Shown: one piece after another, positions 1-64,000 of the stretch
Position numbering within the stretch: the first letter of the stretch is position 1
Layout: every line of letters begins with the position of its first letter
Assembly: GCA_963922205.1 (NCBI GenBank)
Contig: CAWUHX010000005.1
Coordinates: 2,887,623-2,951,622, forward strand
DNA from: Romanomermis culicivorax
Lineage: Eukaryota > Nematoda > Enoplea > Mermithida > Mermithidae
Direction of reading: 5' to 3'
Length of the DNA: 64,000 nt
The notes under the pieces: generated by a model
What the model was told of the DNA's origin: nothing
Database searches by the model: none
What the model saw: only the letters and a program-made list of their open reading frames with translations
Position numbers and translations under genes: made by a program

Positions 1-239
1 TAATATATATCTCTCCCCATTCCTGTAGGATCACTAAAGACTTCGCTAAATTACGAGTGGTGCCTCAAAGGACAAGATATTCGAGCGAAGACAATTTTGG
101 ATTGAATTGTTGAAGACATCAATCTAGAGGTAAGGATATTTTTTCTCTTGCATGGCTTTGAGGGGCCCGTTACTCCCATAAAGTTGGTAATTTAAGGTAT
201 CAAGGGTATTGAGGTGGGGTATCAAGGGTATTGAGGTCT

Positions 240-1383
240 CCAACACTGCTTTGACTGCCGTATGGTTGGTCTGTATGAGCGCCTCATGTTGAAAGAGGTA
301 TGGTCAAAAGTGCTTGACAAAATTCACAACAGTGAGAGTTTCCAACTCTACAATAGGGTAGTTTTTCTCAGCCATTTTAACCCTCGACAGGCATATGCAA
401 CAGGATGATCATACCCATTATTGTCTAACTAGCTTAAAACCACTCCTATTGCCAAAATACTTGCATCCGTCTGGAGGATGAAGGATTTTGTATAGTCCAG
501 ATGGGGCAGAATAGGGGAGTTTGTCAGCAATCATCCGAGTTCCTCAACACCTCCTGCTGAGGTTTTGACCACAGGAAAGTAATTTCCTTTTGAAAGAGCT
601 TGCTTAGCTGCTTGCTAAGCTGGGCACAACTAGGTATGAAATGCCTGTAGCAAGACACGAGGCCAAGAGAAGACTTGATGTCTTTGGCATTCTGTTGAAT
701 GGATAGATTCTGGATGGCAGCCAGTTTGACTTTATCTGGTTCCAGGCATCTTTGTGAGATGTGATAGCTAGATATACTACCTCAGAGTGCGAGGATTTTC
801 ACTTGCTCAGTCTGAGCTTCATTCCAACCTGACAGAGAGGAGAGAACACGTCCATCAGGCCCTCAAGCATCTGGGTGTGGGAATGGCTGAACACCAAGAT
901 GTCATTGAGGTAGGTCAGAGCTGTACGCCACTGTATTCCTGTAAGGAGCTAGCCCATGAGATGCTGGAGTGTCCCAGGGACATTGCATAAACCAGAAGGC
1001 AGATAGCTGAACTCACAAAGTCCAGATATTGAACACTGTCTTTTCTTCATCTGCCTCAGCAATCAGTATTGACCAATAGGTGTTAGCCTGATCAAGGGTA
1101 GTGAAGTATTTCATACACTTGAGTGTGTTGAGGATCTCATCTATCCATGGGAGAGGGTAGACATCCTTTTTTGTGACCTCCTTAAGGCTGTAAAAGTCTT
1201 AGGCTTAGGCATATTAGTAACCCACAGTGGTGTGCTGGGCTCGATTATACCTTTCTCCTTTTGTGCCCTGACTTCCTGCATGATGAGGTCTTTCTCCTTA
1301 GGTGAAGTCCAATAAGAAAACCAGCCGACTGAGCTGCTGTCACCCCTGCTGATCTCAAGCTTCACAAGCTGTGTCCTTATCAT
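240..1383 (-). pseudogene. Decayed Ty3/Gypsy reverse transcriptase-RNase H
   Basis: Translated on the minus strand, this stretch shows the reverse transcriptase order. A block ending KGIIEPSTPLW matches the usual 'GIIxPSxSPW' entry to RT. It is followed by FTTLDQANTYWSI (the 'LDLxxGYxQI' catalytic block) at about 1110-1060, YLNDILVFS at about 890 (the YxDD box with its first Asp now Asn), and FILQTDASILAIGVVLS at about 490-440 (start of RNase H). Stops and frame changes interrupt it repeatedly, so it cannot make an active enzyme. The frame fades toward the left edge, where integrase would be expected outside the window. It belongs with the protease-like and gag pieces to its right as one old minus-strand element. 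Confidence 0.8.
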
Positions 1384-1710
1384 CTATTGCATAGAGGTCA
1401 GTGTATGCGACCAGTAGGTCAATCAATGCTGCCCAGTCCTCTGAGGAGATGTTGGATGATATCACAGTATTTGATTCAATCCACTTTCCATCAAGGACCA
1501 AGTCCAGTTTGACATCTGATCCCATGAGAGGTCAGTGTGCATCTGCACATCACCCATGGTGATGTGTGGGTAGTGAACCAAGGAATGTGTATTTGGGTTA
1601 ACTACCTGTAAAGGTATGCAGCTGTTAGCCACTGTACTCACACTGCCAGGAAAGTATACACTGCCATGAGTTCCCATGAGGGGCTTAGGGTGAGCACCAG
1701 TGAGCATGGT

Positions 1711-2163
1711 TCAAGGACAACCAGTTCCTGCAAGGGTAAAGCAACACTGGCAGAAGGCAGACTGTGAATTAAACCAATCACACAGGGCCTTGGGGTCCTT
1801 GAACTGGAGAAAGAATTTCTCCCATTTCATGCTAACACAATTGAACCATCCTAGGAAGTTCCTTCCATGGACCAGTTCAGCTGAACAGTTCTCCTGTATT
1901 TGGACCTGGGTCTGTTCAGAGACATCAGCCACTGACACAATGACATAGGCAGTGCCTAGCAGTAGGATCGGAGACCCATAAGCTGCTTTGGGGCAAGCTC
2001 TAGTCTGTGTGAGCACCAAGTCAGGCAGTTTGACCACCAACTTGTGGTCCAGGAGCAAGAAAACTGCACCTGTGTCGACCAGGGCCTTGGCTTCTACCCT
2101 GTTGTTCAGGAGAACTCTAATATGAGGGGTTCTCTTCTCAGTGGGATAGAAGGCTAATGACAC
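1711..2163 (-). pseudogene. Retropepsin-like protease segment of the old Gypsy element
   Basis: The frame is open for 150 codons. It contains AKALVDTGAVFLLL, a typical aspartic protease active-site loop (hydrophobic-DTGA), and further on ELVHGRNFLGWF, resembling the second conserved 'G.dfL' strand of retroviral-type proteases. It lies immediately upstream, in minus orientation, of the RT remnant, which is the normal Gypsy pro-RT order. The active-site triad is intact, although neighbouring frames are broken. It is a remnant rather than a functional gene. Confidence 0.7.
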
Positions 2164-2739
2164 ATTACCTGGATCATGGTATCACCAAGGCTGTTCTCAG
2201 GCATATTGATCCACGTTGGAATTAACAACTGGGTGCAAAGGAGTAGACCTACCAGAGCATAACCAATGGATATTTCTGGGTTGTCCCCAGGAGCAGGACG
2301 AACCTGTACTGTTAGTACATGGGCTCTGGGTAGCTCCCAGTGATTCTATCTCTGTGTCTGACAGTGATGGCACTGCCAACATGAGTGATGCAGGGGAATC
2401 TGAATTGCTTGGCTCATGGAACCGACCTTTTTCCAGCGTAACTGGTAAATTTCCAGGCGGGGGCCAATGCAACTCAACCCTTGCATGGCCATTGAATGAC
2501 GACTTGCATGCCTGGAAGAGGTCTGGTATCCCTGCTCGACACACATGATGAGGCAACTGAGAGTTCCCCTGAGTGTGGTGGAGAGATGGATGAAGTCCTG
2601 GACCATGATTGGGACCTGGACCTGTATGAGGCCCTTGATAGTGAATGTGAGTTCTCCCACCAGGGTTCGATCTGATCAATCTCTCTCACTGCCAAGGGTT
2701 TGATCTAATCAATCTCTGTCATTGCCAAGGAACGGGTAG

Positions 2740-3168
2740 TTCTAATGTGTTCAACCAACAAGCACTATGTTGGTAGTCAAACATAATGTTCTTTAACTGT
2801 TCTAGAAAGTCCAGTCCAAGTATCAATTCAAGTGGCGCCCAGAAGGGAGATATAGTAAATCACACGTGGAGATGTACATTGATCCTTCTGTATGGCTGGT
2901 GATTGCCAGGGAACACAATTTCATATGGTCCCAAAAGGAGAGTATGAGTAGCTTTACCATTGATGCTCATCAATGGGTTAAAGTCGTGACTTTGCTGGAA
3001 TGCCATTGCCACCTTCAGACTTTCTTTAACCAAGGTCTTGTGAAGACATTGACTAAGGATAGTCTGTGGGCACGGAGTATCAATAGAAGCAGTAGTTTCC
3101 TTTGCATTGACCAGAAGGATGAAGCACGGAGTGATTCGATCTAACTGAGATGGAATGTCATTCAGCAC
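2740..3168 (-). pseudogene. Second protease-like segment, damaged active site
   Basis: On the minus strand this reads FILLVNAKETTASIDTPCP, which aligns with the 'vN....ALiDTGA' loop of retropepsins but with DTP in place of DTG. About 100 codons later comes LELILGLDFLEQ, the 'iLGlDFL' strand that closes this protease fold in Gypsy elements. A second protease-like block lies about 600 bp away at 1711-2163, so either two retroelements are stacked here or the element carried a duplicated protease. The missing Gly and the downstream stop mark it as decayed. Confidence 0.5.
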
Positions 3169-3910
3169 TTAGTGAAGACTAACCTTGTGGAAAAGAAACA
3201 ATGGAAAGAAGCAACTAACAAACCGAATCTGCTTTTTCTGCAGGTGAAGGCTGAGATAGTAAGATATGCCAAGGTGGGCTACATATCTGATACCAGCCAG
3301 CACTGCCAGGGTAACGAGGGTGTTAAAGATCAACTGAACCAGTCCACTCAGGACAGATTGCAAGCTCTGAGTGAGGTTGTGTTGTTGAGTAATAGTAAGA
3401 GTAATCAAATAGTCTGTTGCCAACCCGATACCTCCCAAATGGACCTTGATGTTGGTTCCTACCCCTGCAAAAGCCTGATAGATAGCATCCAGTTGCAGGG
3501 ATAGACTAGTGGTAAAGTTTACGAGCCCACTCAAAACTGCTTCAATTTTCTCTGTCATATAAATGTACTGTTTAAAGAAAGCAAAAGATGCCAATCTTTG
3601 GGGACCACAGGGTGGTGGCTGATGAGAATGGTGATGCCTTGATTATGCTGACATTGTCATTGACTGGAGGCAAGATTTCTCCAATGGCGTTAGCCTCAAC
3701 AATTGGCAAACTGATGGGGACTGCCAAAGGCAGTTGCTGGGCAATTGCCAACAGCATTTGAACACTTGTCATCATCATTGGTGGTAACTTGGCAAAGGCC
3801 AGCGCAGGCTGGGGAATTGAACTTGCCTGTTCAACAGCATGGGGAATGGCATCAACTGGTGGGGACAATGGTTGGCCATCCAACAGGAAGTTATGGACGG
3901 ATGATGCCAT
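3169..3910 (-). pseudogene. Hydrophobic reading-frame remnant between gag and protease
   Basis: Two overlapping minus-strand frames (3169-3594 and 3572-3910) are open. The first encodes a Leu/Thr/Gln-rich helical stretch with an N-glycosylation-like motif (NFTTS), followed by a strongly hydrophobic segment (LIFNTLVTLAVLAGIRYVA) that looks like a membrane span. The second is Pro/Leu/Ala rich. This composition would fit an envelope-like or linker region, but no family is recognised, and its position between gag and protease is not where env normally sits. Low-confidence remnant of the surrounding retroelement. Confidence 0.3.
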
Positions 3911-5282
3911 GATGGTGCCATTGGGAATGAACTCCAGGGCTCATCGAGCAACCTCTGGTTACAATATTCACAATGCCATCTGTGCCATAAGCACAAAATC
4001 CACAGCTGTAAGCGCCTCTACTTTGAACTGCTCGTTGAGTAGTGCTCACAGTAAGTGCAGGTATTTCTTGGCCAAGTCTGTTCACCAGACAGCCCGCATC
4101 ACATGGGGGACAGATGATGAGTCTGTAAATGAGAAATCATTTAAGCTGTAGACCTAGGAAGATTCTCAATTTGCTGAACTGAAATGTCAAAAAAATAGTA
4201 GTATACCTATCAGATCCATTGATTCCATTTGACTGATGACCTCCAGTGCTGAATCTGTAGGAATTCCTGGCTGGGGTCCTTGGGCAGCGAAACAGGCTGG
4301 AGGCGCCAGTAATGGTGCCACAGCCGCCCGATGATGATCCTTCAGTCAGTATGACCCAACAATGCTGATGTTGCCAGTTGTTTTTGGTGTCGTGGATGGG
4401 TGTAAAGCAACCTATGTCATGTATCTTGGCAGCAGCAGTACTAAGGCAGGTGAAGTCACCGGTGCCCAAATCACTGATGCTGGTAAAAATCCAATACTGA
4501 TTATGTAGACAAGATAACACTGTTGTAAAGGATTCGCCAGGTGTTCAGCAAGCACTTCATCATCCAGGTTAAGCTGATCTGGGTGAAAAAGACTGTCCCT
4601 GGCCCCAAAAACATTATTACCATGTGAGGGCTGGGGATATTGGTTCCCCATCTCGTTACAAGGTGGATAAGCATATTATCAAGTGTACACATTTGTCCAA
4701 TGGAGAGAGTAACCTTAGTTATCATAGTTATTCTCACCAGAATTCATCAGATTGCGATTCTGGCAAGCATTGGCCCAATGCACTCATATTTGACACCAAT
4801 GTGGACTGTGTCTGTTGCATCATTCAGTTGGGTGTTCTCACATTCCACAAAAATAACAACGACTGGCATTGGCTGCGGTAGTGTTGCTAGGGGCAGCACT
4901 ATTGGGATGGTGGGCCCAAAAATTTGTGTCATTGTGCATGCAAGGTTCATGGAAGCAGCACATCTGAAGATGTGCCCCGGACAGGCAGTTGCCAATGTTC
5001 TGGACTTGTGCAGTTGGTTGTGCAGGCCCCTTTGGATTATGTGGAGCTCATTTCTTGTTGTAATCACCAGATTTCATCAGACTGAGTCAACAACAATGGT
5101 TGAGCATTGATCTTTCAGATTATCATGATGGGATATAATCCAGCTGGCTTTTGTTCTGGAGAGAATACAGCATTAGATGGTGCAGTATACCAAATCTCAT
5201 CCTGAAAAATCTGGGATTCTGCATAACAGGCTGCCTTAAGAGTCTCTTCAAGAGTTGTAAACTCCCTGAACTTGATACTGCC
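3911..5282. other. Decayed retroelement interior, no clear domain
   Basis: Only short overlapping frames on both strands, with Pro/Gly/Thr/Gln-rich translations on the minus strand. By position it belongs between gag and the hydrophobic remnant of the old minus-strand element. I recognise no domain, repeat or RNA gene in it. Confidence 0.4.
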
Positions 5283-5741
5283 TCAGAGGGCTGCTATCAG
5301 TCCCCTCAAGATGATAGGTTTCATAATAGAATCTCTGACGTCAGTCATGAGATCCCAATAAGCCACCATGGATAATCTCCATAGGTGCTCAAGATGGACT
5401 ATAGCTGACTCAGTCCACTTCTGCAGAGAATCATGGATCAGCTGCTGATCCAGATCTGAGTTATGCCCAACCGAAAAGTCTTTATGTAGAAAACTCATAA
5501 ACTCTTCATAACTGGTAGGCTGTGGAGCACCACTGCTAAAGTCCCAGTAGGGGGCAAGAGCAGGACCTGTGAGGCAAGACTTCAAAAAAGCGATTTTATA
5601 TGCATGATCCATTTTGCTTACACCCTGAAGTGTAAAGAAATGGGTCAAGTGAGATATATAATTGGTTATGGACTCACCAAAAGCACCCGAAAAGGTAGGT
5701 GGGGCCATGAAGCTGGACACACAAGGGTGCCTCCGCATCAC
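5283..5741 (-). pseudogene. Gag capsid-like remnant of the old minus-strand Gypsy element
   Basis: The 152-codon open frame begins near PPTFSGAFGESITNYISHL, matching the start of the Gypsy gag capsid ('P..F.G......w...v..yf'). It continues with YKIAFLKSCLTGPALAPYWD (the 'k...a...L.G.A..W' block) and SYEEFMSFLHKDF ('tw..f...f...F'). This is the usual retrotransposon gag domain, which would assemble the intracellular particle. It lies furthest right of the element's domains, so the element's 5' end should be just beyond about 5.75 kb. I could not recognise a 5' LTR boundary there. No zinc knuckle is seen. Confidence 0.75.
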
Positions 5742-7279
5742 TCATGGCCTCCAACTTATGGTTAAGAGGTCCAAGGGCATTCTCAAATGTCACTTGTACC
5801 TTGTTCTCAATCTGTGATTGGAGATCAACTTCAGACTTCATGTCTGAGAAGTCCTACTCCCATGGGGTGGCTAAGACTGATTTATGAGCTTGTGAAGCTA
5901 TCTTATCAAATTCAATATAAAGAGGATCACTGGTTCATTTAGAATTACTACTGAGGCAGCAGGAATGTCTAGGTATCTCTATTTTGCAAGGAAAAGTAAG
6001 TGTTACTTTTCTGAACTCACAGCCAAAGAGTGCATCCTGACCATTTTGGCAATGGTGTTTTGAGGCATTAATCGGCTTGTTGTCTTTGATAATTAAGACT
6101 AGCTGCCACACAATATTGGGGCCAGAAAAGAACAAGGTCGTAGCACTCAAAATCCGGCAGATGTAGATCAGATTGACACAGACATGGATTTATCTGGTCA
6201 CCTGTGTACTTATGCGTGTAGCCTACTGTTTGGGGAACTGATTACTTCTAAGTGAACTTGAGGAGTGGGGCCTGCGCCTGGCAATATTAAGGAGAATATG
6301 AGAATTTCGAAAGAAATGGGGGGTTCCCAGCCAAAAATGAGGTGACTCAGAGAGACGGAAGAATCCACTCAAGAGGGATTTTATCTGAAGGTTAAACCTC
6401 GAGGAACCCAGTTTTATGTATAGTTTCTGAATCTGAATCCAGGAAATTAGTAAGTACTGAATCTAAATTCGAATTTGACATTTAGGATTAGGGCAAATCC
6501 CAATCCTACATTAATTTTTGAAAAAATCAAATAAGCAATATTTATTAATGACATTTTGTGTAGCTTAATGTGATTATTTTACTTTAACAAATTTATTTTA
6601 TAGACACAGGGTTTTATCTTTCAGTCGAAAATTGTTAATGCAGGAAAATGTATCCTTCTCAACATGTTTAATACAAAAACTATGCACGCACTTGATAGTT
6701 TAGATTCCCCAAACAGATGAAATATCTGTCATTTCTCTGCTGTGATGATGTTTGAATCATATTTCAAATGGGAAGTTTATGTTCACAAAACAGTAAAATA
6801 TTGAAACACTGCAAAAAGATGGAGAAAAATCTTGATTTTTTTCAACTATGTTGAGAAACCATACAAGATCGAACATCATCCACGAAGTGTAGATGTTCAG
6901 AAGTTAATAACAGAAAATAGGACGACATTTTTTGACCATGAACCAGAACAAACATTCAAAATTATAAATCATTTGAATCTGGCGCATGCATGAAAATGAA
7001 TTTCCAGACAGGAAATCCTATAACATAATCAAAGGAATCGTCAGGCTCTAGGTTGCACTGTGCAATAAAAAATATGTCTGGTAGGCAAAAAATCCCTGGT
7101 GAGGTATAGGAAGCCAGACCTTGGAAGTGATAATTGGAGTTACTATTTTCCAGATAATCTGACATTTTTCAATGAAATCAGGAAATTCAATTAAAGTACC
7201 AACATATCCCAAGTTAAGAAAGGATTCAGTTTTTTTCATTTTGTACAGCTCAATTTTAATTACTTTGCAATAACTTTTC
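5742..7279. other. Stretch without recognisable gene
   Basis: AT-rich sequence with only short frames. The left part (to about 6.45 kb) may contain the decayed leader and LTR of the adjacent minus-strand retroelement, but I found no second LTR copy with which to delimit it. The right part could be the 5' end of the hAT element that follows. Confidence 0.4.
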
Positions 7280-9750
7280 AATTCAATTGAGAATGGACGT
7301 TGTAATTTTTGACAATGATGATGGAAACAATAGCCAAAGTGGCAGCGATTATGAAACAAAAAAAGAACACTCTGCCAAAACAATGAAACACTTGAAAGCA
7401 GTGGAAGAAGAAAAAAAGCTCTCCTCATCGAGTTTTTCCAGAAATTTTTTCAAAAATAACTATAGTTATCACTATTTTCTCTTCTTGCAGCTTGGCGGAA
7501 CTATATGCACAAAGCTCATTACTGGTGTTCTTGGTCCTAGTTTTGAGAACTTGGTTTTAAATGATTTAGCTAAAGGCAAATATTCATTGCTAATTGATGA
7601 ATCTACCGACATCTGGACATTACCTGTATTATGTTTGGTGCCTCGATACATCTCACTGAAACAACGGAAAATGGTTACAACATTTTTTAGGAAAAATCCT
7701 GGGCTTTACTTCATCTGTGACTTATGTTTAGACATCAGCCAATTTTTTTGATGATTAGAAATGTGGTCTAACTTTGATTAAGTATCCTGAACATTTTTTT
7801 AAAATAATCAGAATGAGTAATAGAATATTTCATTAAAATTAGGACAAATTGATGGCATTTTCGACCACCTAAACATCCTCACTGGTGCCTAATCTGAAGT
7901 TTCAGATGAAGTTCCAAGTATTAAGTGTTTTTAATATTATGCATAAACTTGTGTATATTTTGAAAAATGTTCTCAGATTGATGGGCTTAGAGGGAAAAAA
8001 ATTCAGAATGCATAATAATTGGGATTCTTGCTGCATTAAAGGAGGATGGTTTGGACATGAAAAATATGGTCGGATTAGGCACAGGTGGAGGGAGCTCTAG
8101 TTTTAATTTTTGAGCAAACAGGCATTATCAGGTGATTGCAAGAACATCAGGAGAACCTTGTTTTGGTTCCATGCATATGTCATTCCTTACACCATGCTGC
8201 TAAGACAGCTGTTGTGAAATTGCCTTGCAATTTGGAAGCTCTGGCTCAAGATATCTATGGTTATTTTTGTCAAAGCAGTAGCTGTAAAGATAGATACAAT
8301 TTTATTTACACCACTGCAAACTTTGCCTAAGGTAGCTTTTATTTTTCAGTCGTACAGTCAAATGAATGGTGTTAGGCCCCAAAACTTATTGAAGTTCCAC
8401 CAAATCCATTGACTTTCGCTTCTTCAATGTGTTGGTGGGATTCTACAGCAATAGCTGAATCCGAATCACAAGATGGAGTATACGAGCAATGTTATAAGGC
8501 TGGGTTCATATTCGAAATGTTGTCCAATTTGAGAAATAAAGTGAGATTTTTTAGTTTTCCCTTGTTCTTGTAATTTACAAACACTACATCATTTTGTTTT
8601 CATTTCAGGCATACCTCATTTTTTGCTGCTGGCTTTTGAAACTGATTGTGGAAAAAGATGTTTTATTTCAAACTGAAAATGGTGACATTTTGAAATTAAT
8701 CTAGGAATTGTATATTTACTATGTCAGGTCAGGTACCTAATGCCTCTGTTCTCTTATAATTATAGCATAGTCACTGGTATTGCTGACTGTATTTTATTTT
8801 TAGTCTTTTGCAAAAATTTGTCACTCCCCAATGATTTGAGAATTTTAGTAATTCAGGTGTTGATTCAATGGATTTCCAATTTGGAAAATTTTGCTGGCAA
8901 GTGTTTTTTCATTGAATTTTAAGTCTACATTCTCAAATATCTTTTTAGTCATTTAGACAATGTTGATTTTGGAGTGGCAATTCTCGAAAAGTTTGATGCA
9001 ATAGCAAACATTCAGGAGCATCAAGCGATTAAGCAAAGATATCATTCTTGCTTGTTGGAGAGGGGTGACAGATAGGAAGCTAGACTAGCTAATATTTTTC
9101 AAAATTAATAGTTCTTTTCAACTTGATTTCATTTAGGTTTGGCTACGGCTGCCTTAAAGTTTGAAAACACTTCGCTCATTGGAATCACTCAGCCCAACAT
9201 TAATTGTTAACAATGGAGTCGAAAATATTCTTCCCTTGTTTTGACAATTTTGGTCAGTGATGACAGACATCAAATCAGCTAGTGATGAATTTCGACTTCT
9301 TCCAATGTTTTATAAACCTTTGGATACAGATAACATCATGCCAGTCAATTTTTAGCTCAGCATCTTCAAATACAGATGTGGTTGGAAATTGTTGATTTCA
9401 AAATATTGTGGAATTAGCTTAAAGTTTGTTTTGTATGCCATTTTCAAATGCTTCTGTCAAACGCGTTTTTTCTCTGATGGCTGTGATGAAGACAAAATTG
9501 CACAATCGATTAATTTGTGACATGGTGGATGCTTTAATGTCAGTGCGTTAGGGTTCGAAATTTTTGGGAATGACAGCAGCAAGTTTTGAGGTGCCGATGG
9601 AAATGTGGAAAAAATTCAATGCAGATATTCATGAAAGTGATGATGAAAATGATGACAATGACATTGTTTTAAGAGAGGTTTTCGAAGCAATCAGTGTTTG
9701 TGTTTGTGATTTTGTTATCAATTTAGTCATACTTTTAAGTTTGCTTTAAA
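7280..9750 (+). pseudogene. hAT-superfamily transposase pseudogene
   Basis: Several plus-strand pieces follow hAT transposase order but sit in different frames with stops between them. Near 7560-7660 is LNDLAKGKYSLLIDESTDI, the first catalytic block with DESTDI. Near 8150-8260 is CICHSLHHAAKTA followed by LPCNLEALAQDIYGYF, the Cys/His block before the insertion domain. Near 8960-9060 is a piece containing AIKQRYHSCLLE. Near 9430-9560 is the C-terminal dimerisation signature FSNASVKRVFSLMAV, followed by an acidic tail. The family cuts and pastes DNA through an RNase H-like nuclease. Multiple frameshifts and stops show this copy is dead. No terminal repeats or 8-bp target duplication were identified. 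Confidence 0.8.
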
Positions 9751-9948
9751 TAGTCGATTTGAAACTTATATAATGTTTAAAATAGCTACAATGCGTTTTT
9801 TGGAAAATATTGCTTATTTGATGATATCCTAATATTTTTGTGCAGTGGTTTTTTGGCAGTTTTCAGATTTCTTGTGATTTTCGCAGTTTTTTTCAGATCA
9901 TTTCGGGGTTTTTCACTAAAACCTTCTGGCAACATTGCTCTGGATGGT

Positions 9949-10125
9949 TCGAGGCAGACTCAAAGCTAGGGACAGGGGTACAGGATGCCCCAGTGAGCTT
10001 AATTGGGGAGTGTAAAGAGACTGAGGCAGGCTTGGTATTGTGTTGAGGCGAACTATAACATGTTTGCTGAGGCAGACTCATGGCTTATTATGCTATAGGG
10101 ACAACCAATGGAGGTGGACTCAAGG
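9949..10125. repeat. Short degenerate minisatellite (GAGGCAGACTCA)
   Basis: The word GAGGCAGACTCA or a close variant recurs at about 9950, 10069 and 10112, with partial copies (GAGGCAGGCTTG, GAGGCGAACT) between them. It reads as a small decayed tandem repeat. No coding signal is visible. Confidence 0.4.
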
Positions 10126-10659
10126 TTATGGGCCACTCTAGTGCACGCATCATTAGGCTAGCTTACAAATGCATTTGAGTGAAAGAAGGGTCGTTTACAC
10201 TCTTGGCCCAACTGGAGGCTATGCCACGGCCCCGACCACTACCATGGGGACCTATAGAAGATCATAGATGAAAGCTCAGAAAGGATGAAAGAAACGTGGA
10301 TAATTTAGATAAGAAATTTACAAGAACGTTTCTAGACTCTTGGGGGCGTCATGCACAGAGGCAGTACTGACTGCAGATGCCTAACATTCACATGAGTGAA
10401 ACAACCAACTCAGGTGAGGCTGAGTGTAACTCATTTAAACCTGCAGTTGAAGCTTTGAGGCAGCCACGTGCTGATCAATAGTGCTGCTACTGGAGCAGGC
10501 AACCTGATCAGTGTCATGGACTAAAGGCATCTCAGGTTGAGTTGGCATGTTGACTTATGTTTTCCAGGCATCAGTTCCACACAAACTTCAACCCTTTAAC
10601 TAGAGCGAGGTCATGTTTCAACAATCACCAACAACTGAAGTAGGGGCTTTGAAAAGCAA

Positions 10660-11530
10660 CAGCAACCTATGCTGATGTCAGAGGCAAGTTTAAACCAACA
10701 CATGACCTAGGTGCTGAGCACAGGTGACTGGGATGTGAGTGCCAAAGGCTGATGTCACAGTTGCAGAAGTCAGGGGTAGGTGATTGCGGCCATCAAACCC
10801 CTGTGGTAACACCAAGTGTAGCTGTTGCTGATGTTAGAAAAGGGTTGTCAAACCTTAACTCTGCTGTGAGAACATGAAACATTATCATTGCTGATGTAAG
10901 GGATAGGGCTCTGAGGCCAACAACCCCCTTACATCAACATGTGATATCACCATTGCTGACCCCAAGGGGCATGGCTGAGTATCAACCACCCCAAAGCAAT
11001 GACATGAGATGCATTTGTAGCAGACTTCAAATGTAGGATTTGTAAGGCCCACACATCTCAGAACAAGAACACGTGGTGTTGTTGTTGCTGACATAAAGGA
11101 CAGAGTTCAGTGAACCAATGAGTCCTGATGCAACAACAGGAGCCTTTGCTGTTGCAGATGTCAGGGGGACTATGCTCTAAGACCACTGACCCACAAGGGC
11201 AACATGTAATGTTGACATTGCTGACGTCAGAGGTTGAGCTTGTGAGGCCATCCATACCTTAAGGCAACAGCAAGGGATGCAGCTGTTGTGGGCACCAGAT
11301 GCAGGATACTGATGATTAACAACCCCTGAACAGCCACATGTGATGTGGCCATTGCAAACATCAAAGGTAGGACAATTGGGTAGACTACTTTAGTGTAACA
11401 GCAGCAAATGAGTCAGTTATGGATGTCAGAGGCAGGGTCTGTAAGACTAACCACCTAGTAACAACAACATGTGGTGTTGTCATTGCTGACATCAGAGGTT
11501 ATGACTGGTAAGGTGATCACCTTCTTGCAA
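10660..11530. repeat. Degenerate ~66-bp minisatellite array
   Basis: The core phrase 'attgctgayrtcagagg' or a relative recurs at about 10670, 10826, 10888, 10953, 11083, 11151, 11216, 11352, 11420 and 11480. Spacing is mostly 62-72 bp, giving roughly a dozen diverged units. Units also share phrases such as 'caacatgtggtgttg'. The short frames across it come from the repeat and are not genes. It looks like an old satellite fragment or the internal repeat of an unidentified element. Confidence 0.7.
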
Positions 11531-12500
11531 CAACCCCCAAGAACAGAAGAGGAAGAGAAAGACCTCAGAGTAAGCGGACGGAACAAAATGAGACTTACTG
11601 AAGGATACCAAACTGTAAGGCCTGTGTGACCCAGAGAAAAAGGATTTTTTTTTGTTTCAAAATGAGAAGGGTTGATTTAGTAAAAGAGAAAGGAATAAAA
11701 GGGTATTAATTTTCATAGAGAGGAAAGAAAGTAGGTTATTAGTTTTTTTTAGATAAAAAGATATGTATTTATTGAGTTGGGAAAGAGGAGGAAAAGTTAT
11801 TAGACTTTGTTGTCACATAAGACACCCAGATGGCCAAGAAGGAGAAAGTAAAATAAAGTAAAAAAGTTTGAAACAGAAGATATGAGCACTGTGATTCTGA
11901 TAAGCACAGTGTTAAATGTGTCAACAGTATGATTTAATTTGTTTTTGACAGGAAAAGTGAGCAACTCCGCCAATGCCCAATAAAGATAAGAAAAAATTAA
12001 AATTATCAACCCCCATACTGGACACAGATAATGGAATTACAACCACACCTGAGGTCCGGAAACAAGTGTGGAGGGATGTACTGTATCATGTGATTGTAAA
12101 CTATGTAAACCTCAGAGGCAGTAGATCTCAGGGGCTATGATACTCAAGTACTTGTGCACAGGTATACTGTAGTCAGAGTACATGTTTAATGCAGGTGAAC
12201 TGTAACTAATCCAGTGCTAGGGTGGTACAGTATACCACTCAGAACACAAGAGGAGTTGAAAAAAGACAAATGAGAAGAGAAATACAGAAAAAATTTACAT
12301 AAATGGAATATCAGAGGACTTAGAGGAGATTTTCAGAATGCTCTATAGTTGACTCGACTCTGTGGACTGGACACATGGAGCTCGACTCTGAGGGGAAAAC
12401 TCAACACTGGATGAATTTATTTAGACCTAAGGGTGGTACACACACATAAGGGGGATGAAGTATACACATAAAACAAATTTAATCACTTCTAAAGGCTAAC
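11531..12500. other. Stretch without recognisable gene
   Basis: Purine-rich (agaggaaag-type) low-complexity sequence and short frames only. Nothing supportable as a gene or RNA. Confidence 0.4.
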
Positions 12501-12772
12501 TGTGGCTTAAAGTAATTGAACTCAACTAAAGGATATTTTCCAACATGAGCTGGGGATAAGGTCCAAAATAAGGGCCATTTTCCAATCTAAGGGGCAGCAC
12601 ACCTGCCTTATGGGAGGTTTCTGAATTATAGGAGGCTAGAACCCATCTTGAGGGAGAGTTTTCCGACTTAGAAGGCAATTCACATGATTCAAGGGAGGTT
12701 GCTCCACTCTAATGATACTTTCTCATTCTTGAGGGCGATTAGACAGGCTTAAGTTCATTTTTCCAGCCTGGC

Positions 12773-12892
12773 CATGTCACATCAAGTAAAAGTAGAGCCA
12801 TGTCACATTAGACTAGAACACGATCTGTCACATTGATGGAAAATCCATACCATATTGATAGAAACATATGGCCATGTCACTGTGAGTGACAT
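12773..12892. repeat. GCCATGTCAC interspersed short repeat
   Basis: GCCATGTCACA/T occurs near 12770, 12802 and 12872, with a shortened copy (CTGTCACATTGATGG) between, separated by about 30-70 bp. The stretch just before it (about 12520-12780) also reuses phrases of the type 'aagggnggttttcc' at 30-40 bp intervals. A decayed tandem repeat is the simplest reading. Confidence 0.35.
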
Positions 12893-12999
12893 GCTGTGAC
12901 CCTGTTGGGTGGCTTGCTGCTTTTTACTTCGAAAACCTGACCGGGCTAGTACTGGCTATAGGAGGAAGGCAAATAGGGTACTCTGGTGCTGTCCTGTGG

Positions 13000-13065
13000 T
13001 GCTGCTGTAGAGTAATGGACAAGGCTGTCAGGTCAGGGGTGGCAATCCCTGGTTCTATCCAGTAT
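13000..13065 (+). ncRNA. tRNA-like segment, possible SINE head
   Basis: GGTTCTATCC at 13051-13060 fits the RNA polymerase III B box (GGTTCRANNCC) apart from one position. About 30-40 bp upstream, TAGAGTAATGGACAAGG (about 13008-13024) resembles a tRNA A box. The spacing suits a tRNA-derived internal promoter. No complete cloverleaf with an acceptor stem is evident and no other copy is seen in this window, so it may be a SINE head or chance. Confidence 0.35.
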
Positions 13066-15621
13066 GAAACATGGATAAGGTCATCTGAGACATGACCTGA
13101 TATAGGGACCCAATTGTAAACCAAAATCCCCTTTTTAGCCCTAACCCAAGGGGAACAAGGGCCCTTCTAACTGAGGGAAAACCGACTTAGGAAAGGGTTC
13201 CCCAAAATACACCCTCAACAATAATGATCCCCTGAGACGACTTACCTAGTCCTGCTTCTCAAACTGTGATTCAAGGAAGGGGGATGAGTACCTGGTTTCA
13301 GGTTATTGTTGACTAAAGGGACAAAGGTCCACTTGATTATGTGACTAGTGAAGGCTGGAGATCCAGATGACCATCTTTCGATTTGATGTATGGGTATGGA
13401 GGGGGACCTGGCACAGGGTAGGCAACAGATGTTTATGCAAATTTCGTGATGGAGACAAGGTGAATACCAATATTCAAATTTATTATAAAAAATAGCAAGG
13501 TGGCAGAGGCAAGCTTAATACTAAATTGGATGTGAGCACTTAACCCAGAGAATGAGTGAAAAACTAATGAAACAGGTCCTTTTAAGGACCTTGTGGGCAT
13601 AAAGTATGGTCTGGGCAGAGCTTACGATGCCCAAGCTAACTTCTATGAAGGAAAATGGTGCAGAAGGTGCCTATGGTCACATAGACATTTTCCAGTTCAA
13701 ATACATTTAGCATTGGGAATAAGTTTCTTTCCCATGCTAAACATATGAAAGTCTTTAATGAAAACTTCTTAACTAGTCTTTTTGCATTGCAAAAACGTTG
13801 CTAGTTTTACCTATAAGGGGTGTACATGGTGCTCCAATTATGGCCATGAGCTCATAGAGCTCATTTGGCGGAAGTTATGATTGAGGGGGCACACTGTAGC
13901 CTTCGTGCAAAAAGAAAAACAACAAAAATGACTCACAAAATGCACATAAAACATTATAAACAAAACGAAATGAAATTAAGTAATTGTCAAATAAAAAGTG
14001 GCGAAAAACATAAAATATCAGCATGATTGAAATCACATGATGTTTGGGGAAAATTTGTCAGCACGTGACACATTGATCTCTCAATAGAATATTCATCATG
14101 ATCAATGATATGAAATTTCTCAGGAGAGTGCCATATTTCCATTTTGCAAGCAACACCAGTAATGAAGCTGAAAATATGGATTTTTTGATCTACTTATCTT
14201 CCTTCTTTTCCCCATCTATGGTTTCAGTTCTCATTTTTCTCTTGTTGGCAATTGTATTGTAATTTGAAAGGTTCTGATTCTGAAAAATTTCAGTCATGTA
14301 TTTAATTACCAGTTTCCAAATTTTGATGGCATAAACACATACACATACCGACAAGAAAGGTGCATGCATGTAATCACTAACATCATAGTTGCCTACATGG
14401 ATTATACAATATATTGTTTTATCCGTACATTTTTTTCATATTTTTGGGTTTGACATGTATCATGCTTGTTGTATAATGTAATGAACAAGGGACAATTTAA
14501 CTTTATTTTTAAGTAGGTGACACAAAAAGATGTATCAGAAAGATTTTGTATGACTAAAACTGAGATCAAGAACCACAACAGCCATTTCATGCACTCACAT
14601 AACATTTTCATCACAATCTTCAGCTATCACACACTTCATGATGATATTGTGAATGTATTGTCTCCCTATTGCAGTCTTAATGGATGATCCTTCAAATATT
14701 CAGCAAAATTGATCACCATATTTTGTATGATCTTCAAATTTATTGCATAACATTTATAAAGAAGTGATATGTACAGCTGCTTAATCTTGCTAGCTCATCC
14801 AAAGAATCACTAAGATGTTTGTACAGCTACACTTCTTCCCTAAAATCTGGGCATGTGCATGATGAGTCGAAATATTGCTGATTGTAAAAGCATGCAATGC
14901 AGGGAACATGTGACTAACTTGATGACATGCTACATAGGCACAGCATAACATGAATATTCCTTGAGTCTCACTCAGGGTTCTTTTGCAGCTAATAATGCAG
15001 GGATTCTCTCTTCCAGTCATAAAAAGTTCAATTATCAAATCAATTGAGTTGATCAATAAAGTCCAAGCTTTGAACTCTTCAGCAGAAATGCAAAATGCTC
15101 TTGATAAAAGAGCATCATAAAAACCAAGCTCTTGCACTGAATTTTCTAATACAGTCATTCTCTTTATGATAATACTGCCTGTACGTTTTAAAAAAGACAT
15201 GTTTTTTACAAGGCATTCATTTTTACACCTGTTCTAGAAAAAGACGTGAATTTTTGGAAATAAATGTTTTTTTAAAAGACATGCATTTTTCAAAGTATAA
15301 ATAAAAAGGACTGGATTTTTGGAAAACCATAGGATATCCAAAAAATGAGACACTCTATAATATGTGATGAATACTAGATTTATGGTTCGGGTGAATCTTC
15401 ATTCCTTTACAAGAACATTTTTTTCAGTCATATTCTAAAACATGTTGATAGAAACGCCTGGCAATGTGCCATTCAAAACAATGATTCTTCGCCCAGTCTT
15501 TTTACCATCAGCAGACCTGATATTCGACATTACATTTTGGATACCTTGGAGCATGGCACTGTAACTCGAGTCAATGTAAAAAATTGACAGGCGCCAATTT
15601 TTCCAATTTAATTGAAGCAAA
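13066..15621. other. Stretch without recognisable gene
   Basis: AT-rich sequence. A 136-codon minus-strand frame (14790-15200) and a 61-codon one (15435-15620) are open, but I recognise no family, and neither has a convincing start context or splice signals. No repeats stand out. Confidence 0.35.
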
Positions 15622-15864
15622 ATGACAGAGAATACAACTATTGTCCATCCTGAAATACTTCTGCAACAATTTTACCCTGAACATGATGAACCGCTATTAC
15701 AAGAACTTTGTCTCGAGGACATGGAAACTTGCTTTAAAACTTTATCTAGTGAGTTTGTAAATTGGACTAGCCAAGGCCCCAACCGATTAATGACTATAAA
15801 TGATGTATTCACAAAACTGATGGATATGCAGAATATAAATAAATTGGTTGACGAAGCAGTCTAA
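15622..15864 (+). CDS. Unidentified small acidic reading frame
   Basis: An 80-codon frame with an ATG start. The protein is acidic and Leu/Glu rich with normal-looking composition (for example QELCLEDMETCFKTLSSEF), unlike the low-complexity frames around it. A further stretch downstream (to about 16080) shows protein-like phrases in shifting frames. This suggests a fragment of a larger, decayed coding region, perhaps from a transposable element. I do not recognise the family. Confidence 0.25.
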   Translation: MTENTTIVHPEILLQQFYPEHDEPLLQELCLEDMETCFKTLSSEFVNWTSQGPNRLMTINDVFTKLMDMQNINKLVDEAV

Positions 15865-16765
15865 ATGAAGCTGAAAAGTTGAAACATGGTCTTATTTGTG
15901 CTCCCCAAAGGAAGCATGACACCTAATCTAGAAGTTGTTCATGGTCTGTTATTGATGCCTTCCAATGACAACAATTTTGAATCTGTTACACCAGTGGACA
16001 TTTTGTACATGTTTTGAGATGATCCTAAAGTCGATAATCAACTACATTTTCCGAAAATTGTCTGTGTCACATCCCGTGTCATGGCATTCCTACACTGGGG
16101 GCAAAGCAGCCATTAATGGGTATGACTCATGCCTGTAGAAAACAATGATTTCTCAATATATTTTTTTGAAGGTGTATCAATTGTCCTGACCATTTTGCCT
16201 GAATTCACCTAGGGCGTTAGTGTCTTTTCCATATGACACAAAAATGTGGTTTGCATCTTAATTAGCTTCATCTAGCTCTTGAATTCATTTTATCAGGGCC
16301 TACTTGAAAGAATTGGCCATTGGCATCCCCTTTTGACAAATTCTTGGTTTTTATGCCATGCATTTCTAGTTTAGAAGTTTGAACTAACTCTTTCGAGCTA
16401 AGACTTATTTCAAGTTGAAAATCATCAAATTATCGACTGAATTTTTAATTTTTTTGTTTTTTTTTCAAAAATTTTGAGTCTTATAAGCCCTGTTCAACAA
16501 TGAGTTATTCTGGCAAGAAACAATTGACATTCATGAAAAAGTGAAACAAATAATCAAATAATCAAAAATAAAAAATAAAAGTGAAACAAATAATTTAGTA
16601 TTATTTTACACAGCATTCTTAACCCTCGAGAATTGGCAAATGTGGTTGTGATCACTCTTTGACTGATTTGCATAAAGCACTTTGAAAAATTAAGCCAATC
16701 AGTGTTTGTGACTTCAGTAGCTAGAAATTAATAAAGCATGCTCACAAGGGTCATTAATATTAAGA

Positions 16766-16797
16766 GGTCAGTGCAAAAAGGTGCTAAGTGACATTTT
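16766..16797 (+). repeat. Left terminal inverted repeat
   Basis: Begins GGTCAGTGCAAAAAGG and includes GGTGCTAAGTGACATTTT. It is the exact reverse complement of 19399-19430. One further base pairs on each side if the flanking A/T is counted. Confidence 0.85.
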
Positions 16798-16969
16798 AGT
16801 GTTTTCGAGAAAAACGCAAAAAACATATTTTCCCTTGCCGATTTTTTTCTTGGCATCGCAAAAATCTGTAACTTCGGGATATCATTCATATTTTCCAGAC
16901 CTCATATGAGGAAAATTTTGGCTACTCGAAAATGTATATTTGGGGTGTGACGTCATGAAATTCCCCACT

Positions 16970-19300
16970 TAGCACCTTTTTGCATATGAATTTTTATGGA
17001 ATCCAGAAGAGTAATAGTGTTAAGTGCAACAAAGTATAGTTTATTTTCGGTTAACAACGATAAGCTCAGACAAAAAGCTATGACCCACTTCTGGAAATTT
17101 GTGTTCGACACATTTGAATCGACTTAAAAATACAATGTATTATTCAACTTTTTTGGATAACTACAGTTTTTAAAGAAATTACCGTGAAGCAACTAGATAC
17201 TGCCAAAAACAAACGACCACAAAATTTTTGTTTTGACCACAACATGAATCCGACCAGGCTAAAAGCTAATCTTGCTTTGCTGAAAATAAAAATATAATAA
17301 ATTTCAATGAAAAAATAAAGCACAGCACAGGTTACCTTCAATATCAAAAAACGCCAACAGACCCGACACGACTTCTTCACAGCCCCTACCAGCTTGGTTT
17401 TCCGTCCAATTGAACATGTAACCATTTTCTTCGTTTTTGCTCGCGTAATGAATGCCCAAATTGTAAAACCATAATTGGCGCAAATAAAAAGCTATTGACG
17501 TCGGAATTTTAGGCAACGGGAGGGTCTTTTGAAGGTCGAAAGTAATGAATGCCAAACCGTCTTCGCTTTTTGCGCGCCTTCTATCGTTGGACAACGTTTC
17601 CATGGCGATTTTGTAAGACGCCACGTGTTCATCGTCAACTTCATTGGCACTACACTTCGAGCAAACATCCGTCCTGGAATGCCCGAATCCCAAATTGAAT
17701 TCCGTTACAAAAAAGTTATGGTAAAACGACCACGAAACAGGCTTCACATTTTCTTCTTTACATTTCTCAACGTAAAGTGCGTACATTTTGGGGATAGTCA
17801 AGTAGAATTCAAATATTTACGATTCGGATTTTTGTACCATGAATAGTGGGAGGAATCGGCCGGAAAACTAGCGATATGGTTTTTCAAAAAGGTACGTCGA
17901 CACTCACTAATCCGATTCGGACGGTTCGAGTGGCAACCTGTAATAGTCTTTAGCGGCCCTAAATAGCAAAAGAAAATTTAGCCGAACTTATATACAAATT
18001 CAAAAGACCGTTTTATTATCGTTGTAAAATAATGCAAAAATACCTTTCTTTCCGCTGAGCAAATTGGACTGAATACGACCAACGACTTTCCGACTGATGC
18101 AGTAAAGTTTACAAAAGGCCTCTTTGCAAACGCGTACTTTACTGCCATCCGTGTTTACCGAAAACTGAAACGACATTTTTCTGACGGGTTTCATTTTATT
18201 TTTGACTCTATTTGGCTTCTGGCCACTAATGCCGTGAAACAAAACTAAATCTTTTTCCTCTCATCCAATCGAATGGAAATGTTCAAATATAGCTTTTCTT
18301 TCTTTTCTGTCAAGTTTTTCAGTGCAGGCAAACCTGCACATGACGTTGCATAAGAGACCATCAAGTGTAGGGGCTTTTGCAGCGATTCGCACGCCTTCGA
18401 AGTGTTGAGAAGGATAACTTGTAAATACGAGTAAGGGACCGAAATCATAATATTTTTACCCTTATGATTGACATACGATTCGCCTTTTTGTCCGCACTTT
18501 TTCACCACATTACGACTCCAACCGTCGCCGTTTCTCGACCTTCTGCGACTTGATCGTTGCACCAACGACTCTTCATTTTTCTGTTCTACACCAGTTATAG
18601 GAGTCAGGGGTGTATATGACAAGTTAATCGAATCGGCATCTTCTCGCTCGATAGACTGCGAGCGTACGGCGTCGTCATCTAAAAACGGAACAAATCTAAA
18701 AAATATTCATAATCGACTTATTCACATATGAAGTCATTCCACGCTAGCGAAATGTTTACCTGAATCGTCGTGGTAAGTAGGGTCCTGTTTAGAAGATTCG
18801 CTTGACGTTGATTCAGAATCCGACTGCACTACAATAGAAAAATTAAATTTTATAACATTTAGCCAATACACGTTTGGAACTCAAATTCTCGACTTACGAA
18901 TGAATTTGGTTGTCGCTTTCAGATTTTCAACAATTTGGCTCGTTATCGACGACTGATCACGAGAATTTGTATTATTTCCATATAACGTTTTGGGTAAAGA
19001 TAAAAGAGGAAGGTCTTCATCAGATGATTCCTCCTCCAAAACATTGTTCATTGCTTGGGAAAACGTCAAACGACTCATTATCGATGAAATATATTTATTT
19101 GGTAATATGTGAAATCTTTAAAAACAACAGTCACAGTAATAAGTGAAAAATTAATATTATAACTTGTTAACAAAATGGTGCTAAGTGACAGGAAAAAAAT
19201 ATTTAACATGCAAAAAGGTGCTAAGTGCCTTTTTTTCACTTGGCACCTTTTTGCATATGAAAACGAAAAATTTTATGTACTTAGCACCTTTTTGCACTGA
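16970..19300. promoter_or_regulatory. Subterminal GGTGCTAAGTG motif copies
   Basis: Besides the two termini, the core GGTGCTAAGTG occurs inward on the left at about 16973 (reverse orientation) and on the right at about 19173 and 19210 (forward), about 19240 (reverse, one mismatch) and about 19280 (reverse). Most are preceded by CAAAAA, as in the terminal repeat. The 19210/19240 pair forms a back-to-back palindrome. Clustered subterminal copies of a terminal word are typical of transposase binding sites in several DNA transposon families; that role is inferred here. Confidence 0.7.
17041..19078 (-). pseudogene. Six-exon DDE-type transposase gene, frameshifted and C-terminally short
   Basis: Start ATG at 19078. 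Exons read 19078-18898, 18828-18760, 18678-18044, 17958-17336, 17258-17183 and 17122-17041, each intron with GT..AG ends (donors include GTAAGT) and phases that join in frame. The product has an acidic Ser/Asp-rich N terminus. It then has a segment with GSKVRVCKEAFCKLYCIS, a segment with FPADSSHYSWYKNPNRKYL, a Cys pair (VCSKCSANE), AFITFDLQKTLPLP (likely first catalytic Asp in FDLQ) and WSDSCCGQNKNF (likely second Asp). The last exon ends with FPEVGHSFL and stops soon after, so the third acidic residue seems absent. Single-base frame breaks lie near 18250 (an A-run) and near 17805. The exon order matches a widespread animal family with the FDLQK and SDxCGGQNKN signatures. Decayed copy or, less likely, assembly indels. 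Confidence 0.7.
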
Positions 19301-19398
19301 GTATCTCAATCAAAAATAGAGATATTGCATTGAAAATAACACCATTAGATAGATCATTGAACGCTTGATTCCAACGGTATATATAACTAAATATTGAA

Positions 19399-19430
19399 AA
19401 AATGTCACTTAGCACCTTTTTGCACTGACC
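19399..19430 (-). repeat. Right terminal inverted repeat
   Basis: Reverse complement of the left terminal repeat with no mismatch over 32 bp. It ends CTTTTTGCACTGACC and is followed outside the element by a run of T. Confidence 0.85.
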
Positions 19431-21762
19431 TTTTTTTTTTTTGTCTTTTTCTGTAGATTGGAACAGAAGCAGTTTTTCGTACCTATGAGCAAAAATAACA
19501 TTTTTCACAGCTCAGACAGCTGATGGAAAGTGTAACTGTAGTCAACCGAAACCGACTGAAAAAATGCAGTGGCATCATGCAAAACCTTCGATTTGAAGGA
19601 TTGATCTGCATTTTTATTCTGAGTAAAAATCAAATTTGTATTCTCCAGAATTGAGCACATTTCAGGCATGTTTTTGGATGCTGTACATTATGTTTTAGCA
19701 AATTAAATGAGATGAAGCTATATGCCTTATAATTCTTGTTCTGACAGGCAATTTGCTATCTCAGTCACAAGTATTTTTTTTTCCTGCCCACCTTTCCCCC
19801 ATTGGAGGTCCTTATTAGCATTTCCAAATGTTCTGATATTTTGAAGCCATTAATTCATTAAAATCGAAGGAAAATATTGGAATTTTGTTTCTTGAAACAC
19901 TGGTTTACTGGGTTTTCTTCAAATAGGAATATTTTTAGGAAAAAATATTTGAAGATCAGAGAAAGAATTTTGGGCATTGATCTCATTACTGAAAAGCATT
20001 TTGGGAGTTTGAAACCAAGAAGATAAATTTTGGTGAAAATTTTCTGGTAGACTGTATTCTATCGAGTGTGGATGTTAGCCTTCTCTTTCCCTGTATTAAT
20101 CTACGCTCAACAGTTCGACCAATTGGATCTCCTAATCTCTCCCTATTTGTGATTTTGCTGAAAAATATGATTTTCCATCAATCTCATCGATTTTTCTCTC
20201 ACTTGCTTGGATGATCTCAAACGTTTTCAATGGGAACTTTTGCATATATAATGACACGCAAATGTGGGTCCCCCTAATGCATAAACGCCTGGAAAGAAGT
20301 TGCTTTTGTATCGTTTTAGGGGAAAATTTTCGGAATTTTCAAGTTTTTGTTCCATGTTCAGCTGGAATTTTTTGTACCCTGCAAATTCAGGAAATTTTGT
20401 ACAGGTGGTGGCACCTCTTATATGTATGTTTGACGCTTCTATTCAGCAATGTTTATTGCACAGGTTCATCTTCCAGCATTTTTTTCATCTATCCTTAACT
20501 TTTCCCCATCTTAAATCCTTGCTACCTATGATGCCAGGACCTACTACTGTTGTAGCATTCCTTATGTCATATGACTATCATTTGCTAAAAGACGGTCTTT
20601 GTTAGATAGAATCTTTTGAATTTTTGAATTTTTAAAATGATGGAGAGAAGATTATCCAGAGGAACATAATGATGGATAAAAATTTGTGAAATTGGATGTC
20701 TTTTGGTTTCCTTCAAGTACATAGAAAAAGATTAGCTATCATGAACTAAACTTATTTGATGCACTAATCACAATGAACATAACCAAAAACTAAAACTTGC
20801 GCATCGAAATTTTTTGAGGTTTCTGGGGCTTCAAAAACCAAAGTCAGACTTGCCTAGCCCCACCCCACACCAATGAGTTTTTTCAAACAGCCTGAACCCC
20901 ACTGGAAGCATGTATTTTTGGTTGGGCTTTGGAGCCAGGCCAGGCTTTGGGCTCAAATTTTGGATATAGACAGATGTTAATTGACCATTACTTTACAGTA
21001 AATGACAATTTTATTTTTCTGGGCACCACAGATCTAGCAGTTCTTTATTTTGGGACTGGATGTATTAGGCACACTTTTAATTTTTCTATTGGTTGGTCTG
21101 TATCGCATGCAAAGATAGCTGATTGTCTGATTGGTTGGTAATTGCAGACTTTCCATGAAAATCTAAGAATATTGAGCTGATTCTATTAGCAAAGGATAAC
21201 TCCTGTATTTTAATACCACACCTTATAATAATCAGCTTAATGATCAAGTCACTATTTTCTGGATGAGTCATCAACCCTTCATTAAGGTAGTAATCTTTGG
21301 TCAAACTGCAATGGATTTATTAGATTCAAGAACAAGAAGGGAGTAGTGAAGCCCACACAGGGATGGCATTGTTGTTGCAGTGGAGGTGTAGCAACATTAG
21401 TAATTTTTACTATGAGGAAATGCATAAATTTTTTTGGGATAGAATTACTCAAGTATGTCTACTAAGTATTGTTCTAAAGTGAATCAAATCACTTGGGTGT
21501 CTCGAGAGCCTATCTATTGACTCAATATCGAATATCAAGTATAGTATTGAGTGACTAAGTTGACCCACCAGGTGTCCAACCCTTTATGTTGCAAGAAGTC
21601 CCTCATCTAACTTTTAATAAATGAAAACTTCATTGGACACTTGCAATCTGATTTTTAGTGATCCTTTAATGAGAAACTCCTAGCTTCCTCAATCATTTAA
21701 CCCATCAACCATTTTAGACATTTGGGTTCAAAAATAATCTGACATTCTGAATTTAAGTTAAT
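19431..21762. other. Stretch without recognisable gene
   Basis: AT-rich. Two overlapping plus-strand frames (20211-20498 and 20300-20605) are open and Cys/Phe rich, but neither matches a family I know, and they contradict each other. Nothing else is supportable. Confidence 0.35.
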
Positions 21763-22470
21763 GTGTCGAGAACTTTGAATTCTACAGAAAGAAATTATCC
21801 AGTTCCAGATTTAAAAACTCTACCTGTGGTGGGAGTTGTTGAAGACTTTCAATGCTACCTTCATCAACCAGGATTAGTCCTTGAAACAGATATTACTGCT
21901 GTAAAATTTGTATTAAGTGGATGGTGTTATGCCTTAGCAGGGAGTAACCTAATAATTGAACCCAGAAAACGAATTAAATATGGTGATGCTAATGCTTGTC
22001 TCAAATTCCTGTAGAAGATTGTAGACTGGCCTTTTATATGAAAGATGATGATAGCTATAGACCGCAGATTATCAATGAGCAAATCAGTCTTGTAATTCAA
22101 GAAAAGTTAGACATGGATGTTCTTTAAAAGAGAGATGAAAAGCTTAAAATTATATTTAAACAAATCTAAAAACCAAATTTACCTAAATCTGCTGCAAGCC
22201 AGTGTAAAATTTTCAATGGTCTATTATTAGTTGTACAAAAGGTAATAGATAAAATAATTATTCGGGAACCTACGTGAGTTAATGATAAAAACTCATCAAG
22301 AATTAGCTGGACATTTGGTGCAAAGAAACAATACAATTTATTTCAAAATGTTATTACTGGGATACCTTGCACGAAGATGTCAACAATATTGCAAATTTTC
22401 TGAAATGTCATGAAAACAAGCCAATCTGTCATAAAATATACACTTCTAGGAAGCCAAAACATCAATACTA
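21763..22470 (+). pseudogene. Ty3/Gypsy RNase H-integrase fragment
   Basis: The first 83 codons begin SRTLNSTERNYPVPDLKTL and continue VVGVVEDFQCYLHQPG. This matches the RNase H region of Gypsy pol, where the conserved form is 'SRtLn.aErNYsvteLE.LAvVwavekFr.YL'. About 270 bp later, in broken frames, come THQELAGHL and a Cys-rich stretch with the spacing of the integrase HHCC zinc-binding domain. RT upstream and the integrase core downstream are missing. Old fragment with stops and shifts, unrelated in frame or age to the intact element at 47-61 kb. Confidence 0.65.
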
Positions 22471-22823
22471 TACAATCAAGTGTAATAATTTCCTATAACA
22501 GGCATGACAAGGTGTTGAGATATATACCCATAAATAGAATACTCCATGTCGTTGTTTACTGCACCTAATCCTCAGAGTGCCAAGTGTGATGAGTGGACTC
22601 CCGGAAGAAGCATTCAATACATGCATGCACAATCTATAAACCCATAAGATTGAAGTGCTGTGTCTATCTGTGCCAGCTGTCAGAAAAATCAAAGCTACAA
22701 TCTGATTCTTGAGACTGGCAGTTGGAGGCATTAACAGCTTGTCTAAGACAGCTTAATTTTTGTCCAGTGGTTGATAGCAGATGTGAACTTCATAAAAAAT
22801 GACGCCCTGAAGTGTTGTTTATA

Positions 22824-23262
22824 CACTACCAGGAGAAACTAACCATCCATGCGGGTCATGTCCAGGACGCGTCCAGAACGCGTCCGGGATGCACCCAGGA
22901 CGCGAAAAGCACACTATACCGACAATAAAATTGACAGGCCATGTGCTTGTGTCACACAAAGCCAAACAATTTTTCTGAGGCTTCCTTCTAACCTCCCTAT
23001 AGAAAGCACACATTATTTACCAGATATAAACGAAAGGTCAACTGTTGTCATACTGTAGGTCAAAACAAAGTGCATATCCACTACACATTATGAAAGAACT
23101 ATGATTGGCAGTTATTGCATGAATGTCAATTATTAAGAAAGATGAAAGTATTCTCTGTGCTGCTGAAAAAGACACATTCTGGACGCGACCTGGATGCCAC
23201 CTGGATGCATCCAGGATGCGTCCTGGACGCAAATTTTTGAGGGTTAGTTTCGCCTGGTAGTG
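22824..23262. mobile_element. 439-bp MITE, TA-flanked, with subterminal GACGCGTCC arrays
   Basis: Both ends carry CACTACCAGG(A/C)GAAACTAACC as inverted repeats with one mismatch, and each is flanked by TA (22822-22823 and 23263-23264). TA target duplication and CACTACC ends fit the Tc1/mariner superfamily. Just inside each end is a short array of about 10-bp units related to GACGCGTCCAG (22860-22903 on the left, 23172-23230 on the right), inverted relative to each other. The centre has no transposase, so the element must be mobilised in trans. It stands out as a CpG-rich island in CpG-poor DNA. Confidence 0.8.
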
Positions 23263-23318
23263 TACAGGCATATGGTTAATTGCTTCTAAAAGTCATCTGA
23301 ACCATCATTGCTTAGTGT

Positions 23319-23940
23319 TTGAATGATGTCTTTTGCAACACAATGTGCATTCATTGGTGGAAGAATATCGAAAATTATAAGTTCTTTGAAGATGCAATCA
23401 ATAATGTTCCCTTGTTCTACGGAAGAAAGGGTCATCTTGTGGAAACAGCTGCAGAATTGAATGAAATACAGTATGAATATTCACAGGTTGATCAACTACA
23501 ATGTATATTGTTCGAGGTTCTTGCTGTAAACAAGTCAAATCCTTTTACAAAGTCTTGTTTAATGATTTTGAAATAATCATGGAGTCCTTCAACAATCTGA
23601 TCAATCATTCGACCATGCAGGAAGCTAAAGGAGTTTTGGATATGATAGCTGATTGCCACTTCTATGCTTCGCTTCATTTTTTGATTGATGTGCTAGATCT
23701 AATGCGCTTAGTCCCAACAAGGCTTCAAAGATCACTTGGAATGCTGACTGTCAACCAGCTGCAGTCATTTCAATCAACGAGCTGCAGTCAAAGTGGGAAT
23801 GTACATTAATACTGGATGTAGAACTGATCCAAACAAAATAGGAGAACCTATGAACCAAGTTTATTTGTTGAAGTTGATGGAACTTTGCTGAACAAGCACC
23901 CTAAAGGTTGTCACTGCTATGGGTTGATTTTCTGCATAGC
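23319..23940 (+). pseudogene. hAT-like (ZNF862/KIAA1586-type) fragment
   Basis: Two plus-strand frames (23319-23576 and 23501-23809) carry the pieces. One has NNVPLFYGRKGHLVETAAELNEI. The other has FYASLHFLIDVLDLMRL followed by a TRLQR segment, resembling the 'FlatLhfl.DiLp.ls.LS..fQ' region of hAT-derived zinc-finger proteins. The frames overlap and are interrupted, so this is a fragment. The region after it (to about 24.25 kb) has possible continuation in shifting frames. Family assignment is by pattern only. Confidence 0.45.
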
Positions 23941-24400
23941 CTTACTGAAAAGGTTTAAAAATATTTCAATTTGGAAGACCTGGCAAACCTCAACAAATTT
24001 TCTCCACCAACACTCATAGACAATGAAAAACACTTGATTGTATATACCTGTAAACAGCTTTTTTGGTCATGATATGAATCGAATCTTGTTCTCATTTCAT
24101 TCAAAATCGAATCAAAAAACTTTCTTAGAAACATACTCAGGTTCATCAATTCATCAATCAGAGAAACTTTATGCAATCCAAACCACTTGATATTCCAACA
24201 ATGACTCAATGAAGTCTTGGATACTTTCCTCTTCCAAGACAACAATCTTTTTTGCTGAAAGATGTATGCACATTCAGTGAATTTTAGATTCCTGGAAACG
24301 GCTAAACTGTGGAGTCCTCACGCCAGCTGAAACATCGAGGAAGTACATAAAATTTGAAGTGCATTGCATTTAACAAATGAAAAAATATCGCGCATTGACG

Positions 24401-25042
24401 TGCAATGATCACAGCAGTGGTCAAATGTGGAATGAAAAAATAGTGAGTTCCACAAGCTCTGGAGCATCTAATAACTTGGCAACATTATTTGACTTTGCAA
24501 TCCACAACATGTGTTTCCTAGGAAGCCAAGAAAACTTATCAGTCGGGCTTGCTAGCTTCATGAATTTAATGTGCACATTGCTATCATGTCCCTCATCCTC
24601 AACTACCACCAAAAACCTAGGAAGTTGAAGAACTAATAATTAATCATTGTCTTAACCAATACATTCTTCAACACTAACCAAGCTAAATCATATTCTGTGA
24701 GCAACCAATCCCCACACTTCAAAATCTACAGGTCTTCTACTCTTTGCAAAACATTGTTATCAATGATGGGTTCATCAGCATCACCATCTGAGTCAAGCAA
24801 TTTCTGATAGAACATGACATCTATTTCTGATAGAACATGACACTTTCTGATAGAACATGAAGTCTACCTAGACAAACCTTTGCAGAAGTTCCCGGTTGTT
24901 CATCATCTTCATCAACTTCAACACATTTTCGGGGTTCAATGTTTTCGACTGCTTGTTACATCGCATAGTTCCTCCCTTCTTGTATCACAATTCTTGGAGA
25001 ATGTCAACCATGGATTCATTCAAAACAGTGACTGGAGCAGCT
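24401..25042 (-). repeat. Dispersed repeat, copy A
   Basis: This segment recurs in the same orientation at 32339-32958, with high identity over most of its length (starting 'caatratcacagcag' and ending 'cagtgactgg'). Copy A has a local triplication of 'tttctgatagaacatga' at about 24805-24860 that copy B lacks. The minus strand carries a shared frame (for example FSWLPRKHMLWIAKSNNVA in A) in both copies, suggesting the repeat derives from a coding element read leftward. Family not recognised. Confidence 0.7.
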
Positions 25043-26629
25043 GATCACTAATTCAAAAATCACAGATAACAAATTCACAACTGGAGTTTCGCTAGATTTT
25101 GTCTAGCCCATCTTCCGTGTTTTATGATCTATATTCGCTTATAATGTAATATATTATTGTGTCTCAACACATCATATAAATTTTCACTTGTTGATGATTC
25201 TCAGTTTTCTTTTCAAATTTTGATTCCTGATCTTTGATGGACAGCTTGACAAGTACTCATCACAGGCTTGAAAATTTAGTTATTGATATCCTGGTGATAC
25301 CTATATTCATTGTATTATTCCATGCTAGAATGTATATATCGTATTGTCATATTTTTTGGGGTACATTTAGAACCAGCCTATCCTGGGGGGGGGTATTATC
25401 TTCCTATAGTCGGAAGTTAAGAGAGTCATTTGCACACTTTGGAAAGATGATTCTTATTGGTCAGATTCCACTCTAGGACAGCAATTACATTTTCCTTGTG
25501 ATCTATCAAGTGTGTGAATAAATTCTGAGCTGAGTTTCAGTCTGACTATAATATTTTTTGTTCTCACATAATTTACAATGTCTTACTTGATTAGTTATAA
25601 AAAATTATGGTACCTATGTTCCATTAGCCCAGACTCAGAATTTCTCACCGTAGGGCTACATATTAGGCAACTCACAAGCAGGCATTAAACTACGACTTTG
25701 GTGAGGGAAAGTCAATTTTTGGTGGGGAATAGTTCTGACAAAAGTTGCAAATAGAAGATTCACCCTTTCAAAGGTTATTTATGGAAATTTGAAAATACCT
25801 TATTTCGATAATGTATTATGATGTGTCCTCCACTTGAACAGCTTGTCTGCCTGATCCAGCTAGAGGAGATTTCATATATGATGTGCTAAGATAGCGTAAT
25901 TTAGGCAACAGGTTCGACAATTATAACTTCTACCATCCAGATGAAATCCTGTTTACATCTAATTTGCATATCCGGATTTTTCAAGCAAATTTTGGTATAT
26001 ACAAATCACTGACAGTTATCCATACCATGAGATAATAGTAAGAATCCTCATCTTGGCTGTAAATGCCTTAACCTGGATTGTCTATGAATAAACATTTTCC
26101 AGGATCCCAGATAATTTATTCATATTTTGGTTTTGCATATGTCTATTAATAGTCAATTTCTAGTTTCTTCATATGTGCCTGAAAAATGTGCATTTATATC
26201 TCCGTTATCCTAGAGACCCTGTGCCAAAATTGCCTGTATTTGGATGTCAGGATTTCAGCATGATTCTGCTCTGAATAATATTTCAAGAATTCCAAAAAAC
26301 TGACACATATTATTTTGAAAAAAATGTACTCATACTGCTGACATTTAAAAAAATTTTCATGGATGTTGGATTTTTTATTATTTGCAAAGTCAGGGAAAAT
26401 GCCATAAACTGTTGGTCTTGCTGACATGTCAGTCTTCTGGGGGACTAGGAAAATATTTAAAGTTTAACAACGTTTGTCAGGAATTTCATGCACATTGTTC
26501 TTTTTTTTGTCCAAAGTCCACGAGTCCACAAATCATTTGGTAATTCTATATCTACACCAGTAGTACCTTGGGACCCTTCAGGGTGCCACCCACGTATTTC
26601 CTAAAACCTTGATGAAAATCGAAACATAG
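25043..26629. other. Stretch without recognisable gene
   Basis: AT-rich, only short frames. A run of G (about 25386-25394) is the only low-complexity oddity. No feature supportable. Confidence 0.4.
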
Positions 26630-27175
26630 ACAAGTGTTTCTCATATACAAAACTCACATGGACAAATTGATTAAGTATAGCCTCTTCTATAAATAGACTC
26701 CTGAGGAAGCTTGATGTTTAGGTATCAGCTTGTTTTGTAGATGTGTAGTTTGTTTTTATCAGTAAACTGGTCATGTATTAATCTTACACAGAAAAATTGA
26801 TAAAACAAAGTCAAATCACCTCTACCTCTTTTGAAACTTTCCCATACATGAGAACTAACTTGTTATAATGTAAATGAGAGTATTGATGCACGTCGACAAG
26901 TCCACGGAGGTTAAATTGCAAACAGATACTGTCTTTCAATGATGTAACTTTACCAACTACTCAGCAAAACCTGATTTTTACTTTTCAGCCAGAAATTTTG
27001 GCATTTTGTAGCAGAGTACATGCATGGATTGTTTTTTTGCGCACTGTAAACTAGTTCTCATATATAAATCTCACACAGACAAATTCATAAAATATGACCA
27101 ACTCATTCTTCCATTAGTGAAACTTTCATAGCTTGCATTCAAAATAGCTTGTTACAGTATGAATGAGAATAACAA
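26630..27175. repeat. Three diverged copies of a ~130-bp segment
   Basis: Phrases of the type 'tctcayatayaaatctcacacagacaaattgataaa' followed later by 'agcttgttayartrtgaatgaga' occur starting at about 26638, 26775 and 27057. The copies are diverged and unevenly spaced. Non-coding. Confidence 0.4.
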
Positions 27176-28785
27176 TACACATAGACTTTGATATGTACTT
27201 TGACCCCTTTCTTCTGCAACAAATCTGAAGATGCAAAAATTGCTACTTTGCATAAGGGCATGAGTTTTACTCAATAAATCAAAGTTCTATAGAAATATAA
27301 CATGTTATAATTATCGAAATTTTTCTATTAATTTCCTGTAATATGTATGTATGGTATGCTGAGAGTTTGATTACTTGATCCACCTAATTGATACCAATAA
27401 AACTAAACATAAAGTCTTGAATATCAATAAACACAGTTCTGCCTGGGGGGTGCACAATTTCTATATCACACATGCACATAGGGGGTTGTCTGATTTTTAT
27501 TAATTAACACAAAATGATCATAAACAAGTTTACCCATTAATTCACTTTTCTTAAGCATTTTCCTAAATTATCTGTTTGGCCCCTCCCAACCTTTTGATGT
27601 GCATCTCTGCTCTATACCATATTAATACAAAATTCCTTGAAACTTTAAAATTAATATAAGAGCAATAAAGAAAATTAAATCTCTGCTACAAATCTGTTTG
27701 GGTACCAAAATCTTTCTTGAATGATTCATTGCCAGCTTGTAGGTTTCTGAACAATTGATCCAACAAATTGCTAATGTCAATTGCCCAGCAGACAACTTCT
27801 TGACAGTCCATACCAGCTTGTTGGTGATTATTTCGATTTTTGATCTTATTTTGAATGCCAATTTTGTATCAATTGTGTATACTGATTCTTTAAATGGAAA
27901 TCATACAGAAAAACTGGTTTTCTTTTGGAAAATTTAAAAAAATTTTTACCATCTGTATTCTGCTCTATATTTGCTAATAAAGCACATTTCAACTCTTTGT
28001 AATCAGCTTGATTAAGGAAACTGTGTGTGAATCCATTGTAGATTTCCAGTGGTATCTTTTGCAATAATGAAGGTAAACAAAAATGTATCTTGGGGTTGTT
28101 CCAATGATTTCAATTTGAGTTATCCTCATACATTTGTAAGCATTGCTTGAAGTCAACCAAAGATGAACTACTGTAAGCATCCATTTGCAATAAGCCTGAG
28201 AGACAAAAATATTATATTGATTTGAAAAATGTTAGGCATTACTGAACTCGGAAAAAATAAAAAATTATTCTGAGCTTTTCACTCTAACCAATGGCTTATG
28301 TAGTAAAAAACGTCAGACTTGAAGATGAACTTTTTTGAAGCTTACAAATATTTACTGATTGAAACTACTCTCAAGTGTTTTACTCTTTGATGATCTTGAA
28401 AAGTAAAAGAGTTAATGCGTAAATCTAGTTGCTAGGAAAAATGAAAGATTTTTTCATCACAATGAAAGATTAGTAAATATTTATGATATTTTATGTGCCA
28501 AGCTTTTTTGTTTCAGCTTCGTGAACATAAAACTTGAATATTCATCAAAGGAATGATAGTTTCTCTTAGTTAAAAACTACTTGATAAGCTGAGCTGTTGT
28601 ATTATCATTAAAAGCTCTATGTTTTAGGACTCTCAAAATTCAATATTACAGTAACTTAATGGTCCATATACATCAAAAAAATCTTAACTTATCAGTTTTC
28701 ATCTATGCCTAAAGTTTCACACTATTTTCAATAGCATGTGAACTAGAAACTGCATAAACACTGAAGAGAAAGGTACTCATAAAAC
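27176..28785. other. Stretch without recognisable gene
   Basis: Very CpG-poor, AT-rich sequence with short frames on both strands (27622-28180). None has a recognisable domain. Confidence 0.4.
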
Positions 28786-28925
28786 AAAAATCACAGGTAG
28801 CTTGCAAACTGTATTTTGGCTCATAAATTGACTTCATACATGATTTCTATAGCTCAAAAACCACAGGATGCCTGCAAGTTGTATTTTGGCTCATAGACTC
28901 ACTTTATACATGATTTATATTGCAA
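28786..28925. repeat. Two-copy ~75-bp tandem duplication
   Basis: The unit runs from 'aatcacaggtagcttgcaaactgtattttggctcata' to 'catacatgatttctat' and is repeated once with about 85% visible identity (28790-28855 and 28860-28925). Non-coding. Confidence 0.55.
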
Positions 28926-29284
28926 TGTGTAAAATGATCAAACTTGACTTTACTTATAGGGATCCGAAATTTCCCCCATGCTTTCAACTCATCCTGCTCT
29001 CTTCACTACAATGCATCTTATCGCAATAAATAATGTCATAATCGATTAATTTTTGCTTCACAATCGATTTAACTAAACAGAATTTGCATAAGCCTGACAT
29101 CATCTGATGTAATCTAGCTAACAAACAGAACAATCATTGAAATTATTACTGTAAAAGTATGTACTTATGTAATTAGTAAGTGAAGACAAATTATTACTAT
29201 GTACTATGAGTTGAATAGTAATCAAAACTTGAAATGACTCTTACCTGTTATGAAAAACTCGAAGCTAAGTACAACTATTTGTTC

Positions 29285-29520
29285 TCTGCTGTACTGTATT
29301 TGTAGTAGCTGTTGCTGCTTGGGTAGCTGTTGTTGTTGAGGTAGTTGCTGCTGATGTAGCTGTTGTTGCTTGAGTAGCTGCTGCTGCTGAGGTAGCAGTA
29401 CAAGTCATTGCTTCAGATGTAGCTATTGCTGCTGAGGAAGTTCGGGCAAGTCAGTGCTGCTGGGATAGCTGTTGTTGCCGTTGAGGTACCTGCAATAACT
29501 TTTTGCTGCTGAGTTAGCTG
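29285..29520. repeat. CTG/TTG-rich minisatellite (15-18 bp units)
   Basis: Units of the form GTAGCTGTTGCTGCTTGG, GTAGCTGTTGTTGTTGAG and GTAGCTGCTGCTGCTGAG follow head to tail, degrading to the right. The period is 18 bp with some 15-bp units, all multiples of three. This keeps a Val/Ala-rich frame nearly open on the plus strand, but a stop occurs within it and no start or flanking coding sequence is seen. Confidence 0.65.
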
Positions 29521-29639
29521 GCACAAGAGCTACTCTTCCTGTTGCAAGGGCGATGGCTTTAACAATAATGGATATATCAAGATGCATTTGGCATGTACAG
29601 CTGCTAAGAAATCAGAAAAGCATTGACGCATAGGGTTGA

Positions 29640-30430
29640 AAATGTATTTTTCTATAAAAATGTGTTTCAAATTCAATTCTCTCATTTATGAATCACTCAG
29701 TGCTTAGTTTTCTATCAAAAATTGACAAGAATTCAGCGCTTTTAGATGAAAATCTCGACATTTCCAGTAAAAATCAATCAAATATCAAGTTATTACTAAA
29801 AATTTATTTAAAATTAATATTTTTGACAAAATTTTCTACATTATCCATCACAAATCACTCAAAATTCAAAATTTTTTTCATTAATTTAGTTCAAATTCTA
29901 CATTTTTTGACAAAAATCTCAACAATATTCATCAAGACCCACTTGAGATTAACATTTTTGAGGAATTTAGTTCAAAATTTGAAAATTTTGTCGAAAAATC
30001 AATTTAAAATTCAATTTTTCCTGGAAGATGTGTTTCAACTTCGAATTTCTTTGTTGAAAATTACTCAAACCTTCAGTTTTTCCTCAAAAATTAAGTAGAA
30101 ATTCAAATATTATGCAAAAATTTGGTTCAAATTCAGCATTTTTGATGGAAATTTCGATATTTTAAATCAAAAAGCACCAAAAATTCAATTACTACCAAAA
30201 ATTAAGTTCAGCTTCAATTTTTTCCGTCAAAATCAATAGTAAAAAATCACTTGAAGTTAAACTATTTTCCGGAAATTTGGTTCAAAACTATCATTTTTGT
30301 CAGAGATGTCAGTTTTTTCATAAAAATCAACCAAAAATTCAACTGTTTGCAAAAATTTAGTTCAAATTATACATTTTAGGGCAAAAAATTTCAACATTTA
30401 CCATGAAAAGTTAATTTTTTTTCCTCAATA
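29640..30430. repeat. AT-rich degenerate tandem repeat
   Basis: Phrases such as 'tttagttcaaattctacatttttgacaaaaatctc' and 'aaaattcaattttttc' recur roughly every 40-120 bp throughout. The composition is so skewed that it generates a 136-codon plus-strand frame (29688-30098) rich in Lys, Leu, Ile, Phe and Asn, best explained as a by-product of the repeat. Confidence 0.55.
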
Positions 30431-31715
30431 ATCTTACTAAATTAATCGTGTTCTGTCAATTTAGGATCCATTTTTTTCGTATTCTATTCCCAAAAATCCC
30501 TAGTTTTGAATTCCTTCGATTCAATTTTACTTACTTCCAAGAAATTATTTATCCTTGCTTTCCTTACGTGAACTGTACCTTCCTTCACTGTGCTTTCCTT
30601 ACAAAATTTTATACTTCCAGATAAGGAACCCTATTCCCAGAATTCAAATTATATTTACTTACTTCTTACTGTACTTCACTTAATTTAGGAATCCCTGGTT
30701 CCTGTTTTCACTAAATATGATTCTTCTTTGATTTCTAATGAATATCTCATTACAAATGGCTTCTTACTGTAGCCAATTCTCAGGTACTCTCAATTACTTT
30801 CCTCATGTTTTTTATTTCCCTTTTTTCAAATTTCTGATACCTAACTTTTCTGGCAGTTAGTTTATCTTACTTCCTTCCAATAATTACCTTATTTAACTTT
30901 TCAATATTTTCCAATACTTTAAATTTCCCAGATTGCCCCCCAAAATTTGTCAGGCTCAAGATGACAGGGTTCGTTTAGGCCACTTAAGAGTTTAGTCCAA
31001 GATCACTTCTTTCTGTCTAACTATTTATTAAGTAGCACAATAGTAAAATACTCACTTTCGAATACAAATTCAAAGTCGAATAAAAAACAAGAGTATGAAC
31101 ATGAACTGAAGTTACAATGAATGACTCCTGCTTATATATTGTTTTCATATCACTGATAAGTCAATTACACAATAAAGTAAAATATTAACTTACCATAAAT
31201 TAATTAATTAGTTATGACCCAATTAAAGTTTCACTTGTCAAACAAAGTACTTTGTGATGAAGCATGATGATAACTCCAAAAATATTCTAAACAAACATCA
31301 AAAAACTGCAACTATAGCTTGAGGTGAAAGTCTAACATTAATAAGTGTTTTATCATGCAACAGGGTTTCCCAGACATTATAAGTAGGTTTCCAGGTTTAT
31401 CATTATTTAAATTCTCTAATTATCAACAAAATGTGACTAGCGCCCATTCTTCCTATCTCTTCAATTTTCCTCGACCTTACTTGTGACGATTTTTAGGGGT
31501 CCCAAGCAACTCCAAGGAGTAGATGGCCTAAGGTGTCACTATGTAGTAGTGATGGGTCACAGGGGTCACTGTGGCCTAAGAACTTGGCATCTGGTGATCC
31601 CCGAAATCCTTCTTTTATCCATCCCTGAGAGGTTAAACCTCTGAACCCACTCTACAATCTCTACTTTCTTTCTTCCTTATTATTTCTCTTCTGCCCTAGT
31701 CAGATTTTGTTTCAC
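30431..31715. other. Stretch without recognisable gene
   Basis: Pyrimidine-rich then AT-rich sequence. No frames worth calling. Its right edge leads into a possible polypurine tract. Confidence 0.35.
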
Positions 31716-32230
31716 TCAGGGGGAAGGGATGTAAGATATTACATGCTAGCTAAACTGACACTACAGTTTTTCCCACTGATTTCCTGTACAGTGAAACCTT
31801 TTCTGAATCACCAATTTTCATTAACATTTGTTCATGTGAATCGTTTAGTATTTTTGGTTTCTATAACTTGCATAACTATTTATTGTGTGCTTTTTGTCGT
31901 CCTGTGGCTTTTTTTGGTCAGGTTATTCAGTCCAGTTTTTCTCCTCTTTTCTATGCCTCATTTATTGTCAATGTAATAGTTTATGGTGGAACAGCGTCCC
32001 ACCTGGCCGACCATGCACAATTATTATTATTTTTCATCATTATGTTTTTTATCTATTTCTATTATTCTATTTATTTATTTGCCTTATCCATTGATTATTA
32101 TTATTATTTACCAACTCCCACTTTGAATTTTGAGCCTTCTCCCATCTACATTATTCCTCTCCTTTATTTATTTCTCTATGTTTACCACCCTCAAAATCCG
32201 CCTATTTCACAATTCTATCTAGGTGAAGTT
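31716..32230 (+). mobile_element. Possible relic 3' polypurine tract and LTR
   Basis: A purine run (CAGGGGGAAGGGA, 31716-31728) is followed at 31729 by TGTAAGATATTACA, a small palindrome starting with TG. This is the arrangement found at a polypurine tract/3' LTR junction. The following 500 bp contain hydrophobic artefact frames and no gene. No matching 5' LTR was found in the window and the right boundary is uncertain, so this is tentative. Confidence 0.3.
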
Positions 32231-32338
32231 TGATCTGCATGAAGTTCAACCAAGATGGATAAGTGACAAGAATATATAAGGCACTATCAATGAAAAATGG
32301 CAAAATCACTCCAGATTCACAGTGATTTCCAAAAACAA

Positions 32339-33110
32339 TGCAATAATCACAGCAGTAGTCAACTGTGGAATGAAAAAATAGTGAGTTCCACAAACTCTGG
32401 AGCATCTAATAACCTAGCAACATTATTCAACTTTGCAATCAACAACATGTCTTTCCTAGGAGGCCAAGAAAACTTCTCGGTCGGGCCTGCTGGCTTCATG
32501 AATTCAATGTGCACATAGCTATCATGTGTCTCATCCTCAACTACCATCAAAAACCTAGGAAGTTGAAGAACTAATAATTAATCATTGTCTTAATCAATAT
32601 ACTCTTCAAGACTTAGGAAAATAAATCATATTCTGTGAGCAACCAATTTCCACACTTCAAAATCTACAGGTCGTCTACTCTTTGCAAAACATTGTTATCA
32701 ATGAGAGGTTCATCAGCATCACTATCTGAGTCAAATCCTTCTGAAGCTTCAATTTCACTTTCTGACAGAACATGATGTCAACCTTGACAAACCCTTGCAG
32801 AAGTTCCTGGTTGTTCATCATCTCCATCAACTTCAACACATTTTCTGGGTTCAATGTTTTCAACTGCTTGTTACACTGCATAGTTTCCCCCCTTTTGTAT
32901 CACAATTCTTGGAGAATGTCAACCATGGATTCATTCAAAACAGTGACTGGAGGAGCTGCAGTATCAGTTTCATATCCAGATAATTTCCTCAAATCTCTGA
33001 CAGGGTTTAACAGAAAAATGCTACATGCTCCCAATTCACTTTGCATATTTTGTCGGCCACATGAAGCAATTGAATTGATTAACTGTTTCAACAATGCAGG
33101 AAAGGCTTAG
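32339..33110 (-). pseudogene. Dispersed repeat copy B with broken minus-strand coding region
   Basis: 32339-32958 is the second copy of the repeat at 24401-25042. Read leftward from about 33094 the minus strand has a 64-codon frame (with CGRQNMQSELGACSIFLLNP), then a frame with LNPENVLKLMEMMNNQELLQ (32881-32675), then one with FSWPPRKDMLLIAKLNNVA (32550-32359). Stops and shifts separate them. The order suggests one decayed protein, probably transposon-encoded, but I do not recognise the family. Confidence 0.45.
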
Positions 33111-36100
33111 TTGGCTTCACGTAGATTGAATTGCTTGTATTCTTGCAATAATGATTGTCAAACTTTCTTCAATGAAGCAAAGTAAGTGATATCCAGGAGT
33201 GGACAAAGATGGGTGGCATTGGAGGCACACATATGAATTTGATTTTATTTTGTTGGGCCAGTTGCAAGATGCTAACTGTGAAATGAACCTTTGAAACGAT
33301 CAGCAAATGGCAAAAACTGAAACTCAAATCAATCTTGAAGACAATAGCATCAAAGCACTCATTTTTTGTACCATTGTACTTTGAGAATACGGAGAATTCA
33401 AATTATCATGCGAACTGTGAAAAAGGCTAGAAGTGGTCATAATGTGGGCATAAATAACAATTAATGTATTTTGTGTGAGCTGCACCAGGGCCGCATGGTT
33501 TATTATTGATTGATTATTTATTGCTGGGAAAACCCCAAGTAGGGGTATATTTTCTGTCTGGAAAGCATCTTACATTAGTGACTAACTAGATGTGGTCCAT
33601 ATGATTTTCCAGCCATCAAAAGTACTAGGATGTACTCTGACACCTTCTATCAAAATTGAATGTTCTGAGGTTGGTCTAAGTTTTAGTTCCTTATTTTCAA
33701 CATGGTGCACAAATAACTTCTTGGGTAAGTTGGAATTGAATTTTGCCAGTTGTTCTAGCTGCCTGGTCTGATTATGAAAAACTAATCACCAAACTTTTCC
33801 AACTTATTTCTACTTTATTCTGACTAACTATTCAACCACATTTGCTCGAAAATTCTGAGGAGTCATATCATCCATTAAGAAAATAGCCAGAGGAGGAGGC
33901 ATCAATACCTGACTTGCAGTAAATAGTGATCTCACTCCTGAACTATGCTTCTGGAAACCTCTCTTCCCATTGATGTTGTGGGCTTGTTGTTCTGTGATAA
34001 ATTCAAATTATTACTACACTTTTGAATCTTTGTGGGTGTAGCAATTGATGTTGCATGACTGCTAGCTTTTCTATCACTGATAGAATCTGCCATAGTTGGC
34101 CTTTCATGTTTCTTTGCTGAACTGCCAACTTTATGGACTGGTGTAACATAAGTCCATACATGCTGAGCTTAGCATATGTGAATGTTTTCCAGTGTTACTT
34201 CTTTCATTCATGAAATAATCACATCTTTGGTCTCCACTCCTTTCTTCAACATTTCCCATGATTCATAGTATAAGAAAAAATGCTTTATAGCATAAACATT
34301 GTTGGAGACAATCATCAGTTTTTGTTGCCTTCATTATTGGTGCTAGCACTTGAAACATAATATCAGAATTAAGCACAGATAAATTATAAATTAGTGTAAC
34401 GTAGCATTCAGAGACCCCAGAGTAACTCAAATGTTCGCCCCTGTTTATTTAGTCCAGTTTCCCCCACCACAAATTCCACAGATGTATAAATTGTGTCATA
34501 ATACCTGTTTCAAATTTTGAACATCTTCTTACTGATTACACAATAGATTACATATAGAGCCTAAATGCTGCAGTGCATTCCCAAGATCAAAGAACTTATG
34601 GAGCAATCTTCCAGTAAAACTGCTGACTTCTTTCTGATGTTAGGATGTCATTTGAGGCACTGATTGTATAAAAGATGATGTTTGAACATCTGAAAATTTC
34701 GGATTTATGTTTTACTGCATGAAATGAGAGTTTAAATTGTGAAACTGTTTAAACATACTTGATTAATATATGCTGTATATCAGTAGATATTCTCATTATT
34801 TTGTGCATTTAATTTTCCTCAGGAGTCACCTGGATTTCAAGTCCCTGCCGGAACCAAAAACTTGAAAAAAAATAAAACATCATTTTCCAATGGCCCTTGG
34901 AAAGTTTTGAAGTGGGTTCTGAGGCTGTGAGTAGTTGTATGATTTCCCCTAGAAGCTTTTTTTGTGCTGTTTAAATAAGGACATATACAGAAGAGGACTA
35001 TGTGGCTGTCAGTATAGACTACACACACTACAAATACATTAGTTACCAGTATTCTGAATTATAGAAGTCCAGAAATTTTCCCTCCATGGAGGAATGATAA
35101 AATTTACTGTATCAGTGGGCGGAGCTTGGTAAAACACCAACATAAGAGGCTACATCTGTGCTGTAATATAAAAAAGCATACATGAAAAAGTATAACCAGA
35201 AAAACCTGATCCACTTCCCAGCATTCTGTTGGTGGTCACTCTGCTTACATGATTGTTTTGCAAGATCCTTTCACAGAATAATGAATGATCACTATTTTAT
35301 AATATTTTTTTCAATAATGTCCTTTTACAAATGGATGGTCATCAATTTCTGCTCTGCAATCAGTGAATTTGCTTTACCCCATGTAAGACTTTCACAAAAT
35401 CTTGAACATCAGAAAAGGTCAAACTACTTCTTATCATCCTACTGTGATAGCATGGTGAAACAGTTTATTAAAACATCAATTATTGAGCTGGAACACTGTA
35501 GTGTAGATGCCCCATAATTGACAAAAATATTTACATGCTGCCTTCACTTATAATGGGAGAAATATTTACCTTATTCCCTCATATTCCTCATACCCCTACT
35601 CACCATTCTACTTTCAAACTGCTATGATGTCATGAACCCCACACCACTTTTGATTAAATTTTAATGAAGTGACTCGCTCTACCTAATTATAATGCTTACC
35701 AGCACATTCTTATCATTGGAATCTGAATCTCCACATATCTGCTAGAACCAGCAAAACATACAACAGAAAAGTCAAACAGCATGAGATCACCTTAAATGAT
35801 CCTGTTCATTTTCTTTTACCAACATCTGTGAATGCATGAAGTGAAGGAAAAGAATTCTGAAAACAAGTTTTCAAGAGGTTCATTGTGGTTTAGCTGTGCC
35901 CATTCAATTATATGAATGTGTAGAAATTAAGAATCCATTCTGTACTCATTCCATGTAATGGGCTCCATATGAGAAAAATGATGGTGCTAAAAGAGAAGTC
36001 TTTGATGTAGTACACCAGCTCCAACTTTTAAATATATGTTCTGGCAACCTGTTTCATGTCTCACTTTCTAAAGATATTTTAAGTTATTATGGTTCTAAAT

Positions 36101-39100
36101 TGTTTGTTCAGGAATGTCAGGTGAAGAATTCTCTGCAGCTACTGAGATTTTAAGACATTCATGATGAAAAACAGAAGCACTCAAATTTTTTTTGGACTGC
36201 ATGGCTGATTTAGGGTTACATGCCCTTGCTTTGTTGTGACCTGGAGGCACAGTAAATATTTATCAAGTTAGACAAGTTGCCATGAGGAATGTCAAAATTG
36301 TAGAGACAGTTTTGAATTTCCTAGCTATGACACATATCTTTTTGCATACCTGCTGTGAAATTCTGTCTTTATTGATCGATCACCTAGAAGGATAGTAGAA
36401 AACTTGGCAATCACCCTCCTACACCATGTAGGAACATACCCTGCACTGATTCAGAAGCTCGCACTGGCTTCTACAAATCATCATAAAACTGTTTCCAGCC
36501 TGCACCTCAGTTGCCACCTGTTTTACCTGGAGACCTGCTGTGGTTTTGTTCATCAGTTTTTGAAGTGTGTTCATCAATGTTTTTTAAACCCGTGACAAGT
36601 TTAAGGAACAAAGTGTAGATAGTACTGTTACTGTACCATTATTGATTTTAACATATCTAAAATGTCAAAGTACTTAAAATGAAAGGGAATTGTGCCATAT
36701 AATCCACTGCAAAATTCAGCTCCGACCATTAGAATAACAATTCTTCTAGGTGTAGGTCCACTGATCAGAGGATTGAGTCAAGTTTATTGCCTGTTTTCTC
36801 TCACATGAACTATTGTTATTTATGTAGGCTGAAGCCGATGTTTCACCATGCTATTTAAAAGTACAGACTCTAGCCAAGTTGATGCTATCACTCACTTCAA
36901 CCATTTTCATTGCTAAACAGGTGTTTTCTACTTCAGTATTGTAGCCATGCCTTATATTGATTCCAGATGCATGAAGCAGAATGTGTTATCATTCTCATAC
37001 AATTCTATATCAAGCCCATGCTGATTCATTCGAAATATTTTTTGCACATGAAGGTCTGCATAAGTTGGAGCCATCAGCTCAAATGTCTCATTGTTCCTTG
37101 CAATTTGTAATATGTTTAAAAGTCCTGAATTTTTAGGAAATTCTTCAATAGATTATCCCCAATAATAACAGGTTTCTCGTGGAAGACCTTCTGTAGCCTC
37201 ATGACTAAATTGTTTTATGGAAATACTGGAGGCATATTTATAATGACTAAAAAAGAGTAAGGTATAACTGCATTGACTGTTAAACACTGATGATATTACT
37301 ACCTATCAGAAATCGATTTTCCATCAAAAAAATCATTACTTGATAGAATAATTTTTTCAAGGTGATCGTCCACTTCAACAAAAAGTATTTTTTGGACATC
37401 CGCAACAATCAATTCAGTGTTTATTTTGCACTTTTTATGGCTCCAAAGCGAGGATATGTCAATCTCCATACGAATATTAAGTTCTCACAGGCCAAAAGAG
37501 TAGGAATTGCCTCAGAGATTGATAGGGGCCACAACCTCTCTAGAAAAGAAACTATCTCCTTGAGTTGATGAAGTGCTTTAATTTCCATCAGATAATAATC
37601 TCGAAAGTGAGATCCAACATATAAGCATTTGGATAAATAATATAGTTCAATAATTTGCACATGCAGTATTTTGTACTGATTGGGAGAAAATTTTCACTGG
37701 TTGAAATGCACTTTTTGCAAGAAATGGTACCACTGCAAGTGTTTGATAATTGTGACTACAAAAGATAATCACAATGGAATGACAGGACACCTTTAGAAAT
37801 GCCTGAATTGCAAAGAAAGTATTGAAGAAAAAGTCGATATACTGAATTATGCAATGAAAAAAGACAAAATTGTAGAGCAGAATTGAAGCATCAAAGGAAT
37901 CAATAAAATTTGGATGGTGCCACAACTGCCAAATTTCAGCAAAATTTTGATGAACTATAAATAGTTTACTCAGCTTGATGTAGTGAAACTTCCATAAGTG
38001 ACGAGTCCCACTATGGCAAGCCAAGTTACTACAGTCAACCTCCTACCTTTTTGGTGCTCAAAAGCATTTCTGTTGTTTTAAATAAAATTATGCTCTTCCA
38101 AAAATTTTTCGAGATGCAAATTTTTCAGGAAACAACATTAAAAAAATTATAACTGGCCATGCCCCAAAAATAATCACCATTGCATTGAGGGCAGTCTGTC
38201 CACAGAGGAGGTGCAATCATCAGGACTTGTTCGCTAAACTTGGAATTATCAATCTGTGGGAAACTTGTTGTGAACATCTAAAAAATAGTTTTGCACCAGC
38301 AATGATGTCTAATTCCACGTAAGTACATACACTTCTAGCCCTCTGGATCCCAGAACTACATGATGTCTAGATGCTCCACAACACTGCTAACTCAAACTCA
38401 TGAGATATGCAATAAAAAATGAAGTTGTGTTATATATACACTGAATAGAATATTTCTACATGCAATAGAATAGACAAAACCTGCATGACAACATAGAAAT
38501 ACACTGCTTAATGACTGCCACAAAAGCTATATGTCTGCATGCACCACAATACCAGCTCCTCAAATACAAAATATGGCACACAACTGAGATAGTTATTGTA
38601 TGTCAGAGCTGTATAATACTAAAATACAACAGGAAAACAAGACAAAAAAGTCTAAGATGCATTAGCAGACATGCATAGCAAAATTTTCTAGGGGGTAGGG
38701 TCCATTGATTCTAGGGGGTAGGGTCTGTTGAAATCAACACTGAAAATGAATAAGAAAAATTCTCAATAAGCAGACTACCCCATAGGGAGGGGTTTGAAGG
38801 GGTTACTACCCCCACCTGAAGACTTAAAAATTGATCACTGGATGCATGATATAATGACGTGTGTAGTGGGCATTTTGCCACACTATTCTGCAATTTCTTT
38901 AAATTCAACCCTACCTGAAAATCTGAGCCTAGGGATGTCTGTTGAAAAGTATAATGATCATTGTAGAAATTCAGAAAAAGTTGGATACTGTGAATGCAGA
39001 ACAATCACGAAAGAAATTTTTAAAAATGTGAGTTACTGTAGAAATGATGCGAAAAAATGACTACAACTGCTTCAACATATTTGAACATAAAAAAATTACA

Positions 39101-40511
39101 GTAATACAGTGAAACAAAGGGAAACAGTACATTCATGAAAGGGGTATCAACAAAAAATACATTCAAGTTCGAAACCAAAGAAGCAGCAAATCTCTAGGCT
39201 GTAGTAATTTTTTTCTGGGAACTTTTTTAAAATTCCTCTCAATCACTGATTGAAAAACATTATTGAGAGGAACTTTAGAATGTTTCTCACAGATTATCGA
39301 AGTTTCAGAATGCACAGAATTAACATTATGTGAAAAACTTCTTCGAATGTTGAATTTTCCTCTAAATTTTTGAAATTCCAAAATTATTTAGGAGAAATAT
39401 TCATTTTTGATCAAAAAAAGTATAAAAGTGTTAATCCTCTATTATGAAAAGGTTGATTATGATCGAAAAATGGTCAAAAAAATCGTTTTTTTGTATAACA
39501 TTTAAATTTTTCTGAAGAAAAACTATTGAGAATATGGTATTTTTTTCTTTCCCTAGGTTAAAAATCCCAAATAAAATTTTGATCAATTCTAACAAGGAAC
39601 GACCGGGCAAAAATTATCATTTCTTTCTTAGAAAATGATTTCTCAATGAAAAAGGCCATTTAAGAAAAAAAAATCGTTTTTTCAGCTCAGTATAGTTCAT
39701 GTGAAAAATGTCATATAATCCCAGCTTGCTTTTCACAGCCCCCAACTTTTTTTGCTTTTTTCTTCTCTTCCACTGAATGAATCTCTATCAAGGAAACCAC
39801 ATTCTGTAAAATCGAAGTCCCTATAATGATTACCTCATCATGGTGTCTGAACGAATCATTCATTTTTTGTAAAGTCTGTTATGAAAATTCACTTTTTCTC
39901 TCCCAGAAGCATAGACTACCATAATATAAAACTTTTTCTTTTCTAGTTCTGCAAGACGAAACCCTGCCTTTAATTTCAAAAATGTTGGTCTACAAGTATG
40001 GTTAACTAATAAAGCTATACCTGTACAGTGTGTCAGCAGAAGAAAGTTTATAAGCAAAATATTTCTAAAAGTACACTTAAAGAGGAATGAATCTTATTTA
40101 GTTTTAAAATGTTTCCTGTAAAGCTAGATTATCTATATCTTTTGTTTGCTCATGAATTTTGCTGAGTTTCAAATCATTCCTCAATAAGCCTGCACAATTC
40201 AGAGTTGCTACTCTGAGCATATTACCCTGTCAAGCCATTGTTGTAAAAAATAAAAAATAGCTGAGCCAATGTACTTTGATCATTGCAGCAGGGTTAGAAA
40301 ATTCTGACCAGACTTCTTAGATTGTAGGCTGCTTACTATCATTTATATCAGGTGACAAAACTTTCCAGCCCCTTTTAACTTGCCCATTCAAGAAATGAGT
40401 TGATTGCTCTGCTTACTTTTGAAATTCGACATTCTGATCCCATAAATTCATCCAAATTCTGAAATTGTTTGGTTCCCAATTATTGCTGTTGTTAATACAA
40501 GTATCCTCTAT
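33111..40511. other. Long stretch with only short, unidentified frames
   Basis: About 7.4 kb of AT-rich, CpG-poor sequence. Open frames exist at 35182-35517 (plus), 37647-38024 (minus), 38711-39060 (both strands) and elsewhere. None shows a domain, consistent splice signals or repeats that I can defend. A short direct repeat (TCTAGGGGGTAGGGTC) occurs at about 38688 and 38710. This is most likely old, unrecognisable transposon debris. Confidence 0.4.
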
Positions 40512-41708
40512 TCAAACACCAATACCCAAATATGGATCATATGGGTTTGTTGTGACTAATTCATAATGGAGCATATTAAATAAGGCACAACATAAATGCT
40601 TCAACTGGGAATACTTATTCCAATTAGCCTCATATTCCATCAAAGTTGTTGTCTGGTTGCTCCAATCCAATTGTTCACCAAGTCGCTTTGCTATGGCTGC
40701 ATTATCACAATTTATAATTTGATTTTCTTTCTCTGGAAGATTCATTGTGCTTGCCTTTTGGGCAAATAAGTAGTGTTTTGTACTCTTATAGGTTTGACCA
40801 TGGGCAGTAAATTTATATGGAAAATGGTTCGACAAAATGCATTTATAAGTATAAAATGGTATATAGCCCCATTTTTTGACATTAATGTGAATATATAGAG
40901 ATTGGGGTAATTATTATTCAACTTGTTTTGTTTTTCTATGACATTGATTCTTGAAATTGATAAGTCCGAGTCTACACTCGCTGCTGATGAACACTCGAAA
41001 GGCATTGATTTACAACTTTTGTTGATTTTACTTTCACAGTAACACACGGCCCAGCTGCATACATTTTCAGCAATATGTCTCCAAGCCATAAAACCAGTGT
41101 TGTAATTTAATAGGCTTAATCATCGGGTGAACATAAAACCAAACAACACCAGGGATTTTAATTTTCAGTGTGATCTCAATTTTAATAGCTCCAACACTGG
41201 AATGAATCAGTTTGCAATCTTCAATTGGCAAAAATTCCATATTATTCTTGTCAGAAATTTCAAGGTCAGGGAATTTAATCATTAGCCAATTATCTACTCT
41301 AGAATGTTTAAAATATTCCAGTATGGTATACGATTGTCCTAAATTTAGAATTTTTGTAATTCCAGGTGAACATGGCTTGATAACTTCCACTTTTAAGTTG
41401 AATATATCATATTTCATCAATATGGCCTAATCACCCTTCACTCTTGTCTCCAAATGGAGTTTTTATGTGTTGTTATTTAGGGCCTACATAGGCAAAACAT
41501 TATCAGCATTTTTCGTTTTGAGTTTGATGTAAATATTGATTAAGGTCTTTTTCATAAAAATTTCATTATTCAAGGATACAAAACCAATTTTAGTGCTTTT
41601 GGACTTGTAGATTTCTCCTGGGGTCAGCATACTATTATCACCCAGACCAATTTTGTCTAAACAGATCAGGGATTGTTCCCCTTCCTCTTGGTCCCTGTTG
41701 TCAGCCAT
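40512..41708 (-). pseudogene. NADAR-domain reading frame, broken
   Basis: The 3' part (40835-40512) encodes a near-complete NADAR domain, the YbiA-like fold of the N-glycosidases that cleave damaged riboflavin intermediates or NAD derivatives. It shows SNHFPYKFTAHGQTYKSTKHY (conserved 'SNFyp..f...g..y.s.EHy', with Glu replaced by Lys), FAQKAS, AKRLG, a Trp-containing helix and a C-terminal NPYDPYLGIG ('PyD..WGiG', Trp replaced by Leu). Upstream minus-strand frames (41089-40742, 41420-41067, 41708-41484, the last with an ATG and an acidic N terminus) appear to be earlier parts of the same protein, with an apparent one-base shift at an A-run near 40877 and a gap near 41450. The loss of Glu and Trp suggests a non-catalytic or decayed copy. 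It may be a real host gene with unrecognised introns, a captured gene, or a pseudogene. Confidence 0.6.
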
Positions 41709-44325
41709 TCAATATAAATCTAAAAAATATGTAGTTGAAAAAAACAATCATTTGATTCAATAATAATTTTTCAAATCGATTTAATTCAATGTTGATGCCA
41801 CAAGTAGCTGTTAAACAAGATTAAATTTAATGAGAAGATAAAAATCTTGCAAAAAAAGTATTTTTTGTATTGTTTGGTAGTCAATATTCACTCATTTATA
41901 GAATTGACAGAAAATCAGAATATATTTCAAGAATGTGAAAAAATGATGAATACTTGATAATTCATGATATTTCAGTGTGCTGATTTTCATGATTTTTTTA
42001 TTGAATGAGTGTTGTGATATACCTTCATTTCTCTCTGATACAATAATACAAACTTTAAATTTGAAATGCTTTATCAAAAGCCCCAAAAAATTTTTTTCCA
42101 AGTTTGCAGAATGCCAGTAAATTTTTTTCCATATTCTGAAAGGAATTAGTACAGCTTCAGGCTCTACAGGCAGGTTATTCTGACTGCTATTTGTGGAGCA
42201 CTTGTTTCTTGATCTTTAGGTCAGTGGCCATGGGCTTCCACTCAATAAAAATTTATAAGGTGAGGATTGATGGATGATACCATGGGAGCTCCTATGGAAA
42301 AGAAGGAAAAGTTATTATAAATCTTAAATTTGAAAGCATCCAGACTGTATGGTTTCAAGGTTTGACACAATTTCTATATGAAAATCTCAGCCAAAGTTTC
42401 AGTTAAAAAAATTTACCTAGGTTCCACAGTTTCATGCTTTGACTGACATGACACATTTCATGGCTCCATGAAAAAATTGTGTATATTTTGTTAGAAGCAT
42501 TCACAGCTGATTCACAAACCAAGCTTTCTGTGAAGTTTGAATCAAGAATTCAAAATGAGTGAACATTTTTACACCTATATTAGCTAATAATAAAAGTTGA
42601 GTTTGTAGCAAACAAGCTGCTTTTTTTGGCTGTAATCGATGTTGTCTACATGATAACATCCTCATTGACCATTTTGTAAGCACATAATTTAGTTACAGGT
42701 GAGCTAGAATCAAATTTTGTTATTGTAACTGTAGTAACTCACAAACTCAAGACTAATGATTCTAAGTTTTGAGAAAAGTTCACCAATCCTATGACAGCTG
42801 GAGTGGATGATATATTCTTCACGAAAAAGAGCTGTTGCTAAATATAAGTGTTAAGGTGAAAAAAATTACACATCAAAGAACTGACAATCCATGCCAGAGC
42901 TGTGACAGGGACAGGGGAGTGGCCAATGTGGCTTAATAGGTGCATTACTGATGATAGTTTTGTTTTCTGGTTTGTCTTTACCTATTCTCAAACACATTGA
43001 TCAAAAGGCTAATTCTAATTGATTCCTTCATGACAAAAGATGATGTCAAAAGAATACTGAAATACTCTGCTTAGGATTTTATGTGAGACAATAGAATATC
43101 AAAAACTTATGCTAGGGTTGGTAGTGAGCAAAATAGAGAAGAATCAGGAGCCCACAAACAGCCAGAATATGAGAATATGTGCGAAGAAAATATAACACAT
43201 CACAGAGAAAGTTTTGGCGTTCTAGTTATTAGGTGTCAAATAGAAAGAAGAGCCAGAATGGCTAAAAATGATGGATATTTTTGACTCATAAAATTGAAAT
43301 TTGCTTTTAAATTTATTTGATTGATAAAATCATAATCATTTTGTGTTGAAAGTGATGGTTTCTCAATAATAAGTCTTTTCATGGTTTCATATTAGGACAC
43401 TAGTCTCAAAATATAGCAAATGTAAACAGAGTACTTCATATTAAACTCCATGAAAAAAATTTGATGCTTATAACTCTGACTACTATGAATCAGCTTTCAG
43501 TGCCTTTTCATATGGAACTGATTGCCAGTTGATTTAGTTTATTATATTCCTGTTTTCTTACCTAACCCAACTTTATTCTCTACTCTATCTTCTACTATTC
43601 ATTTATGTGGTATTTGAAGTAATCCATAGAGAAGCAGAAAGTGTCCGGTACTACTTTTGTCAGGCACAGGCACCCATGTAGTCTGTGCCTATCACTACAG
43701 ATTTCAGTTAGGGAATCTGGTTCTTCTATGAACAAAATGGTATCATAGATGTTAAAATTGATTACTTATTCAGCCGGAAAATCTTATGCAACTAGGCTTG
43801 GTGGAATGAACTTGGTTCTATTAAACATGTTGATGGTTTCAGACAACTGAATGAGCCAAGAGAAACAGGAATTTGTTGAGCTATTTGCATATGACAGACA
43901 TGATAGAAATATTTGATAAAATGAGCTCAGTCTCTTTTACTTTTTACCATTGTTCCATTATTCATTGTTTGGAGTATTCCTCTGTAAAAGTACAAGTTTC
44001 AGACATGTTTGAAGCTCAAAATATCTTTAATTCAGATCTCAGGAGCCTGGTCAAGGCTTGTGCGCATGGCATAGCTTCTGCAATTCTTGTTTCTTACAAG
44101 TACAATTTGTTAATATTAATACAAAGTTTAGTAATATTTATTGATGTTTATTTTTATGTTTTAAAAAACCTAGTATAGTTTTTTCTTTGGTAAACTGTGT
44201 TTTTCTGCCAAACATTGTTGCTTCTGAAGGCTTTAACCAGCAAAATCATGATGAATTGTATAAATTCTTTGGGGTTGGTCCAGCTGCTGGAACAATGCCC
44301 TCAATGTTGATGGTCACTGTAGCCC
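41709..44325. other. Stretch without recognisable gene
   Basis: AT-rich with short frames only (for example 43873-44178 plus). No domain or repeat identified. Confidence 0.4.
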
Positions 44326-44420
44326 TTGTATCAGTTTGTGATGAGGTGGTGGTAGGTGTATCAGTTGGTAATCAGATGGCCATGGTGGGTGTATCAGTTG
44401 GTGATGAAGTGGCAGCAGTG
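44326..44420. repeat. Three-unit 29-33 bp minisatellite
   Basis: Units starting 'tgtatcagttggtgatgaggtgg' occur at 44326, 44355 and 44388, lengths 29, 33 and 33 bp, and end in GTGG/GTAG. They lie within an 88-codon plus-strand frame (44187-44453) that is Val/Gly rich because of the repeat. The frame's coding status is doubtful. Confidence 0.55.
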
Positions 44421-44739
44421 GCAGTTTTCAAGGCATTAGTTTTCCTATGGTAAAAAAAGCTGCATCAAATAAATCAGTAATGCTTTTCAGTTAAATTCTA
44501 CAGCTTACATATCACATAGGGTGCCCTTGAGCTCCCCACAATTCTCACTCCTCTTTACTACAATAGTCAGTGCCCTAAAAGTTGTGAATTACCTGATGAT
44601 CATTTGTTGAGAATATTGTAATGCTATAACTTTATGTTATAATCAATGAAACAGTCATTTCTCTACAACTCCTGACAAATGACTTTCCAGCCATCTGTGT
44701 GATTCTAATGGAAAGTAACAAAATTATATAGACAATCAC

Positions 44740-45425
44740 AGGTATTTTTGTCAGCTTTTCTGAACCAGATGAAAAGTACATAACTTTTTCATCAGTATAG
44801 AGTTAATATCCCTTATATCAAAGCTATTTTTTGCACTTTTCTGGCTTATGGTTTGCAAATCAAAATAAATGACAAGGAGCATGACAACAATAGAAAGTTG
44901 CAAAAAATATAGAAGGTCACAACCATTCTGGTCACATTTTCCTAACCAGATGAAAAGTATATAACTTTGTTGTCAGTTAATTGGACCTATATGGAACCTA
45001 CTTTTTGCTCTTTTCCCATATACTCATGCAAAAGTTATGGTACATGACCATGTGGATAGTAAGGATGCACTTTTCTATTGTGTTGCTGATAATTACTATG
45101 CATATAATTGACTGGCTGCAATTTTTACATACAACACACAATGGTGCTTTATTACATTTTATAAGTACATTACTTACTGTATTGCTCCTACTATTTCTTG
45201 TATACAGATAAAAAATGGCACAAAAGTTGTGAAACCTACAAATCATAATTGATCAAAGAATGTGGTTGCCATGGCAACAAAACTTGCCTATGGCAAAAAA
45301 TTTCCTTGCTACTGCAACAAAACTGACAAAAAATAGGTGTGGCTGATTCATGGACTTGCTCATGGAAAAAAAGCTCTTGCTACATTAACAAAACTGACAT
45401 AAAGGTGTGTGCCTAATTAATGGAC
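44740..45425. repeat. Two local duplications
   Basis: 'aaccagatgaaaagtayataactttkttcatcagt' appears at about 44763 and 44944, about 180 bp apart, with further similarity around it. Then 'gctactgcaacaaaactgacaaaaaataggtgtg' (about 45310) is echoed by 'gctacattaacaaaactgacataaaggtgtg' (about 45380). Both are diverged direct repeats, non-coding. Confidence 0.45.
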
Positions 45426-45871
45426 CAGGATCAAAATAGGTAAAAATGGTTGGGTTACTCTAGCTGAGCCCTAGGGAATAGACATTACTACTTATCCAGG
45501 ATTTGTAAAACATCTGAAAACGATACTATTTCATCAGTGTTGACTGGTTTATAACTTAAGTTACCTAGATTGAGCTACTGTAGTTTGTAGTCAGACTTAA
45601 ATACCAATTTTACGAAATCTGGTATGGAATGGGTTTATTTATTCAAGATTTGACATAATAGAAAAGATCTGCTCTATTCCTATTGCTTGTGCTTTGACAA
45701 ATTTAGTGATGCTGGGCAAAATTTCAAACAAATTTTCCGAATTTTCTAGCAACTAGCCATTTCACAGCCTAGGGGATCTGGACCCCCTGAGCACAGCAGT
45801 CAATTGCTGAAGATATCAAGTTTCACCATGTACAATGGAACAAAAAACCAAGCCTTTGAGCAGCATAGTTC

Positions 45872-47132
45872 TTGTTGATTGAAATATTTTCTATAAAATT
45901 CATTTTCAATCTCACATGTGCTTTTGAATCAATTTCTTTTATACTTGTGGTCAGGAGGAAGCACTTGAAGCACACCTCATCCTGTTCAGTAGAGCCAAAA
46001 TTCAAACTAGCACTTTCAGAAACTTTTCAGAAAGTCATGAACAAAGCAAAGTATCTTATAATTGCTAACACTGCAGACATCATGTCAAAATTAGATGATA
46101 CAGATACTGACCTGGATCAGTCACTGATGGGTGTTCAACCAGATGTCTTGGCACAAACAGTTGGAAAGGTTTTTCAAGATGTTATTGACCCATTAAGCAG
46201 AACATTGCAAAACATGAATCTAGCTATGGCCAAAAATACAAAATGAATCAGGATAAACCCTAATTTTCATTTCAGGATGCAACCAACATTTTCAGGATGC
46301 ATTGGAGAGTCGTTCAGTAACTGGCAGGAGAAACTAGAAAAATACATGGTTCTTCAAGTAATTTCTCCTTCTGAAACTATGAGAAAGCTTACCTTGAATT
46401 AAGTCTAGTGAGTCAAGCACTGGCTACACTGCATTATACCCAAAAATCAATACTTGCTCCATTTTCATGTTAAGGTTTAGTGGACAAACTAAAGCAACAG
46501 CATCCTGATGGAAGATGTTCATCAACGGATGATTTTTGATTGAAAACAAAAAGTAACTGAATTTGCTGATGAATACATGGATCTTTTGAGGCAACTGGCA
46601 TGAGTGCTTCATCCAACTTTAGATACTTGTACAAAATGGTCTGTTATGAAACTAATTTCTATATGAGGCTTATTCCCAGAAATAAGTCACAATTAAAGTA
46701 CAGTGAATTTCATACTTTAGAAAACGCTCTGGAAGCAATCGAAACTGTACAGAGATGAAATTGGCTCAGTGTAACAAGTTGATAATGTTTCTAATTCAAC
46801 CATGCAAATTTAATTCCATATGTCATGAAAGGCATTTGTTGTGTCGATTTGTGATCAAACAGCTTTACCTAATAACCACCACCAAGGTGGAAGTGATCAC
46901 CTACATCAACAACAACCATTTTCTCCACATTAACTATAATCAATACAATGTTTAATTTACACTCGTTATATACAATAAATGAGACAGGAGCGAAAATTGC
47001 TTGGCACCATGATTTTCAGGTGATAGTGATGGAACACATCAACTAACTGTTCAAAATACAACATCCAATAGATCAAGTATCAGACAACACAGGAAGACTA
47101 ACTAATCAGAATGCTGTTGAGGAATCTCATCC
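45872..47132 (+). pseudogene. Old retroelement gag/pol remnant hosting the nested insertion (left part)
   Basis: 45872-46246 is open for 124 codons (with QPDVLAQTVGKVFQDVIDPLS). From about 46540 to 46755 the frames carry a gag capsid pattern: TEFADEYMDLLRQLA, then NFYMRLIPRNK and FHTLENALEAIETVQ, matching the 'eFa..l..L......F..Glr..i......tl.eA...a' layout. Just before 47132 the frame contains DFQVIVMEHI and a D-x-SDNTGRLTN stretch resembling the end of Gypsy RNase H ('f.v.y.pG..N..ADaLSR'). Gag is followed too closely by RNase H, so the old copy is internally deleted. The frame continues beyond the inserted element at 60818. Confidence 0.55.
47129..47132 (+). repeat. Target-site duplication, left copy
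   Basis: ATCC immediately before the LTR's first TG. It matches 60814-60817. Confidence 0.85.
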
Positions 47133-47970
47133 TGTCAGAGGGTCAATTCCTCTGACCTTTGGTCCTCTAATTACATCATTTCATTTTCTAAAGTTTCTTT
47201 AGTGCTAAAGTGTTTTCATTTATTCTCAGGTAAACAAACCGATAAAACGGTTTGTGTCACTCATATTTTTGGTCTAAAATAAACAAATGGTTGGCGCAAA
47301 TGTTTTGCATATTACTTGCAAGTCGATGTTAGACGCGCGACAGCGTTTTTATTCACTCTCGTTTTTTCTTATTATTATTATTGTGAAAAATATTCTCGTC
47401 CGGAGATTCGCCTCTCCCTTGTGTATAATTGGCGTCTGCACCATAGCATTTGGACGCTGTGTTATTTTGGACGGTGGTGACGAAGTAGAGGGTCGTCGTT
47501 TTTGTTCATTTTGTATTTCGTGATACGCGCCGCGGGCGAATTTGAGTAATAACGCGGCCTGAGACGTTTCCGACGTTCCATTTTGAAAGAGAGGAATCAG
47601 TGAGTGGTTGTTTGAGTTAGTTTACTTATTTTTTGGTAGAGTTTCAGCTTAGGCCGTGGCCTGAGAGATCCCATTGGCCCTGTGGCTCGTTGCTCAGGGA
47701 CAAGTCAGAAGGATCAGTCGACTAGGGAGGTTGTTGGCGTTAGTGTGTATATTTTCGGCACTCTGCACCTTTGTTTCGTACTTACATTCCTCATTGTATT
47801 CCACTACCTGTTGTGTTTTGCTCACCAATAAACGTTCACGTACATCAAGTCTCAACTCACTGCAGTAGGAGTGAAATTAGTACCGGGTTAGCGTCAGGGG
47901 CCGTACCAGATTGGATCTCCCAAGAACCGCAGGTAGGCAGCCGAGGGCATACGACCACATTAATACGACA
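47133..47970 (+). repeat. 5' LTR, 838 bp
   Basis: Starts TGTCAGAGG and ends TACGACA. It carries two short perfect inverted repeats in the presumed U3 (GTCAGAGG/CCTCTGAC at 47134-47156 and ACAAACCG/CGGTTTGT at 47234-47255). A TATAAT-like box lies at 47424-47429 and an AATAAA at 47827-47832 that could serve as polyadenylation signal; roles are inferred. It differs from the 3' LTR at 47443, 47455, 47486 and 47955. Short open frames inside it are duplicated in both LTRs and are not genes. Confidence 0.95.
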
Positions 47971-47971
47971 T

Positions 47972-47989
47972 TGGTGACTTGTACAGCTA
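47972..47989 (+). promoter_or_regulatory. Primer-binding site
   Basis: TGGTGACTTGTACAGCTA begins one base after the 5' LTR. TGG complements the CCA tail of a tRNA, as expected for priming of minus-strand DNA synthesis. I could not assign the tRNA species from the sequence alone. Confidence 0.75.
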
Positions 47990-48001
47990 CAAAGGTAAAA
48001 G

Positions 48002-51000
48002 ATGAAGAAAGTATCGAAGCCGAAATTAACGATACGGAAGCAACCTGGACGATGGCCGAAAGTAACATTATCACAAATGGAATTGAATAAAGAGGATCAC
48101 GACGAACGGATGGCAAATATGGAAGCAACGATCGAACAAGTAGCAAAGAAATTTGCGAATTCACCCGATGACAGCAATAAAGATCAGACTATTGACGCAG
48201 AGACATATGATTATGCGGATCAGGGGATACAGACGTCCTCTGGTTCAGTATCATCCTTCGAAAAGATTAATGTAACTCCAAAAACGAATGTGGTATCATT
48301 TCATAATCCGAAATATACGCCTACAATACCGGAAATTGACGCAAAAATTGGTGTCGAAACGAAACCGAGGAATGAAACCGAAAGACCGACGAAAGGGAAT
48401 TTGCAGGATGTGGCCACTTTAGCCATCCTGGAATCAATGCAAAGAGCAGTCGATAAATCAACAAATGCCGTTAATGTGGAAAGAACGAAAGCAGCGCTCC
48501 GGGAACAAGAAATATTAGAGCAACTTATGCAAGAAAGAGCAGAGAGAAAATTATTGGAAGAAAGGTTACGAGAACAGGATCAACAAAATGCGAGAAAGAT
48601 AATGGAAGAGGTCGAAAAACAAATGCGGGAATTGATGAGGAAAACGGACAAGAAGCTCGATGAAAGAATATCGAATTATGAAAATGCAGAAATACTTCAG
48701 TCTGAACCGGTTAAAGACCATTTAGACAGGAGTTTAGAAAGAAAATTAAATTGGTTCGAAAATCATCTTGCCCAGGCCCAGGCTCAAGGTGCACAACATC
48801 GAAGGATGGAAGATGAAATACCAACGATGTCATGGAATCGCGGAATGGAACAACCTGTGTCTGGAAGTATAAATCGAAATCCGCAAGATTTTGGACGATA
48901 TTGTGAAGATCCCGAAAAAAGAATCAAGATAATTTTAGGTCGAATGAAGAATAAAGAAATATCGGATAAAATGGAGGCTGCAGAAATACTCAATTTTTTC
49001 GCCTGTTTGGAAGGTACATTCAAGCCTGAAGATACGGAAGATCTAAGAATTGAAGTACTTTGGCGATGCTGCGATTTTGAAACATCGACATACGTGGATA
49101 AAAATAGTAGCTATGAAGAAGGAAAAGCGAGTGTGATTAGAATGATTGCTCCCAAAATGGACAATCCTGCACTTAGAAGGGAGTTACATGATATGAAAAA
49201 ACGAAAAGGGGAGACGACAAAGGATTTTCTACGACGAATAAAGACCTATGTTCATTTATTGAATTACGAAAAAACGGAAAATGAACGAAACAGAATCGTT
49301 ATCGAAACGTATTTTCACAAAGCTCCAGTTTACGTCCAAACTCGAATGGAAGGTCGGCTTCACGAATTCAAAAATATCGCCTCTTTGGCGGAATTCGTAA
49401 ACAAATTGAAAGCGGATACGACGGCCTGGAAGGAATTCAGCGAGGACCAAGAAGACGGCGAAGATGATCGGTTGAATCGAGTCTATGAAAATAGAAGATT
49501 TAATAATTTACAATTTCGTCCACAGGATAGTAATACTGGTCAGCAACAACAGATTATACGGCCTCAGCAAATTTTCCCGCCGCCACCAGCATTTCAAACC
49601 CCTTTGTCTCAACAGGATATTATGAAAATGGTTAATGAAGCAATTAGGAATCAGGGCCCTCCAGCTCTTAATCGTTGGGGAGTCAATAATAATCCTAGTA
49701 ATGTACCATATAATAACAATTTACCTGGTAGAATTTTGGGAAATCCGTATCGTCGACCATATTGTACATACCACAAATCGAATAGTCATTCGTCTGAAAA
49801 TTGTTTTATCCTGCACCCGGAATTGATCCAACCAACGGATCAAGGGAGGTCGTGGAATCGCGGCAATAATTTTTATAATCGAAATTTTGACCATGGCGGC
49901 GGCTTTGTAAATCGTGGAAGAGCAGGATTTGCTAATTTCGGTCAATGGGTGCCATATCACAATAATAATGTCGAACAGAATCCAAATGTGGCATATTATT
50001 ACCGCCAAAATAGCGCCCCGCAGCCACCACCAAATGTTGCACCAGTAACGCCAACGCAACCGGTGAATAACCCTCCGAATAATTCCGTAAATGTTATAAA
50101 TTCACAAGAGGCTAAAAAACAAGATAAGCCGGAAATTATAGCATTAGATGGAGTTTTGATAAAGAATTACGAGTTAGGCTTGGGGAACGTTATCAATTCT
50201 ACTTCAGAGACGAAGCCTAGACTCGCTAATGATAACGAGCACCTATTTTTGGAAAATTTTCGCAAATGTCAACCGTTATTGATACCCGTTAGGATACGCG
50301 GAGAAGAATTTAAAGCCTTAATCGATACGGGAGCGCAATCTAGCTTCATGAGGACAGATACAGCGTCGAGGCTACTGAATACGCCCAAGACAAAATTTCC
50401 TATCTTAAATTCAGTCGTAACAGCTGTCCGAAAACGGGTGACAACATATGGTCCTACATTTGTGTACGTTGGAACCGGTTTTGGGAATTTTCTGGCCAGA
50501 TTCGCATTACTAGATAACCTAAATGAAGGTATTATATTGGGTCTAGATTTTCTAACCCATCCTAGTATACAGGCGTCTATCGATTTTCGAAAAGGCCACA
50601 TACGCCTAGCAAATGTAGAGAGACAAATTATTAGTGAGACATTATTCGACGATGCTCAAATACCGTCGCGGTTGCCGATTCCTACGAATCCCATGGTTTT
50701 GGATTATGTACCTCTACAAGAAGAAGTCAAAGAAGAAGATCTACCTGAGTTAGAAAGTGATGAGGATCAAGAACAAGTTATGCGAATTACCGAAATGAAC
50801 GAGGAAACCTTTATTTGGACGAAAAATGGGACATATATTCCCCCAAATACCACTTCTTTTGTGCAAGCGGTGGTGTGGCCACAGAAAGATTGGGCAAAGG
50901 GTCCCATAGTGGTAGAAGAAACGGGGAAAGACACATTATTTGACGTCGATGCCTCAATTGTGGACGCTAGGGACAACAATTTTCGTATCCTACTCATAAA

Positions 51001-54000
51001 TGAGACAAACAAAGGAATCAAATTGCGCAGCAACGAGTTGATAGCCAAGTCCAAAACGAAGTTCGTGGGGCCAGAATTTGACGAAAAAATACATCAACTG
51101 CAATCAGAGCCTCAAACTCAATGGCAAGCCGAACCGGAATTCGTAAAAATTGTTACGCAATTGGTAAAAGAATCGAGTGTCGATAGAAAAGGACAGCAAC
51201 AGCTTATGAATGTCTTACTCAAGCATAGGCAGGCATTCAGCATGAAGAAGGACCCTTTAACCATGACCCACGAAGCAGAGCATAAGATCGATACAGGAGA
51301 CGCGTTACCTGTTCAAAAACACTACTGGAGAGCTCCAATTATGCTAAGAGATATAATTCGAGAACATGTGAAAGATATGATGGAGAAGGGTGTCATCGAG
51401 CCTTCTAGAAGCCCTTGGGCTGCGCCATTGTTTTTAGTAGGCAAAAAAGATGGCACATGGAGACCAGTAGTCGACTACAGGGGAATCAATCAAGTGACGA
51501 AAGACGACAAATTTCCGATACCTCGAATAGATGATTATTTAGATGCGCTGGGAGGAGCACGGTACTTTTCCACTTTGGATTTAAAGTCTGGGTACTGGCA
51601 GGTACCGATGCACTCCGAATCAAAAGAAAAAACAGCATTTATATGTCAAGAAGGGTTGTTCCAGTTCAAGGTGATGCCATTCGGTTTAAAGAATGCTCCC
51701 GCGGAATTTCAGCGACTAATGGAACGAATTTTGTACCCGTATGTGTGGAAAATATGCTTAGTATATATCGACGATGTCATAATTTTTTCAAAAACCATCG
51801 AAGAACATATAGAAAATTTGGAGACAATATTTCGATGTCTAACAAACGCGAACCTCACGCTAAAACCTGACAAATGTTCCTTTATGCCAGCCAGTGTGAA
51901 ATTCTTAGGCCACATATTGGACAAGAATGGAATGTCAGTAGATCCACAAAAGATAGAAGCGGTAAAAAATTTCGAAGTACCCAAATCCATCAAGCAGCTG
52001 CAAAAGTTCTTGGGATTAGTGCAGTGGTCTAAACGTTTCATTCACAATTTAGCCTTTATCGCCCAGCCCTTATTTAAAGCCCTCGCAAAGAAAAATAGGA
52101 AGGAAAAGTTTGAACTTTCAGAGGAGCAGTTAGCAGCTTTTGAAAGTGTAAAGAATGCCCTAATGACGGCACCCTTCCTCCGATATCCAGTATTCGACGG
52201 ATCAGCAAGATTTGTAATTCAAACAGATGCCTCAGGAACGGCAATAGGGGCAATTTTGTATCAGGAAACGGAAAATGATCGATGGACAATAGCTTACTCG
52301 AGTCGAGTTTTAAACGACGCGGAAACAAGGTATTCAACGACAGAAAGAGAATGTTTGGCGGTAGTTTACGGGTTCAAGCAGTATAGGCACTACGTGATGG
52401 GGTTTAGGGTCACAATCAGGACAGACCATAAACCACTCACGTGGCTCTCCGCAGAGAAACAGCAAAATCAAAGGTTGTTAAAATGGGCTTTATATCTTGG
52501 CCAATTTAATTATATATTCGAATACATAGCCGGACGTGAAAACGCCTTCGCAGATTTCTTATCACGATCCGAAGAAAAGGGAAAGATTCGAAGTAAAAGA
52601 CAAGAAACAAAGGAAGAAATCGAAGATGAGATATCGACTACGGAACCCGAATGCATGGCGGTTACGAGAGCCATGACGAGGAAAATGCTTGAACCCGAGA
52701 CTCAGGAAACATTCATTGATCCTCCACCGCCGACGCAACAAGAAATAGATCAAACACCGAAGGAAGTGAAAGAAGATTCCGAATTATTATCCCTGGAATT
52801 AGTTGAGAAACAACAGCAATTGGATCCGAAGTTGGTGGACATTTTTCGGAACGTTGGTGAAAATAGTTCGAAAAAATACTTTAATAGTTTTCACTTGGAA
52901 AGCGGAGTATTATACCGTGAAAATGCCCATGGAAAAAGCCAACTAGTGATCCCATCAAAACTTAGACACCTCATCTTACATCAATATCACGGCGATACAT
53001 TAATGGGGCACCAGGGAATAGATAGAATTATCGCCGCGATAGGAAACAAGTTTTGGTGGCCAAATATGGAAAACGACATTATTAAATGGATAAAATCCTG
53101 CGTCGTTTGCCAACTGTGCCGCCCCATAGCAAATCCGATCCAACCACTTAACCCAATACCCGTCTCGTACCCGTGGGAGATAGTAGCAACCGATGTGGTC
53201 AGTATTTCGCCCCTTCGAGAAAAAAGACCATACGTTATTGTATTTATGGACTATTTCACGAAATGGGTTGAAGCAAAATGCATCCCAGATCAAAAGGCCG
53301 ACACAATAGTGAAGGCATTTATGGAAAAGGTCATTTATACGCACGGAACGCCGAAACACTTGCTGAGTGACCAAGGCTCAGCCTACATGTCCGAGTTAAT
53401 GCGCAACGTGTGCGATCTCTTAAAAATAAAGAAAATAAATACAACACCATACCACCCGCAATGCAATGGTATGGTGGAGAGATTCAACAGAACACTAATA
53501 GAGCAAATTAGAAGAGTCGCAATAACCGACCCGGACGATTGGCCACACTATCTCGAGCAAATTTTATTTGCATATCGGATTACGCCGCACAAAACAACGA
53601 AAAATTCCCCCCATAGCCTACTGTACGGACACGAGGCAAGGTTTCAATTGGATAATGAGATAGCGAGACCAATAATTATCCAGAATAATTACGATACCTA
53701 CAGATACATGTTAACGGAGCACCTCCTTAACACGTATAAAATCATAAATGAAAATCATAAAAAATCCGCGGCCGAAAGAAAACTACAGTATGATAAGAAG
53801 GCTTGCGAGAAGACGTTCCAAACGGGAGAACTTGTTCTCTACCAGAAGGGAATTATCAAAGGAAAGGCCGATACAACAAACGACGGTCCATACGAAGTAA
53901 TTGAGACATCGAATTTAGAAAAAAATGTCATTAAAATACGTCGCGCTGGGAAACCAGATTCGCGCGTACAAATAGTTTCTGTAAATCGCGTAATGCCTTT

Positions 54001-54034
54001 TGTTACGCGAACGCCCGATTTTTACTGTAATTAA
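48002..54034 (+). CDS. gag-pol: Gag-Pol polyprotein, 2010 aa
   Basis: A single uninterrupted frame. The ATG at 48002 lies 31 bp after the LTR. Order: a coiled coil rich in Glu, Arg and Gln (residues about 165-230); a gag capsid-like helical region (about 300-475); a Gln/Asn/Pro-rich segment; a zinc-knuckle variant [14 protein letters not shown] (588-601, Cys and His ligands); protease with LIDTGAQSS (Asp775). RT follows with [10 protein letters not shown] (Asp1193) and YIDD (1255-1258), then RNase H with QTDASG (Asp1409), TERECLA and TDHKPLTW. Integrase has a zinc domain (His1663, His1670, Cys1700, Cys1703) and a DD35E core (Asp1731, Asp1790, Glu1826), then a basic C-terminal domain. Every catalytic residue I checked is present. 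Gag and pol share one frame with no stop or shift between them, so protein ratios must be set by other means. No dUTPase or chromodomain was recognised. Confidence 0.95.
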
Positions 54035-54433
54035 CAATTCATTTTTATCGTTTTCGTTGTGCGTTTTGCTAGGATTAATTTTATGTGTATTTCCTAATGC
54101 CCTATGTATTGTATTTTTTCTAACCTTTTCCCCTTTCTTCTTTTTCAATTTTTAATTGTACTGACTTATTTTTGGCAACTTTATGGCAAGTTTTAGGCAT
54201 TTTCCAAAAAATTACGACGCCGGAAAATTTTTAATGGGCGAAATAATATTTTTTCACGCGCTCAGTGTGAAGAAATTAAATCTTTATAAGTCCCGGGAAA
54301 ATCTTCCCCAAATCATTGAAGTCGCGAAGCCGAGGAATTATGGAATTATTATTTAGATTTCATTTGCAAAGCGTTAGTGTATTAGTAATTTTCGTCGATT
54401 GGAAATTTCAAGAAATTCGGATCCAAACGCGAT
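54035..54433. other. Spacer between gag-pol and the second ORF
   Basis: 399 bp of AT-rich, non-coding sequence containing T-runs. It ends at the ATG that opens the exonuclease ORF. It could carry an internal promoter or splice acceptor for that ORF, but none is clear. Confidence 0.5.
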
Positions 54434-57400
54434 ATGGCAACGTCCACTATCGTCGAAATTGATAGCACCTTCGGGCAGCCTCAAGATCGGCAAGATAATA
54501 CGAATTTTCAACTTAGTAGTAAGTATCGGAAAGGTAGAATATATGTTGAAATTTTTCGGAATAGGACTCTAAGTTGACCGGCCGGCAATTTATATGCCGA
54601 GGATTTTGGGTGTTTGAGAGCCTGATCAACTCCCCTTCGTCCAAATTTATTCTTGTGCATTTGAGTCGTTTTTTTTGTTTCGAAATTATTGTCAAAAATT
54701 GTAGTTAGAAAATTGTGTGAAAATTTTAAGATTACAATGTTCGAAGATTAGTGCGTTCAACGGATATTTCAAATTATTTCACGTCGTTGTTCGGTGTGCC
54801 TCATGCGGCCATCGAAGAACCATTATTTTTGGCGCCCGAAAATTTGAAAGCATTTATTAGGGCGATAAACAATTCGAAGTTTCGAGGACGGATAGTCATA
54901 GCCTTGGATACAGAAAGTGGGAGGAAGCCAAAAACCCCAGGATCGAAGCCTAGCGACGCATTGCGACTTTTAACAATTTCAACCATGTGCGGAAAGAACT
55001 TCATAATCGATTTGAAATTTTGAGACAAAGAACATTTCCACAAAGTATATGGAACAATATTTCGCCGCGAAAACATCATCGTCGGTTTTCATATTCGAGA
55101 GGACATCACGTTAGTTTTGACCAAATTCGGATATTTGGATCAAGAAAAGGAACTAGTGCGGAAAAGACGGGACAACATAGATTATATTTTATCATGCTGC
55201 GTTTACGATTTGGAGATTGTGTTGGCAGAAATGAAGGACAAGCCCAAAGCAAGAATAGTCGGAATCAGCCCCGAAGGTCTCAATTTGAAAGCCCTCATGA
55301 CGGAAATTTTGTTTTTATGGGCCGACGCCTTCAAGATTTCGTGGGGACAGTTGAGTTCCCTAGAGTTTCGACAGCTAATAGAGGCAGATAAGCTAAACAT
55401 AGAACTTCTGAGATACGCGACGCTCGAGGCGCGCGGGTCTCTTTTATGTTTCTTAGCGTTACTTCGATACGGATTCGCGAGCGATATTCAAAATTGCTTT
55501 CAATTGTATCCACACGACACGATGGAGCCGGAATTGATCTCCGATCTAGCACGAAGATTTAGAGATACGTTCGAAGGTAGATATGCCGATCCAGACTGGA
55601 AAGGAGCATATGGAGTGGAAGAAGTAACGGATAACACCGACGCATTGTATTTCATGATGCGTGGAGAAGCTATCGCGACGTATAAATTGTCGGAAGAAAT
55701 GGCGCCCGGGACTTTTCATTGTCCTCCGCATTTCTCCAATACCGATATTGAGCCACAGCCAGTACCAAACAGTTGGTTCCCGTGGATAGAGAGAAAAGTG
55801 AAAGCGTCAAGGAAAAGAAAAGATACTGACGATTCCGAAGAAGCACCGACAAACGATTGGGATTTAGAGGATATCTTGGCGGCACGACAGTTCGGACGAC
55901 CAATTGAACCCCGGGAAATGGAAATGAAAAAAGGAAAATGGCCTAAGGAAGTGATCCAATTCACTAATGTTATACGAGAACAAGTTTCGGCACTTAAAGA
56001 CCATTATCACTCCAAAATCAACCGATCAATCGTCCCCGTAGTCAAAGATTTGTACGAGAAAAACGTAAACCCAATCATTTACTTCTTGTGGCCTCACTCG
56101 GCGCAAGAGTGGAAATCCTCGGTTCCTGGATTCACGTCTGGTATGTGGGCCTCTGTGTGGAGAACTGAACAGGAACGGGTTGAATTCATGAAGTGGATGG
56201 GCCAGGATCTTTTGAACGACAAAATTACCGATCAAATGGAGCAGATGATGGAACGGTATCCGAAGATACGTACGCAGAAATCCATCCAGAACACTTTTTG
56301 CGTACTACCTATAAGATGGATACCGCGATCCTGCAAAGAACCTATCCAAGAAATAAAGACGAATTTGCGCGATAATTCTATTTATCATATGAATTGTAAC
56401 TTTTATAACTTGTTTCATTTTCTGAATATCCATGCCGCGAGTCAGAACCTCATTTACTGGAATGTTTCCGCGTCCATATTCGAGGCTAAGGACCTATGGG
56501 CCCCTAGCACCTCTGCGACTTTTAAATCTGTAAATAAGTGGGACGATTCAGATCTGATTCCGCAAGTAGAAGTTGTGGTTCCCGCTAGCCAGGGCCCTAT
56601 GGAAGAAACTTCGAAGGAGCAGACTGTAACAGTACCCTCTACAATAGATAATTCGAATGTTTCAGGTACCGAGATGGAGCAAGAGAAACCCGTAGTTGTG
56701 GTCATCACGGATCCCCCTATCGCCAGTACACCCGCTGAGGGGAGTACAGGTGTTGAAGAGGAGGAGAAACTCATGGAAATAGTCGAAACTGAAAAAGAAA
56801 CTCAACCCGATTTGGAGAAATTAACCGACCAGATAAAAGAAATGAAAGAAAAAATAGAAGTTTTGGAAAAAGAAAAATACGGCAAGGCCGCAATCGAATT
56901 AGCAAAGCAATTAGAAGATGTCAATCCCGAGCAAGAAGAAACGAGCGAAGAACCCTACGTGGAAGTGGTATCAGAGATCGGTAGCGATGACGAAGAAATT
57001 ACGGATAACGTTTTGCCCACGCCGCCGGTTTATGCAAAAGCCGGTGGGCAAAATGTAGAGAATATCAAGAATCCGGGAAAATTTGCGAAAGTGATGCAAT
57101 TGAAAAGACAGGCTACAGAGAAACGGATAGATCGCGAAGAAAATAAAGCCGAACTGGACAAAGTAAAGAGCGGGCAGTTTCAACAGCCAGCCGGAAATCC
57201 GAATGATAAAGTCAAATATCGACGAGGCCTCGGGAAACGGGGACAAGTTCTTAACAAGGCCTTGAAGGAAGGAAAGTACGTTGTCGATTTCCAGTATGGG
57301 AGAGTATCTCTGTCAAACCCATGTGTCCAGAAGTATCTCGCGCACATGGATCCAACTTTAGACGAAGAGGTAGCTCTAATGGCGACGGATTTGATAAACC

Positions 57401-58803
57401 GTGTGTACGACGAAGCCGGGATCGAAATTGAAACTATACGATATTACGAACTACAGTTTCACGTTCTACAGGCGAATTTGCCAGAAAAATTGTGGAGTAT
57501 TTTCGAGCTTCAATTAACGGAATGGAGTACTACACGATCTGCGGAGAAAGCTTATGAAGCCGCCGTATGGGCTTGCGCGTGTCTATTTATGAAATTGTCG
57601 AGATTGGGCAGGATTCCCCAAAATTTCGCTGGATTCCATTACCAAGCCCATGCGTATGTTACGATGAAATTGCGTCGCGAGTTCAACGCTAGGCAAGGAG
57701 GAGCAGGGAGCAATTTTCATAGGTTATACTCCTCATGTCAGGCAAAGGCAGCGGGGTTAGCGTATACGATTGCTAAGGCCGTGTTACAAGACAAGAAGGA
57801 CCCTGAACCCAAATACGCGAATATACAAGTTTGGAAGAAGGAAATTGACAATACAGACCCCAGAATACGGTTTTGGGAAGTTATCAATCGAAAGAAAGCT
57901 CGTGATGTATTGGAAGTTCAAAAAGCCTTAAAGAAAAGAGTGGGATACCGAGTCAAGCATGCCCACGCTAGGCCTGCGACCACTAAGGTATCCAAACGAT
58001 GGAGTAGAAAAAAAAGTGATACGCAAAGAACGGAGAAATCGAAAACGCCGGAAAACGACAGAAAAAGAAGGCACGAAAGTCGACACAGAGACGAAAGTCG
58101 TCACGAGAAGTCAATGTCGCGAGAAAAGAAACGCAAGGAAGCTGAAGAAGAAAGTTGGCGCAAGGAGATCGATGATTACGAAAGAAACTACGAAAGGAAG
58201 GAAAAAGAAAAGAGAGAGGAGGCAGAACGTAAAGATAGTAGAGAGTCGCGAAGTAGAAAAAGAACATCGGCATACTACCAACACGATGATAGAGTGGACG
58301 TGTCCTACTCCAGTCGAAGGACTTCACTGGATAGGTCTAGGGCCACCGAAACAACTCAGCAAGGAGTGTCAATGGCCGATCCAAACGCGATGATGCAAGC
58401 CCAGCAGCAGCAGTTACCTTATTTACCGCCGAATTATCCGGGATTGCCGATGGTGGGTGTTGATTGTATAAACCGCCCTCTTTTTTCAGGACAATTATTC
58501 CCGAATACAATGGTGCCGCCGCCGGCACAGTTTCAAATGCCGCAGTTTCCGGTCATGCAATTCCAGGCCGGGCAACCCCAATTTTACCACCAGTTCTTAG
58601 TTCCGCCGGGAATGCAGATGCCTCTGCCTATGATGATTCCGCCGGTGCGTAATGTGCAAACCGAGGAAAGGATGGACATCCCGGGGACGTCTACGAGTAC
58701 GAGACCGCCGTCGACCGAAAATCCCGATTATATTTCGCCGCTTAAACGGGAAACCGGTATTGGTCAACCGGGACGTGACCATAGCGGTCATAGAAGGAAG
58801 TAA
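54434..58803 (+). CDS. Second ORF: DEDDy exonuclease-like protein with long C-terminal extension
   Basis: Predicted exons are 54434-54518 (ATG, acidic 28-codon start) and 54752-58803, joining in frame for about 1378 codons. The frame has one TGA at 55021-55023. Domains: a 3'-5' exonuclease-like fold with IALDTES (Asp at 54907, Glu two codons on; Exo I), VGFHIRED (Asp at 55102; Exo II), VYDLEIVLAE, LNLKALMTEIL, and LRYATLEAR (Tyr at 55414, Glu in place of the usual Asp four residues later; Exo III). This resembles the WRN/MUT-7/Nibbler type that trims RNA or single-stranded DNA 3' ends. Then come an acidic Ser/Thr-rich linker and coiled coil (about 56810-56930), an unrecognised mostly helical domain (about 57260-57950), an Arg/Ser/Glu/Lys-rich stretch (about 57985-58280) and a Pro/Gln/Met-rich tail (about 58370-58790). 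There is no signal peptide or membrane span, so it is not an envelope. Nuclear or RNA-granule action is inference from the RS-like region. Confidence 0.8.
54519..54751 (+). other. Predicted intron in the second ORF
   Basis: Donor GTAAGT at 54519 and acceptor TTAG ending at 54751, 233 bp, with stops inside. Removing it joins a 28-codon exon to the exonuclease frame through an ATG codon split across the junction. An alternative is a donor in the leader (AAAG|GTAAAA at 47995) spliced to 54751, giving a subgenomic RNA as for env genes; both may be used. Confidence 0.5.
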
Positions 58804-59963
58804 ATTTTTTATGTTTCAGATGACCCCGCTCTCCGTGAGGTCATTATAAAGATAATTATTTCGCTCTGTAAAATTTCTTTGATATTTCAAAAGTTGCCTA
58901 TTTTTTCCGTTTTGAGCGTCTGTATTACAAAATCGAAACCGGTTGTGCCACCTTTTTATGCCTTAAAGTTGCCTCCTGTACTAATCTCAAATTGTTTCAT
59001 TTATTTTTTCGTTTGTGTTTTGTTCGAGATCTGCACGGGAATATACCGTATTTCTTTTTTTTGCGAATCTGGAAATTATTGAGCAATTTTTTGTATTTTC
59101 TTAAATCTCGGGTATTTTGTTCCTTTCCGACAAAAGTCACCAACTGGCATCGCCCAAGGATAGCAGGCTTTGCGCTGCCATTTTCATATTTTTTCCATCT
59201 TTTTTCCAAAACACATTTTCATTCTAAAATTTTTTTTTTTTCGTGGCACAGACCGTGTTATGGGTTTAAGTTTACCTCTTAATAAGGCAAATTCACTTTA
59301 GCAATAAATACCATAAATATTTTTGGATCAAAATCTAGACAGCCAAAGGGCCAGAGGATTTGGTTTTCGGGCATCCTTTCTCCCTGGGGGCAGATAATGC
59401 CAAAGGCGTCGGGGGGGCCAGTGTCCGGCCAAGGGGCCAGAGGAGCAACGGCGGCGGAATTTGGAAAGTCTTGCGGGCTCTCCACGAGCAACAACCCCCC
59501 CTCCGGAGAGGACGGAGACGAATGCCATAATCCGTGATGGAGGAGCCGCCGATACGAAATACATCGACGGCAGTGGGGAGCAGCCCACAACCTAACTCGG
59601 GCACCGCGGGGGTCGCCGCCGATTAAACGTTTTTATTTTTATCGTGACCAAATTCGGCCCGAGGGCCGCGAACGCTATTCGTTCAAACAATTTTTTATTC
59701 TTTTATTCGGGACCACGAGCCCACGGGGCATTTTATTAGTGAACTTTGTAGCGTCGGGGGTAGCATCCGGCGCAATTGGCCCAAAGTTGTAAAGATACCG
59801 TCGGATACGGACGTTTTTATTTTTTATTGTTTACAATTGCGTCAACAGCGCGTAGCGTCGTTGTTTGGAACATTTGGAGGCGTCGAGCGTCGGCGTCGAG
59901 GGTCTGGGGCCCTTGGGGGACCTCCTGACTTTTCCCTTCGCTGGCGGGAAAAGTCTTGCCTTT
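58804..59963. other. 3' non-coding region of the retrotransposon
   Basis: 1.16 kb after the second ORF. The first half is AT-rich with T-runs. The second half (about 59340-59960) is strongly GC-rich, with GGGGCCAG-type words and long accidental frames on the minus strand. No gene is recognised. It could hold packaging, export or terminator signals, but the sequence alone does not show which. Confidence 0.5.
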
Positions 59964-59975
59964 GGGGGGGAGGGA
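59964..59975 (+). promoter_or_regulatory. Polypurine tract
   Basis: GGGGGGGAGGGA directly abuts the 3' LTR and is the expected RNase H-resistant primer for plus-strand DNA synthesis. Confidence 0.85.
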
Positions 59976-60813
59976 TGTCAGAGGGTCAATTCCTCTGACC
60001 TTTGGTCCTCTAATTACATCATTTCATTTTCTAAAGTTTCTTTAGTGCTAAAGTGTTTTCATTTATTCTCAGGTAAACAAACCGATAAAACGGTTTGTGT
60101 CACTCATATTTTTGGTCTAAAATAAACAAATGGTTGGCGCAAATGTTTTGCATATTACTTGCAAGTCGATGTTAGACGCGCGACAGCGTTTTTATTCACT
60201 CTCGTTTTTTCTTATTATTATTATTGTGAAAAATATTCTCGTCCGGAGATTCGCCTCTCCCTTGTGTATAATTGGCGTCTGCACCGTAGCATTTGGATGC
60301 TGTGTTATTTTGGACGGTGGTGACGAAGGAGAGGGTCGTCGTTTTTGTTCATTTTGTATTTCGTGATACGCGCCGCGGGCGAATTTGAGTAATAACGCGG
60401 CCTGAGACGTTTCCGACGTTCCATTTTGAAAGAGAGGAATCAGTGAGTGGTTGTTTGAGTTAGTTTACTTATTTTTTGGTAGAGTTTCAGCTTAGGCCGT
60501 GGCCTGAGAGATCCCATTGGCCCTGTGGCTCGTTGCTCAGGGACAAGTCAGAAGGATCAGTCGACTAGGGAGGTTGTTGGCGTTAGTGTGTATATTTTCG
60601 GCACTCTGCACCTTTGTTTCGTACTTACATTCCTCATTGTATTCCACTACCTGTTGTGTTTTGCTCACCAATAAACGTTCACGTACATCAAGTCTCAACT
60701 CACTGCAGTAGGAGTGAAATTAGTACCGGGTTAGCGTCAGGGGCCGTACCAGATTGGATCTCCCAAGAACCGCAGGTAGGCAGCCGAGGGCATACGATCA
60801 CATTAATACGACA
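59976..60813 (+). repeat. 3' LTR, 838 bp
   Basis: Same length and ends as the 5' LTR. It differs at 60286 (G for A), 60298 (T for C), 60329 (G for T) and 60798 (T for C). The AATAAA corresponding to the 5' copy lies at 60670-60675. Confidence 0.95.
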
Positions 60814-60817
60814 ATCC
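60814..60817 (+). repeat. Target-site duplication, right copy
   Basis: ATCC immediately after the 3' LTR's terminal CA. It matches 47129-47132. Confidence 0.85.
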
Positions 60818-61728
60818 AAATCTTGACATTGATCCTGATGATTGGTATTTGTTCTAAATTTCATACGAGTATGACACAATTTATCAATAAATTCTTTCTG
60901 TTCCAGAGCCAATTTGCACATGTAAGTTTTGAATGGCTCACAAATCAGAGAACCTTCAATTGAAATTGAACGCCCTACCCAAATTTGGACATGCAAATGG
61001 GGGAGGGGGTGGTTGAAACTACAAAGCAACTTCTCATCAACTGGTTCACTAAACAAGCTGATTCTGCAACACATGCCATCTATAACTCCACAACTCCAAT
61101 CATACCAAGAAACACCATAATGGTACAAAGTAGTTAGAGAAATTTCAAAATTGAATCTAACCCAAACACAACTTATTGTTCAACAGGATGAAAAACTCAC
61201 TATGGACACAGAAGATGACCTCTTATGCAGGCCATCATGGAGAATCAAAAATGAAACTGATCCTGAAACCTTAGACACCATTTGTCCCATCGCCCAGACA
61301 TCGGATGAGAAATAAGCACATGAAAACAAGCTCATTAAACCCATTTGAGAGGTAACACACAAAATTGATTCATTGGATGACCATCAACCAAACAAACAAA
61401 AGCTACAATGACCCAAAATGAAACTTCAAGTGTTTTTGCTTACACACAAACATAACAAATATTACCATTTGTAGTTGCTAAAGAATTCTCTAATCCATGT
61501 CTTCAAGGGTGATATCATGCCAGATGTCAGACGTTGCTTAGGTGAGCATGGCGAAATGAAGTTGCAAATTAATATAAAGTTGTATTGTAGGAAATTTTTT
61601 ATTCATTAGATCAGTCAAGATATTTCCCACAGTACAAATTATTTGAAGAATTTTGAATTTCTGGGCACAGTGTCTTGTGCTGAACAATAATTGATTTATT
61701 TATTTCTTGTCATTTTATACGTTTCTCA
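60814..61728 (+). pseudogene. Old retroelement remnant, right part, and unassigned flank
   Basis: The first codons after the second ATCC continue the frame interrupted at 47132, into an acidic stretch with DIDPDDW, then a stop. Beyond that, the plus strand has 60929-61120 and further open stretches to about 61350 with protein-like composition but no recognised domain, and the minus strand has an overlapping 142-codon frame (60700-61128). Probably decayed transposon sequence. Confidence 0.4.
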
Positions 61729-62130
61729 ATGATTTTGCTCAACATTAGTGACAGCATCGTAAGAGGCGTCATAATCAAAAAATGCATCACTTTAAGTGTG
61801 CCCAGTGCAACATTTGAACTCCTGAAAAAGCGCCTGATAATTTTAGCCAAACTACCAAAATTTGGAATGATCATTCACATTGGTAGTAACATTTTAATAA
61901 TGAAAGGTAATATGGTAAACCGAAGTTGTAATCACAATATGGTAAAGGCTCTGCAAAAAATTCTGAACATATATTTTTTTGAAGAACAATTTTTGAATTC
62001 CTTCACAGCAAGGCACCTGACTGTACTTGCAAACACCATGAGCCACAAATTCAACATCTGCATGTTAGTTTCTGGTGTTTTACTTAGGGTAGTCAACAAC
62101 AGCACTCAAGGGCATGTTATTGTGATGTAG
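61729..62130 (+). pseudogene. SGNH/GDSL hydrolase-like fragment
   Basis: 133 codons without a stop. SDSIVRGVI resembles block I of SGNH esterases (GDSiirgi, Gly replaced by Ser), VPSATFELLKKRL matches the following 'PGat..dl..rl', MIIHIGSNIL matches block III (iiHvGTNDl, lacking the Asp) and FNICMLVSGVLLRV matches 'v.iSgilPR'. The expected C-terminal catalytic Asp-x-x-His is not seen. This type of esterase occurs as an accessory domain in several retrotransposon families and in stand-alone invertebrate proteins. The changes at key residues suggest an inactive remnant. Confidence 0.5.
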
Positions 62131-63224
62131 TTGCGACAAACAGTCTAGAAAATCAAGCTTTTTGACACATGATATTTTATTCTGTGTAAATAACATAACA
62201 ACTACCTGATCTTAGGTTGAAAAGAGCTGAATTTCAGAATTTTGCGAGATGTGAGTAGAGATCAGAAAATTTAGTGTATTTTTTCATCTTGATCATGCTA
62301 TTTTTGTGTTAGTTTACAAAAACTAAAATTACTAAAGTTTGTATAACAAATTAATATATTGCTGGGAGTGATAATGAGTGTGATGTGGTTGACATTTTTT
62401 GCCAAGTTGACCATTTTTTGAAAATTCATTTGTTAGGTATTTGCTTTGAGTATTAAATGATCCAAGGGTGTATTTATTAGCATATTTGAAAATTACTGTA
62501 TGTCATGGTTTGTGAAATTGTTAATTTTTCGAGGAAGCTTGAAAATTTTGTCAGTTGCTGGTGGTACAAAAATTGAGACACCATGAAAATTCTTATGTGG
62601 TTGATTTATTTGACAAATTTTGTGATGCTAGCTTGTTTGAAGCTTGTCCTGTACATGTGAACTGACATGATGACAGAAAATTGGGCACACTACTGTTTTC
62701 GGTGATAGAGTTAGCCAAGAGAGAAAGTCTGAATAAACTTTTAGCATAAGTATGTCGGAATACATAATAGAGATTACCCTACTTGAAGTTTTATTTTTAC
62801 CAATTGCTGCAAAATTATAGATTGACAATAATGAATATAAGTAAATAAACAGAAATTTTAAACTCTTTTGGTTTATTGAGTGAGATTTGCAATTCGGAAA
62901 AGAAATTCTAATTTTTGATGTTTAATACAAATAGGAAAATTGACGGACTTGGTACAATTTTTCCATATGCAATGTTTGACTTCATATTCTCCCAATTTCC
63001 AAAGCACTGTTTTTTCCGCTGACTCTTCCCCCAACTAGGATGTTTTCCCTTCTTTTACTCCATTCGTTTTTCTGTCTGTAAAAACCCTCAAAGGCACTTT
63101 ATTTAATCTTTTTAAAACTTATTCTAATATTCTTAAATCCTTAGAGTCATTCATTTATCAAAAATAGGGAAAAAATGAAAATTTTTGGGTTTAATGTAAT
63201 TAAAATATTGAAATCATTATTCCA
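62131..63224. other. Stretch without recognisable gene
   Basis: AT-rich, CpG-poor, only short frames. Nothing supportable. Confidence 0.4.
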
Positions 63225-63647
63225 ATGATCCAAAAGCACACAGTGTTTTTGAATTACATAAGAGATCAGCAATTAAAGTCGGCGATGACTAGAATATATT
63301 TTTTATCTTTAATGAGGGAATTGTTAAAACTATCGGCGTTTTTTATTTTCTGCTCAATATCGACGTTTTTTGTGCACAGACAAAAAATTGGTAATTTATT
63401 TAATGAAAAAGCTATATTAATCACACTGAATAGAGGTAAAAATATTTTTCATCTGTTCTGGAAGAATAAGACAAGAAAATGTCTGAGAAACGGTTTAGGA
63501 TTCGAAAAGAAAATTCCAGTCATCTTAAAAAACTTCAAAGGTCGTGTTTTTCTGGCAGAAAAAAACATTGCTCATCACTACTGCCTAACAAATGATCTTA
63601 ATAATTCTGATCATCTAAAAGGAATTATAATTCCATGTTCTGATTGA
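63225..63647 (+). CDS. Unidentified 140-codon reading frame
   Basis: Open from an ATG at 63225 with a Lys/Arg/Phe/Leu-rich product. It includes a hydrophobic segment (LLKLSAFFIFCSISTFFV, residues about 33-50) that could span a membrane, followed by a basic region. No family is recognised. AT-richness makes long chance frames plausible here, so coding status is doubtful. A possible continuation (63666-63881) lies in another frame. Confidence 0.25.
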   Translation: MIQKHTVFLNYIRDQQLKSAMTRIYFLSLMRELLKLSAFFIFCSISTFFVHRQKIGNLFNEKAILITLNRGKNIFHLFWKNKTRKCLRNGLGFEKKIPVILKNFKGRVFLAEKNIAHHYCLTNDLNNSDHLKGIIIPCSD

Positions 63648-64000
63648 TGATCTTCATACCTGTAAGTGTGGGAAGAGAACACCTTCTCCAACTTGATCAG
63701 ACTGGGTAAAAATTGCTCCTTATGTTTTTTTTGGAAACATATTCGGTTGTTTACTTTTTGGGTAAAATCGGTTGTGCCCCCACGCACCCTTCAAACTTGT
63801 CGGGCCTCTTACAGGTATGTTCATCAACTTTACTTTGATTCGATATTTGATGGCAGTTCATGTTTCTCCTTTAACAAATAATTTGAGGAAAATTAACTCC
63901 TCAACTTTTCAAATGTTTTCACATGATGAGTTCTTTTTTTTGACATGATTTGAATTCAGGCACTTCATTAAGTAATCCTTAGAAATTTTTATTCTTCCGG

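What the first reader, a model, noticed from the sequence alone, without database searches (positions are those of the whole stretch)
54434..58803. Gypsy retrotransposon carrying a DEDDy exonuclease ORF in the env position
Directly seen: an LTR element with complete gag-pol has, downstream, a ~1378-codon ORF whose N-terminal part shows the Exo I (IALDTES), Exo II (GFHIRED) and Exo III-like (YATLE) motifs in the right order and spacing, with the intervening 'YDLxxxLAE' and 'LNLKAL' blocks of the MUT-7/WRN exonuclease family. Established: bdelloid rotifer LTR elements (and Penelope-like elements) have been reported with DEDDy exonuclease ORF3s. If this host is not a rotifer, or if the extension is new, this is an independent or shared capture. 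The enzyme could trim cDNA or RNA 3' ends or counter small-RNA silencing; that is inference.
Basis: partly seen in the sequence, partly recalled or inferred. Interest (0 to 1): 0.88.

Follow-up and report, generated by a model that had tools for sequence, protein, structure and literature searches.

The report
Worm retrotransposon family carrying an exonuclease
A large family of jumping genes in a nematode (very likely the mosquito parasite Romanomermis culicivorax) carries, where a retrovirus would have its envelope gene, a two-exon third gene predicted to encode an enzyme that trims RNA or DNA ends; across copies that enzyme domain is conserved about as strongly as the element's integrase, although the copy in this window is broken.

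Summary
The finding is mostly right and reaches further than stated. Window 47133-60813 is a Ty3/Gypsy LTR element (838-bp LTRs, 834 identical; one 2010-aa gag-pol frame). The assembly matches the published Romanomermis culicivorax v2 in size and scaffold number, so the host is very likely this nematode, not a rotifer. The third gene has two exons (54434-54518, 54731-58803); one genomic copy lacks exactly the 212-bp intron, best read as splicing. The window copy is defective: an in-frame TGA at 55021-55023 and Exo III Asp changed to Glu. Among 34 copies the stop is private and 32 keep Asp. No Pfam, PDB or fold search identifies the domain directly at a significant level. It does align (82 bits, 30% over 230 aa) with an older family in the same genome that matches Pfam DNA_pol_A_exo1 above cut-off, all three exonuclease motifs in register. 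pN/pS is 0.078 in this domain and 0.080-0.085 in the adjacent integrase. A second Gypsy lineage in the same genome carries a different DEDDy exonuclease in the same position. Precedent: bdelloid rotifer ORF3s (2017). MUT-7/WRN kinship is not shown for this family. Catalysis and substrate are untested.

The parts
47129..47132 (+). target-site duplication ATCC, 5' side
   Evidence: read directly
47133..47970 (+). 5' LTR (TG...CA), 838 bp
   Evidence: LTR alignment 834/838 identical, no gaps
47972..47986 (+). putative primer-binding site beginning TGG, just after the LTR
   Evidence: read directly; tRNA not identified
48002..54034 (+). gag-pol, single 2010-aa frame: Gag (by position), protease, RT, RNase H, integrase
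   Evidence: Pfam RVT_1 4.9e-41, RT_RNaseH 3.4e-35, Integrase_H2C2 7.3e-20, rve 6.3e-14, gag-asp_proteas 1.2e-6
54434..54518 (+). ORF3 exon 1 (85 nt, ATG, MATSTIVEIDSTFGQPQDRQDNTNFQLS)
   Evidence: ATG and frame in all 34 copies; joined to exon 2 in R. culicivorax gene models P0003, P0004, P0006 and in natural copy L065
54519..54730 (+). 212-bp GT-AG intron
   Evidence: GTAAGT and AG in all 34 copies; exactly absent from L065; whole genome: 1 spliced-junction match against 167 intron-exon 2 matches
54731..58803 (+). ORF3 exon 2; N-terminal DEDDy exonuclease-like domain about 54805-55536, then about 1090 residues without a known domain (acidic stretch, basic R/K/E/S-rich stretch, P/Q-rich tail)
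   Evidence: pN/pS 0.122 overall, 0.078 over 54733-55500
54907..54915 (+). Exo I D-T-E
   Evidence: D and E in 34 of 34 copies
55021..55023 (+). in-frame TGA private to this copy
   Evidence: Trp in the 33 other copies
55084..55104 (+). Exo II GFHIRED
   Evidence: G and last D in 34 of 34 copies
55414..55428 (+). Exo III YATLE; the family form is YATLD
   Evidence: Y in 34 of 34; last residue D in 32 of 34 copies, E here, N in one
59964..59975 (+). polypurine tract before the 3' LTR
   Evidence: read directly
59976..60813 (+). 3' LTR
60814..60817 (+). target-site duplication ATCC, 3' side
   Evidence: read directly

Best explanation
The window holds one broken copy of a large Ty3/Gypsy LTR-retrotransposon family of a nematode, very likely Romanomermis culicivorax, whose two-exon third gene, in the env position, is predicted to encode a 3'-to-5' exonuclease of the DEDDy type that would likely trim 3' ends of the element's own RNA or cDNA. 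Shown: LTRs, duplicated target site, gag-pol frame, two-exon ORF3 with a copy that lacks exactly the intron, catalytic residues kept across copies, low pN/pS, many copies. Predicted from homology: the exonuclease fold and catalysis. Inferred: that ORF3 is made from spliced RNA while Gag-Pol comes from unspliced RNA; that it works in trans as an accessory replication factor; that the substrate is the element's own RNA/cDNA 3' end. A second Gypsy lineage in the same genome has a different DEDDy exonuclease in the same place, so I read the activity as something these elements repeatedly benefit from.
For: LTR element and gag-pol. Host: assembly of 359,112,060 bases in 595 contigs equals the published R. 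culicivorax v2 (359.1 Mb, 595 scaffolds; PMC10879605, passages); the 14 protein-database hits (1, 13) are all R. culicivorax gene models. Exonuclease: window family vs family C, BLASTP 82 bits, E 1e-22 for the single comparison, 30% over 230 aa, three motifs in register, Smith-Waterman 196 vs at most 58 in 500 shuffles; family C matches PF01612 over cut-off (L079 1.5e-7, or 5.5e-8 trimmed; L081 4.1e-7). Two relatives (P0006, P0008) carry the UniProt name 3'-5' exonuclease domain-containing protein. The low-confidence fold has 13 of its 14 best Foldseek rows among DEDD 3'-5' exonucleases, 7 of the 13 being EXD2 chains (At5g06450, RICE1 and the exosome chain 5k36_J so classed from recall). Residues: D, E, D, Y in 34 of 34 copies, last D in 32 of 34. 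Selection: pN/pS 0.078 vs integrase 0.080-0.085. Splicing. Second lineage: PF01612 1.7e-13; integrase sequence within 1.5 kb upstream in 28 of 30 loci, one of which supplied the query.
Confidence: 0.6

Rival explanations
1. ORF3 is a genomic-RNA handling or nuclear-export factor like CERV of C. elegans Cer1: the exonuclease fold is kept mainly as an RNA-binding module, and the long basic tail helps move unspliced genomic RNA out of the nucleus.
For: Same position and splicing as Cer1 CERV, a Gypsy/Ty3 env-position protein made from spliced RNA and required for genomic-RNA export (PMC10309623, passages). A retained intron means the genomic RNA must leave the nucleus unspliced. Long basic and P/Q-rich tail. 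Inactive DEDD derivatives that keep RNA binding are known (Maelstrom, EXD1; said in PMC5408684, passages).
Against: Catalytic acids are conserved, which binding alone would not require. No sequence comparison with CERV was made.
Confidence: 0.2
2. ORF3 is a counter-defence enzyme that trims host small RNAs or their precursors.
For: MUT-7/Nibbler-type DEDDy exonucleases act in small-RNA pathways (established knowledge; a mut-7-like role is mentioned in PMC5408684, passages). The second lineage's best PDB sequence match is a mut-7 homolog, E 0.0012.
Against: R. culicivorax is reported to lack Piwi/piRNAs and 5'-triphosphate small RNAs (PMC4323106, passages), so the main targets are missing; siRNAs remain. 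MUT-7 kinship of the window family is not shown.
Confidence: 0.1
3. ORF3 is a divergent envelope protein and the exonuclease motifs are incidental.
For: Env position and splicing.
Against: No segment reaches usual transmembrane hydropathy (best 19-residue mean 1.29; the 1.6 rule is recalled); similarity to PF01612-positive family C.
Confidence: 0.03
4. ORF3 is a host gene fragment caught by chance in this copy.
For: The window copy carries a stop and a changed catalytic residue.
Against: 131 scored genomic matches at 87-100% identity, the window included, 47 of them with an open frame of at least 1355 aa and no stop inside the match (hand count); low pN/pS.
Confidence: 0.01

Closest known systems
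Bdelloid rotifer Vesta and Juno LTR retrotransposons with DEDDy ORF3 (Rodriguez, Kenefick and Arkhipova 2017, PMC5408684; abstract and passages seen; author names partly from recall)
   Same: LTR retrotransposons with an RNase D-like DEDDy ORF3 in place of env; the paper counts at least two independent acquisitions (Juno, Vesta).
   Different: Nematode host; two-exon ORF3 of about 1385 codons; family motif is DEDD, whereas the rotifer ORFs are reported as DEED; strong purifying selection here, whereas the paper reports no significant departure from neutrality for its extra ORFs; no rotifer protein among the hits (word-limited and capped searches).
Cer1 / CERV of C. elegans (PMC10309623; passages seen)
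   Same: Nematode Ty3/Gypsy element with an env-position protein made from spliced RNA.
   Different: CERV is 517 aa from 5 exons; the paper's main text does not contain the word exonuclease; sequence not compared here.
Second Romanomermis Gypsy lineage with a PF01612 ORF (L009-L038)
   Same: Same genome, exonuclease ORF of up to about 610 aa right after integrase.
   Different: Integrase only 34.5% identical; exonuclease shows no similarity to the window family above shuffles; best PDB matches mut-7 homolog 0.0012 and WRN 0.0059.

Membership tests
Ty3/Gypsy LTR retrotransposon | Paired LTRs with TG..CA ends and target-site duplication | tested here: met
   838-bp LTRs, 834 identical, ATCC duplicated
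Ty3/Gypsy LTR retrotransposon | PR-RT-RNase H-IN order in pol | tested here: met
   no RT tree was built, so the clade is unassigned
DEDDy 3'-5' exonuclease (PF01612-type) | Exo I DxE, Exo II D, Exo III YxxxD, in order | tested here: met
   family level: D, E, D, Y in 34 of 34, last D in 32 of 34 copies; the window copy itself has E at the last site
DEDDy 3'-5' exonuclease (PF01612-type) | Significant profile match of the domain itself | tested here: not met
   no Pfam family listed up to E 10 (HMMER's filters drop most weak matches); holds only through family C
DEDDy 3'-5' exonuclease (PF01612-type) | Homology to a PF01612-positive protein | tested here: met
   82 bits, E 1e-22 to L079, which scores 1.5e-7, trimmed 5.5e-8
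DEDDy 3'-5' exonuclease (PF01612-type) | DnaQ-like fold | tested here: inconclusive
DEDDy 3'-5' exonuclease (PF01612-type) | Metal-dependent 3'-5' nuclease activity | not testable with these tools
   -
MUT-7/WRN subfamily | Closer to MUT-7/WRN than to other DEDDy proteins | tested here: inconclusive
   no sequence match; EXD2, Rrp6, RNase D, WRN and Nibbler all appear in the weak fold lists
Bdelloid DEDDy ORF3 group | Shared ancestry with Vesta/Juno/Athena ORF3 | tested here: inconclusive
   all 14 protein hits were R. culicivorax (1, 13), but the searches need shared 5-residue words and scored only about 8000 candidates each
Retroviral-type env glycoprotein | Transmembrane segment | tested here: not met
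   best 19-residue hydropathy 1.29
CERV-like export factor | Env-position protein from spliced RNA | tested here: met
   position and intron; the RNA itself was not seen
CERV-like export factor | Genomic-RNA nuclear export | not testable with these tools
   -

The most novel reading that the evidence does not exclude
In mermithid nematodes a 3'-5' exonuclease has become a standard third gene of LTR retrotransposons: at least two unrelated Gypsy lineages in one genome each recruited their own DEDDy enzyme, and it processes or proofreads 3' ends during reverse transcription, giving these elements an exonuclease that their reverse transcriptase lacks.
Probability: 0.15. Interest if true: 0.85.

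Novelty: new variant of a known kind. Interest (0 to 1): 0.58.

Why it matters
Exonuclease third genes of LTR elements were reported from bdelloid rotifers, where their use was unclear. Here a high-copy nematode family keeps such a domain with about the same constraint as integrase, and a second Gypsy lineage in the same genome carries an unrelated-looking one. That turns an oddity into a repeated recruitment whose function can be tested. The intron-less genomic copy also gives a handle on how the gene is expressed. Among the rows listed (titles and abstract starts) in eight full-text searches I saw no report of it in nematodes; only open-licence PMC papers were searched and three of the lists showed only part of the matching papers.

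Tried and rejected

Counts and rows dropped: one search scored 34 of 422 first-look candidates; one search scored 131 of 2914; all counts of copies are lower bounds. L001 is the window itself and was removed from the 34-copy statistics. In alignment A4, 3 of 14 fetched divergent A copies were left out because of stops. For pN/pS, codons with gaps or stops were skipped; integrase values are for 8 copies (0.080) or 7 without L004 (0.085), the window included in both.

Full report
What the element is. Two direct repeats at 47133-47970 and 59976-60813 are 838-bp LTRs with 834 identical bases and no gaps, with TG..CA ends and ATCC duplicated outside them. Between them is one 2010-aa gag-pol frame with protease, RT, RNase H and integrase in that order; Gag is named by position. 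After 399 bp comes a third gene, and 1172 bp separate its end from the 3' LTR. The assembly has 359,112,060 bases in 595 contigs; the published Romanomermis culicivorax v2 assembly is 359.1 Mb in 595 scaffolds (PMC10879605, passages). The protein-database hits of this family (13) and of a second lineage (1) are all R. culicivorax gene models. The host is therefore very likely this mermithid nematode, a parasite of mosquito larvae, and not a rotifer.

The third gene. Reading three frames gives a short exon 54434-54518, a GT-AG intron 54519-54730 and exon 2 to the stop at 58803; phases fit. Over 34 distinct copies of this stretch (the window and 33 others, 94-98% identical to it), all keep ATG, GTAAGT and AG, 33 of 34 have no net frameshift in exon 2, and in 16 of 34 exon 2 runs unbroken to the final stop. 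One copy elsewhere (L065, C481) lacks exactly the 212 intron bases while the bases upstream of its ATG still align. A whole-genome pattern count finds 1 place with the spliced junction and 167 with the intron-exon 2 border, with 0 in the reversed-pattern control. The simplest reading is that the intron was spliced from an RNA that was then reverse-transcribed. UniProt gene models P0003, P0004 and P0006 join the same two exons.

The window copy is broken. Exon 2 has TGA at 55021-55023, between Exo I and Exo II, where the other 33 copies have Trp, and Exo III reads YATLE where 32 of 34 have the Asp. Family-wide the motif is complete: Asp and Glu of Exo I, Gly and Asp of Exo II and Tyr of Exo III are in 34 of 34 copies.

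Is it used? Pairwise over 34 copies (561 pairs), pN/pS is 0.122 for exon 2 and 0.078 for the exonuclease domain (54733-55500). For the neighbouring integrase it is 0.085 (7 copies) or 0.080 (8 copies). The domain has thus been about as constrained as integrase. A genome search with 301 aa scored 131 places of 2914 first-look candidates, 87-100% identical, 47 of them with an open frame of at least 1355 aa and no stop inside the match (hand count). Integrase lies directly upstream in 7 of 7 flanked copies, L002-L008.

A second recruitment in the same genome. The best 30 PF01612 loci (L009-L038; nine read in full) hold a different exonuclease, GLDAEF / GFASNCD / YAALDA, in an ORF of up to about 610 aa (PF01612 1.7e-13 in L009); 28 of 30 have integrase sequence on the same strand within 1.5 kb upstream, L032 having supplied the query. 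Its integrase is 34.5% identical to the window family's, and the two exonucleases are no more alike than shuffles. Its best PDB sequence match is a mut-7 homolog, E 0.0012. Whether the two exonucleases were captured apart or diverged beyond recognition cannot be told; I favour separate captures. A further set of long frames (1445 aa) matches family C at 25-27% and was not read.

How it likely works (inferred unless stated). Unspliced RNA serves as genome and Gag-Pol message. Removal of the 54519-54730 intron (indicated by L065) lets ORF3 start at 54434. An AAAG|GTAAAA sequence 7 nt before the gag ATG could be the donor of a leader splice, untested. The N-terminal domain would remove 3' nucleotides from the element's RNA or cDNA; the tail, acidic, then basic, then P/Q-rich, would bind RNA or partners. 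A Cer1 CERV-like role in genomic-RNA export (PMC10309623, passages) is the main rival. Anti-piRNA action is unlikely because this species is reported to lack Piwi and piRNAs (PMC4323106, passages).

Compared with what is known. DEDDy ORF3s in bdelloid LTR elements are in print (PMC5408684, passages), as independent acquisitions by Juno and Vesta, with the motif given as DEED and no significant departure from neutrality for the extra ORFs. The present case has a different phylum, a two-exon gene, a complete DEDD motif at family level and strong constraint. I file it as a new variant of a known kind. The rows listed in eight searches of open-licence papers showed no nematode report.

Noticed in passing
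L079, L081-L084 (family C), and places: An old family of DEDDy exonuclease ORFs, most copies with stops, related to the window family at about 25-30% identity; its element context was not read.
   Followed up: partly
   Followed up: no
L065 (G000 C481:40950-41950): Natural intron-less copy of the ORF3 start, the only spliced-junction match in the genome at up to 2 mismatches.
   Followed up: yes
window 47991-48000 (AAAG|GTAAAA, cut at 47994/47995): A possible splice donor 7 nt before the gag ATG, as in retrovirus-type subgenomic splicing.
   Followed up: no
window 5286-5741 (-): 152-aa frame with a weak Ty3_capsid match (E 0.0082, below cut-off), possibly another Gypsy remnant.
   Followed up: no
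P0001, P0012, P0013 (R. culicivorax gene models in UniRef): Host gene models that fuse other exons (gag in P0012 and P0013) with exonuclease-ORF pieces; TE ORFs have entered the species' annotated proteome as ordinary proteins.
   Followed up: partly
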